Part shown: positions 1-64,000 of the stretch, piece by piece | Layout: every line of letters begins with the position of its first letter | Numbering within the stretch: the first letter of the stretch is position 1 | Assembly (NCBI RefSeq): GCF_001027285.1 | Contig: NZ_CP011509.1 | Span: 1,930,501-1,994,500 of the forward strand | Length of the DNA: 64,000 nt | Direction of reading: 5' to 3' | From: Archangium gephyra | GTDB taxonomy: Bacteria; Myxococcota; Myxococcia; Myxococcales; Myxococcaceae | Program-made: the position numbers and the translations under genes | Notes under the pieces: model-generated | The model's input: the letters and a program-made list of their open reading frames with translations, nothing else | What the model was told of the DNA's origin: nothing | Databases searched by the model: none

Positions 1-124
1 CCAGCGCCACGAAGTTCACGCCGGCCCCCTGGATGTAGAACCAGGTGATGCCGATGACCGCGAGCAGCAGGTAGGTGACCACCGGTGTGCGGAGTGTGGG
101 GTTGTCGTCGCTGAGGGGAATCAT
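1..124 (-). CDS. Rhomboid family intramembrane serine protease, N-terminal fragment
   Basis: The reverse strand opens with ATG at 124 and stays open to the window edge (41 codons). It begins MIPLSDDNPTLRTP and continues into a hydrophobic stretch VTYLLLAVIGITWF. This opening (a short polar MIPLSDDNP segment, then the first membrane helix) is characteristic of bacterial rhomboid proteases, which cleave membrane proteins inside the bilayer with a Ser-His dyad. The catalytic GxSG and His motifs would lie beyond the window, so activity cannot be judged. The gene is divergent from the hydrolase at 251, with about 126 bases between the two starts. Confidence 0.75.
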   Translation of the reverse strand, partial: MIPLSDDNPTLRTPVVTYLLLAVIGITWFYIQGAGVNFVAL

Positions 125-250
125 CGGGCGGCTCCAAGATGTCCACGGCGGAGCGGTGGGGGAGGGGGAGTGCTTCACGCCTGTAAGACGTCTGACGTCC
201 CGCCCCGAGGCCGCTTCCTCACGATAGGGGACGACCCTAGCTCTGTGCCC

Positions 251-1204
251 ATGAATCCCATCACCCCTCGCTCCGTTTCGTTGCCGGCTCTGCGCATGCA
301 GGTGTTGGAGGCGGGCCCCGCCGATGGGCCGCTGGTGCTCCTGCTCCACGGTTTTCCCGAGCTGTCCGAGAGCTGGCGCGAGGTCCTGCCCCGGCTGGCC
401 GAGGCGGGCTTCCGCGCCGTGGCGCCGGACCTGCGCGGCTATGGCGGCACGGACCGGCCCGCGGAGGGTTATGACCTCGACACGCTGGCCGGGGATGTCG
501 TCCAGCTGGCGCGGCACCTCCAGCCGGACAGGCCCGTGTACCTGGTGGGCCACGACTGGGGCGGGGTCATCGCCTACCACGTGGCGGCCATGCACCCGGA
601 GGTGGTGGAGCGTCTGGCCGTGGTCAACGCCCCGCATCCGGAGCGGATGGCGCGGGAGATATGGAAGCCCGGGCAGCTCGTGCGCTCCTGGTACGTCTTC
701 TTCTTCCAGCTGCCCTGGCTGCCCGAGCTCCTGCTCTCCGCGCGGGGCGGGGCCCTGGTGCCACGCATGTTGCGGCGGGAGATGGTGGACCCCTCGCGCG
801 TGCCCCCGGGACGGCTGGCCGAGTACGAGGCGAACTTCTCCAGCCGCGAGGCGGCGCGCGCGGCCATCGACTACTACCGCGTGGCGTTCCGCCGCACCGT
901 GGACCCGCGCCGCCTGCGCGAGCCGCGGCCCTACCCGCGCATCCGCGCGCCCTTCCTGCTCATCTGGGGCGAGCAGGACACCGCCCTGCGCAAGCAACTC
1001 ACGCGGGGGCTGGAGCCGTACTTCGAACAGAAGCCCGCGGTGCAGTACCTGCCCGAGGAGGGCCACTTCGTGCCGCTGGAGGCCCCGGAGAAGGTGGCGG
1101 CGCTCCTCATCGAGCACTTCTCCGCGGGACGGGCCCTGACGGACGAGGAGGCGCGCTGGCCCCGGGAGACGGCCTCCCTCGAGGGGCAGCAGCCCCCGGC
1201 GTGA
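251..1204 (+). CDS. Alpha/beta hydrolase, epoxide hydrolase-like
   Basis: A 317-residue alpha/beta hydrolase. The oxyanion motif HGFPE is near residue 33. The nucleophile elbow GHDWGG has Asp102, as in epoxide hydrolases and haloalkane dehalogenases rather than Ser esterases. A WGEQD acid loop follows near 250, and the catalytic His is in GHFVPLEAPE near 280. Together these give an Asp-Asp-His triad, and HGFPE/HDWGG is the soluble epoxide hydrolase pattern. The substrate is unknown. I chose ATG 251 because the domain starts right after it; the frame is open further upstream (170) but that extension lacks conserved-looking sequence. No signal peptide is seen, so it is probably cytoplasmic. It ends 12 bases from the convergent YkgJ-like gene. 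Confidence 0.85.
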   Translation: MNPITPRSVSLPALRMQVLEAGPADGPLVLLLHGFPELSESWREVLPRLAEAGFRAVAPDLRGYGGTDRPAEGYDLDTLAGDVVQLARHLQPDRPVYLVGHDWGGVIAYHVAAMHPEVVERLAVVNAPHPERMAREIWKPGQLVRSWYVFFFQLPWLPELLLSARGGALVPRMLRREMVDPSRVPPGRLAEYEANFSSREAARAAIDYYRVAFRRTVDPRRLREPRPYPRIRAPFLLIWGEQDTALRKQLTRGLEPYFEQKPAVQYLPEEGHFVPLEAPEKVAALLIEHFSAGRALTDEEARWPRETASLEGQQPPA

Positions 1205-1216
1205 GCCGGCCCCGGT

Positions 1217-1738
1217 TCACTCGTCGAGGTGGAGCTTGCGCACCAGCTCCGCGTACTTCTCCGGCGGGAGGTGGGCCTTCAACAGCGCCTGCCTCATCTG
1301 CTCGCCCTTCTTGTACGAGGCCGAGTAGCCGCACTCGGGGAAGAACTCCGGCAGCGCCTCGTAGACGAGGTTGCGCGGGTAGTCCCGGCACATGCCCGGC
1401 CGGCTGTCGTAGGAGTCACACTGCTTCGTCACCGGATCGTAGTGCGTGCAGCGGAAGACGAAGAGCTTGAGGCGCCGGTCGTCGCTCACGAACTCGAAGC
1501 CGTTGACGACGCGGTGCCACGTCAGCGTGAGCCAGCGCAGCGAGCGCAGGAAGAACACGGGCCGGCTCACGGGGATGACGGGCGTCTCGCAGCACCGGCC
1601 GCAGCCGTTGCAGGAGCCCTTGAGCCGGTAGCGCGGCTCTCCCCGGGCCCGCAGCACCAGGCGGGTGAACCCGAGATCAAGGGTGTAGCGCACCAGAGCG
1701 AGCCGTTTGATGGCACGGCGGAGGAGCCCGTCCTTCAT
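1217..1738 (-). CDS. YkgJ family cysteine-cluster protein
   Basis: A 173-residue protein with the compact cluster CNGCGRCC near residue 45 (CxxCxxCC, the signature of the YkgJ/UPF0153 family). Further cysteines lie at FRCTHYDP, KQCDSYD, GMCRDYP and PECGY, consistent with binding a metal, probably zinc or an Fe-S cluster. The biochemical role of the family is not established. Start ATG 1738 is chosen over an upstream in-frame start at 1885 because the intervening segment is Pro/Gly-rich and unlike the family. The gene is convergent with the hydrolase and divergent from the lipoprotein at 1923. Confidence 0.8.
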   Translation of the reverse strand: MKDGLLRRAIKRLALVRYTLDLGFTRLVLRARGEPRYRLKGSCNGCGRCCETPVIPVSRPVFFLRSLRWLTLTWHRVVNGFEFVSDDRRLKLFVFRCTHYDPVTKQCDSYDSRPGMCRDYPRNLVYEALPEFFPECGYSASYKKGEQMRQALLKAHLPPEKYAELVRKLHLDE

Positions 1739-1922
1739 GGGCGGGGAGTGTACCCGGGTGCCGGGCTCCCGCGGCTCCCCGGGTGGGTTCCAGGCAAGCT
1801 GCTGTGTTTCAGGCCCGCTGCACGGTGGGCTCCGAGCGGGTTGTCCCCCGGGGCGGCTTGGCGCGAGGGAGGGGCCGTGCTTCAAATCGACTCCTCATCT
1901 TCAACCCGTGGGGGAGAACCGA

Positions 1923-2438
1923 ATGAAGCCGTCCATGCGCTCGCCGTGGTCCCTGTCGTTGGTGCTGCTCGCCGTCACCACGCTCGCCACCGGATGCGCG
2001 GCCAGCCGCCGCGAGGCCTACATCCAGGACAAGGCGGCCCAGCACGTGTACCGCAAGCCCCTCGCCGAGGTGTGGCCGCAGGTGCGGATGCTGTTGAAGG
2101 AGAAGGACCTGCCGCTGCGCGAGGCCCCGGGCGGGTATGAGATCAGCACCGACTGGCACATGGTCGGCGCGCCCTCGACGCTGGGCACCAACTACGTGCG
2201 CTACCTGGTGCGCGGCAAGCAGCCGACGCCGGCCATGAGCACGGTGGAGATCTTCAAGCAGAACCGCACCGAGTCCGGCCCGGGCCCGGTGGACACGCAG
2301 ACCGGCCAGCGCCAGAACCTCGGCACGGACACCACCAACATGGTGCGGGACATGGAGATGGAGTGGGAGCTGCTGCAGCGCATCGACCCCGACGCGGCCA
2401 AGGCGCTGCGCGCCGAGGCCGAGAGCACCATCAAGTAG
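1923..2438 (+). CDS. Lipoprotein of unknown function
   Basis: A 171-residue precursor. The N-terminus has a Lys/Arg-containing head, a hydrophobic core (SLVLLAVTTLA) and a lipobox ending TGC at residue 23, so it should be lipidated and anchored in an envelope membrane. The mature part is charged and soluble, with no enzyme motif that I recognise. The segment VYRKPLAEVWPQVRMLLKEK resembles the small alpha/beta domain of BamC-like or DUF3576-like lipoproteins, but that is only a loose impression. A GGGGGAGA ribosome binding site precedes ATG 1923, which settles the start. The gene is convergent with ribonuclease Z (10-base gap). Confidence 0.75.
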   Translation: MKPSMRSPWSLSLVLLAVTTLATGCAASRREAYIQDKAAQHVYRKPLAEVWPQVRMLLKEKDLPLREAPGGYEISTDWHMVGAPSTLGTNYVRYLVRGKQPTPAMSTVEIFKQNRTESGPGPVDTQTGQRQNLGTDTTNMVRDMEMEWELLQRIDPDAAKALRAEAESTIK

Positions 2439-2448
2439 GCCCCCGCGC

Positions 2449-3372
2449 TCAGTCGCGCAGGGGCAGTTCCACGGTGAGCCCGTCGTAGGCGACCTCGACG
2501 GGCCCCTTGTACTCCTCGCGTGCCTGGGTGAGCAGCCGCGAGGGGTCGGTGTCATGGCGGCTGGACAGGTGCGTGAGGATGAGCCGCTTCGCGCCCGCCT
2601 CCCGCGCCACCTGGGCCGCCTCGCGGGCCGTCGAGTGCCGCGTCTCCTGGGCGCGCGCCTGCTCGTCGTCGGAGAAGGTGGACTCGTGGATGAGCAGGTC
2701 CGCGTCCTTCGCCGCGCGCACCAGGGACTGGCACGGCCGGGTGTCGCCGGAGATGACGAGCCGCCGCCCGGGCCGCGTGTCGCCCACCACCTCGTCGGGA
2801 TGGATGGTGCGGCCATCCGGCAGCGTCACCGTCTCGCCACGCTGGAGCTGGCCGTAGATGGGACCCGAGGGAATACCCATGGCCCGGGCCTTCTCCAGGT
2901 TGAACTTGCCCGGGCGCTCGTCCTCCTGCAGCACGTAGCCGAGCGCGTTGATGCGATGGTCCACCCCCACCGCCTGCACGGTGTAGCCGCGCCGCTCCAC
3001 CTTGTCGCCGTCGCGCAGCTCGTGGAACTCCACGGCGAAGGACAGCGACTCCACGCCCAGGTGCACCGCCTGGTGCAGCAGCCGCCGCGCCGGGGGAGGC
3101 CCGTAGAGCTGCACGGGCGTCTCGCGGCCCATCATCCCGAGGGTGCGCAGGAAGCCGATGATTCCCAGGTAGTGGTCGGCGTGGAAGTGGGTGAAGAAGA
3201 CGGCATCCACGGTGAAGCCGGTGCCGTAGCGCACCATCTGCCGCTGGCTGCCCTCGCCACAGTCGAAGAGGAGCAGATCCGAGTCCGCCTTCACCGCGAG
3301 CCCGGACAGGTTGCGGTGCAACGTCGGTTGAGCGGCCGAGGTGCCGAGGAAGGTAAGCCTGAGAATGGACAT
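2449..3372 (-). CDS. rnz: Ribonuclease Z
   Basis: A 307-residue metallo-beta-lactamase-fold endonuclease that trims the 3' trailer of tRNA precursors. The dinuclear zinc motif HxHxDH is intact as THFHADH (residues 61-67). It is followed by a further His in GVDHRINALGY, a conserved Asp in SGDTRPC and a C-terminal His in LTHLSSRHD. FLGTSAAQPTLHRN at the N-terminus is the typical RNase Z opening, and the length fits the short (bacterial) tRNase Z form. ATG 3372 is the first start compatible with this opening. It is divergent from the DUF2293 gene (about 130 bases between starts). Confidence 0.95.
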   Translation of the reverse strand: MSILRLTFLGTSAAQPTLHRNLSGLAVKADSDLLLFDCGEGSQRQMVRYGTGFTVDAVFFTHFHADHYLGIIGFLRTLGMMGRETPVQLYGPPPARRLLHQAVHLGVESLSFAVEFHELRDGDKVERRGYTVQAVGVDHRINALGYVLQEDERPGKFNLEKARAMGIPSGPIYGQLQRGETVTLPDGRTIHPDEVVGDTRPGRRLVISGDTRPCQSLVRAAKDADLLIHESTFSDDEQARAQETRHSTAREAAQVAREAGAKRLILTHLSSRHDTDPSRLLTQAREEYKGPVEVAYDGLTVELPLRD

Positions 3373-3505
3373 GCCGGCGCTGCCCATGGGTGAAAGACCC
3401 TCCCGCCCGCGTCCGAGCGCTGGCGACATGCCCCATCTAGCAGAGGTTGACGCGGGGGCGCTTCCCCCTCTGACTGGGCATGCGGTATAGGCGCCAGCGC
3501 CCGAC

Positions 3506-4207
3506 ATGAGCGACTCCCTCACCGTCTCCCCCACGAGCGACCCGCGCCGCGTGCGCGCTGCCGACGGCTCCATCCTCTCCGTGCCCCCTGGCTGGGCCCT
3601 GTTGCCCCCGGGTGATGCGGGACTCACCCGCCGGGTGAAGGCGGCCGGCCCCAGCTGGACGGTGGTGGAGAAGAAGGGCCGTAAAATCTTCTCCCAGGGA
3701 GTCTGGGCGCCGGAGGCCCACATCACCGCCGCCCGGGTGGCCCTGGAGTCCGAGCGCGCCACCCCCGCCTATGCGAAGAAGCGGGAGGCGGACGTGCGCC
3801 GCCGCGAGCGCGAGCAGGCCGAGTACGAAGTGGACTTCGCCAACACGGTGCTGCGCTTCCTCGCCTTCGCGCCCGTCTTCACGGCGCAGGCGAAGAAGCT
3901 GGCGGTGGCGGTGGCGGCCCACGCCACCCCGGTGGGCAGTGGCACGGTGGCCCGGACCGAGCGCATCCCCATCGAGCGCCGCGCCGAGGCGGCGGTCATC
4001 GCCTGGATGCGGCACCAGACGACGGCCTACGACAACCTCTCCATCGCCCGGGTGAAGGGGGCCCGCCGCGAGGTGCGCCGCGAGCTGGCCGAGGTGTCCC
4101 GCGCGGTGTTGGACCTGCACCGCCGCGACGTGCCCCATGCTCCGGCCGCGTGCCCCCTGTGCACGGCCCTGGGACGGCTCGGCGCGCCCTCCGTGGCACG
4201 GGGATAG
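3506..4207 (+). CDS. DUF2293 domain-containing protein
   Basis: A 233-residue protein. Residues 1-80 are a small beta-rich part (SVPPGWALLPPGDAG, WTVVEKKGRK). A charged helix follows (AKKREADVRRREREQAEYEVDF). The C-terminal half contains RRAEAAVIAWMRHQTTAYDNL and ARREVRRELAEVSRAVLDLHRR, which match DUF2293 as I recall it: an Arg-rich helical domain found in bacteria and fungi with no known function. CPLCTAL near the C-terminus adds two cysteines. The basic helical character would suit nucleic acid binding, but nothing in the sequence proves it. Probably cytoplasmic and monocistronic. Confidence 0.75.
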   Translation: MSDSLTVSPTSDPRRVRAADGSILSVPPGWALLPPGDAGLTRRVKAAGPSWTVVEKKGRKIFSQGVWAPEAHITAARVALESERATPAYAKKREADVRRREREQAEYEVDFANTVLRFLAFAPVFTAQAKKLAVAVAAHATPVGSGTVARTERIPIERRAEAAVIAWMRHQTTAYDNLSIARVKGARREVRRELAEVSRAVLDLHRRDVPHAPAACPLCTALGRLGAPSVARG

Positions 4208-4216
4208 TTCATTAGC

Positions 4217-4308
4217 TTTACTGAATGGTCTGGTAAGTGATTCTCGGGGTGTTTCTGACCCGCGATTCAGTAATTCCCTGGCGGAGTTTCTGACCGGCGG
4301 GTTAGTCA
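4217..4308 (+). promoter_or_regulatory. Candidate operator/promoter region of the TetR-RND operon
   Basis: This 111-base gap is visibly AT-richer than its neighbours. It holds a perfect 9-bp inverted repeat, TTACTGAAT (4218-4226) and ATTCAGTAA (4265-4273), and a 10-bp direct repeat GTTTCTGACC (4251-4260 and 4286-4295). TTACTGAATGGTCTGGTAA (4218-4236) is itself a partial dyad. Such repeats just ahead of a tetR gene usually mark autoregulatory sites. I infer an operator for the adjacent regulator; no convincing -35/-10 pair was found. Confidence 0.5.
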
Positions 4309-4318
4309 TGCGGGCGCC

Positions 4319-5086
4319 ATGGCTCGTCCCGCGGATCCACATGCCCGTGCAGCCCTCATCGCCGCCGCGCGAGCGGAGTTCGTGAAGAAGGGTCTGCGCG
4401 GCGCACGCATCGAGGACATCACCGCCGCCTGCGGCCTCTCCAAGGGCGCCTTCTATCTGCACGCCGCCTCCAAGGAGGCCCTCTTCGGCGAGGTGGTGGC
4501 CGAGTTCACCTCCGCGATGAACCTGCTCATCGAGCGGCGCATCAACGACATGGAGCGCTTCCACGCCGAGCACGGCCCCCTGGAGGCACGCGACGTGGCC
4601 GAGCGCTCCGAGCGCTACGAGCTCCTGGTGGAGATGAGCACCGAGGGGGACCTGGGCACGCTCGAGCTGATGTGGGCCTACCGCGACGTGGTGCACGTGC
4701 TCATGCGCGGCAGCCAGGGCACCGAGTTCGAGTCGCTCATGTGGGGCATGGTGGATCTCGAGGTGTCGCGGGTGTCGCAGGAGTTCCAGCGCCTGCAGAA
4801 GGACTGCGTGAGCCGCGCGGACGTGCCTCCCACCGTCATCGGCTCGCTCATCGTCGGCACGTACGTGCTGCTGGCGCAGCAGATGAGCCAGATGGAGCAG
4901 AAGCCAGACCTGGCCGCGTGGGCCCGCTCCATCCACCGGCTCATCCGCGAGGGCAGCCTGCCCCCGAAGGCCGCCACCGCTCCCCGGCGCCCGTCCGAGC
5001 CCAAGAAGACCGCGCCCAAGAAGACTTCCTCGCGCGGGCCCCAGGCCCGTGCCGTTTCCCGTCCCCGTAGCACCTCGAGGTCATGA
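4319..5086 (+). CDS. TetR/AcrR family transcriptional regulator of the RND efflux operon
   Basis: A 255-residue repressor-type protein. Residues 8-55 form the TetR DNA-binding domain: AALIAAARAEFVKKGLRGARIEDITAACG, then the recognition helix region LSKGAFYLHAASKEALF. The remaining helical part is the ligand-binding and dimerisation domain. Past about residue 215 there is an unusual Lys/Pro/Arg-rich tail (KAATAPRRPSEPKKTAPKK), which may add non-specific DNA affinity. The stop overlaps the adaptor start by four bases (ATGA, 5083-5086), so the regulator and efflux genes are translationally coupled and very likely one operon. It probably represses the operon until an efflux substrate binds, as known for AcrR-like members. 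The inverted repeats at 4218-4273 are its likely target. Confidence 0.9.
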   Translation: MARPADPHARAALIAAARAEFVKKGLRGARIEDITAACGLSKGAFYLHAASKEALFGEVVAEFTSAMNLLIERRINDMERFHAEHGPLEARDVAERSERYELLVEMSTEGDLGTLELMWAYRDVVHVLMRGSQGTEFESLMWGMVDLEVSRVSQEFQRLQKDCVSRADVPPTVIGSLIVGTYVLLAQQMSQMEQKPDLAAWARSIHRLIREGSLPPKAATAPRRPSEPKKTAPKKTSSRGPQARAVSRPRSTSRS

Positions 5087-6189
5087 CCGTGAAACTCTCC
5101 AGGACGCCGCTCGTCGCCGGGCTCGCCGCCGTGGGCCTGGCCGCCACCGCGCTTCCCCTCTCGGGCTGCAAGGCCGACGCCGCTCCGGCCGCCACCACCA
5201 AGGCCGCCGTGTCAGAGCTTCCCTCGGTGACGGTGCTCTCCCCGCGCTCGGTGAAGACGTCGCTGCGCGAGGAGGTCACGGGCACGCTCTTCCCCGCCCA
5301 GGCCCTGCAGGTGGGCTTCGAAGTGGGGGGCCGCCTGGACAAGGTGCGCGTGAAGAAGGGCCAGACGGTGCAGGAGGGCCAGGTGCTCGCGCAGCTCAAC
5401 CCGGAGATTTCCGATGCGCAGCTCGCCCAGGCCCAGGCCTCGGTGGCCGCCGCCGAGGTGAGCGCCGCCATGGCCGCCGACGTGGCCGGCCGCAACGCGA
5501 AGCTGCAGGAGCAGGGCAACGTGAGCGACCTGCAGAACCTCACCTCCAGCACGCAGGCGAAGCAGGCCGAGGCGCAGCTGCTGGCCGCGAGGGCGCAGCT
5601 CGCGCAGGCGCAGGCGGGCCGTCGCAAGCACGACCTCAAGGCGCCCTTCGCCGGCACCGTCGTGGACGCGCCCGAGCAGGTGGGCGCCATCGTGGGCCCC
5701 GGCGTGCCGATGTTCTCGGTGGAGAACCTGGGCACCCTGCTGCTGAAGACGACGGTGGCCGACTCCACCCGCGCCCGCCTCAAGCCGGGCACGAAGGTGC
5801 GCGTGGAAGTCATCGGAGCCAACATCTCCACGGACGAGGCCGTCATCCGCACCGTCATCGCCTCGGCGGACCCGGCCACCCGCCGCATCCCGGTGGACAT
5901 CCTGGTGCCCAACAAGGATGGCCGCTTCGTGGCCAACACCCTGGCGCGCGTCATCCTCCCGCTGAGCGAGGAGCAGGAGGCGCAGGCCGTGCCCACCTCC
6001 GCGCTGTCCTCCTCGGGCGGTGACCACGTCTACGTGGTGGGCTCCGCGGGCGAGGTCCGCCGCGTGGACGTCCAGGTCATCGAGCGCGGCATGCGCGAGG
6101 TGGTGGTGAAGGCCGCCGCCCCGCTGGACAAGGTCGTCGAGTACCCCACGCCGTCCCTCGCCGAGGGCACGCGCGTCTCCGTGAAGTAA
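5083..6189 (+). CDS. RND efflux system periplasmic adaptor (membrane fusion protein), lipoprotein
   Basis: A 368-residue HlyD/AcrA-type adaptor linking the inner-membrane pump to the outer-membrane channel. The N-terminus carries a signal peptide with lipobox LSGC at residue 29, so it is probably lipid-anchored in the periplasm. Order of parts: barrel-sandwich start LQVGFEVGGRLDKVRVKKGQ (about 80), an Ala/Gln-rich alpha-hairpin (110-180), the returning lipoyl half DLKAPFAGTVVDAPEQVG (about 185), a beta-barrel domain and a C-terminal membrane-proximal part. It overlaps the TetR stop by 4 bases and is followed by the pump gene after 32 bases. The substrate cannot be read from the sequence. Confidence 0.93.
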   Translation: MTVKLSRTPLVAGLAAVGLAATALPLSGCKADAAPAATTKAAVSELPSVTVLSPRSVKTSLREEVTGTLFPAQALQVGFEVGGRLDKVRVKKGQTVQEGQVLAQLNPEISDAQLAQAQASVAAAEVSAAMAADVAGRNAKLQEQGNVSDLQNLTSSTQAKQAEAQLLAARAQLAQAQAGRRKHDLKAPFAGTVVDAPEQVGAIVGPGVPMFSVENLGTLLLKTTVADSTRARLKPGTKVRVEVIGANISTDEAVIRTVIASADPATRRIPVDILVPNKDGRFVANTLARVILPLSEEQEAQAVPTSALSSSGGDHVYVVGSAGEVRRVDVQVIERGMREVVVKAAAPLDKVVEYPTPSLAEGTRVSVK

Positions 6190-6221
6190 TCCCCGCCGCA
6201 CGATTCCAGGGCGTCCCCCCC

Positions 6222-9200
6222 ATGTTCCTCAGCGACGTCTCCATTCGCCGGCCGGTCTTCACGGCCATGATGTCCTTCTGCCTCATCGTCCTCGGAGTGA
6301 TGGGGTACACCCGGCTGGGTACCGATCTCTTCCCGGACATCTCCATCCCGGTGGTGGTGGTCAACACCATTTACAAGGGCGCGGGCCCGGGTGAGATCGA
6401 GACGCAGATCATCAAGCCCGTCGAGGATGCCGTCGCCGGCATCAGCGGTGTGGACAAGATCCACTCCTTCAGCCGCGAGAACGTGGGCACGGTCATCGTC
6501 CAGTTCAAGCTGTCGGCCAACCTGGACCGGTCGGTGCAGGAGGTGCGCGACAAGGTGTCGGGCATCACCAACAAGCTGCCGCAGGAGGCGGATGTGCCGG
6601 TGGTGGGCCGCGTGGACATCTCCGCGGTGCCCGTCCTCACCTACGCGGCGAGCGCGGACGTGGACTCGCGCATGGTGCGCAAGATCATCGAGGACAAGCT
6701 CAAGCCCTCCCTGGCGCAGCTCGAGGGCGTGGCCGACGTGCGCATCAACGGTGGCGACGTGCGCGAAATCCAGGTGGACGTGGACCTGGACAAGGCGCGC
6801 GCGGTGGGCGTGTCCGCCAATGACATCGCCCAGCGCATCGGCATGGAGAACCTGGACCTGCCGGCGGGCCGGTTGCAGCTGGGGCCCACCGAGCTGACGG
6901 TGCGCTCGCTGGGACAGTTCAAGAACGTGGACGAGCTGCGCCAGCTCCCGGTGGCCCAGAGCCGCACGGGCGCCCAGGTGCGGCTGGAGGAGATCGCCAC
7001 CATCACCGACGGCGCGGCCGAGCGGCGCACCACGGCGCGCCTCAACGGCGCGGACGCCGTCATCCTCGAGGTCATCAAGCAGCCCGGCTCCAACACCGTG
7101 GCGGTGAGCGACTCGGTGAAGAAGGCCATGGACAAGCTGGTGCCCTCGCTGGGCCACGGCTTCCAGACGCGGCTGCTGATCGACCAGTCGGTGGACATCC
7201 GCGAGAACGCCCACGAGGTGTGGGTCGCCCTCCTCTTCGGCGGCGCGATGGCGGTGCTCATCATCCTGATGTTCCTGTTGGATCCGCGCGGCACCTTCAT
7301 CTCCTCGCTGGCCCTGCCCACCTCCGTCATCGGCACGTTCTTCGTGATGTTCGCGCTGAACTACTCGCTCAACCAGATGACGCTGCTGGCGCTGTCGCTG
7401 GCCATCGGTCTGCTCATCGACGACGCGGTGGTGGTGCGCGAGGCCATCACCCATCGCCTGGAGCAGGGCGAGGATCCGGTGAGCGCGGCCTCCAACGGCA
7501 CCAAGGACGTGGGCCTGGCGGTGCTCGCCACCACGCTCGCCCTGGTGGCGGTGTTCATCCCGGTGGCCTTCATGCCGGGCATGGTGGGCCAGTTCCTCCA
7601 GCAGTTCGGCATCACCATCTCGGTGGCGGTGCTCATCTCGCTCTTCATCTCCTTCACGTTGGATCCGATGCTGTCCGCGCGCCTGGCGAAGCAGCGGCAG
7701 GCCGGGGTGCACCACCAGGAGAACGCGGTGGCCAGTGCCATCCGCCGCTTCCTGGACGGCAGCGAGCGCGTCTACTCGGACATCCTGCGCTGGGTGCTCG
7801 ACCACAAGTGGCTCACCACGGGCATCACCGTGCTGGTGATGGTGATCTCCTTCGGTGCCGCCAGCCGCCTGGGCATGGAGTTCATCTCGGCCGAGGACCG
7901 CTCGCAGTTCATCGTGCAGCTCATCCTGCCCGATGCCTCCAGCCTGGAGCAGACGGGCACGCGCGTGGCGCAGGCCGAGAAGATCCTCAAGGGGATACCC
8001 GAGGTGACGGACATCTACGCCATCGTCGGTGACAACGGCGATGTGAACAAGGCGCGCCTCCGGGTCATCGTCACCAACAAGCAGTCGCGCCAGCGCGGCA
8101 TCCAGGCCATCAAGGACGAGGCGCGCGCGCTCCTCACCCCGGCGCTGCCCGCCACCCGCGTCAACCTGCAGGACCTGCCCATCATCGACGGCCTGGGCGG
8201 TGACTTCTATCCCATCATGATTCGTGTCACCGGCCCGGACCTGGCGAAGATCCACGAGGAGTCCGAGCGCATCGCCCAGATTCTCCGGGACATCCCGGGC
8301 ACGGCGGACGTGCGCGTGGACTACAACCCGCCCAAGCCGGAGCTGGCCATCGAGGTGGACCGGGCGCGCGCCAAGGACCTGGGTGTGAGCGCCGCGGCCA
8401 TCGCCCTGCAGATGCGCATGTCCATCGGCGGTGACGTGGCCGCCAAGCTGCGCGAGGGCGTGGACGAGACGGACATCCGCGTGCGGCTGAGCGAGCGCGA
8501 CCGCGCCACCCCCGAGCGCGTGCGGCAGTTGATGATCGCCACGCCCAAGGGGCTCGTCCCGGTGACGGACGTGGCGAAGGTGGAGCTGCGCGACGGGCCG
8601 AGCGTCATCGAGCACGAGAACCGCCAGCGGCAGCTCGCCATCTACTCCCAGCTCAATGGGGCCGCCCTGGGTGACGTGGCGGCGACGCTCAAGGCGAAGA
8701 TCGCCGAGAAGCCGCTCTCCCCGGGCTACTCGCTCATCTACGACGGGCAGATCAAGATGATGACGGAGCAGAACGACGCCTTCAGCACCGCGTTCCTGCT
8801 GGCCTTCGTCTTCATCTACATGGTGCTCGCCAGCCAGTTCGAGTCCTTCAAGCACCCCTTCACCATCATGGTGTCGCTGCCGCTGGCGCTCGTGGGCGCG
8901 CTGCTGGGCCTCGTCTTCGGCGGCTACCACGTGTCCATGGGCGCGATGATCGGCATCATCCTGCTGATGGGCCTGGTGACGAAGAACGCCATCCTCCTGG
9001 TGGACGGCGCGCTGCAGTACCTGCGCGAGGGGGCCACGGTGGACGAGGCGCTCATGAAGGCGGGTCCGCGCCGGCTGCGTCCCATCCTCATGACGAGCGC
9101 CGCCATGGCCATCGGCATGGTGCCCACCGCCATCGGCAAGGGCGTGGGCTCGGAGTTCCGCGCTCCCATGGCCATCGCCGTCATCGGCGGCGTCATCACC

Positions 9201-9338
9201 TCCACCTTCCTCACGCTGCTGGTGGTGCCGGTGGTGTTCGCGGCCATGGAGCGCATCGGCTTCTCCAAGCGCCCCCAGAAGAAGGACGAGGGTCTGCCCA
9301 TCCCCGTCTCGGAGTCCCAGGAGCAGCGCGCCGCCTGA
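6222..9338 (+). CDS. RND efflux transporter permease (AcrB/HAE-type)
   Basis: A 1038-residue proton-driven inner-membrane pump, the usual size for this family. The N-terminal helix ([20 protein letters not shown]) is followed by a periplasmic porter domain opening [15 protein letters not shown]. Transmembrane helices lie around 330-500. TM4 carries the Asp pair essential for proton relay ([10 protein letters not shown]). A second porter domain follows, and a second helix bundle contains [15 protein letters not shown]. The two-fold repeat is intact and no frameshift is seen. The gene sits between adaptor and channel genes, so the three form one tripartite exporter. Sequence resemblance is to the hydrophobic and amphiphilic drug exporters (HAE) rather than metal exporters. 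Confidence 0.95.
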
Positions 9339-9388
9339 GCGGCCCGGGCTCTGCCCCTCCACCCATCCTCCTTCGCTTGCCCCTGCCT

Positions 9389-10858
9389 ATGTTCATCCGA
9401 ATCGCCGCCGGGTCCGCCCGGCGCCCCCTGTCGCTCGTCCTCCTCGCCGCCCTCTCCCCGCTCGGTGCGCTCGCCCAGGCTCCCGCGGATGCTCCGCGCG
9501 CCGTGGAGCAGGCTCCCGCAGCGCCGCCCGCGACGGTGGGGGCTCCCGCTCCCGGTACGCTGCGCACGGTGACGCTGAGCGAGGCGCTCCACCTGGCCGC
9601 GACGCAGAGCCCGGACGTGGCCGCCGCCCGCGCCCAGGCCGCCGTGGCCGCCGCCGGTGTCCGCCGCGCCTGGACGGCCTGGCAGCCCGAGCTGACGGTC
9701 GGAGCCCAGTACGTCCACTCCAGCGCCGAGGCCCAGCTGGACCTCGGCAGCTTCGTCGGGCTGGTGGCCGGTGTGTTCCAGCTCATGCCGGTCAATCCGC
9801 AGCTCGTCCCGGAGCCCGTCGTCATCACGGCGAGGAACTCGCAGTACGCGTCCGCGCAGATCTCCCAGCCCCTCTTCACCCCGGCGGGCGTCTTCCTGCT
9901 CGGCCCGGCGAAGGCGGGCGCGGAGGCGGCGGAGCTGGGCGCCCTGGAGGCGCGCGAGCAGGTGCTGCTGGCGGTGGCGCGCACCTTCCTGGGGCTGCAG
10001 GGCATCCAGCAGATGATGGACGCGGCGCGGGAGGCCGAGTCGGTGGCCCTCCAGCGCGAGAGCGAGGCGAAGGCGCAGCTCGGCGCGGGCATGACGGTGG
10101 AGGCGGCGCTGCTGCGCGCCCAGTCGGAGACGGCCCAGGCCCGCGTGCAGCTGGCGCAGCTCTCCGGCCAGTACGCGCAGCTGGTGGCGCTCCTGGGGGC
10201 GCTGGTGGGCGAGCCGGTGCAGCCCGCCGCGTTCGAAACCTCCACGGGCCCCCGCTGGCTCATTCCCTCCGAGGACCAGAGCCCCTGGGAGGACACGTAC
10301 GCGGTGCGCTCGGCCTCGCTGGCGGTGAAGGCGAACGAGGGCAAGGTGACGTACGATCTCTTCTCGTGGCTGCCGAGCGTGGTGGCCCAGGCCCGTGGCC
10401 TCTACAACTCCAACGCCGGCTTCACCGGGCAGAACACCACCTACGAGGTGTCCGTCGCGGCCTCCATGCCGCTGTACGACCGCGGGCAGCGCTACGCGGC
10501 GCTGGCCGAGGACCGGGCCCGGCTGGCACAGGCGAAGGCGCAGTACGAGTCGGCGCGCGCCAGGGCCCGCGCCAGCTGGGTGGCGGCACGGGCCAACATC
10601 CAGGCCGCCGAGGCCGCGCTGGTACAGGCCGAGTCCCAGGCACAGCTCGCGGCCCGGGTGCAGAAGCAGGTGGCGGCGGCCTTCCGGGCCGGCATGTCCA
10701 CCAGCCTGGAGATGTCGGACGCGGACACGCGGCGCTTCCTCGCCGCCAGCGCCGCGGCCCAGGCCCGGGCCACGCTCGAAATCCGCCGCGTGGAGCTGGC
10801 GGGGGCCGCGGGCCGCATCGCCGCCTCGCTCGAGGAGGCGGAGCAGGGCACGCCGTAG
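9389..10858 (+). CDS. TolC-like outer-membrane efflux protein
   Basis: A 489-residue channel protein completing the tripartite pump. The N-terminus is a signal peptide (SLVLLAALSPLGALAQA, cleavage about residue 30), then a Pro/Ala-rich linker. Two OEP repeats follow, the first opening VTLSEALHLAATQSPDV. Long Ala/Gln-rich helices (ARAQAAVAAAG, AKAQLGAGMTVEAALLRAQS, AGMSTSLEMSDADTR) are typical of TolC coiled coils. ATG 9389 is preferred; a TTG at 9377 in the same frame would add four residues. It follows the pump after 50 bases and ends 3 bases from the convergent gene at 10862. Confidence 0.9.
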   Translation: MFIRIAAGSARRPLSLVLLAALSPLGALAQAPADAPRAVEQAPAAPPATVGAPAPGTLRTVTLSEALHLAATQSPDVAAARAQAAVAAAGVRRAWTAWQPELTVGAQYVHSSAEAQLDLGSFVGLVAGVFQLMPVNPQLVPEPVVITARNSQYASAQISQPLFTPAGVFLLGPAKAGAEAAELGALEAREQVLLAVARTFLGLQGIQQMMDAAREAESVALQRESEAKAQLGAGMTVEAALLRAQSETAQARVQLAQLSGQYAQLVALLGALVGEPVQPAAFETSTGPRWLIPSEDQSPWEDTYAVRSASLAVKANEGKVTYDLFSWLPSVVAQARGLYNSNAGFTGQNTTYEVSVAASMPLYDRGQRYAALAEDRARLAQAKAQYESARARARASWVAARANIQAAEAALVQAESQAQLAARVQKQVAAAFRAGMSTSLEMSDADTRRFLAASAAAQARATLEIRRVELAGAAGRIAASLEEAEQGTP

Positions 10859-10861
10859 GCC

Positions 10862-11614
10862 CTACCCCGGGTAGAGCACGTCCATCGCGTCCAGCACGTC
10901 CGAGAGCAGCTTCTTGCCCTCGGACGTGTCCGGGCACAGCCCGCCCCAGGCGAGCGTGAGGTTGCTCCCCACCTGCTTGTAGAGCATCCGCCCGCGCATC
11001 CTCACCGGCTCGTAGCTCTGGCGTCCGCCGGCCATGAACTCGCTGCCGGGCAGGCCGAAGACGGCGTAGTAGCGCAGGTCCGGCGACACGGCGTCCCGCA
11101 GGTAGTGCAGCCCGCTGGGGATGGTGGCCGCCACGTCCAGCACGTGCCAGGAGTGGTGCCGGCCCGGCTTCACCTCGTCGGTGCGGAAGCACATGCGAGG
11201 CGGCGGGCACCCGAGCGCGCCCGCGGTGAGCCAGTTGTAGTCCAGCTCCGGCACCTGGAGCATCTCGGGGATGTTGGGGCTGCCATCCGCGTTGAAGCCC
11301 CAGGCGCTCCCGTCCGGCTCGTACGAGCGCAGGCCGTAGGCCCCGTAGAACACGTTGTACCAGGGGCTGTGCGGGTTGTAGTACTCGGAGCAGCCCGTCG
11401 AGTCCGCGAAGTCTCCGATGGTGAACACCACCACCAGGTCGAAGGAGCGCCGCGTCTCGCGGGCCATGAAGGGCTCGTGCGCCACCGCTCCGATGGAGCC
11501 CGGCAGCGAGGGCACCGGGGTGGGGATGTTGGCGGCGGCCATGAAGTTGTCCCCCCCACCCGGCAGGGGGGTGGCGCGCATGGCCAGCGTCGCCAGCTCT
11601 TTTTGCAGTCCCAT
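10862..11614 (-). CDS. Uncharacterised myxobacterial protein
   Basis: A 250-residue protein that I do not recognise. It has no signal peptide or membrane helix. Tyr/Trp/Gly-rich segments (CSEYYNPHSPWYNVFYGAYG, WGFNADGSPNIPEM) alternate with beta-type stretches (SFDLVVVFTIGDFADS, LRYYAVFGLPGSEFM). Cysteines occur at STGCSEY, LGCPPPRMC and GLCPD. The composition suggests a globular beta-rich fold, possibly secreted without a classical signal, but this is a guess. GGGAGAGAC upstream of ATG 11614 is a good ribosome site. It is divergent from the DUF2378 gene (35-base gap), so the two promoters must overlap. Confidence 0.6.
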   Translation of the reverse strand: MGLQKELATLAMRATPLPGGGDNFMAAANIPTPVPSLPGSIGAVAHEPFMARETRRSFDLVVVFTIGDFADSTGCSEYYNPHSPWYNVFYGAYGLRSYEPDGSAWGFNADGSPNIPEMLQVPELDYNWLTAGALGCPPPRMCFRTDEVKPGRHHSWHVLDVAATIPSGLHYLRDAVSPDLRYYAVFGLPGSEFMAGGRQSYEPVRMRGRMLYKQVGSNLTLAWGGLCPDTSEGKKLLSDVLDAMDVLYPG

Positions 11615-11649
11615 GAAGTGTCTCTCCCGTCCGCGCTAGACTCTCCGGC

Positions 11650-12207
11650 ATGCCGGAGCGGCTCGTCTACGAACATACCGTCGAGGGGCTCTTCGTGAGG
11701 GGCCTCGCCAGGCGTATTTCACCCGCGGTGAAGCAGCGGCTGCGCCAGTCCGGGCTGGACCTGGACTGCAAGCTGCTGCCGGCCTACCCCTTCGACACCT
11801 GGGCCCGGTGCGTGGCCATCGTCGCCGAGGCGCTCTACCCCCATGAGCTCCAGGCCGTGGCCTACCAGTGCCTGGGCGCGCGGATGGTGGAGGGCTACCG
11901 GGAGACCTTCACCGGGAAGCTGATGTTCCGCGTCCTCCAACTGCTCGGCCCCCAGCGCCTGGTGGCGCGCACCGAGCAGAACTTCCGCTCGGGCAACAAC
12001 TACACCGAGGTCCGCCACTCGGACATCTCCACCAACGTGGTGGAGCTGTGGGTGAACGAGCCCGGGCCCACCCGCTATGTCGTCCAGGGCGCCATGCTCG
12101 AGACGCTGCGCGCCGCCCGCCCCGGGGATGAGGGGGTGCGCGTGGATCTGATCGACTTCACCGCCGAGAGCGTCACCTTCCGCGTCTCCTGGACGGAGGG
12201 GGAGTGA
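11650..12207 (+). CDS. DUF2378 family protein (myxobacterial paralogous family)
   Basis: A 185-residue member of DUF2378/TIGR02265, a paralogous family described from Myxococcus and relatives. The family features visible here are the opening ERLVYEHTVEGLFVRGL, the central block FDTWARCVAIVAEALYP, and a C-terminal part in which an aromatic/charged strand pattern ends in ESVTFRVSW. The fold of the C-terminal half recalls a ligand-binding (heme-NO-binding-like) domain, but no function is known. Its stop overlaps the next start (GTGA, 12204-12207), so it is translationally coupled to the RuvC-like gene. Confidence 0.85.
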   Translation: MPERLVYEHTVEGLFVRGLARRISPAVKQRLRQSGLDLDCKLLPAYPFDTWARCVAIVAEALYPHELQAVAYQCLGARMVEGYRETFTGKLMFRVLQLLGPQRLVARTEQNFRSGNNYTEVRHSDISTNVVELWVNEPGPTRYVVQGAMLETLRAARPGDEGVRVDLIDFTAESVTFRVSWTEGE

Positions 12208-12692
12208 GCCCTGGCGCACCCGAGGGGCCGGCGCTGCTCGCCGTGGACCTCGGGCTGCGCTCGGGTCTGGCGCTGTATGGCCCCGAGGGGCGGTTGCGCT
12301 GGTACCGCTCGCAGAACTTCGGCAGCCAGTCGCGGCTGAAGCGCGCCGTGCCCTCGGTGCTGCATTCGGCCGCGCCGCTCGCGTGGTTGGTGTTGGAAGG
12401 GGGCGGGCCCATCGCCGAGGTGTGGGAGCGTGAGGCGCTGCGGCGCGCGCTCCCCGTGCTCCGTGTGTCCGCCCAGGACTGGCGCGCCCGGCTCCTGTAC
12501 GCCCGAGAGCAGCGCTCCGGTGGGCTGGCCAAGGATGCCGCCGATGGGCTCGCGCGCCGCGTGATCGAGTGGTCCGAAGCTCCCCGGCCCACGTCGCTCC
12601 GGCATGACGCCGCGGAGGCGGTGTTGCTCGGGCTGTGGGCCTGCCTGGAGGTGGGCTGGTTGGAGCAGGTTCCTCCCGAGGTTCGCAGGTAG
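12204..12692 (+). CDS. RuvC/RNase H-fold protein
   Basis: A 162-residue protein with the acidic-residue layout of a RuvC-type nuclease. The first strand LLAVDLGLRSGLALY contains Asp15. A second acidic residue is in WLVLEGGG near 66. The C-terminal helix LRHDAAEAVLLGLWA (about 135-145) resembles the HDAADA block of RuvC. Its length matches RuvC (about 170 residues). RuvC-type enzymes cleave Holliday junctions, but this copy is divergent and could have another nucleic acid substrate. The canonical ruvC should lie beside ruvA/ruvB, which are absent here. It starts at GTG 12204, overlapping the DUF2378 stop. Confidence 0.6.
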   Translation: MSPGAPEGPALLAVDLGLRSGLALYGPEGRLRWYRSQNFGSQSRLKRAVPSVLHSAAPLAWLVLEGGGPIAEVWEREALRRALPVLRVSAQDWRARLLYAREQRSGGLAKDAADGLARRVIEWSEAPRPTSLRHDAAEAVLLGLWACLEVGWLEQVPPEVRR

Positions 12693-12721
12693 GGGCACGG
12701 TGGGGAACCCGGGGCGCGTAG

Positions 12722-12757
12722 CACCCTCACCCCGTCCCTCTCCCGGCGGGCGAGGGG
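12722..12757. repeat. REP-like palindromic repeat, copy 1
   Basis: CACCCTCACCCCGTCCCTC, then an imperfect hairpin CTCCC/GGCGAGGGG. It lies between convergent gene ends and matches, in reverse complement, the copies at 17999 and 39468. It may also act as a weak transcription stop. Confidence 0.6.
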
Positions 12758-12767
12758 ATATTGGGAC

Positions 12768-13334
12768 TCAGGCGCGCTTGGAGCTCTCTCCGGTGATGAC
12801 GGCCGAGCCGATCAGGTGCGCCAGCCGCAGCGCTTCCGGCACGTTCCCCCGGTCCGTCAGGCGCTTCAGGGCCTCGGCCACCCACGCCGGCTCCGCTCCC
12901 TGTACCTGGAACGTGAAGCCTCCCAGCTGATGGATGGGACCCGCCCGCTTCAGCAGCTCCAGCCGCCTCTCCGGTCTCGGCAGGTGGCGCAGCGCGCGCT
13001 CCATCGCCTCCAGGTCCGGCAGCCGCCTCATCACCGAGACACAGGGCTTGCCAAGGGTTCCCGCCAGTCTCGGCAGGTCCACCACGTTGAAGCCGCCGAA
13101 GGCGATGCCGTCCAGCAGCACCAGGTGCAGCTGCGGCAGGAACTTGCCCCCCACCAGCAGCCGGCACACCTCGTCCGTCGCCGTCCACCCGTCCTTGCGC
13201 ACCCGTCCCCAGACGAGCCCCTCGAAGCGCGTGCCCGCGCACACCACGCCCACCAGCGGCACCCGCGCTCCCGGGCGCTTGGTGAAGGGGGCATCGTCGA
13301 AGCCAGCGACTCGGGGCAGGGGAGGCAGACGCAT
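12768..13334 (-). CDS. DUF99 family protein (endonuclease V-like fold)
   Basis: A 188-residue protein matching DUF99 (UPF0215). Seen here: GFDDAPFTK at residues 12-20, the strand VPLVGVVCAGTRFEGLVWG, the acidic centre LVLLDGIAFGGFNVVDLPRLA, GKPCVSVMRR, and the tail ALRLAHLIGSAVITGESSKRA. The family has an endonuclease-V-like (RNase H-like) fold. A role in repair of deaminated bases has been proposed for archaeal members; whether this bacterial copy does the same is unknown. ATG 13334 is used; a TTG at 13343 is also in frame. It is convergent with the RuvC-like gene, so two nuclease-fold genes face each other. Confidence 0.8.
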   Translation of the reverse strand: MRLPPLPRVAGFDDAPFTKRPGARVPLVGVVCAGTRFEGLVWGRVRKDGWTATDEVCRLLVGGKFLPQLHLVLLDGIAFGGFNVVDLPRLAGTLGKPCVSVMRRLPDLEAMERALRHLPRPERRLELLKRAGPIHQLGGFTFQVQGAEPAWVAEALKRLTDRGNVPEALRLAHLIGSAVITGESSKRA

Positions 13335-13341
13335 GGGCACC

Positions 13342-13380
13342 AAAAAGAAAGAGCCCGACCCCGGATGAGGTCAGGCTCTT
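13342..13380 (-). terminator. Intrinsic terminator of the cold-shock gene
   Basis: On the minus strand a 12-bp stem (AAGAGCCTGACC with GGTCGGGCTCTT, one mismatch) encloses an 8-base loop and runs into TTTCTTTTT. It starts 21 bases after the csp stop codon. The U-tract reaches the start of the DUF99 gene, which must therefore have its own promoter or rely on readthrough. Confidence 0.85.
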
Positions 13381-13401
13381 GGACTCGTCCGGGTTAACGG
13401 A

Positions 13402-13608
13402 CTAGCTGGCGGCGCGAACGTTCTGCGCCTGCAGGCCCTTCGGGCCCTTGGTCACTTCGAACTCCACGCGCTGGCCCTCGGCCAGGGTGCGGAAGCCATC
13501 CATGTTGATGGCCGTGTGGTGGCAGAACACGTCCTCGCCACCGCCGTCCTGCGTGATGAACCCGAAGCCCTTCGCGTCGTTGAACCACTTGACAGTGCCA
13601 GTTGCCAT
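13402..13608 (-). CDS. Cold-shock domain protein (CspA family)
   Basis: A 68-residue single-domain nucleic acid chaperone. RNP1 is KGFGFI (residues 13-18), and RNP2 appears as [10 protein letters not shown] (the usual form is VFVHxSAI). [17 protein letters not shown] is the standard opening. Such proteins melt RNA secondary structure and may be induced by cold or growth phase. The region upstream on the minus strand (13609-13727) holds two hairpins, AAGGCGG/CCGCCTT (13630-13648) and CTTGAGCC/GGCTCAAG (13660-13677), compatible with a structured mRNA leader. AGAAGAA before ATG 13608 is the likely ribosome site. Confidence 0.97.
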
Positions 13609-13727
13609 GAACCGTTCTTCTTTCGTTACAAGGCGGACCCGCCGCCTTTTCGGCTCGGACTTGAGCCGGGGCTCAAGGCGTAGTCCGTCTATTCCGAAAT
13701 GTCGAGTGGGGAGACCCCTCGAAGTGT

Positions 13728-14693
13728 TCAGGTTCGAGCAGCGTTGATGCCCGACTCCAGTGCGTCCACCTCCTCGGACGTCAGCTGGACGGACTCGCCG
13801 GTGGGCGGATCGAAGGGCGCGCGGCCGATCTGCTGCGTGCCGAGGCTCGGGAAGAAGGGCGCCAGCAGGTAGTTGCGGATGCACCAGCCGAAGAAGCTGC
13901 GCTGCACCAGCTCCGGGTGGATGTGCGGGGCAATCTTCGCGTGCAGCTCGGGCAGGGTGCTCCAGTGCGCGCCGGCCATCTCGTGGTGGGCGGTGTGCAG
14001 GCCGTTGTTGAAGAGGAAGAAGTTGATGAGCTTGCCATCGAAGCTGCGCGAGTGGTCGTGCTCGCTCCAGGGGTCCGTGTGGACGTGCTGGATGTAGTTG
14101 AAGAACATGATGGTCCACAGCGCGAAGAGCGCCGGGATGAGGAAGGCGAACGTCCACACCTTGAAGCCCAGGGCCAGCCCGTGGATGGCAATGGCCACGC
14201 CCAGCAGCGCCAGATGGGCGCCCGCCCACACCACGTACTGCAGGATGATCTGCCGGAAGAGCGCGGGGTTGGAGCGGCGCGCCTTGGCGATGTACTGCTT
14301 GATGGGATCGCTCTGCCAGTAGGACGAGACGAAGAAGTACGTGAAGGCCACCAGCCAGTTGTTCTTGTTGGTGTGGCGCCAGGTGATGGTGGCGTCGCCC
14401 GCCTTGTTCACCAGCTTGTGGTGGTTGAGGTTGTGCGTGGGCACCCAGGCGAAGGTGGGGTAGCCGTAGAAGTGGGAGATCCACAGGCCCATCAGCGTGT
14501 TGAGACGCCGGTTCTTGAAGGTGGGGCAGTGGTTGTGATTGTGCGCGATGACGCCGGCGGCCAGGGCCAGATAGCAGCCGAGCGGGCTGAGGTACGGAAT
14601 GAGCTCGGGCCTGGCGTACTGTGCCAGGGCTACCACTGGCATGAAGAGGCACCAGAGAAGGGTTCGGTAGTCGGCTGCGTAGCGAGGAGTCAT
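13728..14693 (-). CDS. Fatty acid desaturase family protein
   Basis: A 321-residue membrane-bound di-iron desaturase or hydroxylase. The three histidine clusters are present: HNHNH (about 51), HNLNHH (about 87) and HTAHH (about 238), with HVHTD near 205 as an extra conserved His pair. Four or more hydrophobic segments surround them ([61 protein letters not shown]). The family inserts double bonds into acyl chains of membrane lipids. It lies next to the cold-shock gene in the same direction, which fits a membrane-fluidity role, but the link is inferred. Start ATG 14693 is chosen because upstream sequence in the frame is not conserved-looking. Confidence 0.88.
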
Positions 14694-14840
14694 GGTTGTC
14701 CCGGGGCTATAACCGACCCAGTATGTGACACCTAGAACCGTTTCAGGAAGACATACGCCTCGCGCTGTCCGAGCAGGCATGGACCGGTGAACGCCTCGGC
14801 GGCCGAGAATGACTACCCTCGACGTGGGAGGTCGTGGCCC

Positions 14841-15161
14841 ATGAGTCCCAGCCCTGTTCCCCAACCCCGGGCCGCCACGGTGCGTGGCGCGCTGGAAGCC
14901 GAGCTGTCCTCGGCGCCGGAGACGGGCCTCACCGCGAAGGAGCTCTCCGCGCGGGTGGGCATCTCCGAGAAGGACGTGGCCGGGCACCTGGAGCACCTGG
15001 AGAAGTCCCTGCGTGCCGGCGGCGCCGCGCTGGAGGTGATTCCCTCCGAGTGTCTCGCCTGCGGCTTCGTCTTCAAGGACCGCAAGCGCCTCACGCGTCC
15101 CGGCTCCTGCCCCGAGTGCCGCTCCACCCGCATCGAGCCACCCGCGTTCCGCATCCGCTGA
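14841..15161 (+). CDS. Predicted transcriptional regulator, HTH plus zinc ribbon
   Basis: A 106-residue protein. Residues 12-65 form a winged-helix-type HTH (LTAKELSARVGISEKDVAGHL). The C-terminus is a four-cysteine zinc ribbon: CLACGF near 78 and CPECRS near 98. This arrangement matches COG3357, predicted regulators with HTH fused to a Zn ribbon. Targets are unknown. ATG 14841 follows a GGAGGTCGTGG region. It is monocistronic and convergent with the pyrophosphatase. Confidence 0.8.
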   Translation: MSPSPVPQPRAATVRGALEAELSSAPETGLTAKELSARVGISEKDVAGHLEHLEKSLRAGGAALEVIPSECLACGFVFKDRKRLTRPGSCPECRSTRIEPPAFRIR

Positions 15162-15170
15162 GAGGCAGGG

Positions 15171-15215
15171 CCCCGCAAAAGCGAAGCGGCGGGAAGCCCG
15201 AGGCTCCCCGCCGCT
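15171..15215 (-). terminator. Intrinsic terminator of the pyrophosphatase gene
   Basis: AGCGGCGGG (15185-15193) pairs with CCCGCCGCT (15207-15215), with an inner AGCC/GGCT stem and a 3-base loop. On the minus strand the hairpin is followed by TTCGCTTTTGC. It begins about 35 bases after the hppA stop. Confidence 0.75.
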
Positions 15216-15248
15216 CGTGTCACGTCAGCCCGTGGGGGCCGGGGGTGA

Positions 15249-17753
15249 CTAGGCGGGCTTCACGCCCGTCTTGCCCTCGGCGATGGCGGCCATCGGGGTC
15301 TCGATGCGCATGCCGTAGAAGGAGCGGTACACGAACACCATCGAGGCGACGAAGAAGGCGCCCGCGAGCACCGTGGTGAGGGTGCGCTGGCCGGAGGCGG
15401 CCAGCTCCACCGCCAGCTCCACGGCGAGCAGGCCGAAGAGGGTGGTGAACTTGATGACCGGGTTGAGCGCCACGGACGAGGTGTCCTTGAACGGGTCGCC
15501 GACCGTGTCGCCCACGACCGTGGCCGCGTGCAGGTCCGTGCCCTTGGCCTTCAGCTCCGTCTCCACCAGCTTCTTGGCGTTGTCCCACGCGCCACCGGCG
15601 TTCGCCATGAAGACGGCCTGGTAGAGGCCGAAGATGGCGATGGAGATGAGGTAGCCCACGAAGAAGTACGGCTCGAGGAACGCGAAGGCCAGGGTGCTGA
15701 AGAACACACCCAGGAAGATGTTGAGCATGCCCTTCTGCGCGTACTGGGTGCAGATCTCCACCACGCGCTTGGAGTCCTCCACGCTCGCCTTCTCCACGCC
15801 CTCCAGCTTGATGTTGGCCTTGATGAACTCCACCGCGCGGTAGGCGCCGGTGGACACGGCCTGCATCGACGCGCCGGAGAACCAGTAGATGACCGCGCCG
15901 CCCGTCACCAGGCCCAGCAGGAACGGGGCGTGCAGCAGCGACAGGTTGGCGGCGTTGGCGGCGTTGAGCGAGCGGAAGCCGTCCGGGCCCACGGTGATGC
16001 CCACCAGGATGACGATGATGGAGAAGATCATCGTGGTGGCGCCCACCACGGCGGTGCCGATGAGCACCGGCTTGGCCGTGGCCTTGAAGGTGTTGCCCGC
16101 GCCGTCGTTCTCCTCGAGGTACTCCTTGCCCTTCTCGAAGTCCGGGGTGAAGCCGAAGTCCTTCTGGACCTCCGCCTTCACGTTGGGGACGTTCTCGATG
16201 AGGGACAGCTCGTACACGCTCTGCGCGTTGTCCGTCACCGGACCGTACGAGTCCACCGCGATGGTGACCGGGCCCATGCCCAGGAAGCCGAAGGCCACCA
16301 GACCGAAGGCGAACACCGCCGGGGCGATCATCAGCGTGTTGGGGATGTCCAGGCTGAAGAAGTAGGCCCCGCCCATCAGCGCCGCGATGATGATGCCCAT
16401 CCAGTAGGCCGAGAAGTTACCGGCCACCAGGCCCGAGATGACGTTGAGCGACGCACCACCCTCGCGGGAGGCCGTGACGACCTCGCGCACGTGGCGGCTC
16501 TCGGTGGAGGTGAAGACCTTGATGGCCTCGGGGATGATGGCGCCGGCCAGGGTGCCGCAGGTGATGATGGCCGACATCTTCCACCACAGGCTGCCGTCAT
16601 CGGCCAGGTTGGGGATGAGCAGGTAGGAGACCAGGAACGTCAGCGCCACGGACACGATGGACGTCAGCCACACCAGGAACGTGAGCGGGTGCTCGAAGTT
16701 CATGTGGTCCGCGTTCTTGTACTTGCCGCCCTGGATGATGCCGTTGAGGCCGTAGGAGCCGAGCGAGGCCAGCACCATCACGATGCGCATCATGAAGATC
16801 CACACGAGCAGCTGGACCTGGTACTGGGGCGGAACGGCCAGGAGGATGAAGGTGATGAGCGCCACGCCCGTCACGCCGTAGGTCTCGAAGCCGTCGGCCG
16901 AGGGGCCCACCGAGTCACCGGCGTTGTCACCGGTGCAGTCGGCGATCACGCCGGGGTTGCGCGCGTCGTCTTCCTTGATCTTGAAGACGATCTTCATCAG
17001 GTCCGAGCCGATGTCGGCGATCTTCGTGAAGATACCGCCGGCGATGCGGAGCACCGAGGCGCCCAGCGACTCACCGATGGCGAAGCCGATGAAGCAGGGG
17101 CCGGCGAAGTCAGCCGGGACGAACAGGAGGATGATGAGCATCAGCAGGAGCTCGGTGGAGATGAGCACCATGCCGATGGACATACCGGCCTGCAGGGGGA
17201 TGGCGTAGGTGGGGTAGGGCTTGCCACGCAGCGACGCGAAGGCGGTGCGGCTGTTGGCGAAGGTGTTCACCCGGATGCCGAACCAGGCCACGCCGTAGCT
17301 GCCGGCGATGCCGATGAGGCTGAACACCAGGATGGCGACGACCTTGATGAACTCCATGTGCCGCAGGAAGCCGAAGTACACCACCATCACGGCGCCGATG
17401 AGCACCTCGAGGATGAGGATGAACTTGCCCTGGGTGATGAGGTACGTCTTGCAGGTCTCGTAGATGAGCTCGGAGATCTCGAGCATCGACTTGTGGACCG
17501 GCAGGTTGCGCAGGGCCGTGTACTGCATGAAGCCGAAGCCGAGGCCGAAGATGGAGACGGCGATGCCCGCCATCAGCAGGGCGCGGCCGTTGAGGCCCCC
17601 AACGAAGGAGACCTGGGTGAAGTCCGGGAGGACGAGGTCCGCCTCGCTGGCGCGGGCGGTGCCGGAGGCCAGCACGGCCAGGAGTCCGAGGACCCTGACA
17701 GCGGTGCCGGTGACGCTCGCGCGGAGAGCGTCCATCCGTGAAGTGGGGTTCAT
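15249..17753 (-). CDS. hppA: Membrane-bound ion-pumping pyrophosphatase, divergent type
   Basis: An 834-residue enzyme that couples hydrolysis of pyrophosphate to H+ (or Na+) pumping. Sixteen or so hydrophobic segments are visible after a signal-like N-terminus. The catalytic region reads DIGSDLMKIVFKIKEDDARN, then GVIADCTGDNAGDSVGPSAD, keeping the Asp clusters that bind Mg-PPi. The usual DLVGKVE (KxE) stretch is replaced by DLMKIVF, which marks a divergent subclass. In the K+-switch motif GNTFKATAK the residue after GNTF is Lys, which in canonical families indicates K+ independence. An AGGAG ribosome site precedes ATG 17753; TTG 17762 is too close to it. H+ versus Na+ specificity cannot be fixed by eye. 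Confidence 0.9.
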   Translation of the reverse strand: MNPTSRMDALRASVTGTAVRVLGLLAVLASGTARASEADLVLPDFTQVSFVGGLNGRALLMAGIAVSIFGLGFGFMQYTALRNLPVHKSMLEISELIYETCKTYLITQGKFILILEVLIGAVMVVYFGFLRHMEFIKVVAILVFSLIGIAGSYGVAWFGIRVNTFANSRTAFASLRGKPYPTYAIPLQAGMSIGMVLISTELLLMLIILLFVPADFAGPCFIGFAIGESLGASVLRIAGGIFTKIADIGSDLMKIVFKIKEDDARNPGVIADCTGDNAGDSVGPSADGFETYGVTGVALITFILLAVPPQYQVQLLVWIFMMRIVMVLASLGSYGLNGIIQGGKYKNADHMNFEHPLTFLVWLTSIVSVALTFLVSYLLIPNLADDGSLWWKMSAIITCGTLAGAIIPEAIKVFTSTESRHVREVVTASREGGASLNVISGLVAGNFSAYWMGIIIAALMGGAYFFSLDIPNTLMIAPAVFAFGLVAFGFLGMGPVTIAVDSYGPVTDNAQSVYELSLIENVPNVKAEVQKDFGFTPDFEKGKEYLEENDGAGNTFKATAKPVLIGTAVVGATTMIFSIIVILVGITVGPDGFRSLNAANAANLSLLHAPFLLGLVTGGAVIYWFSGASMQAVSTGAYRAVEFIKANIKLEGVEKASVEDSKRVVEICTQYAQKGMLNIFLGVFFSTLAFAFLEPYFFVGYLISIAIFGLYQAVFMANAGGAWDNAKKLVETELKAKGTDLHAATVVGDTVGDPFKDTSSVALNPVIKFTTLFGLLAVELAVELAASGQRTLTTVLAGAFFVASMVFVYRSFYGMRIETPMAAIAEGKTGVKPA

Positions 17754-18125
17754 GGGGTTCAACTCCTCAAAAGCTCATCATCTGTGGCGGGCGGCGCTCT
17801 CGGCCTCCGCTCGCCGGGAAGAAGAGGGGGTGTCGAGGGGTTGGCCGCCTGCGGGCGGGGGTCCGCACGCCGACGCTTCAGCACAGCCTCGCCCTTCAGG
17901 GCCGGAGAGCACGCCTGAAGGCGGCCCGCGTGTACCACGGCCCCGGTGGGGAAGTCGAATTCCCGTGAGAGTGATTGTTGCAGGAACCCCGCCCCCAACC
18001 CCTCTCCCCCCGGGAGAGGGACGGGGTGAGGGTATCGGGATCACCCGGATTCAACCCTGTAGCGCGGTGATCCCGTACGCCTCCGGAACCTTATCCCACA
18101 GGTAAGGCCGGCTTCTCGTGATACC
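17754..18125. other. Intergenic region upstream of hppA
   Basis: 372 bases without a gene between hppA and the secreted protein, both on the minus strand. It holds the hppA promoter (not identifiable by eye), a REP-like repeat at 17999-18033 and the 3' end of the neighbouring transcript. A weak hairpin CCTTA/TAAGG (18089-18107) is the only terminator-like element. No conserved-looking small frame was seen. Confidence 0.6.
17999..18033. repeat. REP-like palindromic repeat, copy 2
   Basis: CCCTCTCCC/GGGAGAGGG hairpin with a short C-rich loop, followed by ACGGGGTGAGGGT. It is nearly identical to the copy at 39468 and to the reverse complement of the copy at 12722. Confidence 0.7.
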
Positions 18126-18638
18126 TCAGAGCACCTTCACCTTGATGCTCTTGAGCTCCTGGTCGCCGCGCATGATGGTGACGGTCCAGTCGCCGGCCTT
18201 GTTCAGGCGCACGCCGGTCCACTGGCGGGAGCGCCAGCCCTCGCCCTTGATCTTCACGTCCTTGGTCTCGCGGACCACGTTGCCCTGCTTCACCTGGACC
18301 ATGAGGTCCTCGATGCTGTCGCCCTGGGGCACCAGGTAGGACTGCCACAGCATGACGTTGGAGCCGGCCTTGACGCCATCGGCGCTGGCCTCGACGGTGC
18401 ACTCGAACTTGTTGGGGCCGTCCTTGGCCACCTCGGTGCACAGCTTGGCGTCCACGAGCACGGGGCCCTGGCCCTGGCCCTTGTAGAAGTACTCCCAGGT
18501 GGTCTTCACCGCGTCGGCGGACGGGACCTTCACGGGCTCATGGGCCGGGGCGGCGCTCGGCTCCGCCTCCTGGGCCATCGCCACGCCGCCAAACGCCACC
18601 ACCGCGCACATCGCCAGCTTCTTCAGATTGCCTGCCAT
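18126..18638 (-). CDS. Secreted protein of unknown function
   Basis: A 170-residue precursor with a clear signal peptide (KKLAMCAVVAFGGVAMAQ, cleavage after AMA at about residue 22). The mature protein has a Pro/Ala-rich start, then a beta-rich domain with patterns such as GPVLVDAKLC, NKFECTVEAS, RSRQWTGVRLNKAGDWTVTI and LKSIKVKVL. These look like an immunoglobulin- or C2-like sandwich. Two cysteines (KLCTEV, FECTV) may form a disulfide. I know no function for it. GAGGGGGA precedes ATG 18638. It lies 66 bases downstream of the transporter gene in the same direction and may share its transcript. Confidence 0.7.
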   Translation of the reverse strand: MAGNLKKLAMCAVVAFGGVAMAQEAEPSAAPAHEPVKVPSADAVKTTWEYFYKGQGQGPVLVDAKLCTEVAKDGPNKFECTVEASADGVKAGSNVMLWQSYLVPQGDSIEDLMVQVKQGNVVRETKDVKIKGEGWRSRQWTGVRLNKAGDWTVTIMRGDQELKSIKVKVL

Positions 18639-18704
18639 GGTGTTTCCCCCTCGCTTCGGGCTGAGCGGGCCAGCCATTCCAGCCGCCCCGCTGGAGGCGG
18701 GTGT

Positions 18705-20093
18705 CTACCACAGGAAGAAGGCGAGGGTGACGAGCGGCAGGTACACGAAGAAGGCCACCAGCAGGAAGCCGAGGATGTCCTTGAAGTCGAGCCGCGCCAC
18801 GGCCAGCAGGGGCAGGGCCCAGAAGGGCTGGATGAGATCCGTGGCCATGTCTCCCCAGGCGTACGCGAGCACCACCTTCTCCGGCGCCACCCCGAGCGTC
18901 CGGGCCGCCTCCAGCAGGTAGGGCGCCTCGATGGCCCACTTGGAGCCGCCCGAGGGCACGAAGTAGTTCACCACGCCGCTGTACAGGTAGACGATGGCGG
19001 GGAACGTCTGGGTGGTGGAGAGCGAGACGAAGAGGTGGCCGATGCGCTCGGTGAGGCCGGTGGCCTTGAAGATGCCGTAGATGCCCGCGTAGAGCGGGAA
19101 CTGGAGCACGATGCCGTGCAGCACGCTGGCGGCCTCCTCGCTGGCCTTGAGCAGCCGCGCGGGCGTGCCGTGCAGCAGCACCGCCAGCGTGAGGAAGAGG
19201 AAGTTCACCACGTTGAGGTTGATGGCCTTCCAGCCGCCGTGGAGCCACAGGTGGCGTCCGAACCAGAGCAGGCCCAGCGCGCCGAAGACGACGTTGAGCA
19301 GCGGCGAGAAGTCCATCCACACCGCGAGGCTCTTCTCGCGCGGGCGCACGGGCGGCTCGAAGTCCTTCAGCTGCTCCAGGATGGCCGGGTCCACCCGCAC
19401 CGCCGCCCCGGGCCGCGGGTGCAGCGCCCAGGCCAGCAGCGTCAGTCCGCCCACCACCGCCACGGTGAGCCCCAGGTTGAAGGGGGAGAAGAGCGTGCGG
19501 TCGATGGGGATGAGGCCCAGCTGCTTCTCCAGGAAGTGGCCGGGGGTGGCCACCAGCAGCGGGGCCGAGGCGGACAGGCCCGCGTGCCAGGTGGCGCCCA
19601 GGCCGAAGTACGCGCAGGCCACCAGCAGGCGGTAGTCCACCTCCGGCTGCCGCCGCACCACGAAGCGCACCAGCATGGCGCTCGCCACCAGGGACAGGCC
19701 CCAGTTGATGTAGGCCAGCCCCATGGACACCGAGGCCATGAGCACCACCGCGCCCCGGGGGCTGCGCGCCAGCCCCGCCAGGTGCTCCAGCACCGCCCTC
19801 ACCGGCCGCGTGAGCGCCAGCAGGTACCCGGTGAACATCACCAGCGCCATCTGCATGGAGAAGGTGAGCAGCTCCCAGAAGCCACCCCCCCACGCGTCCA
19901 CCACCTTCCCCGGCGGCGAGTCCGCCCAGCCCATCGCCAGCCCCATGGTGAGCAGCGACAGCAGCACCGCGATGGCGAACGAGCTGGGCACGAAGCGCGC
20001 GGAGAAACGCCCCAGGGCCTCCGCGATGCGAACGAGTGTTTCCACGGGGCTCATCTGAACACGGAGCAGCACGCCTTCCGAGAAATCCGGCAC
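18705..20093 (-). CDS. Short-chain fatty acid transporter (AtoE family)
   Basis: A 462-residue integral membrane protein with about a dozen hydrophobic segments and the AtoE-type opening RFSARFVPSSFAIAVLLSLLT. GLAYINWGLSLVASA, FGLGATWHAGLSASAPLL, YSGVVNYFVPSGGSKWAIEAP and AWGDMATDLIQPFWALPLL are conserved blocks of the SCFA transporter family (TIGR00366), which takes up butyrate and similar acids. I chose GTG 20093 because GGGAGGAG lies just upstream; ATG 20054 is the alternative and lacks such a site. No beta-oxidation genes are adjacent, so the in vivo substrate is open. Confidence 0.87.
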   Translation of the reverse strand: MPDFSEGVLLRVQMSPVETLVRIAEALGRFSARFVPSSFAIAVLLSLLTMGLAMGWADSPPGKVVDAWGGGFWELLTFSMQMALVMFTGYLLALTRPVRAVLEHLAGLARSPRGAVVLMASVSMGLAYINWGLSLVASAMLVRFVVRRQPEVDYRLLVACAYFGLGATWHAGLSASAPLLVATPGHFLEKQLGLIPIDRTLFSPFNLGLTVAVVGGLTLLAWALHPRPGAAVRVDPAILEQLKDFEPPVRPREKSLAVWMDFSPLLNVVFGALGLLWFGRHLWLHGGWKAINLNVVNFLFLTLAVLLHGTPARLLKASEEAASVLHGIVLQFPLYAGIYGIFKATGLTERIGHLFVSLSTTQTFPAIVYLYSGVVNYFVPSGGSKWAIEAPYLLEAARTLGVAPEKVVLAYAWGDMATDLIQPFWALPLLAVARLDFKDILGFLLVAFFVYLPLVTLAFFLW

Positions 20094-20258
20094 GGACTCC
20101 TCCCGCCTCCGCGGCCTTCCGCGTGACCACTGGCGCACACTTGGGGCGCTCCAAGTGTTGGGCGTCCAGCGGAATGGAACCGTGGGACAGCCTCACATGT
20201 CAGGGAATGCGCAGCCCCCCACTTGTCGGTCGCGAGTGCAATGGCCATCTGGCCCTTC

Positions 20259-20573
20259 ATGGCCTACCGCGTCCATATCCCAGTGGAGCTGTGGAGCACC
20301 TTGAAAGCGCTTCCACCCGCACTCGTCGAGAGGGTTCACCGCCGCATCGACGACATCGCCCAGCTGGCCGAGGTGGCTCCTCCCCTCAACCCGCTCTGGT
20401 TCAAGCTCGGCGCCACCGACCGGCCCCTGCTGCGCTGCATCGTGGATGGCTACGCCCTCCTCTACGAGGTCGACGAGTCCTGCCGCACCGTCTCCGTGCT
20501 CGACGTCGAGCTGGAGGACAACGAGCTGGCTCCCCACTCCTCGGATCTCCTGGCCGCCAACGGCCGTCACTGA
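20259..20573 (+). CDS. Small RelE/ParE-fold-like protein
   Basis: A 104-residue protein. An N-terminal helix pair (VELWSTLKALPPALVERVHRRIDDIAQLA) is followed by a strand region LLRCIVDGYALLYEVDESCRTVSVLDVE. The GYALLYEVD..RTVSVLDV part is the beta-sheet pattern of RelE/ParE toxins, in which an antiparallel sheet carries the active residues. The basic catalytic residues of RelE are not obvious and no antitoxin gene is adjacent, so I infer only the fold. ATG 20259 fits the usual start of this fold; ATG 20241 is also in frame. Confidence 0.6.
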   Translation: MAYRVHIPVELWSTLKALPPALVERVHRRIDDIAQLAEVAPPLNPLWFKLGATDRPLLRCIVDGYALLYEVDESCRTVSVLDVELEDNELAPHSSDLLAANGRH

Positions 20574-20598
20574 CGCGGCTTCCCCCCGTCGCCCGTTG

Positions 20599-20624
20599 CA
20601 CCCTCGCCCCCACGGGAGAGGGGA
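20599..20624. repeat. REP-like palindromic repeat, copy 3 (degenerate)
   Basis: CACCCTCGCCCCCAC followed by GGGAGAGGGGA. It matches the family consensus in both arms but with an altered loop. It lies 26 bases downstream of the RelE-like stop. Confidence 0.45.
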
Positions 20625-20813
20625 TGTGGCTTCACCCGGTGCGCAGGACGCCGTACGCCGTCATCGACCCCCCTCGGCGATGATGCCCCGCACCCAGGTT
20701 CCCCCGACCTCCGCCGCGCCCGCCGCGCCTCCCTCCCGGACGTAGCCACCGCTTCGCGCTCGTTTCGTGCTCTTCACGCCGAGGCGCGAGGACCCTCCGG
20801 AGCCGGGCTCGCG

Positions 20814-20840
20814 CAACTGGTCCGATTGTCGGACCAGTTG
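20814..20840. promoter_or_regulatory. 27-bp perfect palindrome, probable operator
   Basis: CAACTGGTCCGA and TCGGACCAGTTG are perfect 12-bp arms around a TTG spacer. No T-run follows on either strand, so a terminator is unlikely; a dimeric regulator site is more plausible. It lies 316 bases upstream of the kinase start. Confidence 0.5.
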
Positions 20841-21155
20841 GTGACGCGCGCGTCCGGAGCGGGCTCCGCGCAGCCTCAGTGGATCATTCAGAGGTGGACT
20901 GGAAACGGGCGGAGCAGCGGTAGAAGTTTCAGCCCGTTCGTGGTGCTTTTTACAGGCCCGAGAACGGTTGCCTGTCCCTGGGAATGAGGGGATGCGCTCC
21001 GATAGTGGCCTACAGGCAGGGCACATCAACCACTTCGCGACGTCGCAGGTGCGCGAACCCTGGTGGGGGGCGACGGCACGAAGCTGGCAAGGCTCTGGGG
21101 TGCCGTGGAACCCGACTCCCGCCCGAACTGCGCCTGCCACACTGCCCATACGGAG

Positions 21156-22949
<1,794 letters not shown>

Positions 22950-23000
22950 GGATGCGTGGACATGCGGCCCCCGCGCCCCCCCGTTAGTATGGGCGGGCCC

Positions 23001-24311
23001 ATGGCCTCCGACCCCTCCGAATCCGACGACAAGCTTCCCCTGCAGGGGCGGTTCAACCGCTTCCGCAAGCTGGCCGGACTCTCCGCGCAGCTCAGCGCGG
23101 ACGTCCTCAAGAACGGGGCGAAGCGGCTCGCGGGCCAGGAGCCGGAGTTCCTGTCGAAGGCGGCCGCCGAGAAGCTCGTCTCCACCCTGGGAGAGCTCAA
23201 GGGCGCGGCCATGAAGCTGGGCCAGGCGGTGTCCATGGACACGGAGCTGCTCAGCCCCGAGGTGCGCCAGGTCATCGCCCGCCTGCAGAACGAGGCCCCC
23301 CACATGCCGTACGAGGTGGTGGCCCGTGTCCTCCGCGAGGAGCTCGGGGACTCCCCGGAGGCGCTCTTCCGCGAGTTCGAGCCGAAGCCGCTCGCCGCCG
23401 CCTCGCTGGGCCAGGTACACCGCGCCGTGCTGCACGATGGCCGCGAGGTGGCGGTGAAGGTGCAGTACCCCGGCATCGCCGAGACGCTCACCGGCGACAT
23501 GGACAACCTGGGCCTGGTGGTGAAGACCGTCTCGAAGGCCTCGCGCCTCACCGACGGCACCGCCTACTTCCAGGAGCTGCGCGAGGAGATGTTGCTGGAG
23601 ACGGACTACCTGCGCGAGGCCGCGCTGTGCACCGGCTTCGCCCGTGGCGCGGCGCGCCTGCCGGACGTGAAGGTGCCCGCGGTCATCCCCGAGCGCACCG
23701 CCCGGCGCGTGCTCACCCTGGAGCTGCTCCAGGGCCGCACCCTCAAGGACTGGGTGGTCTCCGGGCCCTCGGCCGAGGAGCGCTTCCGCGTGGCGCGCCA
23801 GCTCATCCTCGCCATCTACGGGCCCTTCTTCCTTCAAGGGGAGATGCAGGCGGATCCACACCCGGGCAACTTCATGGTGCTCGAGGACGGGCGGCTGGGG
23901 GTGCTCGACTTCGGCTCCATCAAGCGCTTCACCCCCCGCTTCGTGGACGCCAACCGGCGCATGTTCCTGCACGCCGTGCGGCTCGAGTCCATGGACGTGA
24001 TGGGGCTGAGCCGCGAGGTGGGCTTCACCTCGGAGCTGCCGGACGCGGAGGCGGCGCCGCTCATCCAGGAGATCCTGCACATCGCCGGGCGGCCCATGCG
24101 CACCACGCCGTACGACTACGCCACGTGCCAGATTCCCCGCGACATGAAGCTGCACTTCGCGCGCAACGCCGCCCGCTTCCTGAAGATCCGTCCGCCCGCC
24201 GAGGCGGTGATGTTCTTCCGCTCCACCGGAGGACTGGCGCAGAACCTGAAGCTGATTGGGGCCCAGGGCGACTTCCGCGGCGTCTTCCTGGAGGTCGCCT
24301 CTCTTCTGTGA
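23001..24311 (+). CDS. AarF/UbiB (ABC1/ADCK) family kinase-like protein
   Basis: A 436-residue atypical kinase. The family marks are present: KLGQ at 72-75 (KxGQ motif), the Ala-rich loop AAASLGQVHRA in place of a Gly-rich loop, VAVKVQYPG with the nucleotide-binding Lys, the ExD-type segment LLLETDYLREA, the catalytic DPHPGNF and LDFGS. Members support ubiquinone synthesis or act on lipids, and most show ATPase rather than protein kinase activity. Start ATG 23001 is used; ATG 22989 is nearly equivalent. It follows the frameshifted kinase by 13 bases and is likely co-transcribed with it. Confidence 0.9.
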   Translation: MASDPSESDDKLPLQGRFNRFRKLAGLSAQLSADVLKNGAKRLAGQEPEFLSKAAAEKLVSTLGELKGAAMKLGQAVSMDTELLSPEVRQVIARLQNEAPHMPYEVVARVLREELGDSPEALFREFEPKPLAAASLGQVHRAVLHDGREVAVKVQYPGIAETLTGDMDNLGLVVKTVSKASRLTDGTAYFQELREEMLLETDYLREAALCTGFARGAARLPDVKVPAVIPERTARRVLTLELLQGRTLKDWVVSGPSAEERFRVARQLILAIYGPFFLQGEMQADPHPGNFMVLEDGRLGVLDFGSIKRFTPRFVDANRRMFLHAVRLESMDVMGLSREVGFTSELPDAEAAPLIQEILHIAGRPMRTTPYDYATCQIPRDMKLHFARNAARFLKIRPPAEAVMFFRSTGGLAQNLKLIGAQGDFRGVFLEVASLL

Positions 24312-24330
24312 GCGAGCCCGGGCCGCGCGC

Positions 24331-24738
24331 CTAGCGGGCTCCCGCCGCCGGCAGCCGGCTCTTCTTGTAGATGCTGATCAGCTTGCGGGCCAGCGCCTCG
24401 CCCTGGATGCTCTTGGAGATGTAGCCGTCGGCTCCCGAGGCCAGCGCCAGCGAGCGCAGCTTGGACTCGTCCGACGCCGAGTACAGGATGAAGCGCGTGG
24501 TGGCCGGCGCCTGGTTGCGCGCCAACGCCAGCACCTTGTCCCCGCTGAGCGCCGGAATGTTCACGTCCAACAGCACCAGGTCCGGCATCGCGTGGCGCAC
24601 CAGGTTGGACACCCCCAGCGAGGAACGGTGGGTCCGCACCTCGAAGCCGTAGGCATGCAACGACCGCTCCAGCAACATCAGCTGATCCACATCATCGTCC
24701 ACCACGAGGACACGAATCTTGTTCTCGCTCTCGGACAT
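24331..24738 (-). CDS. Single-domain response regulator
   Basis: A 135-residue receiver with no output domain. The acidic pocket is VVDDD (12-16) and the phospho-acceptor is Asp58 in LVLLDVN. The switch residue is Ser in LYSASDE, and the conserved Lys is in YISKSIQG. AGGGGAGCCC precedes ATG 24738. It lies 189 bases downstream of the PAS sensor kinase on the same strand, which is its likely partner, so it would act as a phospho-relay or protein-contact switch. It is strikingly similar to the receiver at 28465 (shared LGVSNLVR, PDLVLLDVN, FILYSASDE, ASGADGY). Confidence 0.92.
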   Translation of the reverse strand: MSESENKIRVLVVDDDVDQLMLLERSLHAYGFEVRTHRSSLGVSNLVRHAMPDLVLLDVNIPALSGDKVLALARNQAPATTRFILYSASDESKLRSLALASGADGYISKSIQGEALARKLISIYKKSRLPAAGAR

Positions 24739-24927
24739 GGGCTCCCCTTGGAGGCTTGGCAAGATGATCTCCAGGATACCGCCTCGGGCTGCCACTGGGA
24801 GGCCCACCCCCCCTCCCAGAAGATGCCAAACCCACAATTCCGGCCTCCTCAGCCCGGGGAGATGTGCAAAGCCGGTAAGAGCGTGGGGAGACAACCCCGG
24901 TGAGAAGGGCAAAGCCTGGAAGACGAC

Positions 24928-26892
24928 TCAGCCGCGCCGGGGGGCGAGCCGGGGCAGTCGGACGGTGAACACCGTGCCCTCCTCGCGCGTCGAGCGCGCC
25001 TCGACGCCGCCCCCGTGCGCGGCGGCGATCTGCTGGACGATGTAGAGCCCCAGCCCCAGGCCGGACGTGGAGCCGCTGCCGCGCGTCTGTCCCCGGCGGA
25101 AGGGCTCGAACAGGCCGGGCAGCACCTCCGCGGCGATGGGCTCGCCCTGGTTGTGCACCTCGAGCCGCACCTGCTCGCCCTCCCCCCGCAGGGCCAGCGT
25201 GATGGGCGTGCCCTCGGGGCTGTAGTCCACGGCGTTGCGCAGCAGGTTGCCGAGCAGCTGCGCCAGCCGGTCCTGGTCCCACTCGCCCTGCAGATCGCCC
25301 CGGGCCTCCAGCCGCAGCTCGCGCGCCGGGTGGGCCACCTCCAGCTCGCTCACCACCCGCCGCCCCAGCGAGCCCAGGTCGCACGGGGCCGGGGAGATGG
25401 GGATGCCTCCGCCCAGCCGCCCGCGCGTCAGATCCAACAGGTCGCCGATCATCCGCGCCATCTGCTCGGCGTTGAGGGAGATGCGCTGGGCCAGCCGCAG
25501 GGCCCGCTCCGGCAGCGCCTCCTGGCGCAGCAGCAGCGTGGCCGACAGGGTGATGATGCTCAGGGGGTTGCGCAGATCATGGCTGACGATGCCGAGGAAG
25601 CGCTCGCGGAACTCGGCCGTCTGGCGCAGCCGCTCCTCGAAGCGCTTGAGCTCGGTGATGTCCACCACCGCCGCGGCCACCATGATGGGACGGCCCTCGC
25701 CATCCTTCACGGGCGCGTAGCTCACCAGGTAGTGGCCAGGCGCCCCTCCCCGGCGGGGGCTGGGAATGGAGAGCTCCAGGTTGAGCTCCGGCTCGCCCGT
25801 CTCCAGGACGCGCCGGCAGGTGGGGGCGATGTGGGGGGCGATGTGCGGGATGACCTCCCAGGCGGTGCGCCCGAGCGTCTGTTCCACGGAGACGCCGTTG
25901 ATGGCGGCCAGGGTGGGGTTGATGCGGACGTAGCGCAGCTCCTTGTCCAGGAAGGACAGGCCCACCGGGACCGTGGCCAGCAGCGTGTCCAACAACGCCA
26001 GGGCCTCTTCCCGCTCCTGTGCCAGGGCCCGGCGCAGCGCGACGTCCCGCGCGGAGTACACCGCCCCCGCCGCAGTGCCGTCGGGCCCTCGCAGGGGCCG
26101 GGCCGTGACGGAGACGGGCAGCCGTGTGCCATCCGGCCGGTGCAGCCACAGCGGCTCGTCGCGCACGTGCTCGCCCTGGAGCGCGCGGTAGAGCGGCACC
26201 CGCTCCAGGGCCAGCGGGTGGCCCGCCTCGTCGGACAGCCCGTACGTCTCCACCCACTCCCTCGGGCCTATCTCCTTCAAGGGCACGCCGTGCTGGCGCT
26301 CGGCCTCCGAATTGAAGAGGCGCAGCACGCCCTGGGCGTCCGCCACGATGATGGCATCGCCGCTCTGCGCGATGACGCCTTCCAGCAGCGCCCGCTGGCG
26401 CTCGGCCTCGGCCCGGGCGGTGCGCTCGCGCTCCAGCAGTGCCGTCCGCTCCTCCTCCCCCCGCTGGCGCTCCTCGTCCCGGCCGTGCTCGGAGTTGGCG
26501 ACGGCATCGCTCATGGCGAGGTCCAGGCCGCGGTGGAGGATCCGCTGCTCGGAGAGGACGACCACGCCGCCGGACTCCTCTATCAGTCCGAGGATGCAGT
26601 CGCGCACGAGGCTGTACTCGCGGACGATCTGCGTGACGTCGTAGCCGAGCGCATGCCGCTGGGCCCGGTGCTCCCGTGCCGTCTGGAGCAACTGGCCGCG
26701 AATCGCGGACGGGGACTCTCCGGTGGAGGGGGCGCTCAGCAGGCCATACAGCTCATCGAGCAGCTGCGGGAGGGTGTCGCGGATGACGGAGCGCGGCTGC
26801 CCCTCCACGGGGAAATGGGCCCGCACCTCGCGCTCGAATCGCTGGAGGATGTCCTCCCGCCGGGTGGCGAGGAGCTCGGCCAGTGCACCCAT
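24928..26892 (-). CDS. PAS sensor histidine kinase with RsbRD-like N-terminus
   Basis: A 654-residue soluble sensor. Residues 1-130 resemble the RsbR/RsbRD N-terminal domain (ATRREDILQRFEREVR, HALGYDVTQIVREYSLVRDCI). A coiled segment (140-170) leads to PAS1 (about 170-290) and PAS2 (about 300-415). HisKA follows with His438 in VSHDLRNPLS, and then HATPase_c with NLLRNAVDYS and the G-box GLGLGLYIVQQ. No transmembrane helix is seen, so the signal is probably cytoplasmic. The start at ATG 26892 is supported by the domain beginning there. It is followed on the same strand by the lone receiver at 24331 and is divergent from the small gene at 27108. Confidence 0.9.
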   Translation of the reverse strand: MGALAELLATRREDILQRFEREVRAHFPVEGQPRSVIRDTLPQLLDELYGLLSAPSTGESPSAIRGQLLQTAREHRAQRHALGYDVTQIVREYSLVRDCILGLIEESGGVVVLSEQRILHRGLDLAMSDAVANSEHGRDEERQRGEEERTALLERERTARAEAERQRALLEGVIAQSGDAIIVADAQGVLRLFNSEAERQHGVPLKEIGPREWVETYGLSDEAGHPLALERVPLYRALQGEHVRDEPLWLHRPDGTRLPVSVTARPLRGPDGTAAGAVYSARDVALRRALAQEREEALALLDTLLATVPVGLSFLDKELRYVRINPTLAAINGVSVEQTLGRTAWEVIPHIAPHIAPTCRRVLETGEPELNLELSIPSPRRGGAPGHYLVSYAPVKDGEGRPIMVAAAVVDITELKRFEERLRQTAEFRERFLGIVSHDLRNPLSIITLSATLLLRQEALPERALRLAQRISLNAEQMARMIGDLLDLTRGRLGGGIPISPAPCDLGSLGRRVVSELEVAHPARELRLEARGDLQGEWDQDRLAQLLGNLLRNAVDYSPEGTPITLALRGEGEQVRLEVHNQGEPIAAEVLPGLFEPFRRGQTRGSGSTSGLGLGLYIVQQIAAAHGGGVEARSTREEGTVFTVRLPRLAPRRG

Positions 26893-27107
26893 GGGAGTGC
26901 AGCTAGACACGGTGGCGGCCCGCGTGCCAGTGCGGCCCCGCTTTTCCCGAGGGACCCTGAGCACTATCACGTCCCGTGTGACACCGGACCTGTCCCAGAG
27001 GGCGAGCCCGAGGGGGGCGGGCAGGGACGCGAGGGGCCGGGACGGGCACGGCCCTGTTCATGGGTACAATTCACTTCCCCCTCCCCGCTGAGAAGAGTGA
27101 AGGACAA

Positions 27108-27404
27108 ATGTCTTTCACCATTCATATCGATCAGCCCCTGACTCCCCTGCTGGAGGAGTTGCCGCACCCGGTCCGGGCCTCGCTCCAGGCCCACCTCCAG
27201 CGCATCGCCGAAACCGCCGAGTTCCTGGCTCCGGAGGACCCCCGCTGGGAAGACCTGGTGCAGCCGGATGGAGACGGCCTGCGGACGTACGTGGCGGGTT
27301 GCTGCGTCCGACTGCATCTGCGCCGCCGCCGCCACGAGCTGGTGGTGGAGCAGATCGGCCGCGTGCGCATCCGCCTCCCCGATTCCCTGGCGCTCGCCTG
27401 GTAG
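27108..27404 (+). CDS. Small protein, possible RelE/ParE-like fold
   Basis: A 98-residue protein preceded by a good ribosome site (AAGGA, then ATG 27108). Helices (LTPLLEELPHPVRASLQAHLQ) are followed by a strand-rich basic part (YVAGCCVRLHLRRRRHELVV). The helix-helix-sheet layout is similar to the RelE-like protein at 20259, but there is no direct resemblance to a characterised toxin and no antitoxin partner. It is divergent from the sensor kinase and upstream of the LuxR-type regulator. Confidence 0.6.
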   Translation: MSFTIHIDQPLTPLLEELPHPVRASLQAHLQRIAETAEFLAPEDPRWEDLVQPDGDGLRTYVAGCCVRLHLRRRRHELVVEQIGRVRIRLPDSLALAW

Positions 27405-27435
27405 GCCTCCCTGCACACGAGCGGGTGGGCGTGTC

Positions 27436-27469
27436 CACTCCCGGGGCCCTGGTTCACTCCCGGGGCCCT
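27436..27469. repeat. Two-unit 19-bp tandem repeat upstream of the LuxR-type regulator
   Basis: CACTCCCGGGGCCCT occurs at 27436-27450 and 27455-27469, separated by GGTT, giving a 19-bp period. Each unit contains the dyad GGGCCC. The spacing of about two helical turns would suit paired protein binding sites ahead of the regulator at 27589. Confidence 0.5.
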
Positions 27470-27588
27470 ATTTGACGTCTGGAGAACGGAGCGGCCTGAC
27501 AGGGTCACTCCAAAGTTGCACAGCCGAACCTAGAATCCACCCCGAGCGGAGTGGGTTTAGTAAAGGGCTGGGACCTAAGGAGTTACCT

Positions 27589-28269
27589 ATGTCGGGACCA
27601 ATTCGGATTGGCATTCTGGAGGACCAGCAGATCTTCCGCGACAGCCTCGTGACGCTCTTCCAGGGGTCCGGGATGGAGGTGGTGGTCCAGGGACGGGAGA
27701 CCCAGGGCTTCCTGGCCCAGGTGCTGGAGGCGAAGCCGGACGTGGTCCTGGTGGACCTGCGGCTCGAGAGCCCGGACAGCCAGGAAGTAGGCGATGGGCT
27801 GAAGGTGGTGGAGGCGCTGCGGGAGCAGCAGTCGCAGATCCGCGCCCTGGTGCTGTCGTCCCACCGGGAGTTGCCGGTGATGGAGCGCTGCTTCCAGGCC
27901 GGAGCCGCCGGCTACCTGAGCAAGCTCACCGTGAACAGCGCCGAGCTGATCACCGCCGTGGAGCAGGTGGCCCGGGGCGAGTGGGTCGTTCCCGCGGACT
28001 TCATGAGCCCGGTGCAGGCCGCCGCGCGCTCCGAGCGTGCCGCCACCCCGTTGGATCGCCTCACCCTGCGCGAGCGCGAGGTGCTGGGCCTGGTGGCCTC
28101 CGGCGCGGACAACCTGCAGATCTCCGCCCGGCTGGGCATCACCGAGCGCACGGTGAAGGCCCATGTCTCCAACCTCTACCGCAAGCTCGGGGTCCAGAAC
28201 CGCGTGGAGATGGCCATGATGGCCTACCAGTCCGGCCTCTCCACGCCGGCGGACTCGCAGCACCCGTAG
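27589..28269 (+). CDS. LuxR/NarL-family response regulator
   Basis: A 226-residue two-domain regulator. The receiver (residues 5-125) has ILEDQQ, phospho-acceptor Asp56 in VVLVDLR, a switch Ser in LVLSSHRE, and Lys in YLSKLTV. The LuxR-type HTH (about 155-215) begins LTLREREVLGLVASG and has the recognition helix GITERTVKAHVSNLYRKLGV. Phosphorylation should allow dimerisation and DNA binding. No histidine kinase is adjacent on the same strand, so its partner is unknown. The ribosome site CTAAGGAG before ATG 27589 is strong. The gene ends in a good intrinsic terminator at 28401. Confidence 0.95.
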   Translation: MSGPIRIGILEDQQIFRDSLVTLFQGSGMEVVVQGRETQGFLAQVLEAKPDVVLVDLRLESPDSQEVGDGLKVVEALREQQSQIRALVLSSHRELPVMERCFQAGAAGYLSKLTVNSAELITAVEQVARGEWVVPADFMSPVQAAARSERAATPLDRLTLREREVLGLVASGADNLQISARLGITERTVKAHVSNLYRKLGVQNRVEMAMMAYQSGLSTPADSQHP

Positions 28270-28400
28270 CGCGCCGGGCCGCCCTGTACGGGAGTCGGGT
28301 GTACCGCGGCACACTTTGCGCGAGCGCCCCGCGGACGCATCCTCAAGAGTGGCACGGCACCTCCCTCTGTCCGTGCCCTTGTCTGTCCAATGTCCCCCCA

Positions 28401-28441
28401 GGCCGGGGCAGGGCTGTCCCACTCTGCCCCGGCCGGTTTTT
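28401..28441 (+). terminator. Intrinsic terminator of the LuxR-type regulator
   Basis: GGCCGGGGCAG (28401-28411) pairs perfectly with CTGCCCCGGCC (28424-28434) around a 12-base loop, followed by GGTTTTT. It lies 131 bases after the stop codon. Confidence 0.85.
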
Positions 28442-28464
28442 GCGGGCGGGGCACTGGGAGCGTC

Positions 28465-28863
28465 TCACGCGGGGACGGTCTGGTCCTTGTCGCGGAAGGC
28501 GGTGAGGCGCTGGATGAGCTCGGCGCCCTGGACGCTCTTGGAGAGGTAGCCATCCGCGCCGGAAGCCCGCGCGAGCGAGCGCAGCCGGGCCTCGTCCGAC
28601 GCCGAGTAGAGGATGAACTTGGTGGTGCGGGGCGCATAGCGGCGGGCCAGGCTCACCACCTGGTCGCCCTTGAGCGCGGGGAAGTTCACGTCCAGCAGCA
28701 CCAGGTCCGGCTCCCCGTTGCGCACGAGGTTGGACACGCCCAGCGCGGAGTGGTGCGTCTGCACCTCGAAGTGAGGCGACAGGGTGCGGCGGACGAGCTC
28801 CAGCAGGTCCGGATCATCGTCCACCACGAGGACGCGGACCCTGGTGACAGCCACATCAGCCAT
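28465..28863 (-). CDS. Single-domain response regulator of the FIST/hybrid-kinase operon
   Basis: A 132-residue receiver without output domain. The acidic pocket VVDDD and phospho-acceptor Asp58 (LVLLDVN) are intact, with Ser in LYSASDE and Lys in YLSKSVQG. Its start overlaps the 3' end of the hybrid kinase gene by eight bases (28856-28863), so the two are translationally coupled and surely work together. Paralogous to the receiver at 24331 with a shared core. It probably receives phosphate from the hybrid kinase or one of its receivers. Confidence 0.93.
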   Translation of the reverse strand: MADVAVTRVRVLVVDDDPDLLELVRRTLSPHFEVQTHHSALGVSNLVRNGEPDLVLLDVNFPALKGDQVVSLARRYAPRTTKFILYSASDEARLRSLARASGADGYLSKSVQGAELIQRLTAFRDKDQTVPA

Positions 28864-31798
28864 GACTTCTCCCGAGATGCTTGCGAATGGTCTCGAGCAG
28901 CTGGTCGCGGTCGAGAGGCTTGGTCAGGTACCCGTTGCAGCCGGCGGCCGAGGCCTTCTCCTGGTACTCGCGCCCGGCGTGGGCGGTGACGGCGATGACG
29001 GGAATGGAGGCCACCGCGGGCAGCTGGCGCAGGCGGCGGGTGGCCTCCCAACCGTCCAGGCGTGGCAGGGACAGGTCCATGAGGATGAGGTCCGGGGTCT
29101 CCTTGGTGGCCCGCTCCACGCCCAGCTCGCCGTCCTCGGCCTCCAGCACCTCGAAGAGGCCGCCGAGGTAGCGCCGGACGATGTCGCGGTTCTGCGGATT
29201 GTCCTCGATGTAGAGGATGCGCGGCAGGCGGGCGGCGCGCTGGGCGCTGTGCTTGAGGAGCAATCCCTTGGCCTGGCCGATGACCTCCTCGAGGGCATGG
29301 CCGCCCTTCTGGACGAAGCCGGCGAAGCCGTCGCGCAGCACGGACTGCTCCTCGCGGGAGAGCGTCTTGCCGGTGAGCACCACCACCGGGACCTGGAGCT
29401 TCTCGGCGCGCAGGCGGCGCAGCACCTCGAAGCCATCCAGGTTGGGCATCATCAAGTCGAGCACCACCAGGGTGGGCGGGGAGACGCGGGCCTTGAGCAG
29501 GGCGTCCTCGCCGTTGTGGGCCTCGTTGGTGGAGAAGCCCGCGCGGCGCAGCGAGCGGCTGACGAGCTCGCGCGTGGAGGCGTCGTCGTCCACCACCAGC
29601 ACCTCGCCCGCGCTGGTGGCCCCGCCGATGTTGCGGCTCACCACGTCCACCAGGTGCTCGGGCTCCACGGGCTTGATGAGGTACTCGCACGCGCCCAGGG
29701 AGAAGCCGCGCGCGCGCTGCTCCTCCACGGAGATGATGATGACGGGGATGCGCGCCAGGTCCGGCTCGCTCTTGAGGGTGGACAGCACGCTCCAGCCGTC
29801 CAGGCGCGGCAGGTAGATGTCCAGCACGATGGCGTGCGGGCGGAGGTCCCGCGCCTTCTTGAGCGCCTCCAGCCCGTCCGACGCCGTCACCACGGTGAAG
29901 CCCGCGGGCCCCAGCTGTCCGGCCACCAGGTGCTGCACGAGTGGATCATCATCCACCACCAGCACGGTGCCGCCCTGCACCCGGGGCGCGAGCTCGCCCC
30001 CCACGTCCTGGGGCGCCACCGGCTTGTCCAGCTCACGCGAGGTGCCCAGCGCATCGCCCTCGAGGATGCCGGCCAGCCGCACCGTGAAGGTGGTGCCACG
30101 GCCCAGGGTGCTCTGCACCTCCACGCCGCCGCCGAGCACCTTGCTCAGCTCCTTGACGATGGCCAGCCCCAGCCCGGTGCCACCCACCTTGCGCGTGGTG
30201 GAGCCGTCCACCTGGCGGAACTTCTCGAAGATGAAGGGCAGCTGGTCCCCGGGGATGCCGATGCCCGTGTCCTCGACGATGAAGACGGCCTCGTTGCCCT
30301 CGGCCCGCGCGGTGATCGACACCTCGCCGGACTCGGTGAACTTGGCCGCGTTGGACAGCAGGTTGAGGAGAATCTGCCGCAGCTTCAGCGCGTCCGTGCG
30401 CACGTACGCCACGCGCTCGTCGATGTCCGTGCGCAGCTCGACGTCCTTGCCCTTGAGGTACTCCTTCACCGTGGCCGTGCACTCCTCGGCCAGCTCCTGC
30501 ATGTCCACCCGCTCCACCACGACTTCCACCCGGCCCGCTTCGATCTTCGACAGGTCGAGGATGTCGTTGATGAGCGCCAGCAGCGTCTGCGCGTTCTTCT
30601 TCACCACGCTGAGGTCGCGCCGGCCGTGCGGCGTGAGCCGGCTGCCCTCCTCGCGCATGAGCAGGTCGCAGTAGCCGATGATGCCGTTGAGCGGCGTGCG
30701 GATCTCATGGCTGAAGTTGGCCAGGAACTCGCTCTTGAGGCGGGCGGCGGCCTCGGCCTCGCGCGCGCGCTCCTCCTCGTTGCGCTTGGCGGACGTCAGC
30801 TCCGTGGCCAGCCGGTCCAGGTCCTCGTTCTGCTGACGGATGATCTCCATCTGCAGGGCGCGCTGCTGGTAGCTGGCCAGCGTGCGCGCGGACACGGCGC
30901 GGCTCTTCTTGAGCTCCTCCAGGTTCTCCGCCAGGCGCTTGTTGGACTCCTCCAGCTCGGCCTTGGACTTGCGCAGGTCCTCCTCGGCGGCCTTGCGCTC
31001 GGTGACGTCCTCGGTGATGCCCAGCACGTAGCGGGCCTCGCCCGAGTCATCCAGCAGCGGCAGCTTGCGCGTGGCGTAGATGCGGTCCACCCCGTTGGTG
31101 CGCGCCACCTCCTCGAAGGCCTTGAGCTTCTTGGTCTCGAGGATTTCCGTGTCGATGGCCACGAAGGAGTCGGCCTGCTCGTGGGGGAAGTAGTCGTGGT
31201 CCAGCTTGCCGAGCAGCCACTGCTTGGTGACGCCGAAGGCATCGGCGAACGTCTTGTTGACCACCTGGAGCCGGCGCTCCTCGGCGTCCTTCACGAAGAG
31301 GACGAAGGGGAGGCTGTCCACGATGCGCTCCAGCAGCCAGCGCGAGCGCTCCTGCTTCTTCTCGGCCTCCTGGTGCTGGCGGCGCTCGATGACGCGCTGG
31401 AGCTCGCGGCGGATGACGGGCACGAGCACGCCCATCCGCTCCGGGTCGATGAAGCTGCAGGCGCCGGCCTCGTCCATGGCGGCGCTCATCTCCGCGTCGT
31501 CCCACTTCGCGGCGAGGACGAGGAAGGAGAGCTGGGGCGCCTTCTGGCGCAGCAGGGGCGCGGTGTCGCGGAAGCCCAGCCCCGGCAGCTCCGAGCCGCA
31601 CACGGCCAGCTCCCAGGGCGAGTCCAGCGCCGCGGCCAACTCCTCGCGCGAGGACACGCGCCGCGCGGCCACCTTCAGCTCCGCGCGCCGCAGCCGCTCC
31701 AGGACGCGGGCACACTCCGCCTCACCGCCCACCAGGAGCAGCCGGGGCGTCTCATTTCCGGGCACCACCCCAGGCACCGCCGGAGCCGGAGCGCTCAT
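28856..31798 (-). CDS. Hybrid sensor histidine kinase with three receivers
   Basis: A 980-residue cytoplasmic hybrid kinase. Residues 15-130 form a degenerate receiver-like domain ([15 protein letters not shown], no phospho-Asp at the expected place). A PAS domain (about 155-270) and a coiled coil (270-355) follow. HisKA has His364 in [10 protein letters not shown], and HATPase_c has [16 protein letters not shown] and [10 protein letters not shown]. Three tandem receivers carry Asp in [19 protein letters not shown] and LILMDLSLP. Such proteins run multi-step phosphorelays. It starts 3 bases after the FIST gene and overlaps the lone receiver. A histidine phosphotransfer domain is missing and must be supplied elsewhere. 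Confidence 0.95.
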
Positions 31799-31801
31799 GT
31801 G

Positions 31802-32950
31802 TCAGTTTCCCCCGAACGCCAGGACCGTCAGCGTCGTGTTGATGTGGAACCCCGAGTAGATCTCGAAGTGCACATTCATTCCAGCCGCCGCCGGTGCGTG
31901 GCGCAAGGTCTCGGCCAACTGGGGGATGGTTCCGGTCGCGCCCGCGTACCACATGCGCCCACTGCAATGGAAAAGCAGGGTGGCCTGGGGGTTGGCGACG
32001 CGGCGGGGGAGCTCCTCCTGGAAGAAGGCGCGGGTGAGGCCGGCCATGTCCCCCATCTTCATCAGCTCCAGCTCGGTGCCCTCCTCCAGGAGGTTGGCGA
32101 AGAGGACGGAGCCGTCCGGCAGGGGCTTCCAGGGGGCGCGGATGAAGTACTCGCGGCCCACCTTGAGGGCGGTGGGGTGGACGGCGAAGCCCCGGGGCTT
32201 GCCAAACTCCAGCTCGTCCACCGGCACACCGAGCAGGTCGGCGTAGCGCTGGGCGGCCGGCTTGCCGTCGATCTCCAGGGCGCGGGTGGCGCTGTCGTCC
32301 ACGCGGGTGATGGTGAGGCGCTCGCCGGTGGGCAGGTACCAGTGCGAGCGCAGGGCGGCCCAGGGCGCGCTCGTCTTGAAGAGGGCCACCACCACGGCGT
32401 CGGTGGCCACCTCGCCGTCCACGTGGAGCAGGGCGGACTGCTTGGCCGGGTCCTGCTCGTGGTCGGCGGCGCCTCCGCCCACCAGCACCAGCGTCTGGTT
32501 CTTCTCGAGGATGCCGAGCAGCAGCTCCTCTTTCTTGTAACGGAAGCCGTCGTCGATGACGAGGCCCACGTACTGGCGCGGGTCGATGTCCGACTGGCGC
32601 ACGCCCAGCTCCTGCGCGGCGCGCTTGATGGCGGTGGCCCCGGCGCCCACGGCGTCCACGGACAGGCCGGTGCCCAGGCCCAGGCCCACCTCGAAGTCAC
32701 CGGAGAGGGCGCCCAGCACCACGCTGCCGGAGTGCATGCCCTGGTTGTCCAACTCGCCCGCGGTGGTGGCGCCCACCAGCCGCGTGCCCTTGGGCAGCCG
32801 CTCGCGCACCGCGCGGTTGAGGGCCAGTTGATCCCTCTCCCGCGAGGCGAACAGGGTGACGAGCCTGGGTGTGTCTCCTCCCTGCAATTGCCTGAGGAGG
32901 TCCTCCGCGGCGGCGACGGGCTCGGACTGCGTGGTACGGGCCGTCTGCAT
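31802..32950 (-). CDS. FIST domain sensory protein
   Basis: A 382-residue protein with FIST_N (about 20-215: LVTLFASRERD, LVGATTAGELD, GSVVLGAL) and FIST_C (about 225-370: RYADLLGV, HPTALKVG, EEELPRRVANPQATLLFHCSGR). FIST domains are predicted small-ligand sensors, possibly for amino acids, and usually sit next to signal transduction genes. Here the gene is 3 bases upstream of the hybrid kinase, so FIST probably supplies its input. ATG 32950 is used; GTG 32956 in frame is an alternative. It lies 47 bases downstream of the cytochrome gene in the same direction. Confidence 0.9.
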   Translation of the reverse strand: MQTARTTQSEPVAAAEDLLRQLQGGDTPRLVTLFASRERDQLALNRAVRERLPKGTRLVGATTAGELDNQGMHSGSVVLGALSGDFEVGLGLGTGLSVDAVGAGATAIKRAAQELGVRQSDIDPRQYVGLVIDDGFRYKKEELLLGILEKNQTLVLVGGGAADHEQDPAKQSALLHVDGEVATDAVVVALFKTSAPWAALRSHWYLPTGERLTITRVDDSATRALEIDGKPAAQRYADLLGVPVDELEFGKPRGFAVHPTALKVGREYFIRAPWKPLPDGSVLFANLLEEGTELELMKMGDMAGLTRAFFQEELPRRVANPQATLLFHCSGRMWYAGATGTIPQLAETLRHAPAAAGMNVHFEIYSGFHINTTLTVLAFGGN

Positions 32951-32997
32951 TTTCACTCGAGCCAAGGAGGACCTCCGGGAGGTGGGGGGCCGCGGCG

Positions 32998-34833
32998 TTA
33001 GAAGCCGCTCCCCGGGTGGGTGGTGTGGCAGGCGCCGGTGCACTGCTGGAAGGACTCGCGCCCTCCGCCGACGTACATGCTCTCGATGGGGCCGAACTTC
33101 TCCACGTGCGAGTCGGGGTAGCTCTTGTGGCACGAGAGGCAGGCGGCCTTGCTGGTGCGCTGCGTGCTCTCCTGCGTCAGGTGGCAGCTGGAGCACTGCT
33201 CCTTGGGCGCGTCGAAGCGGTCCGAGCGCGAGTGGATGAAGTGGGTGCGCACCACGATGGGGCCTTCCAGCTCGAAGCCCAGCGGGGCGTGGCAGGCGGC
33301 GCACGCGGCGCGGTTGTCGTTGCCGTGCAGCACCTGGGCGAACTCACCGCCCTGGTTGTGGCACGTCCTGCAGGAGCCCGTGGTGAGCGTCGCCTGGGTG
33401 CGCTCGGGGCTGCCCACCTGGATTTCCAGGGTGCGGCTGGCGGGGACGTCCTCGCCCAGGTAGACGCGGCGGCCCTTCACCGTCACCAGGTAGGTGCCGG
33501 GCTCGGCGTTCTCCGGCAGCTGGTACGTCCACGAGGTGCTCACCGGCGCGTCCCAGCCCTTCGTCTCCGGGAAGAAGGCCCCGCCGAAGAGCTTGTTGGC
33601 GGGCGGGAAGGTCTGGAACTGGGCGTAGACGCCGTCGCGCTCGAGCGTGCCGATGGACTGCACGTCGTCCGGGCCGAAGAAGGCGTCCAGGTCCACGATG
33701 CTGCGGATGGGCTGGATGCGCTGGGCGGGCCCGATGATCTGCGTCATCAGCATGCGCTCACGGTGCTTGCGGCGGTAGTACGTGGTGGTGGGGTCGATGA
33801 AGCTGAAGGCCCGGTAGTACTGGATGCCCGGCTCATTCTGCCCGAAAGTCACCTCGTTGTAGGAGGGCAGGCCGCCCTCGGCGTGCAGGCGCGTGCCGGC
33901 CCCGTCCCGCAGGGCCAGCTGGAAGGTGACGGCCGTGCCGGGCGCGTACGTGCCATCCGCGCGCGGCGGGGTGACGGCCTTCACGTCGATGGAGAAGCCA
34001 TACGCGTACGTGGGCGCGGCCACCTGCGTGACGGGAATGGTGTAGGCGGCGCCGGGGCGCAGCGACCAGCTCAGCCGCAGGGCGGTGGTGTCCGAGGGGA
34101 GGGTGAAGGGGATGGCGCCGGTGCGGGCGTTGCGCACCTCGACGAGCGCCTCCTCGGAGAAGTTGCGCGCGCCGGTGCAGTCCGTGGCCGTGCGGCAGTC
34201 ATACGTCCACTGGATGCCGCGCAGGCGGCGGATGAAGAAGTCGTCGTTGGACTTGCGCCGGTCGTCCTTGCCGATGTGCAGCGACACGGCCCGGCCCGTG
34301 GGCAGGCCCTCGGCGTCCACCGGCTGCACGTTGAAGACGCTCGGCTGCTCCATCCACTGGGCGTCGCGATAGAAGCGGCGGCGCGTGAAGGTACCGTCCG
34401 GGTTGGACAGGGGGATGGGCTCCTCGTCCACCAACTTCACGCCGTCCCACGGCAACTGCGCGAAGTCTCCCGCGCGCCGCAGGCCGTCCACGCCCTCGTC
34501 CTGGCTGGCCTTGAGCGAGGCGCGCAGGTCGATCTGATTGATGTAGAAGGTCTGCCCCGCCTTCACCTTCAGCGGGATGCCCACGCCGTCATCCACCTCG
34601 AGCGCCAGCCCCACCGCCGACTCCACGCTGGGGCGCATCTCCGCCGCTTCGGTGAGGGCCTGGGAGAGGCTGGGGGCGGGCGCCGCCGGGGGGGCCTGCT
34701 TCAGCGCGGCGAGCTCCTGCTCCGTGCAGCCTCCCGCGAGCAGGGCCAGGGCCATGAACCACCAGCCCTTCCCACGGCCCGGGCTGCGGACAGACGACTG
34801 CGACGGCACACAGAGTGCTCCCATTCCGCTCAT
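32998..34833 (-). CDS. OmcA/MtrC-like multiheme c-type cytochrome lipoprotein
   Basis: A 611-residue precursor. The lipobox LAGGC (about residue 36) implies a lipid anchor. Heme sites cluster in the last 120 residues: CRTCH, CAACH, CSSCH, CLSCH and a variant CTGACH (CxxxCH), so four or five hemes rather than the ten of Shewanella OmcA/MtrC. The N-terminal 450 residues are beta-rich domains, and the layout follows the OmcA/MtrC cytochrome family, which passes electrons to extracellular acceptors. No porin or periplasmic partner cytochrome is nearby. AGGAGGGG precedes ATG 34833. A candidate promoter lies at 34987-35016. It is the first gene of the block leading to FIST, hybrid kinase and receiver. 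Confidence 0.85.
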   Translation of the reverse strand: MSGMGALCVPSQSSVRSPGRGKGWWFMALALLAGGCTEQELAALKQAPPAAPAPSLSQALTEAAEMRPSVESAVGLALEVDDGVGIPLKVKAGQTFYINQIDLRASLKASQDEGVDGLRRAGDFAQLPWDGVKLVDEEPIPLSNPDGTFTRRRFYRDAQWMEQPSVFNVQPVDAEGLPTGRAVSLHIGKDDRRKSNDDFFIRRLRGIQWTYDCRTATDCTGARNFSEEALVEVRNARTGAIPFTLPSDTTALRLSWSLRPGAAYTIPVTQVAAPTYAYGFSIDVKAVTPPRADGTYAPGTAVTFQLALRDGAGTRLHAEGGLPSYNEVTFGQNEPGIQYYRAFSFIDPTTTYYRRKHRERMLMTQIIGPAQRIQPIRSIVDLDAFFGPDDVQSIGTLERDGVYAQFQTFPPANKLFGGAFFPETKGWDAPVSTSWTYQLPENAEPGTYLVTVKGRRVYLGEDVPASRTLEIQVGSPERTQATLTTGSCRTCHNQGGEFAQVLHGNDNRAACAACHAPLGFELEGPIVVRTHFIHSRSDRFDAPKEQCSSCHLTQESTQRTSKAACLSCHKSYPDSHVEKFGPIESMYVGGGRESFQQCTGACHTTHPGSGF

Positions 34834-34986
34834 GGCGGCCCCTCCTCTTTCCAGTTTGGGCATCGGGCGAAGCACACCCGGCCCTGGTTCTCGACACCGG
34901 CCTCCGCTCCCTACCTGACAGGTGGGGGCCGGTGCTTTCTCGGCGGCTCCCTGTCGGCCAGGGAACAACTCGATTTGAGCTACGAC

Positions 34987-35016
34987 AGAATAAAGTGATT
35001 CGACCTGGAATTTCAA
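34987..35016 (-). promoter_or_regulatory. Candidate sigma-70-like promoter for the cytochrome/FIST operon
   Basis: On the minus strand TTGAAA (35016-35011) and TATTCT (34992-34987) are separated by 18 bases, inside the AT-richest patch of the area (34980-35060). The rest of the 295-base gap up to the kinase at 35129 shows nothing recognisable. Confidence 0.4.
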
Positions 35017-35128
35017 CTTCTATGGGAATTATTCAGCTTCCCCTGAAGTCCTTTTTCGCAGTTTATGTGAGTTTGTGTGGGTGACGTGTGCGGTTGGGTG
35101 AGAGGACGCGTCGCGTCACCCGCGACCT

Positions 35129-36097
35129 TCAGGACGGGGAGTGGAGGCAGGGCAGCTCGATGGTGAAGGTGGCGCCGTGGCCCGGGCGGCTGGAGACGTG
35201 GATGGTGCCGCCGTGGGCCTCGACGAGCTGGTGGACGATGTAGAGGCCGAGTCCGGTGCCGGGCCGTCCGGTGGCGCCCAGACGCTCGAAGCGGCCGAAG
35301 AGGCGGCCCTGTGCATCCGGGGGCAGGCCCACGCCGTGGTCCTTCACGGCGAGCCGGACGCGGTGGCCCTCGGCGCGCACGTGGAGCTCGACGGGTTGGC
35401 CCTGGCCGAACTTGAGGGCGTTGCTGAGCAGGTTGGTGGCCACGCGGTCCAGGCGCTGGCGGTCCCACGTGCCGCGCACGGGGCCGGGCGCGTGCACCAC
35501 CAGGGCGCAGCCCGCGGCGGTGGCCTGGTCGGAGAAGCGCTCGGCCACCTCCCGGGCGAGGGCGGCCAGGTCCAGCTCCTCGAGCTCCAGGGGCAGCCGG
35601 CCCGCGGACAGGCGTGAGAGGTCCAGCAGATCATGCACCAGCAGGCCCATGCGGCGTGCCTCGCGCTCGACGAGGGCGAGCCCTTCCTGGGCGCGGGGAT
35701 TCTCGCGCGTATGGGCGCGCAGCCGCTGCAGGCGCAGCTGGAGCGCGAGCAGGGGATTGCCCAGGTCATGCGCGGCCACGCCCACCAGCTCGAGGGCCTG
35801 CCGCACCTCGGCGCGCAGGTGCTCGTTCTCCCGGGCCAGCGCCTCCAGGGGGGAGCCGGGCCCGGAGGTGTCCGGTTCCTCGGGGTGGAACGTCTGGCGC
35901 AACGTCCAGCCCAGGGCGCACCCCACGGCCAGCCCGACGAAGCCCGTGGCCATCACCAGCACACGCAGGCCGCCCGCCTCCTCGCCCCCGGCGGGCAGGG
36001 GCCCGGGTGCCAGGAGCAGGTAGCCCACGAGGAGCAGGGTGAAGGCGGACAGGTTCACGCCCGCGCGCAGCGCGGCCGTCGGATGACGCGACAGCAT
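35129..36097 (-). CDS. Membrane-associated sensor histidine kinase
   Basis: A 322-residue kinase. Two hydrophobic segments (about 14-30 and 44-64) anchor it with only a short Gly/Glu-rich loop between them, so it has no large extracellular sensor. HisKA has His110 in VAAHDLGNPLL, and HATPase_c has NLLSNALKF, DHGVGLP and GTGLGLYIVHQ. The sensing mechanism may lie in the membrane helices or in partners. GGGGGAGAGCC precedes ATG 36097. There is no adjacent regulator in the same direction; the cytochrome gene downstream has its own promoter region. Confidence 0.9.
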   Translation of the reverse strand: MLSRHPTAALRAGVNLSAFTLLLVGYLLLAPGPLPAGGEEAGGLRVLVMATGFVGLAVGCALGWTLRQTFHPEEPDTSGPGSPLEALARENEHLRAEVRQALELVGVAAHDLGNPLLALQLRLQRLRAHTRENPRAQEGLALVEREARRMGLLVHDLLDLSRLSAGRLPLELEELDLAALAREVAERFSDQATAAGCALVVHAPGPVRGTWDRQRLDRVATNLLSNALKFGQGQPVELHVRAEGHRVRLAVKDHGVGLPPDAQGRLFGRFERLGATGRPGTGLGLYIVHQLVEAHGGTIHVSSRPGHGATFTIELPCLHSPS

Positions 36098-36330
36098 GTG
36101 GCTCTCCCCCCAGCGGCCCTGGACTGCGGGCGCGCAGGTCGAGGCACCTTGCCTGGAGTGGGGGGGTGGAGGAATCGCCCCGGTGGGCAGGGAGCTGTCG
36201 AATGGATGACAGCGGCATCGGCCCGGGGTACGAGGCCGGTCCTGAATTCGAGGGGTTCGCGGGATGGCCGAGGGGGCGGGCCGGGGTTATGAGCGAATCC
36301 CCTTTCACTTTCGAGGGTCCGTTTCCGACC

Positions 36331-39300
36331 ATGTCCTTCGTACCTGGCAACAAGGTCCGCTATCTCCCCCAGCCCGAGTGGGGCGTGGGGCATCTGCTGG
36401 AGCTGCAGGATGAGGGCGCCAAGGCGCTCGTCCTCTTTCCCGCCCGGACGGGAGAGCCGGTGCTGGTGTCCACCAAGGGCGGCGCCCTGGTGCACCAGGC
36501 ACTGACGAAGGGCGATCCCGTGCAGACGGCCAAGGGCCGGCGCGCCACGGTGCTGGGTGAGGAGGAGGGCGGACGGGGCCTGCGCCGGTACGTCATCCGC
36601 TACACGGACACGGGCGAGGAGGACGAGATGCCCGAGTCCGAGGTGCACGCGCTCGCGCCGCGCTCGGACTTGCTCTCCACGCTGCGCGAGGGACGGGTGG
36701 GGGACTCGCGCGCCTTCATGCTGCGCAAGCAGGCGCTGGTGATGGATGACGAGCGGCGGTGTGACGCGCTGGGCGCGCTGCTGGCCAGCCGGGTGATGGT
36801 GAAGCCGCACCAGGTGGGCGTGGTGCAGCGCGTGCTGAGCGCGCGCCGGCCGCGCTTCGTGCTCGCCGACGAGGTGGGCCTCGGAAAGACGATTGAAGCG
36901 GGCATGGTGTTCAGCGCGCTGCGGCTGTCGGGCCTGGCCCGGCGCGTGCTGGTGGTGGCGCCGAGCCACCTGACGGTGCAGTGGCTGGTGGAGCTCTTCC
37001 ACAAGTTCAACCAGCTCTTCACGCTGATGGACTCGGAGCGCTACGCGCAGTCGCTCAAGGAGATGCCGGGGGTGTCGCCGTGGGCGCGCTTCCCGCTGGT
37101 GGTGACGAGCCTGGAGATGCTGGCGCGCGGCGAGGAGCACCGGCGGGCGGTGGCGGGCGAGGACGCCTTCTGGGACCTGGTCATCATCGACGAGGCGCAC
37201 CACCTCAAGGGCGAGAAGGCCTTCGAGGCGGCCGAGGCGCTGGCGGGCAACAGCTGGGGCCTGCTGCTGCTGACGGCCACGCCCATGCAGTTGGACCCGG
37301 CCGAGTACCACGGGCTGCTGACGCTCATCGACGCGTCCACGGCGCCCACGGTGGAGGGCTTCGAGCAGCGGCTGGCGCGGCAGGAGGAGCTGAGCGCGGC
37401 GGTGCGCGGGCTGCTGGAGGGCAAGGACGCGGCGGGGGCGGTGAAGGCCCTGGCGGCGCGCTTCCCGGACGACGCGAAGCTGAAGACGCTCAAGGAGCGC
37501 GACGCGCTGATGCAGCACCTGGCGGAGACGTACAGCCTGTCGGACCGGCTGGTGCGCAACCGGCGCGCGGTGGTGGGTGGCTTCTCCACGCGGCGCCTGC
37601 ACCGGCACCCGGTGAAGCTGTCGGCCGAGGAGCTGAAGACGCGGGACGCGGCGCTGGCGGCGCTGGCGGAGAGCAACCTGCGCGGCGCGCCGCTGGGCAA
37701 CCTGCTGCGCCGGCTGGAGTCGAGCCCCGCGGCGTTCGGCGAGGCCCTGCGCACGAACAAGGCGCTGGCGGGCGTGGCGGGGAGCCTGAAGCTGCCCACG
37801 CGCGACGCGAAGTTCGGCGCCTTCCTGGAGGTGCTGCGCGGCCGCATCTGGAGCGCGGAGCCCCACGCGAAGGTGCTCGTGTTCACGGAGAGCCGGGACA
37901 CGCTGGAGGCCCTGCGCGCGGAGCTGGGGCGCGAGGGCGTGGAGGCGCTCGCCTACCATGGAGATCTGCCCATGCTGGAGCGGGACCGGCAGGTGGCGCG
38001 CTTCCGGGACCCCGAGGGGCCCAAGGTGCTGCTGTGCACGGAGGTGGGCGGCGAGGGCCGCAACTTCCAGTTCGCGCACCACCTGGTGCACTACGACCTG
38101 CCGTGGAGCCCGTCCACGGTGGAGCAGCGCATTGGCCGCCTGGACCGCATCGGGCAGAACCACCCGGTGGAGATCCACGTGTTCGATCCGGCGGGGACGC
38201 TGGCCTCGGACGTGCTGATGCTGCTGGCGGACGCGGTGGGCGTGTTCGGCGAGACGGTGGGTGGCCTGGACGCGGTGCTGGAGGAGGTGGAGGAGCGGCT
38301 GACGGAGATGGCGCTGCTGCCGCGCGAGTCGCGGGTGGCGTACGCCTCGGAGCTGAAGGAGCGGGTGGAGAAGGCGCGGGCGCAGGTGAAGCGCGCGTAT
38401 GACCCGCTGCTGGACATCCGCTCGTTCGACCGGGACGCGGTGGCGCGGCTGGTGACGCGGGCGCAGGAGCGCATGGGCGTGGAGGCCGACGAGGAGGAGG
38501 AGCAGAGCCTCGAGGAGGGCCTGTGGAGCGTGGCGAGGGATCTGGATGAGAAGCTCGAGGAGTCGGTGACGGAGCTGGCGCGGCGGGTGGGGATTGGCGT
38601 GGACACCGACGAGCAGGTGGATGCGTTCCAGTGCGCGTTCCAGTTCGGCCACGCGCTGAAGGTGGAGGGCCTGCCGGGAATCGACATCAACGAGGACCGG
38701 ACGGTGCTGGGCACCTTCTGGCGGGACACGGCGGTGGAGGCGGAGGAGCTGGAGTACTTCGCGACGGGCCACTCGATCGTCGAGGCGCTGTTCGGCTTCC
38801 TGCGGGACGGGCCGTACGGGCGCAGCGGGGCGCGCTTCCTCGAGAAGCGGGGGCCGATGAAGGCCAAGGGCGTGGAACTGCTCTACCACGTGCAGATGCC
38901 GGAGCCGGAGGACACGTCGCCAGGAGCGCGGGTGCCGAGCCGGCAGATCGCCCGGTTCCTGGAGCGCACGCTGGTGCACGTGGCGGTGGTGGAGGGCCCG
39001 ACGGGCCCGAAGGCGGACACGACGGTGCTGGCGGCGCTGGAGGCCGAGGGCAAGGGGCTCAAGGGCGACGAGTGGCTGCGCCTCTTCCCGGGCTTCGGCA
39101 CGTTCGTGGAGCAGGGCATTCCGGTGGCGCAGAAGGCCGCCGAGGCGGAGATGGCGAAGCTGCAGACGCGGGCGCGCAAGGCCATCGAGGCCGAGCGCGA
39201 CGGAGCACTGGAGCGGATGAAGCTGTCGCTGACGCACCAGGGGCTCGAAGCGGAGGCCGTGGAGGCCCAGCTGTCCGCGGAGCGCACGCACTACGAGCGG

Positions 39301-39369
39301 CTGCTGAAGGCCCTGGCGGGCGCGAAGGTGGTGCTCGACTCGGCCTGTGGCTTCGTCATCAACCGCTAG
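36331..39369 (+). CDS. RapA-like SNF2-family ATPase/helicase
   Basis: A 1012-residue Swi2/Snf2-type enzyme of RapA size (E. coli RapA is 968). The N-terminus (GNKVRYLPQPEWGVGHL) looks like the Tudor-like N-terminal domain of RapA. Motor motifs: motif I ADEVGLGKTIEAG (about 178), motif II DEAHH (about 290), motif III LTATP, and in the second lobe LCTEVGGEGRN, LVHYDLPWSP and QRIGRLDRIGQ. RapA recycles stalled RNA polymerase. This copy could do that or act on other nucleoprotein complexes. ATG 36331 is chosen because RapA-like sequence starts there; ATG 36289 is an in-frame alternative. It is monocistronic and divergent from the kinase at 36097. Confidence 0.88.
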   Translation: MSFVPGNKVRYLPQPEWGVGHLLELQDEGAKALVLFPARTGEPVLVSTKGGALVHQALTKGDPVQTAKGRRATVLGEEEGGRGLRRYVIRYTDTGEEDEMPESEVHALAPRSDLLSTLREGRVGDSRAFMLRKQALVMDDERRCDALGALLASRVMVKPHQVGVVQRVLSARRPRFVLADEVGLGKTIEAGMVFSALRLSGLARRVLVVAPSHLTVQWLVELFHKFNQLFTLMDSERYAQSLKEMPGVSPWARFPLVVTSLEMLARGEEHRRAVAGEDAFWDLVIIDEAHHLKGEKAFEAAEALAGNSWGLLLLTATPMQLDPAEYHGLLTLIDASTAPTVEGFEQRLARQEELSAAVRGLLEGKDAAGAVKALAARFPDDAKLKTLKERDALMQHLAETYSLSDRLVRNRRAVVGGFSTRRLHRHPVKLSAEELKTRDAALAALAESNLRGAPLGNLLRRLESSPAAFGEALRTNKALAGVAGSLKLPTRDAKFGAFLEVLRGRIWSAEPHAKVLVFTESRDTLEALRAELGREGVEALAYHGDLPMLERDRQVARFRDPEGPKVLLCTEVGGEGRNFQFAHHLVHYDLPWSPSTVEQRIGRLDRIGQNHPVEIHVFDPAGTLASDVLMLLADAVGVFGETVGGLDAVLEEVEERLTEMALLPRESRVAYASELKERVEKARAQVKRAYDPLLDIRSFDRDAVARLVTRAQERMGVEADEEEEQSLEEGLWSVARDLDEKLEESVTELARRVGIGVDTDEQVDAFQCAFQFGHALKVEGLPGIDINEDRTVLGTFWRDTAVEAEELEYFATGHSIVEALFGFLRDGPYGRSGARFLEKRGPMKAKGVELLYHVQMPEPEDTSPGARVPSRQIARFLERTLVHVAVVEGPTGPKADTTVLAALEAEGKGLKGDEWLRLFPGFGTFVEQGIPVAQKAAEAEMAKLQTRARKAIEAERDGALERMKLSLTHQGLEAEAVEAQLSAERTHYERLLKALAGAKVVLDSACGFVINR

Positions 39370-39398
39370 GTTGAACAGCCTTTGTCCAGCCTGCTGAA

Positions 39399-39446
39399 GG
39401 TCGAACCCGCTGGAGGTCGAATCCGCCGCGGGTCGAACCCGTTGTA
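39399..39446. repeat. Three-unit 16-bp tandem repeat
   Basis: Units are GGTCGAACCCGCTGGA, GGTCGAATCCGCCGCG and GGTCGAACCCGTTGTA, with an exact 16-bp period (39399, 39415, 39431). A related GGTTGAA lies at the stop codon of the RapA-like gene (39369). Confidence 0.7.
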
Positions 39447-39467
39447 GAGCTCTCACCGGGTCCCTTT

Positions 39468-39503
39468 CCCCTCTCCCCCCGGGAGAGGGACGGGGTGAGG
39501 GTT
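39468..39503. repeat. REP-like palindromic repeat, copy 4
   Basis: CCCTCTCCC/GGGAGAGGG hairpin followed by ACGGGGTGAGGGTTT, nearly identical to the copy at 17999. Confidence 0.7.
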
Positions 39504-39836
39504 TGAGCCCCTGTTCTCATCCTCTGGGAAACAACGCCGTGGCGCCGCCGTGCCGCTGGGTGAAGCGGTACAGCGGGCGCTCGGCTGCCCGCCCGTCCGC
39601 GAGTGCTCAGGAAGAGACGCGCGAAGATGCGCGTATTTGTTTGGGACATAAACGAGCATCAACAAAACAGGTTTACGCGAGCCTTCGCGCGGTACACCTC
39701 TCGAGAACCGCACCATGCACGCACACCTCCTGCGCGATGACCTCTCCGAGCCTCGCACCCACCCGGGTGGCCGTGGCTTGCCGCGCGCATCTTCCCGCCC
39801 TGGCCCGCGAGCCAGGCGCTGAGCCGGGGAGACCCT

Positions 39837-41339
39837 ATGCTCGAACGGAACTCGCAGGTGGTCCTGGAGCTGGTGGATGCGCGGGACGATCAGGCCCAAC
39901 GGCTCATCGACAGCCTGTATGACTACGCCATCTTCATGCTCGACCTGTCGGGGCGGGTGAGGAGCTGGAACAGCGGCGCGGAGCGCATCACGGGTTACAC
40001 CCGGGAGGAGATCCTCGGGAGGCACTTCTCCCTCTTCTACCCGCCCGAGGAGCTCAACAGCGGCAAGTGCGAGCGCGAGCTGCGGATCGCCGCGACGGAG
40101 GGCCGCTTCGAGGAGGAGGGCTGGCGCGTGCGCAAGAGCGGGGAGCGCTTCTGGGCGAACGTGATCCTCACGGCGATGCGCGATGCGAAGGGCCGGGTCA
40201 TCGGGTTCGCCAAGGTGACGAGGGACCTGACCGAGCGCCGCGAGGCCGAGGAGCAGCTGCGGCAGAGCGAGGCGCGCTTCCGGGTGCTGGTCACGAGCGT
40301 GAAGGACTACGCCATCTTCATGGTGGGGCCGGACGGGCTCGTGGAGAGCTGGAACCTGGGGGCCCAGCGCATCAAGGGCTATACGGCGGAGGAGATCATC
40401 GGCCAGCCCATCACGCGCTTCTACCCGAAGGAGGCTGTGGCGCAGGGCAGGCCGTGGGCGCTGCTGCACCAGGCCGCGACGGTGGGACAGGTGGAGGACG
40501 AGGGCTGGCGCGTTCGCAAGGACGGGTCGCTCTTCTGGGCGGACGTGGTCATCACCGCCGTGCGCGACGAGAGCGGGCAGCTGCGGGGCTTCGCCAAGGT
40601 GACGAGGGACCTGACCGAGCGCAAGCGCGCGGAGGATGAGCGGCTGCGGCTCGCGCAGGCGCAGGAGTCCATCCGGTTGAGGGACGAGTTCCTCGCCATC
40701 GCCTCCCACGAGCTGAAGACGCCGCTCACGGCGCTCCAGCTCCAGCTCCAAAGCCTGCGGGGGAAGGGTGACTCGCTCGAGCCGGGAGTCTCCGCGAAGC
40801 TGGACCGCGCGGTCCGCAGCACCGAGCGGCTGGCGGGCCTCATCGAGACGTTGCTCGACGTCTCCCGGCTCAGCACCGGCCAGCTCACGCTCAAGCCGGA
40901 GCGGATGGAGCTGCTGGCCACGGTGAAGGACGTGGTGGATCGGCTGGGCGAGGCGGCGGCCCAGGCGGACTGTCCGGTGCGGGTGCGGGAAGGGCCTCCC
41001 GTGGAGGGGACGTGGGATCGCCTCCGCCTCGAGCAGGTCCTCTCCAACCTGCTGTTCAACGCGTTCAAATACGCGGCGGGGAGCCCGGTGGAGCTCTCGG
41101 TGTCACGGGAGGGCGCGGAGGCGGTGCTCGTCGTCCAGGACGGAGGGCCGGGCATCCCGGAGAAGGACGTGGCGCGGCTGTTCCAGCGGTTCGAGCGGGC
41201 GGCGCCGATGCGCCACTACGGTGGGCTGGGGCTGGGGCTGTACGTGGCCCGGGAGATCGTCCAGGCCCACGGAGGCCGCATCTCGGTGGAGAACCCACCG
41301 GAGGGTGGGGCGCGCTTCACGGCGCGCCTGCCCACGTGA
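39837..41339 (+). CDS. Double-PAS sensor histidine kinase
   Basis: A 500-residue soluble kinase. PAS1 (about 22-135) and PAS2 (about 147-262) are recent duplicates: both contain DYAIFM, SWN.GA.RI.GYT.EEI and end FAKVTRDLTER. HisKA has His291 in IASHELKTPLT. HATPase_c has NLLFNAFKYA, DGGPGIP and GGLGLGLYVARE. No membrane helix is present. The close PAS pair suggests one ligand type or a dimer-like sensor within a chain. GGGGA before ATG 39837 supports the start. It ends 3 bases from the convergent gene at 41343. No response regulator is adjacent. Confidence 0.93.
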   Translation: MLERNSQVVLELVDARDDQAQRLIDSLYDYAIFMLDLSGRVRSWNSGAERITGYTREEILGRHFSLFYPPEELNSGKCERELRIAATEGRFEEEGWRVRKSGERFWANVILTAMRDAKGRVIGFAKVTRDLTERREAEEQLRQSEARFRVLVTSVKDYAIFMVGPDGLVESWNLGAQRIKGYTAEEIIGQPITRFYPKEAVAQGRPWALLHQAATVGQVEDEGWRVRKDGSLFWADVVITAVRDESGQLRGFAKVTRDLTERKRAEDERLRLAQAQESIRLRDEFLAIASHELKTPLTALQLQLQSLRGKGDSLEPGVSAKLDRAVRSTERLAGLIETLLDVSRLSTGQLTLKPERMELLATVKDVVDRLGEAAAQADCPVRVREGPPVEGTWDRLRLEQVLSNLLFNAFKYAAGSPVELSVSREGAEAVLVVQDGGPGIPEKDVARLFQRFERAAPMRHYGGLGLGLYVAREIVQAHGGRISVENPPEGGARFTARLPT

Positions 41340-41342
41340 GGC

Positions 41343-41915
41343 TCAGACGCGCAGCTTCTCGCGCAGCGCCTTGGCCCGGCTCTGCATGTCGGGATCCAGG
41401 CTGGTGAGCTCGATGCCCTTGAGGCGCTGATCCAGGCTCCTGGGCACCTTCGTCTTCACCAGCTTGCCCTCGGCCTCCAGCCCCTCCAGCCTGCCCAGCG
41501 CCTTGTCCACGATGCGCTCGCGCGGATGGCCCAGCAGGCTGTCCAGGAAGTACGGATCCTCGGGCAGCTCGGGGTACTTCTCCAGGTAGTCCAGCACGCC
41601 CTGCGCCCACGCCCGCGGATCCTCGGCGGACTCCATCAGCTTCTGCATGGCCTGCTTCTGCGCCTTGCGCTTGCCCTCGGGATCGAAGGTCTTCGCCAGG
41701 CCCTCGGGCAGCTCGCCGCCCGTGAAGAGCGAGTCCGCCGCCGCCTTGTACTTCTGGTAGGACGCGCTGCGCTCGATGCGCTGCTGCGCCGGATCATCCT
41801 GCCGCGAGGTGGGCCCCCGCCCCTTGCCGCGTGAAGCGTCGATCTCCCGCCAGCTCTTCGTCCGTTTGCCGGAGAAGCCCCCACCACCCCGATCGTCGTC
41901 CTTGTCACGTGCCAT
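41343..41915 (-). CDS. Uncharacterised charged protein (small two-gene operon)
   Basis: A 190-residue hydrophilic protein that I do not recognise. The first 50 residues are disordered and rich in Gly/Arg/Lys/Asp (DKDDDRGGGGFSGKR). The rest is helical, with ALRE- and EGKR-type patterns and a conserved-looking block DPYFLDSLLGHPRERIVDKAL. There is no signal peptide or membrane helix. It starts 3 bases after the 41919 gene on the same strand, so the two are surely co-transcribed and probably functionally linked. Confidence 0.65.
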   Translation of the reverse strand: MARDKDDDRGGGGFSGKRTKSWREIDASRGKGRGPTSRQDDPAQQRIERSASYQKYKAAADSLFTGGELPEGLAKTFDPEGKRKAQKQAMQKLMESAEDPRAWAQGVLDYLEKYPELPEDPYFLDSLLGHPRERIVDKALGRLEGLEAEGKLVKTKVPRSLDQRLKGIELTSLDPDMQSRAKALREKLRV

Positions 41916-41918
41916 TCT

Positions 41919-42683
41919 TCACTTTCCCTTCCGAGCACCCCACAGCGCCGCCAGGCCGCGTTTCACCAGGGTGCGTGCTGTCGCCAGCTCCTCGGGTGAC
42001 AGGGGGTGCTCCTCGTCCTGCTCCGCCTCGAACAGCGCCTCGTCCGCGTATGCGGTCAGGGCCGTGGGCATTGGCGAAGTCTCCATGCCCGGTGTCTCCA
42101 GTGCCGCGGGAGCCACGCTCGCCAGTCCCTGCGGCCAGCCAAGCTCCAGCATGGCGTGCAGCTCGAAGAGCAGGTGACGGGCAATACCGTATCCTTCGTC
42201 CGATAGCCCCGCGGCGTCAAGCACGCCCAGCAGCGCGTCCTGCTTGTTTTCGAACGCATCGTTCAGGCGGGTGCGCGCCTTTTCGTCGTCTTCCAGATAA
42301 CGCCAGGCCCCCTCCACGAATGCCGTGTCCGGCTCGCCCGGGGCGAAGGGCCGCGGCGGCTCCGTCTTCTGCTTCTTGGGCCGGGGTGGGCGGGGGCCAT
42401 CCTCCAGCCGCACCTGCTTGCCTTCCTGCACCAGGTCCCACAACCCCAGCAGGTTCTGGAAGAGGCGGCGCGCCAGCTCGGGGGACTCGAAGCGGGGCTC
42501 CTGCCCGAAGAGGCTGGGAATCACCTCCTGCGAGGCACGTCCCTCGGCGTGGGCCTGGCGCATGTGCGCGAGCACCGTGAGGCTGTCATGCGAGGTGCCC
42601 GCGAGCTCCAGCAGCCCGTCGAGCACCTGTGCGCCCTCGAACTGGCGCACGAACTCCATCTGTTTGGATCGGGAACGGCTCAT
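41919..42683 (-). CDS. Uncharacterised protein (small two-gene operon)
   Basis: A 254-residue soluble protein of unknown function. Mostly helical: FVRQFEGAQVLDGLLELAG, ELARRLFQNLLGLWDLVQEG, RHLLFELHAMLELGW. There is a basic Pro-rich linker (GPRPPRPKKQKTEPPRP) around 108-124 and an acidic C-terminal part (EAEQDEEHPLSPEELATAR). ATG 42683 fits the start of the structured region. First gene of the pair with 41343. No close family is apparent to me. Confidence 0.62.
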   Translation of the reverse strand: MSRSRSKQMEFVRQFEGAQVLDGLLELAGTSHDSLTVLAHMRQAHAEGRASQEVIPSLFGQEPRFESPELARRLFQNLLGLWDLVQEGKQVRLEDGPRPPRPKKQKTEPPRPFAPGEPDTAFVEGAWRYLEDDEKARTRLNDAFENKQDALLGVLDAAGLSDEGYGIARHLLFELHAMLELGWPQGLASVAPAALETPGMETSPMPTALTAYADEALFEAEQDEEHPLSPEELATARTLVKRGLAALWGARKGK

Positions 42684-42920
42684 GGGGTGCACACCGTAGC
42701 GCCCGGACGGCGGAGAGGCACGCGGCTCGATGCCGCGCGGCTCCCGACTCATCCCTCGCTGCAACCATGGGGATGATTCCACCCGGAGGCCCGGCCCTTC
42801 CCGGGGAGACCGGCCAGGGAGCCAGCGGCATGCCCGACCCGTCCTGTTCTGGACGAGACCCGCTCCCCGCCTTTGCGCCTTCCGTTTCCTCCCTTCCGAC
42901 CCTAGGCTGACGCCCCGTCC

Positions 42921-43565
42921 ATGAGCGATCCGTCAACCGAGAGATTGAAGGCCGCGGTGCTGGCGCTGTACCAGGCGCGCCCGGTGGAAGGGCCTCCCGG
43001 TGATGACGGCCAACGCTCCGTCTGGCATCTGTCCACCCAGGGGGCGGAGCTGCTCTCCTTCGTGGACCCCGAGGGCCGCGTGCAGCGCCAGGAGCTCACG
43101 TTGCTGGATGAGCACTGCGTCTGGTCCAGCGGCGTGGGCCTGCGCACCGGCCGCGTGGAGCAGGACGGCGCCGCCCGCGCCGAGACGAGCGTCGTCCACC
43201 CGGATGCCCAGCCCGTCCCCGCCCGGCTGCTGCGCGCCGCGCTCGCCCTCGAGCACTACCAGGGCGAGGACCGCTACATCCAACACATCCAACGCGTGCT
43301 CGCCCTCGCGCGCCAGGGGCTCGTGCTCTCCGGTGGCTCCGGGGCCGCGCCCGCCGCGCCCGTGCCGCCTCCGGCTTCCACCTCCGCCGCGCCCGCGTCC
43401 GTGCCTCACGCTGCCCCGGCCGGTGCTCCGTCCCCCCTGCCGCTCCAGCTTCCCGCCGTGGACCCCGAGATGATCCGCAGGCAGAAGACGGAGGGCCTGA
43501 CCATGCTCATCGTCCTCGGGCTGGGGCTCCTGTTCAGCGTGTGGCTGCTGTACTGGCTCCTCTGA
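42921..43565 (+). CDS. Tail-anchored protein of unknown function
   Basis: A 214-residue protein. Residues 1-125 form a compact alpha/beta part (WHLSTQGAELLSFVDPEGRVQRQELTLLD as strands, then ALALEHYQGEDRYIQHIQRVLALA as helices). Residues 128-180 are an Ala/Pro-rich linker. The last 22 residues are a membrane helix (LIVLGLGLLFSVWLLYWLL) ending at the C-terminus, so it looks tail-anchored with the domain in the cytoplasm. Unknown role. It is convergent with the ABC exporter, with a REP-like hairpin between the two ends. Confidence 0.65.
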   Translation: MSDPSTERLKAAVLALYQARPVEGPPGDDGQRSVWHLSTQGAELLSFVDPEGRVQRQELTLLDEHCVWSSGVGLRTGRVEQDGAARAETSVVHPDAQPVPARLLRAALALEHYQGEDRYIQHIQRVLALARQGLVLSGGSGAAPAAPVPPPASTSAAPASVPHAAPAGAPSPLPLQLPAVDPEMIRRQKTEGLTMLIVLGLGLLFSVWLLYWLL

Positions 43566-43573
43566 GCCCCCCG

Positions 43574-43594
43574 CCCTCTCCCAGGGGGAGAGGG
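43574..43594. repeat. REP-like hairpin, copy 5 (core only)
   Basis: CCCTCTCCC (43574-43582) and GGGAGAGGG (43586-43594) around AGG. Only the palindromic core of the family is present. It lies in the 40-base gap between convergent gene ends and may serve as a bidirectional stop. Confidence 0.5.
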
Positions 43595-43605
43595 GCAGGC
43601 GGAGC

Positions 43606-45369
43606 TCAAGCGGCGACGGCGCCCTCTCCGAGCAACTGGGCATAGCGTCCACCCCGGGCCGACAGCTCCGCGTGGGTCCCCGCCTCCACCACCCGTCCCG
43701 CGTCCAGCACGACGATGAGGTCCGCGTCACGCACCGTGGACAGCCGGTGCGCGATGACGAGCACCGTGCGCCCCTTCATCAGCGCCGCCAGGCCCGCGCC
43801 CACCGCCGCCTCGCTCTGCGCGTCCAGCGCGCTGGTGGGCTCGTCCAGCAGCAGCACCGAGGGCCGGCGCAGGAAGGCCCTCGCCAGGGCCAGCCGCTGC
43901 CGCTGTCCACCCGACAGCCGCGCGCCGCGCTCACCCACCGGCTCGTCCAGGCCACCTGGCAGCGCCCCCACGAAGTCCTCCGCGTGCGCCAGCCGCAGCG
44001 CCTCCCAGACCTCCGCGTCGGTGGCCTCGGGCCGCCCCAGCAGCAGGTTGTGCCGCACGCTGCCCGAGAAGAGCACCGGCTCCTGCGGCACCCACGCCAT
44101 TCGCGCCCGCACGCTGGAGGGCTGGAGCTGGGACAGCGGGGTTCCATCCCAGCGCACCGTGCCGCCGCTCGGCGGCAGGAAGCCCAGCAGCACGGAGAAG
44201 AGCGTCGTCTTGCCCGCCCCCGAAGCCCCCACCAGCGCCACCCGCGCTCCCGCCGGCACCGTGAGGTCCACGCCTCGCAGCGCCTCGCGGCCGTCCGGGT
44301 AGGTGGCGCGCACGCCCTCGAGCGTCAACGCCTGGGTGAGCGGCCCGGCCGGTGCTCCCTCGTCCGGCGGCACCGGGGCATCCGCCAGCACGAAGAGGCG
44401 CTCGGCCGCCACCATCCCGATGAGCACCTGCGACAGCGTGCCGCTGAGCGACTTCACCGGCTGGTAGAGCAGCAGCACCGCGGCGAGGAAGGACAGCAGC
44501 CGTCCGGAGAGCGACGGGTCCTCGGAGATGGCTCGCGCGCCCCAGGCCACCGCCAGCGCCACGCCCAGGATCCCCATCACCTCCACCGTGGGGCTGTACG
44601 CCCCGCGCAGGAAGAGCGAGCGGCGCATCTGCCCCAGGTAGCGCTCCGACTCGGCCTCGAAGGCCTCCAGCGCCCGCGGCGTGCCCCCGTAGGCCTGCAC
44701 CACCGGCAGCGCCTGCAACTGCTCCGCGGTGAGCGCGGTGAGGGCACCCAGGCTCGTCTGCGAGCGGTTGGCCACCTTCTTCAGCGAGCGCGCGAAGCTG
44801 CGCACCGGCAGCACCGTGAGCGGCATCACCACGAAGGTGATGAGGAAGAGCTTCGCGTCGATGAGCAGGCACGTGACGAGCAGCGCGAGAATCTGCAGCC
44901 CGTCCTTCACGTAGGAGGAGAGCGCCTGCGTCACGGAGAACTCCACCAGCGGCACGTCCGCGGTGAAGCGGGTGAGCAGCTCGCCCGAGTGCTGCCGCTC
45001 GAAGAAGGCTGGCGGCTGGGAGAGCAGGCGGGCGTACAGGAAGGCGCGCAGGTCCGCCATCACCCGCTGCCCCAGCCGCTGCATCCAGCCGCCCTGGAGG
45101 AAACCCGCCGTCGCCTTCACCGCGGCCATGGCCACCACCAGCAGGGGCAGGACTCCGAGCAGTTGCCTGCCTGGCAGCGTGAATCCCGCCAGCACCACGG
45201 GTGTTCCCGTTAGGACAGCGTGTAGCAGCGGCCCCACCAGCCAGGCGTACCCCGAGGTGGCGGCGGCGGCGGCCAGGGAGGCGCTCACCCCGCACACCAG
45301 CAGCCTCCGATAGGGACGGAGGTAGCCCAACAGGCGGCGGTAGACGTGCGGAGCAGGACGGGGGGCCAC
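43606..45369 (-). CDS. ABC transporter, fused permease and ATPase (MsbA/lipid A exporter-like)
   Basis: A 587-residue half-transporter. Six hydrophobic segments lie in residues 20-320. The nucleotide-binding domain (345-580) has Walker A GASGAGKTT, signature LSGGQRQRLALARA, Walker B LLLDEPTSALD and the H-loop VIAHRLS. It resembles MsbA-type lipid or drug exporters and should work as a homodimer. The start codon is GTG 45369 and no strong ribosome site is visible. There is no partner gene on the same strand. It lies 3.7 kb from the biosynthetic exporter at 47330 but is a different subfamily. Confidence 0.88.
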   Translation of the reverse strand: MAPRPAPHVYRRLLGYLRPYRRLLVCGVSASLAAAAATSGYAWLVGPLLHAVLTGTPVVLAGFTLPGRQLLGVLPLLVVAMAAVKATAGFLQGGWMQRLGQRVMADLRAFLYARLLSQPPAFFERQHSGELLTRFTADVPLVEFSVTQALSSYVKDGLQILALLVTCLLIDAKLFLITFVVMPLTVLPVRSFARSLKKVANRSQTSLGALTALTAEQLQALPVVQAYGGTPRALEAFEAESERYLGQMRRSLFLRGAYSPTVEVMGILGVALAVAWGARAISEDPSLSGRLLSFLAAVLLLYQPVKSLSGTLSQVLIGMVAAERLFVLADAPVPPDEGAPAGPLTQALTLEGVRATYPDGREALRGVDLTVPAGARVALVGASGAGKTTLFSVLLGFLPPSGGTVRWDGTPLSQLQPSSVRARMAWVPQEPVLFSGSVRHNLLLGRPEATDAEVWEALRLAHAEDFVGALPGGLDEPVGERGARLSGGQRQRLALARAFLRRPSVLLLDEPTSALDAQSEAAVGAGLAALMKGRTVLVIAHRLSTVRDADLIVVLDAGRVVEAGTHAELSARGGRYAQLLGEGAVAA

Positions 45370-45508
45370 GGCGGAGCGCGCACTCTCTCACCGGAAAGCC
45401 TCCCCGGCAAAGGCCCATGCTCGCCCGCTTGTCCAGCGGCCCGGTATCCGGTCCATGTGGGAGCTTTCATTGCCCCTGCGGGAAGCGGCGGACAGCTTTC
45501 CGCTAGCC

Positions 45509-45952
45509 ATGGACAACACCAACACTGGGAAAGAGGCGCTGTTCAGTCCGGGCTGTGAGCCCGTCGTCGATGATGAGGAGCGCCGCCGGCTCTTGTGGCT
45601 GATGGCGGAGTACTTCCGCACCATCGGCTGCACGGACCTCAAGGCCCGGCTGCCCGGCTTCATGCCACCGCCCATTCTTTCGGGCACCATCGAGGACCAT
45701 CGGCCAGACTTCACCTGCCGACAGTCCGATTCGGCTCGCACCCCCATCATCCTGGAGATCGTCACGCCGGGCATGGTGGAGGACCCCACCACGGAGAATC
45801 GCTGGAGCCTGCTGTCCAGCGCCGCGAAGCTCTACAACGCGGAACTGCACTTCGTGGTCCCCAAGTGGGCCTCCAGGGGAGCCGTCGATCCGGTGCTCAA
45901 ACGGCGGCTCGCTCGCATGGAGCTGACGGCCAACCGCGTCTGGACGGTCTGA
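45509..45952 (+). CDS. Uncharacterised protein with a possible nuclease-like core
   Basis: A 147-residue soluble protein. The helix DEERRRLLWLMAEYFRTIG is followed by PDFTCRQSD, IILEIVTPGMVED, a helix (TENRWSLLSSAAKLYNAEL) and a final strand HFVVPKW. The order PD, then ExV, helix, strand resembles a degenerate PD-(D/E)xK fold, but the catalytic Lys is missing, so I do not claim nuclease activity. ATG 45509 is used; ATG 45455 is also in frame and neither has a strong ribosome site. It precedes dnaJ with 144 bases and a hairpin between. Confidence 0.55.
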   Translation: MDNTNTGKEALFSPGCEPVVDDEERRRLLWLMAEYFRTIGCTDLKARLPGFMPPPILSGTIEDHRPDFTCRQSDSARTPIILEIVTPGMVEDPTTENRWSLLSSAAKLYNAELHFVVPKWASRGAVDPVLKRRLARMELTANRVWTV

Positions 45953-45980
45953 AGCCCCCGTTTCGAGCGTTCATTCCGAG

Positions 45981-46009
45981 GCGCCCGCCCCCTCTGCTGG
46001 GGCGGGCGC
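45981..46009 (+). terminator. Strong hairpin between the 45509 gene and dnaJ
   Basis: GCGCCCGCCCC (45981-45991) pairs perfectly with GGGGCGGGCGC (45999-46009) around a 7-base loop. It lacks a U-run, so factor-dependent termination, mRNA 3'-end protection or insulation of the dnaJ promoter just downstream are the possible roles. Confidence 0.5.
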
Positions 46010-46012
46010 GGA

Positions 46013-46065
46013 TTGCCGGACCTCTCGCCTGCGTTATAGTGATTCCGAAGACTACGCGAGCGTAG
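46013..46065 (+). promoter_or_regulatory. Sigma-70-like dnaJ promoter with palindrome
   Basis: TTGCCG (46013-46018) and TATAGT (46035-46040) are 16 bases apart, a good housekeeping-type promoter. The perfect palindrome CTACGC-GA-GCGTAG (46052-46065) lies at or just after the expected start point, where a repressor or an mRNA hairpin could act. It is not a CIRCE element. Confidence 0.6.
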
Positions 46066-46096
46066 AAAGTCCAATAAATCCAGGGGTTTGAACGCA

Positions 46097-47227
46097 ATGC
46101 CAGCGGCTGCGGGCCAGAAACGCGACTACTACGAGGTACTGGGGGTCCAGAAGAACGTCTCGGGGCAGGAGCTCAAGAGCGCGTTCCGGAAGGTGGCCTT
46201 GCAGTACCACCCGGACCGGAACCCCGGGAACAAGGACGCCGAGGAGAAGTTCAAGGAGGCCTCGGAAGCCTATGAGGTGCTGAGCGACCCGGAGCGGCGG
46301 GCCCGGTATGACCGGTTCGGCCACGCGGGCGTGGGCGGCGCGGCCGGGGGAGACCCGTTCGGCGGCGGCTTCCAGGGCGTCAACATCAACGACATCTTCG
46401 GGGAGATCTTCGGAGACATCTTCGGAGGGCGGGGGGGCCGCGGCCGGGTGAGCAACCGCGGCGCGGACCTGCGCTTCAACCTGGAGATCTCCTTCGAGGA
46501 GGCGGCGTTCGGCTGCCGTCCGAAGGTGCCGATTCCGCGCCCGAAGAAGTGCGACACGTGCAGTGGCTCGGGCAGCAAGAGCGGCGCGGCGCCCAAGGCG
46601 TGCGGCACGTGCGGAGGCTCGGGCGAGCTGCGCTTCACCCAGGGCTTCTTCGCGGTGAGCCGGCCGTGCACGGACTGCGGCGGGACGGGCGCGGTGGTGC
46701 CGGACCCGTGCGCCAAGTGCCGGGGCTCGGGCAAGGTGCCGTCCGAGGAGGTCATCGAGGTCAACATCCCCGCCGGCGTGGACAACGGCACGCGGGTGCG
46801 GCTGGGCGGCCTGGGCGAGCCGGGGGACCGGGGCGGGCCTCCGGGAGACCTCTACGTGACGGTCATCGTCCGCGAGCACTCGCTCTTCCAGCGCGAGGAC
46901 TACGACGTCTTCTGCGAGGTGCCCATCTCCTTCACGCAGGCGGCGCTGGGCGCGAAGATCGACGTGCCCACGCTGGATGGGAAGGTGAAGATGACCATCC
47001 CCGAGGGCACGCAGTCGGGCAAGGTGTTCCGGCTCAAGGGCAAGGGCATTCCGCACCTGCACAGCGGCCAGCGCGGAGACCAGCACGTGCGCGTGGTGGT
47101 GGAGACGCCCACGGGCCTGACGCAGAAGCAGCGCGAGCTGCTCGAGAAGTTCGCCGACTCCAGCGGGGAAGACGTGCACCCGCAGTCGAAGAACTTCTTC
47201 GAGAAGGTGCGCGAGCTGTTCGGCTGA
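46097..47227 (+). CDS. dnaJ: Molecular chaperone DnaJ
   Basis: A 376-residue type I J-protein that stimulates the DnaK ATPase. The J-domain (residues 9-73) has HPD in [10 protein letters not shown]. The Gly/Phe region (about 75-115) includes [13 protein letters not shown]. Four zinc-binding motifs are present: [24 protein letters not shown] and CAKCRGSG. The C-terminal substrate-binding domains follow ([45 protein letters not shown], shown in separate parts of the chain). ATG 46097 lies after a CAGGGG site; TTG 46088 is an in-frame alternative. dnaK and grpE are not beside it. Confidence 0.96.
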
Positions 47228-47250
47228 GTCGAATCACAGACGGACAGGGT

Positions 47251-47293
47251 GAGGGTGCCGCGGACCACGAGTCCGGGCACCCTCTTTCCTTTT
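47251..47293 (+). terminator. Intrinsic terminator of dnaJ
   Basis: GAGGGTGCC and CGGAC (47251-47265, one bulged G) pair with GTCCG and GGCACCCTC (47271-47284), followed by TTTCCTTTT. It begins 24 bases after the stop. Confidence 0.85.
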
Positions 47294-47329
47294 CAGCGCA
47301 CGGTGACGGGCTCGGAGAGGGGGTGACGG

Positions 47330-48979
47330 CTACGAGGCCGCGTGCCGGACTTCCGGGGCGGACTCCGGCTCCACCAGCCGGCCCGAGTCCAGCCGCACGA
47401 GCCGATCGGCCACGTGGAAGTAGCGATCGTCGTGGCTGATGACGAGCACGGCCTTGCCCGCGCGCTTCATCTCGGGGAGCAGCTCCTCGTAGAAGATCTG
47501 CTTGAAGAGCGGATCCTGGTCCGCCGCCCACTCGTCGAAGACATAGATGGGGCGATCCTCCAGCCACGAGGCGAGCAGCGCCAGGCGCTTGCGCTGGCCC
47601 AGGGACAGCTCGGTGGTGGAGAGCTTTCCGTCCGTGACACGCACCTTCTGATCCAGGTTCAGCCGCTTCAGGTAGTGCGCCACCTTCCCGGACTGCTCGG
47701 GCGGGGCCAGGCCGAGCAGGCTCTCGAAGAGGTGGAAGTCCGAGAAGACGGTGGAGAAGAGCTGGCGGTAGGCGTCGCGCGTGGCCTCGGTGACGGGCTG
47801 GCCATCCAGCCGCACCTCGCCGGACTCGGGCGTGTAGAGGCCGGTGAAGATCTTCGCCAGGCTCGTCTTCCCGCTGCCGTTGCCGCCCACCAGGAAGAGC
47901 AGCTCGCCCGGCTCCAGGCTCAGGTTGATGGGGCCGAGCGTGAAGCGGCCGTCGTCGTTCTCGCGGTGGTACGAATGGGTGACGCCCACCAGCTCCAGCC
48001 GGCGGAAGGTGGGCGGCGCGGTGCCGGCGGGCGGGGCCTGGGACGCCTCGGCGGTGGCCTCCAGGGACAGGCCCATCTCCTCCACCTTCTTCAACGCCAC
48101 GTCCGCGCGCGCCAGGAAGGGCACGAACTCGGTGAGCGTCTGCAGCGGCTGCTGAAGGTAGAGCACCGTGAGCGAGTAGCCCGTCAGCTCGGCCAGGCTC
48201 AGCGTGCTGAAGGCGGGCATGGCGAAGATGAGCAGGCCGATGACGACGAAGAACAGGAACATGCCCCAGCTGCTGCTGGCCGAGTAGATGTTGAGGCTGC
48301 GCGTGTACATGCGCCGCAGCGAGGCCGCCGTGCCCGCCAGCTGCTCGCCGAGGAAGACCTCGCGGCGGCCACTGTGGAGCTTGAGCTCCTTGATGCCCTC
48401 GGTGAGCGAGCGGAAGTGCTTGAAGAGCACGTCCTGCGTCTTGCGGGCCTCGCCGATCCCCTTCACGGCCAGGCCGCTGAAGAACGAGAACGACACGACG
48501 CCGAGCGCCATGAAGACGATCATCCCCAGGAAGAGCTTCCAGGACAGCCACGCCATCCACACCAGACAGCCGAGGAGGATGGCGGCGTTGACGACGATGA
48601 GGGGCAGCAACATCAGCCCGCTGCTGACCGTGACGATGTCGTCCGTCAGGGTGGCGATCATCCGGTGGGCGCCCAGCTCCTCGAAGCGGCGCAGGGGCGC
48701 CGAGACGATGCTGCGGCTGAGCCGCAGGCGCATGGTGTAGAGCGCTTCCTGCTGCATCCCGTTGAGCAGCACCTGCGAGATGATGCGGGTCGCCAGCGCC
48801 AGCACCATCAGGCCGATGAAGCCGCTCACCAGGGTGCGCTCCGGGATGTCGGTGCCGGTCAGCTTGCGGTTGATGAGCGCGATGAGGGCGGCGCTGCTTC
48901 CTCCGGAGAGCAGCCCGCAGAGGGCCGACACCAGGACGCTGCCGCGCGAGGCGCGGAGCAGGAGGGCCAGGAGTTTCAT
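47330..48979 (-). CDS. Cyclic-peptide-type ABC exporter (SyrD/PvdE/YojI-like)
   Basis: A 549-residue fused permease-ATPase. Six membrane segments lie in residues 12-300. The ATPase (about 335-545) has Walker A GGNGSGKTS, a variant signature LSLGQRKRLALL and Walker B IYVFDEWAADQDP. The LSLGQRKRLALL and FDEWAADQDP forms are hallmarks of the cyclic-peptide exporter family (TIGR01194), which exports lipopeptides and siderophore precursors (SyrD, PvdE) to the periplasm. It lies 3.6 kb from the FAAL/NRPS operon on the same strand, with one kinase gene between, and is the obvious export candidate for its product. Confidence 0.92.
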   Translation of the reverse strand: MKLLALLLRASRGSVLVSALCGLLSGGSSAALIALINRKLTGTDIPERTLVSGFIGLMVLALATRIISQVLLNGMQQEALYTMRLRLSRSIVSAPLRRFEELGAHRMIATLTDDIVTVSSGLMLLPLIVVNAAILLGCLVWMAWLSWKLFLGMIVFMALGVVSFSFFSGLAVKGIGEARKTQDVLFKHFRSLTEGIKELKLHSGRREVFLGEQLAGTAASLRRMYTRSLNIYSASSSWGMFLFFVVIGLLIFAMPAFSTLSLAELTGYSLTVLYLQQPLQTLTEFVPFLARADVALKKVEEMGLSLEATAEASQAPPAGTAPPTFRRLELVGVTHSYHRENDDGRFTLGPINLSLEPGELLFLVGGNGSGKTSLAKIFTGLYTPESGEVRLDGQPVTEATRDAYRQLFSTVFSDFHLFESLLGLAPPEQSGKVAHYLKRLNLDQKVRVTDGKLSTTELSLGQRKRLALLASWLEDRPIYVFDEWAADQDPLFKQIFYEELLPEMKRAGKAVLVISHDDRYFHVADRLVRLDSGRLVEPESAPEVRHAAS

Positions 48980-49312
48980 GGGGTCCTAGGGGTGCTTCAA
49001 GAGCTCGAAGTGTGCTCCGGGCACTTCGTGGATGTCCAGCCGACCGGGATCATCGAATTTTCTGATCCAACCGGATACGGGCGCTGCGGAGTGGAGGCAC
49101 ATGTGCCGCCACCTGCCCCCGTGCCGCAGAGGGGCCCACCGGCCCTGGAGGCCAGGGCGGTTGACCACCCGTGAACGCCCCGGGTGCGCGGTGCGTCGGC
49201 CGAGTGCCGCCGGGTGGACGTTCATCACGTCCCGAGGCGAAGGGCACTCACCAACCCTCCCCCCCATGAGCATACCGAGCACGCAACCAAGGGAGATGGG
49301 GGAGGTGCCGGC
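48980..49312. other. Divergent control region between exporter and Ser/Thr kinase
   Basis: 333 bases without a gene; both neighbours point outward, so two promoters lie here. The notable element is an imperfect 22-bp palindrome at 49091-49112. An AT-richer patch lies at 49050-49080. A GGGGGAGG site at the right end serves the kinase. No small gene was supported. Confidence 0.6.
49091..49112. promoter_or_regulatory. 22-bp palindrome between exporter and kinase
   Basis: GTGGAGGCACATGTGCC followed by GCCAC. The core GGCACATGTGCC (49096-49107) is perfect, and GTGG/CCAC extends it with a single mismatched pair. Its place in a divergent gap suggests an operator for a dimeric regulator controlling one or both genes. 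Confidence 0.5.
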
Positions 49313-52300
49313 ATGGCCACATACCGACTCATCCGCAAGCTGGCAGCAGGCGGCATGGCGGAGGTGTTCCTGGCCAAGGTGGTCGGGGCCGAAGGCTTCG
49401 AGAAGCCGGTCGCAGTCAAGCGGATCCTCCCGTCGCTGGCGCAGGACCGGGAGTTCGTGGAGCTGTTCCTGCGCGAGGCGAAGCTGACGGTGTGCTTGCA
49501 GCACGCCAACGTGGTGCAGGTGTTCGATCTGGGCTCCATCAACGGCCAGTACTACATGGTGATGGAGTTCGTGGACGGGGAGAACCTGCGCGCGGTGCAG
49601 CGCGGGGCCGCGGGCAACCAGGTGCCGCTGGGCCTGCGCGAGGTGTGCTTCATCGTCCAGCAGGTGACGGAAGGCCTGGCGTACGCGCATGGACGCGCGG
49701 ACGCGGTGGGCCGGCCGCTCAACATCATCCACCGCGACGTCAATCCGTCCAACGTGATGGTGGCCAGCAGCGGCGAGGTGAAGCTGGCGGACTTCGGCAT
49801 CGCCAAGGCGGCCAACGCGCAGAATGGCACCCAGGCGGGCGTGGTGAAGGGCAAGGCGGGCTACCTCGCGCCGGAGCAGGTGAAGGGCGCCGAGGTGGAT
49901 CAGCGCGCGGACCTCTTCCTCATTGGCCTGATGCTGTACGAGCTGCTCGCGGGCAGGCAGCTCTTCAGCGGGCCGGACTACTTCCTGACGCTGCGCAACA
50001 TCGCCCAGTTCGACGTGAAGAGCCTGGCGCCGGTGCCGGGAGTGCCGCCGGCGCTCTGGAGCATCGTCACCCGGGCGCTGGCGCCGGAGCCGTCCGCGCG
50101 CTTCCAGCGGGCGCGGGACATCTCGGACGCGCTGCAGAACTTCCTCTTCGACCACCGGCTGCGCGTGGGCCCGCAGGACGTGGCGGCGCTCTTCTCGCGC
50201 TGCTTCCCCGAGCGCCGCTCGCCGCTGGAGGGCTCCACCGAGGTGCGGGGGGAGGAGATCCGCCTGGGCTCGGACGCGGGGCTGCAGCGCCCGCCGACGC
50301 TCACCTCGGTGCGCTCGCGCCCACCCTTCCCGGGTGGGGCGCGTCCGGGCACCTCGTCGCTTCCCTCGATGCGGGCGGTGACGGATCCGGGCCGGTTGAC
50401 GCCGCCGCCTCCGCCGCCCGAGGCGCGCGCGGGCACCTCCGTCACCATGCAGGTGCCGCCTCCGCAGCCCGTGGGCCGGAGCACCTCCGTCACCATGCAG
50501 GTGGGTCCTCCGGCCGGCGTGCGCACGGGGACGCAGCCCGGTCTCAACACCGCCCTCTCGCTGCCGACGCAGACGCGCGTGATGCGCCCGCCGCGCCGCA
50601 AGCTGGGGGAGATGCTGGTGGCCTCGGGCCGGCTGTCGGAGACGCAGCTCAAGGGCGCCCTGGAGCGGCAGAAGCGCACCGGTGGCCGCATCGGCGAGCT
50701 GCTCGTCGCCGAGGGGATCGTGGCCGAGGAGGACGTGGTCCGCGCCCTCAGCGAGCAGGGAGGCATCTCCTTCGTCTCGGACAAGGTGCTGCGCACCATG
50801 CCGGTGCCCAAGGCGCTGCTGTCGCTGCTGCCGCTGGAGAAGGCCGAGCGGCTCGAGGCGGTGCCCGTGGCCCAGCAGGCCAAGGAGCTGGTGTGCGCCA
50901 TGCGCGAGCCGCGCGACCTGGCCCGCCTGGACGAGCTGAAGTTCATCACCGGCTGCTCCGTGCGTGGCATCTACGCCACCGAGGGAGCCATCCGCCGCGC
51001 CATCGGCCGCTTCTACCGCGGGGATGACCCGGACCAGATGGACGACTGGTCCACCATGATGCCGCTGGCGGGCTCCGAGTCGGACAAGGGCGTCACGCCC
51101 TACGCCGACAAGCACACCCGCACGCGCGAGCGCCTGCTGGACGAGTCCGCCTTCGAGGAGATCTCCTCGGCGCCCACGCCGCCGCCCGCGGCCCCGCCGC
51201 CGGTGCTCGAGCCCACCCCCGTGCCCGCGCCGCCGGTGCTGCGCGCGACGCCCGCGCCCGCCTCGCTGGCGCGCACCATGTTGGTGGTGTCGGATGATCA
51301 GGAGCTGCGCGACGCGGCGGTGCGGTTGCTGACGCGTCAGGGCGTGGCGGCCTCGGGCAGCAGCGCCGCGGATGTGGAGAAGGCCATGGCGCTGGGCGGC
51401 ACCGAGGTGGCGCTGGTGGCCGCGGACACAGTGCAGGATGCGCCCGCCGTGGTCGCGCGGCTGATGACGGTGGCGCCCTCCATGGAGGTGCGCGTGCTGC
51501 CCTCGCTGGCCGAGGCCCTCGGAGGCGAGGCCGGTCCGTTGAGCCGCGCGGCGCGGTTGCATGCCCGCGTGGTGGACGCGGCGCTCGCGGCGCTCGGGGG
51601 CGTGGGCGTGCAGGGCGCGGCGCTGGCCAAGCTGGCCCGGCGCGTGGCCCGGCGGCTCGGCGCGGGCCGTGCGGAGGCCGAGCGGGCTTCCGCCGTGGCG
51701 TATGCCCTGGCACTCGCGGCCTTCCAGGAGTCGGGCTCGGGCGAGCGTTTCCTCCGGCCCTCGTGTGAGTCGATGCGCGCCATCCTCGGCCGCGACGCGG
51801 GCGAGCTGGCCGGGCTCATCGGGGCGTGCACCCGGGACGCGGCGCCACTGTCGGAGAAGGCGGACAAGGCCACGCAGGCGCTGGCCGCGGCGGTGTCGCT
51901 GCTGGAGGTCGCGGGCACGGCCATGCTGGGGGCCGCGGCCGCGTCGCAGTCGCTCGTCAAGCTGCGCGCCGAGGGGCGGCTGCCCGCGGCGGCCCTGGAA
52001 GCGCTCTCCGCGGAGGTGATGGAGCTGGTGCTGGGCGAGAAGGCCTCGCACACGGTGGTGCTCGCCGAGCCCAACGCGGCGCGGGCCTCGGCGCTCCAGG
52101 CGCGCTTCCTCGCGGACGGGGTGCGGGTGGTGCTCGCCGACTCTGCGGCCCGGGCCCGCGTGCTGCTCTCCGAGGGCAGCCAGGCGCTCGTGGTGGCCTC
52201 GCGGCTCCCGGACGGGGATGGTGCCGAGCTCACGCGCTCGCTGCGCTCCGCCTCGGAAACGGCCGCGCTGCCCATCTTCGTGCTGGCGCCTCCGGAGGAT

Positions 52301-52489
52301 CCGGGTCTGGTGGAGGCCGGGCTGGATGCCGGCGCGGACGACGTCCTCACGTACCCCGTCAATCCGGAGGTGCTGGTGGCCAAGCTGCGGCGTGCGTTGC
52401 AGCCTCGCCGGGCATCGGTGACTCCGACCCCGGCTCCGGCTCCCGTGGCGGCGGCGATGGCCTCGGCCTCCGTTTCCGTCAGCGCCTGA
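49313..52489 (+). CDS. Ser/Thr protein kinase with MshEN domain and receiver-like tail
   Basis: A 1058-residue signalling protein. The kinase domain (1-275) has GGMAEVFLAK, Lys36 in VAVKRIL, the catalytic loop HRDVNPSN with Asp142, DFG at 160-162 and APEQ. A Pro-rich linker contains a repeated TSVTMQV. Residues about 425-560 match the MshEN (GspE N-terminal) domain (KLGEMLVASGRLSETQLKGAL, split IGELLVAEGIV), which in other proteins binds cyclic di-GMP. Near 655-740 and 908-1035 are receiver-like domains whose phospho-Asp site is lost (ALVVASRLPDGDG). Neither the kinase nor the tail has a membrane helix. GGGGGAGG precedes ATG 49313. It lies inside the biosynthetic locus on the opposite strand. 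Confidence 0.9.
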   Translation: MATYRLIRKLAAGGMAEVFLAKVVGAEGFEKPVAVKRILPSLAQDREFVELFLREAKLTVCLQHANVVQVFDLGSINGQYYMVMEFVDGENLRAVQRGAAGNQVPLGLREVCFIVQQVTEGLAYAHGRADAVGRPLNIIHRDVNPSNVMVASSGEVKLADFGIAKAANAQNGTQAGVVKGKAGYLAPEQVKGAEVDQRADLFLIGLMLYELLAGRQLFSGPDYFLTLRNIAQFDVKSLAPVPGVPPALWSIVTRALAPEPSARFQRARDISDALQNFLFDHRLRVGPQDVAALFSRCFPERRSPLEGSTEVRGEEIRLGSDAGLQRPPTLTSVRSRPPFPGGARPGTSSLPSMRAVTDPGRLTPPPPPPEARAGTSVTMQVPPPQPVGRSTSVTMQVGPPAGVRTGTQPGLNTALSLPTQTRVMRPPRRKLGEMLVASGRLSETQLKGALERQKRTGGRIGELLVAEGIVAEEDVVRALSEQGGISFVSDKVLRTMPVPKALLSLLPLEKAERLEAVPVAQQAKELVCAMREPRDLARLDELKFITGCSVRGIYATEGAIRRAIGRFYRGDDPDQMDDWSTMMPLAGSESDKGVTPYADKHTRTRERLLDESAFEEISSAPTPPPAAPPPVLEPTPVPAPPVLRATPAPASLARTMLVVSDDQELRDAAVRLLTRQGVAASGSSAADVEKAMALGGTEVALVAADTVQDAPAVVARLMTVAPSMEVRVLPSLAEALGGEAGPLSRAARLHARVVDAALAALGGVGVQGAALAKLARRVARRLGAGRAEAERASAVAYALALAAFQESGSGERFLRPSCESMRAILGRDAGELAGLIGACTRDAAPLSEKADKATQALAAAVSLLEVAGTAMLGAAAASQSLVKLRAEGRLPAAALEALSAEVMELVLGEKASHTVVLAEPNAARASALQARFLADGVRVVLADSAARARVLLSEGSQALVVASRLPDGDGAELTRSLRSASETAALPIFVLAPPEDPGLVEAGLDAGADDVLTYPVNPEVLVAKLRRALQPRRASVTPTPAPAPVAAAMASASVSVSA

Positions 52490-52531
52490 GCCGCCAACCC
52501 AGGCCGCCTCCCGGGCGCGCTCTTCACGAAC

Positions 52532-52550
52532 TTGTCCAACAGTTGGACAA
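52532..52550. terminator. Palindrome between convergent kinase and NRPS genes
   Basis: TTGTCCAACAGTTGGACAA is a perfect dyad (9-bp arms, one central base), followed on the plus strand by CTTTTAG. As RNA it can form a 6-7 bp stem with a 5-7 base loop, so it is a plausible but weak plus-strand terminator for the kinase gene. An operator is the alternative reading. Confidence 0.45.
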
Positions 52551-52607
52551 CTTTTAGAAGACCGCGCCCGGCGGACCTCCTGGTGGTTCCGCCCCGTCAA
52601 CGGGGGC

Positions 52608-55600
52608 TCATTTCCTCCCCCTGCCCGCCTTGATGAGGAGGGCTTGCTGCTGCAGGGCCTGACGTTGTTTCTGGGCCCTGTCCTCGAGCCGTTGTTGGCT
52701 CTGTCCGGAGACCGCCGCCGCTCCACCCTGCGCCTGGGCGATGTGCCGGGCGAGCGCGGCGACGGTGGGATGCTGGAAGAGCTCCACCATGGAGAAGCGC
52801 CGGCCGAAAGCCGCGGCGAGCTTCTCGTGCACCTGGACCATGAGGAGCGAGTGCCCGCCCAGGTCGAAGAAGTTGCCGTGCAGGCCCACCTTGTCGACCT
52901 CGAGGGCCTCCTGCCAGATGGCGGCGATGGTTTGCTCTATCTGGTTGGTGGGGGCCTCGTAGGGGACGTGGGACTCGCGCGAGGCGGCGCGGGGATCGGG
53001 CAGCGCGGCGCGGTCCACCTTGCCGTTGCGCGTGAGCGGCAGGCGCGCGAGTGGAACCAGCGCCCATGGCACCATGAACTCGGGCAGCAGCTGTCTCAGC
53101 AGGCCCCGGAGCTGGTGGGCCAACTCGTTTCCCGTGGCCTCGGCACCCGGCGGCAGGCCCTGGCGCGGGACGAAGTAGCCCACGAGGTGTTGCTCGCCCG
53201 GCTGCGTCTCGCGCAGCACCACGATGACCTCGCCCACCTCGGGGTGGGTCCGCATCACGGCTTCGATTTCACCTGGCTCGATGCGCAGGCCCCGCAGCTT
53301 CACCTGGTGATCGGCGCGGCCGAGGAACTCGATGCGGCCATCCCCGCGCCAGCGTCCGAGGTCTCCCGTGCGGTAGAGACGCGAGCCCGGCGCGCCCGAG
53401 GGGTCGGGGATGAAGCGCTCGGCGGTGAGCTCGGGACGGCCGATGTAGCCCCGGCCCACGCCCGCGCCACCGATGTAGAGCTCGCCCGGGAGGCCGGGGG
53501 GCACCGGGCGCAGGAACGCGTCCAGCAGGTGCACGCGCACGTTGCCGAGTGGCCCGCCGAGGGTAGGCTCGGGGGAAGCCGCCACGGGGCAGGTGGTGGC
53601 GTTCACCGTGCACTCGGTGGGGCCGTACATGTTGACGAAGCGCGTGCGCGAGCGGGCGCGCAGCTCCGTCCAGGTGCTCGGGGTGATGGCCTCGCCGCCC
53701 ACCAGCACGAGCGCGGGGGAGAAGTCCGGCTCACGGCCCAGGCCCTGCTCCAGCAGGGGCCCCAGCAGCGAGGGCGTGGTGTCCAGCACATCGAGCGCCC
53801 ACCGTTGCACGAAGCCTCGCATCCGCGACGCATCCAGGCGGGCCTCCTCAGGGACGAGGTGCAGCGAGTGGCCGTTGAGCAGCTGCACCCACTGTTTGAC
53901 GGAGGTGTCGAAGACGAGCGGTCCGTTGAGGCTGACGCGCAGTCCGGGGCCCCGGCCCTCGTAGACGGTGTCGCGCAGGGTGGCGGCGAGGTTGAGCAGC
54001 GAGCGGTGCTGGATCATCACCCCCTTGGGCCTGCCCGTGGAGCCGGAGGTGAAGAGCACATAGGCGAGCTGCTCGGGCGCGACGGGGACCTCGGGGGCGG
54101 TGTCCGGCGCGCTGGAGATCCGCTCGGCATCGGAGTCCAGGAGGACGGGGCTGGCCACGCCCTCGGGGAGTAGGGACTGGAGGTGGGAGCGGGTGACGAC
54201 GAGCCGGGCCTCGGCCTGCTGGAGCATGGAGCCGAGGCGCTCGCGCGGGTAGAGAGGGTCGAGCGGCACGAAGGCACCGCCGGCCTGGAGGATGGCGAGC
54301 AGGGCGACGATCTGCTCCACGGAGCGCTCCAGGAAGAGGCCCACGCGCGTCTCGGGGCCCACGCCCAGCGAGCGCAGGTGCCACGCGAGCCGGTGGGCGC
54401 GGGAGGCCAGCTGGGCGAAGGTGAGCCGCTCGTCCTCGAAGGCCACGGCGAGCGCGTCCGGAGTGCTCCGGGCCACGGCGGCGAAGCGCTCGGGGAAGCT
54501 GCCCGTGGTGTCGTAGGGGCGCTCGGTGCGGTGGAGCGACTCCAGCCATTGCAGCTCGTTGCGGTGCATCACCGGCAGGGACTCCAGCGTGCGCTCCGGA
54601 TTCGTGGCCGCCGTCTCCAGCAGCGCGAGCAGCCGCTCCCCCATCACTTCACTGGAGTGGCGCGCCGCGTCCGCCTGGATTTCCAGGTCGAGCATCCCCT
54701 GGCGCTGCCCGCAGCTCAGCTTGAGCTCGAAGCGGCTGGTGCAGGCGCTCAGCCGCAGGGGCGTGAAGGTGAGGCCGTCGTGGTGGCGCTCCTCGGGCCA
54801 GGTGAAGTCCTCGAAGGCGAAGGGGAAGGGGGGCGCCTTCGCCACGTCGAAGTACTCCTGCCACGCCCCGGTGTCCTGCGTGGCCCGGGCCACCTCACGG
54901 GCGAAATCGGCGAAGCGGGTGCGTGCGCGCACCTCGCACCGCAGCGGGAGGTAGCGCTCGAAGAGACCGATGGCCTCCTCCAGTCCTTCGTAGGTGCGGC
55001 CATCGAAGCGCACCGCCACGGACCACTCGAGGCGCTCGGAGAGGCGGGCCAGCAGGAGCTGCCAGCAGGCCAGCACGAAGGTCGTCACCGGTACGCCGAT
55101 GCGGCCCGCCGCGGCCTTCACGGACGCGGTGAAGCCGGGGGGGAGCTCCCTGGGCCGCCATGAGCTGGGGCTGAAGGTCCGCTCGGGTTCACGGGGGTCC
55201 GGGGCGGGGAGCGTGAGGCCCTCCCAGTGGCGCTGGCCGTCGCGGGCGTCCTCGGACTCCAGGAGTTGCTGGAACACCTCCGACACGTCCGCGTACTGCA
55301 TCGCGGGCTCGGGCAGGGGCTCGCCGCCCCCCTGGGCCGCCCAGGCTCCGGCGAGCTCACGGACAAGACAGGCCAGTCCCTGCCGGTCCGCCGCGAGCGC
55401 CGGCAGGTCCACCACCAGCAGGTGCCGCTCGGGCTCGAGCGTGGCCAGCCACAGGCCGCCCGGCTCCTCCGGTGCGCGCTCCTCGGGCGTGTAGCTCCAC
55501 GGGTTCTCGGACGGGCCGAGCAACAGGTCCTCCAGCAGGTTGCTCCACCACTGCGCGCGGGGGCCCGTCCAGTCGAGCTCCCGCAGCACGGGGGTGGGCA

Positions 55601-55835
55601 CGTCCCCCGGCACCTGGACGGCGGTCTCCGTGCCCGGGAGCCGGCGGTACGTGGTGCGGAGGATCTCCTGCCGGGAGACGACTTCCCTCACGGCGCGCTC
55701 GAGGCGTGGCTTGTCCAGCGGGCCCCGGAGCTCCACCACGCACTGCGCGCGGTAGGGCGTGTCCGGGCTCGGGACGAGCCGCGCCCAGAGGTGGGCCTGC
55801 TGGGGAGACAGCCGGAAGCCGTTGGAGGAGGACAT
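52608..55835 (-). CDS. NRPS module C-A-PCP with degenerate condensation domain
   Basis: A 1075-residue single module. Residues about 10-450 are a condensation domain, but at the HHxxxDG position (about 137) it reads DLPALAADRQG, so both catalytic His are absent. The adenylation domain (about 465-945) has LFTSGSTGRPKG, YGPTE, YRTGDLGRW and NGKVDR. I read its specificity pocket as D-T-K-D-L-G-M-V-N-K, close to the published glutamate code D-A-K-D-L-G-V-V-D-K. The PCP (about 955-1030) has the attachment Ser in FFDLGGHSLL. A Gln-rich tail follows and no thioesterase. AGGAG precedes ATG 55835, 11 bases after the dioxygenase gene. Confidence 0.92.
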   Translation of the reverse strand: MSSSNGFRLSPQQAHLWARLVPSPDTPYRAQCVVELRGPLDKPRLERAVREVVSRQEILRTTYRRLPGTETAVQVPGDVPTPVLRELDWTGPRAQWWSNLLEDLLLGPSENPWSYTPEERAPEEPGGLWLATLEPERHLLVVDLPALAADRQGLACLVRELAGAWAAQGGGEPLPEPAMQYADVSEVFQQLLESEDARDGQRHWEGLTLPAPDPREPERTFSPSSWRPRELPPGFTASVKAAAGRIGVPVTTFVLACWQLLLARLSERLEWSVAVRFDGRTYEGLEEAIGLFERYLPLRCEVRARTRFADFAREVARATQDTGAWQEYFDVAKAPPFPFAFEDFTWPEERHHDGLTFTPLRLSACTSRFELKLSCGQRQGMLDLEIQADAARHSSEVMGERLLALLETAATNPERTLESLPVMHRNELQWLESLHRTERPYDTTGSFPERFAAVARSTPDALAVAFEDERLTFAQLASRAHRLAWHLRSLGVGPETRVGLFLERSVEQIVALLAILQAGGAFVPLDPLYPRERLGSMLQQAEARLVVTRSHLQSLLPEGVASPVLLDSDAERISSAPDTAPEVPVAPEQLAYVLFTSGSTGRPKGVMIQHRSLLNLAATLRDTVYEGRGPGLRVSLNGPLVFDTSVKQWVQLLNGHSLHLVPEEARLDASRMRGFVQRWALDVLDTTPSLLGPLLEQGLGREPDFSPALVLVGGEAITPSTWTELRARSRTRFVNMYGPTECTVNATTCPVAASPEPTLGGPLGNVRVHLLDAFLRPVPPGLPGELYIGGAGVGRGYIGRPELTAERFIPDPSGAPGSRLYRTGDLGRWRGDGRIEFLGRADHQVKLRGLRIEPGEIEAVMRTHPEVGEVIVVLRETQPGEQHLVGYFVPRQGLPPGAEATGNELAHQLRGLLRQLLPEFMVPWALVPLARLPLTRNGKVDRAALPDPRAASRESHVPYEAPTNQIEQTIAAIWQEALEVDKVGLHGNFFDLGGHSLLMVQVHEKLAAAFGRRFSMVELFQHPTVAALARHIAQAQGGAAAVSGQSQQRLEDRAQKQRQALQQQALLIKAGRGRK

Positions 55836-55846
55836 GGCGGAGTCTC

Positions 55847-56890
55847 CTAGGAAGAGGCGGGGACGGGGCGCACGTCGTCCCAGGGGAAGAGGCGGGCCAT
55901 GCCGACGAGCACTTGGCGGGGGCCCGAGAAGGGCGTGCGCGCGTGCGCGGCGAGCATGTTGTCGACGACGAGCAGGTCTCCCCGCTCCCAGGGGAAGGAG
56001 ACCGTCTCGGCGTGGTAGGCCGCGCGCAGCGTCTCCAGCACCTCGGGCTCGATGGGCGAGCCGTCGCCGTAATAGGTGTTGTTGGGCAGGTCCTCCTCGC
56101 CGAACTCCGCGAGCAGCGCCGAGGCCACCGCGGGCGGCAGCGTCGAGACGTGGAAGAACGTGGCGTGGTTGAACCACACCGGCTCGCCGCTGACGGGGTG
56201 GAGCCCGGCGGCGCGGCGCACCTGGCGCGTCCTCAGCCGCTGGCCCTCGCGCCACTCGAACTGGATGTGATGGCGGCGGCAGTAGGCCTCGACCTCGGCG
56301 GGCGATTGCGTCTGGAAGGCCGTCTGCCAGCTCAGGCCGAACTGGCCGCCGAAGTTGCGCACGTACGTGTAGCCCTGCTCCAGGAAGCGGGTGCGCAGCG
56401 AGGGGGGCAGGCGCTGGAAGACGCGGCGCGAGTCCACCAGGGGCGTGCGGCCTCCCTCCCGCGCGGGCGTCACGCAGCAGAAGAACAGGCGCAGGGGGAA
56501 GGCCTGGTTATAGGACTGCTCGTTGTGCGGGAAGATGTGCTCGGCGGGCGGATGGTCCGTGGAGGTGTAGACGTTGCCGCTCACCTGCGAGCGCGGCGAG
56601 GAGCGCTCCTCGTAGGGCAGGGACTCGCCGGCCACGGCGCGGATGGCGCGCTCCAGGGCCTCGGCGGAGGCGATGTCGAAGCCGCGGAAGAGCACGGCGC
56701 CATGGCGGTGCAGCTGCTCGTCCACGCGCGCGCGGTGCCGGCGGGCCCAGTCGGCGAGGTCCACGCCCGGCAGCGTGGGCCGGGCGAGCACGGGCAGTGA
56801 GAGACCAGGCTGGAGGGGCTCGAAGCGGATCCAATCCTCGCCGGACTCCGCCACTTCGCGGCGCTTCACCTGGGGGAGTGCCTTCTTCAT
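55847..56890 (-). CDS. TauD/TfdA-family dioxygenase, SyrP-like
   Basis: A 347-residue Fe(II)/2-oxoglutarate-dependent oxygenase. The iron triad is visible: His122 and Glu124 in FPHNEQSYN, and distal His316 in NMLAAHARTPF. Arg325 in GPRQVLVG is the likely 2-oxoglutarate contact. ERSSPRSQVSGNVYTST and the overall length resemble SyrP and related NRPS-associated hydroxylases; SyrP beta-hydroxylates a carrier-bound aspartate. Here it lies between the two assembly-line genes and its start overlaps the FAAL gene stop by 4 bases, so it almost certainly modifies the bound amino acid. Which carbon is oxidised is inferred. Confidence 0.9.
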   Translation of the reverse strand: MKKALPQVKRREVAESGEDWIRFEPLQPGLSLPVLARPTLPGVDLADWARRHRARVDEQLHRHGAVLFRGFDIASAEALERAIRAVAGESLPYEERSSPRSQVSGNVYTSTDHPPAEHIFPHNEQSYNQAFPLRLFFCCVTPAREGGRTPLVDSRRVFQRLPPSLRTRFLEQGYTYVRNFGGQFGLSWQTAFQTQSPAEVEAYCRRHHIQFEWREGQRLRTRQVRRAAGLHPVSGEPVWFNHATFFHVSTLPPAVASALLAEFGEEDLPNNTYYGDGSPIEPEVLETLRAAYHAETVSFPWERGDLLVVDNMLAAHARTPFSGPRQVLVGMARLFPWDDVRPVPASS

Positions 56891-59800
56891 GGTGTGCCTT
56901 CCCCGGTCTTGCGGCGCACGTTGCGGAACAGGTCCTGCCGCTTGGACTTCAGCTCCTCGGCCCGGGCGCGCTCGCGCTGCCGCTCGTGCTCGGTGAGGAC
57001 GTCGCGCAGCTCCTCCACCGTGGCGTCCGGACGCCGCACGGCGGCCGAGAGCACGGTCTGGTAGTCCTCCGCGAGCCGGGCGATGGTGGCGCCGTCGAAG
57101 AGCGCGGTGCTGTAGCGCAACACGCCGCCCAGCTGGCCTGCGTGCTTGGACAGCAGCACCGAGAGATCGAAGGGGGAGCCGCCGTCATCGAGCTCGAGCA
57201 GCTCCAGGCGCAGGCCGGGCAGCTCCAGCGCGGGCAGGGGGGCGTTCTCCAGGACGAACATCACCTGGAAGAGCGGGTTGTAGCGGGCGTCTCGCGGAGG
57301 GCGGAGTGTCTCGACGAGCTTGTCGAAGGGGACATGCGGGTGCGCGTACGCACCGAGCGCCACCTGCCGCACGCGGGCGAGCACCTGCCGGAAGGTGGGG
57401 TTGCCCGAGAGGTCCACGCGCAGGACGAGCTGGTTGACGAAGAGGCCCACCAACCGCTGCGTGCGCGGATTCTCCCGGTGGGCGATGTCCGTGCCCACCA
57501 CCAGGTCGGTGCGGCCGGTGCGCTGGTGGAGCGTCACGAGGAAGCCGGCGAGCAGCACCATGAAGGGCGTGGCGCCCTCGGCCTGTCCGAGCTGTTCGAG
57601 CCCCCCGGTGAGGGGCGCGGAGAGCTGGAGCGGATGGCGAGCACCCTCGAAGGACGGGGTGGTGGGGCGGGGCCTGTCCGTGGGCAGCTCCAGCAGCGGA
57701 GGCATGCCGGTGAGGCGCTCCTTCCACCAGGACTGCTCGGCGGCCAGCGTGCCGTCCTCCAGCCAGCGCCGCTGCCATGCGGCGTAATCCGTGTACTGGA
57801 GGCGAGGCGTGGGCAGGGGCGAGGGGCGGCCCTCGGCGAAGGCGGGATAGAGGGCGCCCAGCTCGCGGACGAGCACGCCCAGGGTCCACCCATCCGAGAC
57901 GATGTGGTGCACCGAGAGCACCAGCCGGTGCCGCTCCGGGGCGAGCTTCAGCAGCTTCGCACGCAGCAGCGGGCCGCGCTCCAGGTCGAAGCGCTCGCGG
58001 GCCTCCAGGGTGGTGAGCCGGGTGGCCTCGGCCTCGCGCTCGGACTCGGGCAGGCGGGACAGGTCCACGAGCGCGCCCTCTCCGGCGAGCGGGCCCAGGT
58101 CTGGCACCTGCCCGGCGGGGAGCAGCACCTGCACGCGCTTGCCCTCCACGAAGGGGAAGCGGGCGCGCAGCGAGTCATGCCGGCGGAGGAGCGCCGCGAG
58201 GCTTCGTCCCAGGGCCTCCACGTCGAGCCGTCCCTCCAGCTTCACCGCCGTGGCGACGTTGTACGCTGAGGTGCCCGTCGCGAGCTGGTCCAGGAAGAGC
58301 AGCCGCTCCTGGCCGTAGGAGAGGGGAGGGTGGGGCCCGTGGTCCGCGGGCTCGAGCGGGGGCGGCGCGGAGGGCGCGGGGTGCAGGGCCTCCAGCGCGC
58401 GGGTGGTGAGGGTGCGCAGGCTGACGCCATCGAGCAGCAGCGCCACGGGCAGGTGGATGCCCAGCTCCTCCTCCAGCGCGCCCTTGAGCTCGATGGCGTG
58501 GATGGAGTCCAGGCCGAACGCGGTGAGGGGCCGCTCCTCGTCCAGCGCGGAGGCGGGCACGGCCAGCGCGCGCGAGAGACGGTGCCGCAGGTGCTCGCCG
58601 AGCAGCCGGGGCCGTTCCGTCTCCGGCGTGCCCAGCAGGGCCTCGCGGGTGAGGAGGGGCGGCTCGGCGGTGGCCGTGTTCACGGGCTGGGGCGTGGTGC
58701 TCTCGGTGACGAGCTCCAGCTCGCCCGCGAGGTACATGGCGCGGCAGGTGCCACGCTGAATCTTGCCGCTGGACGTCTTGGGGATGTGGCCCGCGGGGAC
58801 GAGCACCACGCGGCCCGGTGCCACCTCGTGCTGCTCGGCGATGGCGCGGCGGATGGCCTCCACGGCCTCGGTGGGCTCCGGGAGCTTCGCGCGGTCCACC
58901 TCGTGCACGAGCACCAGTTGCTCCTGTCCCTCCACGTCCAGGCCGAAGGCGGCGGAGCAGCCCGGGCGCAGCGCGGGGTGGCTGGCCTCGGCGGTCTGCT
59001 CCAGGTCCTGCGGGTAGAGGTTGCGCCCGCGCAGGATGATGAGGTCCTTGATGCGGCCCGCGACGAACAGCTCGCCGCCCGAGAGCAACCCGAGGTCTCC
59101 CGTGCGCAGCCAGGGCCCCTCCCCGGTGTCGCTCCGGCGGGCGCGGAAGGTCTGCTCGCTCAGCTCGGGCCGGCCCCAGTAGCCCTGGGCCACGCTGCCG
59201 CCGCGCACCCAGATCTCCCCCAGCTGTCCCTCGGGCACGGGGACGAGTGTCTCGGGGTGGGCGATGAGCAGCTCCTGGTCCAGCACGCTCGCGCCACAGC
59301 CCACGAGCTGGCGCATGCGCCCGGTGCCCTCCTGCTTCCAGTCGCGCACCACGGGCGGCTCGCCCTGGCGCCCACCGGTGACGAGCAGGGTGCCCTCGGC
59401 CAGGCCGTAACACGGGAAGAAGGCCTCGCGGCGGAAACCGGAGACGGCGAAGGCCTCGGCGAAGCGCTCGAGTGTTTCGGCGCGCACGGGCTCGGCGCCG
59501 TTGAAGGCCAGGCGCCAGGAGCTCAGGTCCAACGCGGCGCGCTGCTCGGGCGTGGTCTTCCGCACGCACAAGTCGTAGGCGAAGTTCGGCCCACCGCTGT
59601 GCGTGCCCCGGTGGCGCGAGATGGCCTCGAGCCAGCGCACGGGCCGCTTGAGGAAGTCCAGCGGCGACATCAGCACCACGGGGATGCCGGCGAACAGCGG
59701 CTGGAGCACGCCGCCGATGAGGCCCATGTCGTGGTAGGGCGGCAGCCAGATGACGCCCACGCTCCCGGGCGAGGGCTCGAAGCCGCGCTGGATGGCCGTC

Positions 59801-60423
59801 GAGTTGTGCAGCAGGTTGCCGTGGCTGAGCATCACCCCGCGCGGCGTGCCCGTGGAGCCCGAGGTGTATTGGAGGAACGCGAGCGACTCGCGCGTGAGGC
59901 CCGGGTTCTTCCAGGCGCTGGCCGCGTCCGCGGGGACCTCGTCGGTGGCCACCCACGTCAGTCCGGCCAGTCCGGGGAACTGCTCGGCCAGCCCGTCCGC
60001 CATGGAGCGGATGAATTCATTCGTGAGCGCGAAGCGGGCGCGCGCGTCGGAGATGAGCGCCTCGAGCCGTGGGAGCGTCCGTCCCAGGCGCATCGGGTCC
60101 GGCGGGTAGGCCGGCACGGCGATGGCTCCGGCGTAGATGCAGCCCACGAAGGCCGTCACGTAGTCGAGCCCGGGCGGGTAGAGCAGCAGCACCCGCTCGC
60201 CCCGGGCTCCCCGCTCCTGCAGGAATGCGCCGATGGCGCGTGCCCGGGCATCCAGCCCGGCGTAGGTGAGGCGCGCTTCTTCTGTCTCGCCGTCGACCAG
60301 GAAGGTGTAGGCGAGCTCCTCGGGCTGCGATTCGGCACGGCGGCGCGACAGCTCGAGGAGCGAGGCGGAGTCGAACGAAGAGGATGGTGCCAAAGCCCCG
60401 GGGTTTCTAGCACGCGGGCACAA
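56887..60423 (-). CDS. Fatty acyl-AMP ligase - ACP - condensation protein (FAAL-ACP-C)
   Basis: A 1178-residue lipoinitiation protein. The FAAL (about 15-575) has YTSGSTGTPRGVMLSHGN, PYHDMGLIGG and FFPCYGLAE. It activates a fatty acid as acyl-AMP and passes it to the ACP rather than CoA. The ACP (about 600-690) has the attachment Ser in FGLDSIHAIEL. The C domain (about 715-1150) has an intact HHIVSDG near 838 and can form the acyl amide. A basic tail follows. No ATG start exists: TTG 60423 with GGGGTGG upstream is the earliest start, and TTG 60393 is possible. It is the first gene of the operon, overlapping the dioxygenase by 4 bases. Confidence 0.92.
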   Translation of the reverse strand: MCPRARNPGALAPSSSFDSASLLELSRRRAESQPEELAYTFLVDGETEEARLTYAGLDARARAIGAFLQERGARGERVLLLYPPGLDYVTAFVGCIYAGAIAVPAYPPDPMRLGRTLPRLEALISDARARFALTNEFIRSMADGLAEQFPGLAGLTWVATDEVPADAASAWKNPGLTRESLAFLQYTSGSTGTPRGVMLSHGNLLHNSTAIQRGFEPSPGSVGVIWLPPYHDMGLIGGVLQPLFAGIPVVLMSPLDFLKRPVRWLEAISRHRGTHSGGPNFAYDLCVRKTTPEQRAALDLSSWRLAFNGAEPVRAETLERFAEAFAVSGFRREAFFPCYGLAEGTLLVTGGRQGEPPVVRDWKQEGTGRMRQLVGCGASVLDQELLIAHPETLVPVPEGQLGEIWVRGGSVAQGYWGRPELSEQTFRARRSDTGEGPWLRTGDLGLLSGGELFVAGRIKDLIILRGRNLYPQDLEQTAEASHPALRPGCSAAFGLDVEGQEQLVLVHEVDRAKLPEPTEAVEAIRRAIAEQHEVAPGRVVLVPAGHIPKTSSGKIQRGTCRAMYLAGELELVTESTTPQPVNTATAEPPLLTREALLGTPETERPRLLGEHLRHRLSRALAVPASALDEERPLTAFGLDSIHAIELKGALEEELGIHLPVALLLDGVSLRTLTTRALEALHPAPSAPPPLEPADHGPHPPLSYGQERLLFLDQLATGTSAYNVATAVKLEGRLDVEALGRSLAALLRRHDSLRARFPFVEGKRVQVLLPAGQVPDLGPLAGEGALVDLSRLPESEREAEATRLTTLEARERFDLERGPLLRAKLLKLAPERHRLVLSVHHIVSDGWTLGVLVRELGALYPAFAEGRPSPLPTPRLQYTDYAAWQRRWLEDGTLAAEQSWWKERLTGMPPLLELPTDRPRPTTPSFEGARHPLQLSAPLTGGLEQLGQAEGATPFMVLLAGFLVTLHQRTGRTDLVVGTDIAHRENPRTQRLVGLFVNQLVLRVDLSGNPTFRQVLARVRQVALGAYAHPHVPFDKLVETLRPPRDARYNPLFQVMFVLENAPLPALELPGLRLELLELDDGGSPFDLSVLLSKHAGQLGGVLRYSTALFDGATIARLAEDYQTVLSAAVRRPDATVEELRDVLTEHERQRERARAEELKSKRQDLFRNVRRKTGEGTP

Positions 60424-60466
60424 GAATGCCCACCCCGCAACTCCAGGAATCCGGTACCGCCTTCCC

Positions 60467-61093
60467 TCAGTGGCGGAGGGGGGACTTCTCTCCGCGCAGC
60501 AGCTCCAGCAGCGAGGCCGCCGCTTCGAGCGGGTGCGTCGCGTAGTGCCGCACCCTGCGCCCGCTGGGCAGCTTCACCCCCTGGCTCCAGGGTCCCCGCA
60601 TCCAGCGTCGGGGGGGAGGCACCACCGGTGAGGCGTGGAGGGTGTCGGCGTCTTCCCTCGCATCGGTGCCCCTGCGGGGCTCCTCCTCGGACATGGGCAC
60701 GTAGCGGGGATGGGGGACGCTGCCGCGCTCCACCTGGACGGTGTGGGCCTCGGCGTGCTCCGTCGCGGCCACCATCTGGTGCGAGGCGAGCGTCTCCGGT
60801 GCCTCCCGCTCCTCCAGGGGGCGCTGCTCGTCGCGCGCTCGCCGCGAGGACCAGAAGACCTCGACGAGGTCCGTGGCCTCCAGACGGGCGCTCGGGTGGC
60901 CATGGTCGGGGGTGAGCACCACGCCGTGCTCGTCCAGCGCCTGCACCTCGTCCAGGCGCACCCGGTGCTCGCGCGTGACGACCACCCGGCGCTCGAGCAC
61001 GAAGCCCTCGTCATCGACGGAGAGGACGCGTCCGAGCGGCTCGCCGTTGTGGCAGCGCACCACCATTCCCGCACGAATCTTGCGTTGAGACAT
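60467..61093 (-). CDS. Uncharacterised protein with PRC-barrel/DUF2171-like N-terminus
   Basis: A 208-residue soluble protein. Residues 1-80 form a beta-rich domain (IRAGMVVRCHNGEPLGRVLSV, VVVTREHRVRLDEVQALD) resembling PRC-barrel or DUF2171 domains, which bind RNA or act as adaptors. The rest is charged and probably disordered, ending with VKLPSGRRVRHYATHPLEAA. ATG 61093 is used. It lies just upstream of the FAAL gene (43-base gap) on the same strand and could share a promoter with it, but nothing ties it to the pathway. Confidence 0.6.
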   Translation of the reverse strand: MSQRKIRAGMVVRCHNGEPLGRVLSVDDEGFVLERRVVVTREHRVRLDEVQALDEHGVVLTPDHGHPSARLEATDLVEVFWSSRRARDEQRPLEEREAPETLASHQMVAATEHAEAHTVQVERGSVPHPRYVPMSEEEPRRGTDAREDADTLHASPVVPPPRRWMRGPWSQGVKLPSGRRVRHYATHPLEAAASLLELLRGEKSPLRH

Positions 61094-61114
61094 GACTGGC
61101 TCCGTTCGTGTTCT

Positions 61115-61318
61115 TCAGTCGGTGTCATCCGTGTCGAGGGGCCCGGGCAGGGCATTGACGTGCACCACGTGGCCTCCCGGGTCGGGGGGCGCGCGGGTGG
61201 CCTCGGCCTCCTCGGCGGTGTGGGGCGCCCGCTCCTCGAAGCCGTCGCCCTCCAGGTTGCGCTGCCGCTGCTCGCTCGTGCTCCCGTAGCCCTCCCGCAA
61301 CCGCTGCTTGCCTGCCAT
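61115..61318 (-). CDS. Small charged protein, probably disordered
   Basis: A 67-residue hydrophilic protein with no predicted fold: MAGKQRLREGYGSTSEQRQR, then acidic and Pro-rich segments ending PLDTDDTD. AGGAGCTGACC before ATG 61318 is a good ribosome site, and the codon bias is that of a real gene. It is 21 bases upstream of the 61093 gene on the same strand, so the two are likely one transcript. Function unknown. Confidence 0.6.
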   Translation of the reverse strand: MAGKQRLREGYGSTSEQRQRNLEGDGFEERAPHTAEEAEATRAPPDPGGHVVHVNALPGPLDTDDTD

Positions 61319-61618
61319 GGTCAGCTCCTGAAGTTGAGAACGTCCAAGCCCTAACGGTTGGGATGGGGAGCGGGGGCCGCAACGCCTCCCTCCCCGGGAG
61401 AGCCCGTCCCGGGTCCAATCCTGGGAGGCGCCTTCCCCGTTGCTCGCGGGGCAGGCGAGTACCCAGGCCCACATCCCCGTGTCCCGGGGCCCACACGGGG
61501 CCGGCTCCCGAGGCCTCCGCCGGGGGGCGCCGGGGCGGCACGTCCGGTGCAAAACCTGAGGAAAGGCGTGGGGAATGTCCCCCCCGCTCGACTGTCGACG
61601 GAGGCGCGCCCCACTGCT

Positions 61619-63808
61619 ATGCACACCCGCACCATGGATGTTCGCCCCTCTCCGCGCCGCGCGCTGCTGCTCGCGCTGGCACTGCTGATGTCCGCCTGCA
61701 AGACGCCCTCCGCCACGGGCGGTGGCTCGTCGAATGGCTCCTCGTCTGGCTCGTCGTCCTCGGGACAGGGCCGCAACGAAGACGTCCCCCAGGGAGACCC
61801 CTTCCCGTCGAGGCCCTCCGTCGAGGCGCGCAAGGACGCGCAGGCGGACCAGGCGCTCGCCCAGGCCATCCAGCAGGCCGAGACGGCTCCGCGCAAGCAG
61901 GCCGCCGAGTCCTTCCTCGCGGTGCGCAAGGCCTACCCGCAGACGACGGCGGGCCAGGAGGCCCTCTACCGGGCGGGCGTGCTCTTCTACGACTCGCAGG
62001 ACTACGCCAACGCGCGCAAGAGCTTCAACGAGCTGCTCTTCGAGAACCCGCTCCACCCGCAGGCCACCGAGGCCAAGCGCCGGCTGGGCAAGGCCGCGCT
62101 GGAGGTGGGCGCCTACCGCGACGCCTACCAGACGCTCTACAGCCTCGCCGAGCGCGCCGAGGGCGCCGAGCGCACCCAGCTGCTCGAGGACTCCGCCAAG
62201 GCCGCGGAGAAGGCGGGCCTCTTCGGACAGGCGCTGCGCATCTCCGTGGACCTGGCCGGCAACGCCCAGACGCCCGAGGCGCAGCAGGCCGCGGTGGCCC
62301 GGGTGCAGCAACTGGTCGAGGGCCGCGCGGGCTTCATGGACGTGGCGCAGATCATGGAGGAGCTGCCGACCTCCAACCCAGCCTGGCCGGTGCTGAGCTT
62401 CAAGCTGGCGCGCATCTACTACCACCTGCGGGACTGGACGCGGCTGGAGGAGACGCTCAACCGCTTCCTGGCGGAGGCGCCCAACAACGCGTTCGCCCCG
62501 CAGGCCCGGGAGTTGCTCGCGCGCGCCACGCGCCGCGTGGAGGTGCAGACGAAGACGGTGGGCCTGCTGCTGCCCATGACGGGCAAGTACAAGGCGGTGG
62601 GCGAGGCGGTGCTGCGCGGGGTGAAGCTGGCCCTGGCCGGCAGCGACATCGAGCTCGTCGTGAAGGACACGCAGGGGGATGTGAACCTCGCCGCCCAGGG
62701 CATGGAGCAGCTGGCCTTCGACGAGGGGGCCATCGCCGTGCTGGGCCCCATCACCTCGGACGAGTCCCGCCGCGCCGCGCTGGTGGCCGAGGAGCTCCAG
62801 GTGCCGCTGCTGACGCTCACGCGCCAGGAGGACATCACCAACATTGGGCCCTTCGTCTTCCGCAACATGCTCACCAACTCGGCGCAGGCGCGGGCCATCG
62901 CCGACTTCGCGATGAAGCAGAAGGGCTTCAAGAGCTTCGCGATGCTCTACCCCAACCTGCCGTACGGGGTGGAGCTGGCCAACGACTTCTGGGACCACGT
63001 GGTGGAGAACGGCGGCCAGGTGCGCGGCGCCGAGACGTACGACCACGACCAGACGACGTTCACCACCGAGGCCAAGAAGCTGGTGGGCCGCTACTACCTG
63101 GAGGACCGGCTCGACTACATCGAGGGCGTGCGCGAGGTGCAGAAGGAGACCACCGGCCAGGACGCGTTCCGCAAGCGCAAGGCCATGGAGAAGATGAAGG
63201 GCGAGGTGGATCCCATCATCGACTTCGAGGCCATCTTCATCCCGGACGAGTGGCGGCGGGTGAGCCTGGTGGCGCCGGCGCTGGCGGTGGAGGACATCGT
63301 CACCAACGCGTGTGATGCGCGCGACGTGGAGCGCATCCGCAAGACGACGGGCCGCAAGACGATCAAGACGGTGATGTTGCTGGGCACCAACGCGTGGAGC
63401 AGCGCCAAGGGCGCCAGTGGCATGCCGGAGCTCGTCGAGCGCGGTGGCAAGTTCGTCACCTGCTCGGTGTACGTGGATGGCTTCTTCGTGGACTCGCAGC
63501 AGCCGGCGACCCAGCGCTTCGTGAAGGCCTACCGCCAGGCGAACAGCGGGGACCCGGGCCTGCTGGAGGCCTACGGTTACGACTCGGCGCGCATGGTGCG
63601 GCAGTTGCTCGACTCGAAGCAGGCGCCGAAGAGCCGCGGGGAGTTCCGCGAGGCCCTGGCCAACGTGAAGGACTTCGACGGCGCCACGGGCAAGACGTCC
63701 TTCGACGAGAAGCGCGAGGCGCGCAAGCCCCTCTTCCTGCTGTCCGTGAGCAACAAGGGCGTGACGGAGGTGCCTCCGGAGCAGGCGGCGGCGCTGGGTG
63801 GCTCGTGA
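61619..63808 (+). CDS. LpoA-like penicillin-binding-protein activator lipoprotein
   Basis: A 729-residue lipoprotein. A signal peptide (RRALLLALALLMSAC, lipobox MSAC at about residue 27) is followed by a Ser/Gly-rich linker. Tetratricopeptide-like repeats come next (about 65-290: ALYRAGVLFYDSQDYANARKS, FKLARIYYHLRDWTRLEETL, shown as separate parts). A type I periplasmic-binding-protein fold (about 300-720) includes TVGLLLPMTGKYKAVGEAVL, AVLGPITSDESR and YGYDSARMV. TPR plus this fold is the layout of LpoA, which activates peptidoglycan synthase PBP1A from the outer membrane. ATG 61619 is used; ATG 61634 is equally plausible. It overlaps the next gene by four bases (GTGA). Confidence 0.85.
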   Translation: MHTRTMDVRPSPRRALLLALALLMSACKTPSATGGGSSNGSSSGSSSSGQGRNEDVPQGDPFPSRPSVEARKDAQADQALAQAIQQAETAPRKQAAESFLAVRKAYPQTTAGQEALYRAGVLFYDSQDYANARKSFNELLFENPLHPQATEAKRRLGKAALEVGAYRDAYQTLYSLAERAEGAERTQLLEDSAKAAEKAGLFGQALRISVDLAGNAQTPEAQQAAVARVQQLVEGRAGFMDVAQIMEELPTSNPAWPVLSFKLARIYYHLRDWTRLEETLNRFLAEAPNNAFAPQARELLARATRRVEVQTKTVGLLLPMTGKYKAVGEAVLRGVKLALAGSDIELVVKDTQGDVNLAAQGMEQLAFDEGAIAVLGPITSDESRRAALVAEELQVPLLTLTRQEDITNIGPFVFRNMLTNSAQARAIADFAMKQKGFKSFAMLYPNLPYGVELANDFWDHVVENGGQVRGAETYDHDQTTFTTEAKKLVGRYYLEDRLDYIEGVREVQKETTGQDAFRKRKAMEKMKGEVDPIIDFEAIFIPDEWRRVSLVAPALAVEDIVTNACDARDVERIRKTTGRKTIKTVMLLGTNAWSSAKGASGMPELVERGGKFVTCSVYVDGFFVDSQQPATQRFVKAYRQANSGDPGLLEAYGYDSARMVRQLLDSKQAPKSRGEFREALANVKDFDGATGKTSFDEKREARKPLFLLSVSNKGVTEVPPEQAAALGGS

Positions 63809-64000
63809 GGGCCCAGGCGCCTCGTGCGCTGTGGCTCGTGGGTCTGCTGTCGCTGGCGGGGTGCCAGCACGCCGCGCCGGTGCTCGCGCCGGACACCGCC
63901 TCCCGGCTGGAGTCCACGCCGGGCGGGTATCTCGCGGGTGAGGTGGTGGGCCTCGAGGACGGCGCCGTCCTCGACCGCCGGGACTTCGTCTGGACGCTGG
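63805..64000 (+). CDS. Lipoprotein, N-terminal fragment
   Basis: Opens with GTG 63805, overlapping the previous stop (GTGA), and stays open to the window edge (65 codons). The N-terminus RAPRALWLVGLLSLAGC is not a full quote but reflects a short basic head, a hydrophobic core and a lipobox LAGC at residue 20, followed by QHAAPVLAPD. The remaining part (GGYLAGEVVGLEDGAVLDRR) is too short to name a family. The overlap implies translational coupling to the LpoA-like gene. Confidence 0.7.
   Translation, partial: MRAQAPRALWLVGLLSLAGCQHAAPVLAPDTASRLESTPGGYLAGEVVGLEDGAVLDRRDFVWTL

Follow-up and report, generated by a model that had tools for sequence, protein, structure and literature searches.

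In the 64,000-nucleotide stretch of the Archangium gephyra genome analysed here (the window), three minus-strand genes arranged head to tail encode a FAAL-ACP-C starter protein, a TauD oxygenase, and a one-module 'C'-A-PCP protein (Table 1). Annotated by Pfam alone, this operon shows two condensation domains. The one that opens the last protein is called the I domain below, and the protein I-A-PCP. No thioesterase is found by Pfam in any of the three proteins. Segments of the TauD protein with an HxE and a later histidine, which we take to be its iron ligands, are conserved across 16 aligned copies, and this TauD is the single match in the genome at E up to 0.001. The operon is adjoined by genes for a cyclic-peptide-export type ABC transporter (TIGR01194; window 47330-48979, minus strand) and for a kinase-MshEN-response-regulator protein (window 49184-52489, plus strand).

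Table 1. Features of the operon, in window coordinates.
Feature	Position	Strand	Basis
I-A-PCP ('C'-A-PCP) gene	55835 to 52608	-	ORF, Pfam
Interface-type condensation-superfamily domain, residues 1-437 of the I-A-PCP protein	54525..55835	-	Pfam, alignment, trees, predicted fold
DLPALAADRQG, residues 143-153 of I-A-PCP; PA in place of the HH of HHxxxDG, Asp retained	55377..55409	-	Alignment
Adenylation domain, 9-residue code DTKDLGMVN (glutamate-like)	53019..54482	-	Pfam, code extraction
Peptidyl carrier domain of the I-A-PCP protein	52740..52934	-	Pfam
Stand-alone TauD/clavaminate-synthase-like Fe(II)/2-oxoglutarate oxygenase	55847..56890	-	Pfam
FAAL-ACP-C starter protein, start codon provisional	56887..60423	-	Pfam
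Intact HHIVSDG of the upstream C domain, residues 839-845, likely condensing site	57889..57909	-	Sequence
ATGAGCCCCC, overlapping the I-A-PCP stop; identical to the opening of the downstream A. lansinium PKS gene, the two sequences diverging from there on	52602..52611	-	

The initial annotation held that the C domain of the module has lost HHxxxDG at about residue 137, and that the C domain of FAAL-ACP-C has it in perfect form. Both are borne out, with the altered motif placed slightly past that residue and overlapping the region then marked: in an alignment of 98 C-type domains the canonical H-H-D falls on P-A-D in the I domain, so that the HHxxxDG of canonical condensation domains (LCL, DCL, starter) is absent from it. 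A displaced histidine pair would have undone this loss, and such a displacement is ruled out by the position of the only HH in residues 1-437 (351-352), about 208 residues from the motif. The Pfam Condensation model gives 102 bits for the I domain against 326 for the upstream C. The loss of HH is more than chance or decay: all 17 myxobacterial copies, the window's included, retain P and D at the motif, and none of 79 wider relatives (best 80 of 460 matches) has HH while every one of them keeps the Asp.

How far does such a domain extend among bacteria? Orthologues were searched for in 145 genomes of the order Myxococcales with about 11 candidates scored per genome, so that an orthologue in an NRPS-rich genome may be missed. 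An orthologous I domain is present in 17 genomes, the window's included, at 44% identity or more and at least 195 bits (next match 34% and 122 bits), and two of them are further Archangium genomes, A. violaceum Cb vi76 (G045, L039) and A. lansinium MIWBW (G043). The order FAAL-ACP-C, TauD, 'C'-A-PCP is seen in 14 of the 16 other myxobacterial loci, and the remaining two are cut by contig ends: L039 keeps TauD beside the module and L053 begins at the I domain. Ten plasmid-borne relatives, from cyanobacteria and one Bradyrhizobium, have LPALCAD-like motifs. For wider relatives, genome contigs were scanned with an alignment of 22 of 27 HH-less domains by patterns outside the motif, and the best 80 of 460 confirmed stretches were kept, giving 79 loci. 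Since they were gathered by similarity to I domains, these loci lean to close relatives and are not a random sample; they span cyanobacteria, myxobacteria, uncultured acidobacteria, Deltaproteobacteria, KSB1 and others.

A phylogeny of the domain had been proposed as a check, and it places the domain in an HH-less group in both trees made. In the tree of the 98 C-type domains, built from all columns, the 27 HH-less domains stand on one side of a branch (SH-aLRT 97), and the window domain groups with that of CcsL and other plasmid-borne ones (SH-aLRT 97), apart from canonical C domains. With the motif columns dropped (FastTree, a quick method), a branch with support 100 separates 83 motif-defined I domains, the window's included, from 168 HH-type domains and 6 others. 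Thirty-nine alignment columns are I-specific, being rare in HH-type domains, and the window domain keeps 32 of them.

What the initial annotation overlooked is the TauD gene between the two proteins, and it is this gene that would explain why a second C-type domain exists. In 60 of the 79 relatives (best 80 of 460), or 60 of the 76 with at least 1.5 kb of upstream sequence, a same-strand TauD gene has its end no more than 1.5 kb upstream, and the median gap from TauD to the I domain at these 60 loci is 74.5 bases. No TauD is found within 1.5 kb upstream of any of 149 HH-type C domains in the same loci, a set that leaves out 18 HH-type domains at contig edges and 6 'other' domains; TauD is also found beside all three additional I-like domains in these loci. 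Fisher's test of the association gives 3.9e-40, which is not a true probability since the relatives are not independent. All 16 myxobacterial copies with flanking sequence, the window's included, have TauD immediately upstream. Where TauD is fused to a neighbour, as it is in 16 of the 60 TauD-bearing loci, it continues the frame of the upstream C protein at that protein's end; no in-frame fusion to the I domain was found among the 60, so that the order C-TauD-I is kept.

We consider it highly likely that the second 'C' is an interface (I) domain, that is, a docking platform for the aminoacyl-PCP and TauD, with hydroxylation followed by acylation in trans by the starter C domain. In such a scheme, the A domain would load an amino acid, to judge from its code Glu or a similar residue, onto the PCP, and the I domain, having the C fold without the catalytic histidines, would hold the aminoacyl-PCP and the stand-alone TauD together. 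TauD would then hydroxylate the PCP-loaded residue, probably at the beta carbon, and finally the starter C of FAAL-ACP-C would join the ACP-borne fatty acyl group to the amine of the loaded residue in trans. Of this scheme, the data show the predicted fold, the family, the missing HH, the order of the genes and the link with TauD; the physical recruitment, the hydroxylation with its position and timing, and the identity of the amino acid are inferred. Pairwise distances over 56 loci correlate at 0.77 between I and TauD, at 0.57 between I and upstream C, and at 0.50 between TauD and C. The stronger I-TauD correlation leans towards contact of these two proteins, and much of the co-inheritance signal could stem from the genes sharing one operon.

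Sixteen of the 76 relatives have no TauD within 1.5 kb, and in three of these a TauD sits farther off within the flank examined. At E 1e-20 the genomes of ten of the sixteen have a TauD match somewhere and those of six have none, which means that an I domain can occur without a TauD partner, or is paired with something else. A Pfam scan of the long ORFs upstream of all 16 exceptions revealed no oxygenase in its stead. Fourteen of them have a condensation-domain protein upstream (in L135 an I-like one, then a partial A domain), L116 has a methyltransferase and an aminotransferase, and L136 has a radical SAM enzyme. The I domains in genomes without a TauD match are those of L090, L102, L110, L116, L130 and L140, and the unusual A code DARHMGVID stands behind four of them (L090, L102, L110 and L140). 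It might be supposed from these six genomes, and from the presence of the teicoplanin X domain, a C-fold platform for P450s, among the sequence and fold matches, that the domain recruits a partner other than TauD or is an ordinary inter-protein docking domain for FAAL-ACP-C. Such a reading has to face the TauD directly upstream of every myxobacterial copy with flank, and an I-TauD distance correlation exceeding that of I with the upstream C, and we give it the lowest probability of all the alternatives considered here.

A C-type domain was found upstream of the I domain in 72 of the 79 loci (best 80 of 460), and the nearest one is of HH type in 71 of them, the other (L135) being another HH-less I-like domain. 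No A-domain motif lies between the upstream C-type domain and the I domain in these 72 loci, and the gap is below 2 kb in 64. Of the seven loci where no upstream C was found, six have less than 3 kb of upstream sequence. HH of the upstream C is kept in all 15 readable myxobacterial orthologues, the window's included. Very probably, the acyl-amide bond is formed in trans by the upstream HH-type C domain, as was supposed before.

The I domain is the fastest-changing part, ahead of the adjoining A domain and TauD. Set against A. violaceum, the window's I domain has a dN/dS of 0.17, its A domain 0.18 and its TauD 0.21 (FAAL is left out, as the copy compared is non-orthologous, with about 60% identity); against A. 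lansinium the values are 0.47, 0.16 and 0.14 in the same order. Identity among myxobacterial copies outside Archangium is about 40-47% for I, 63-72% for A and 69-79% for TauD, and nucleotide matching of the I domain breaks at about window 55425-55569. Such fast divergence, together with a location where a C domain normally packs on A, would suit a former C domain whose histidines were lost once the upstream C took over, and which is kept as a structural platform for the A domain. However, the I-specific columns kept in the window, the same motif replacement across phyla, and a dN/dS against A. violaceum like that of the A domain all speak against a relic, which would also leave unexplained why TauD accompanies I domains and not HH-type ones. 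Although the I domain changes fastest, we reject the relic on its conserved columns and dN/dS, and regard it as very unlikely. The initial annotation had offered a structural or docking relic or a non-canonical subclass; it is the separate subclass that stands, on both trees.

An AlphaFold2 model of the I domain (61 sequences) has pLDDT 86.9 and pTM 0.88, with loop 108-120 uncertain. Foldseek and VIA-align give matches to C domains across nearly the whole length, the best with Z 38.4 (CDA C1) over 402 residues at 19% identity, and X domains and starter C domains are among the matches. A predicted fold by itself says nothing about function. C-superfamily members doing other chemistry are known, the dehydrating CmodAA being one, and 7r9x is among the fold matches; moreover, the motif Asp is invariant, and the Pro nearly so, in 61 aligned I domains. 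Could the domain then catalyze a different reaction on the PCP-bound residue with the His pair unused? In the 79 relatives (best 80 of 460) the first His column holds P in 69 and S in 10, the second is mostly Ala, and so no conserved candidate base replaces the histidines. A dedicated oxygenase adjoins, and the A code gives no hint of a dehydratable Ser or Thr. This possibility seems to us very unlikely, slightly more so than that of a relic, and the interface reading remains the one we adopt.

If the second domain is read as an interface, a hydroxylated first residue is predicted and hence a different product. Which residue would it be? A codes behind I domains were read from 72 of the 79 loci (best 80 of 460), no A motif being found in the other seven, and from the window. 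There are 28 A domains of Asp type (DLTKxGHxG), 11 of Asn type (D[LA]TKxGEVG), 14 of His type (DSALIAEVW), 10 glutamate-like ones including the window's (D[AT]KDLGMVN), four with DARHMGVID, four with other codes and two unread. DLTKxGEVG is taken by us as an Asn code. In published assignments, DLTKIGHV stands for Asp in a pyoverdine synthetase (PMC3207962), DSALIAEVWK is a His code accepting beta-OH (PMC12283262), and DAKDLGVV belongs to the first module, predicted for Glu/Asp, of a surfactin cluster (PMC10548584). The last code, as given there, is matched exactly by two myxobacterial orthologues (L041 and L042), whose DAKDLGVVD differs from the window code at three of nine positions, and the window code also differs from the surfactin Glu code at three of nine. 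The window code is of neither the Asp nor the His interface subtype, and suggests Glu or a similar residue. The TauD tree tracks the A-domain code, with 5 changes against 24.3 when shuffled (52 labelled of 61 rows), and the glutamate-like TauDs form one branch with support 100 and a long stem. Such agreement would arise equally from operon inheritance.

Downstream of the module, A. lansinium encodes KS-AT-KR-DH-ACP-C and C-A-T-C-A-T-C proteins, and then a MATE transporter and a penicillin-amidase-like protein, as found in pathways to acylated pro-drugs. Fourteen of the 16 other myxobacterial loci have a long reading frame on the same strand after the module; the two where none was seen are L039 (A. 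violaceum) and L043 (G114). The window genome and A. violaceum have the same kinase gene after the module, in place of PKS/NRPS genes, and a 10-base match to the A. lansinium PKS start remains in the window. The operon is cut short in the window and in A. violaceum Cb vi76, with its PKS/NRPS continuation seen in A. lansinium. Another KS-AT-KR-DH-ACP-C protein, 65% identical, is encoded in the window's genome at G000:C1:10248402-10258232 (L075, L076), followed by C-A-T-TE and a luciferase-like monooxygenase. A hand-off to this PKS is possible and unsupported, since the same locus is found in A. lansinium alongside its own downstream PKS. With dN/dS of 0.17-0.21 between the window and A. violaceum, selection still seems to act on the shortened operon.

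Two other kinds of C-like domain were noticed at these loci. One, with HxAxLDAG (second His lost), is located upstream of FAAL in eight loci (L043 14391-17384, L046 1768-4455, L048 15114-17804, L049, L050, L051, L052 and L054), and in L046, the only one of these scanned, a luciferase-like monooxygenase is attached to it; here too, perhaps, a C fold goes together with an oxygenase. The other, with HGLAVDG, is a near-terminal C-type domain of the post-module protein in L048 (170-6967) and L053 (3413-10270), and is grouped off ordinary C domains.

The feature is real, well conserved and of a known type. What may be new is a myxobacterial branch with a glutamate-like code, apparently outside siderophores, along with the shortened version of it in two Archangium genomes. 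It is tempting to go further, with considerable doubt, and to suppose that the myxobacterial branch hydroxylates a PCP-bound glutamate-like residue heading FAAL-started lipopeptides outside siderophores, and that in the window and A. violaceum Cb vi76 it has been reduced to a selected three-gene machine making or donating an N-acyl hydroxy-amino acid alone. The 79 relatives (best 80 of 460) yield a simple rule, C / TauD / I-A-PCP, which holds from cyanobacteria to myxobacteria with four code types, and they are test cases for oxygenase recruitment by C-fold domains.

Among known systems, the X domain of glycopeptide antibiotic NRPSs recruits P450s and precedes a thioesterase. By sequence and fold match (PDB 4tx2, 6m7l), the window domain resembles it, and would likewise be a C-fold platform without a condensation role that recruits an oxygenase; unlike it, the window domain precedes A-PCP, in a protein where Pfam shows no thioesterase. 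Closer are the interface domains of siderophore NRPSs, which, after work by Reitz and colleagues in 2019, are said to present the aminoacyl-PCP to a TauD-type hydroxylase. In common with them, the window has a C-superfamily domain with the His pair lost, placed before A-PCP, a TauD-type hydroxylase, and a separate functional upstream C, the pairing of module and TauD being read from gene order. It differs in its glutamate-like code, instead of Asp or His, in its stand-alone TauD, and in that no siderophore gene was noticed among the Pfam-scanned neighbours. In the available text of the sources, interface is a bacterial C subtype by name (PMC10212144), has a profile in antiSMASH 8 (PMC12230676), and is mentioned beside siderophore beta-hydroxylases; neither text, among the matches listed in mostly non-subscription literature, describes a Glu-type or myxobacterial interface domain. 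CcsL of Leptolyngbya sp. NIES-3755 opens with an LPSLCAD domain of the same HH-less family, and its source describes, in the part available, an Asp module preceded by a stand-alone beta-hydroxylase, CcsK, and a product, cyanochelin B, containing beta-OH-Asp (PMC12628792). Here the order C / stand-alone TauD / I-A-PCP is as in the window; unlike the window, CcsL has an Asp code, an epimerase in the module and an internal position, and its I domain is 28% identical to the window's. Potashchelin begins, as far as the available description goes, with FAAL-ACP-C-TauD-C-A(Asp)-PCP (PMC7100376). There TauD is fused to the C-domain protein, the residue is Asp, and the second C is not called inactive in that text, yet by the published description the order FAAL-ACP-C, TauD, C-A-PCP is that of the window.
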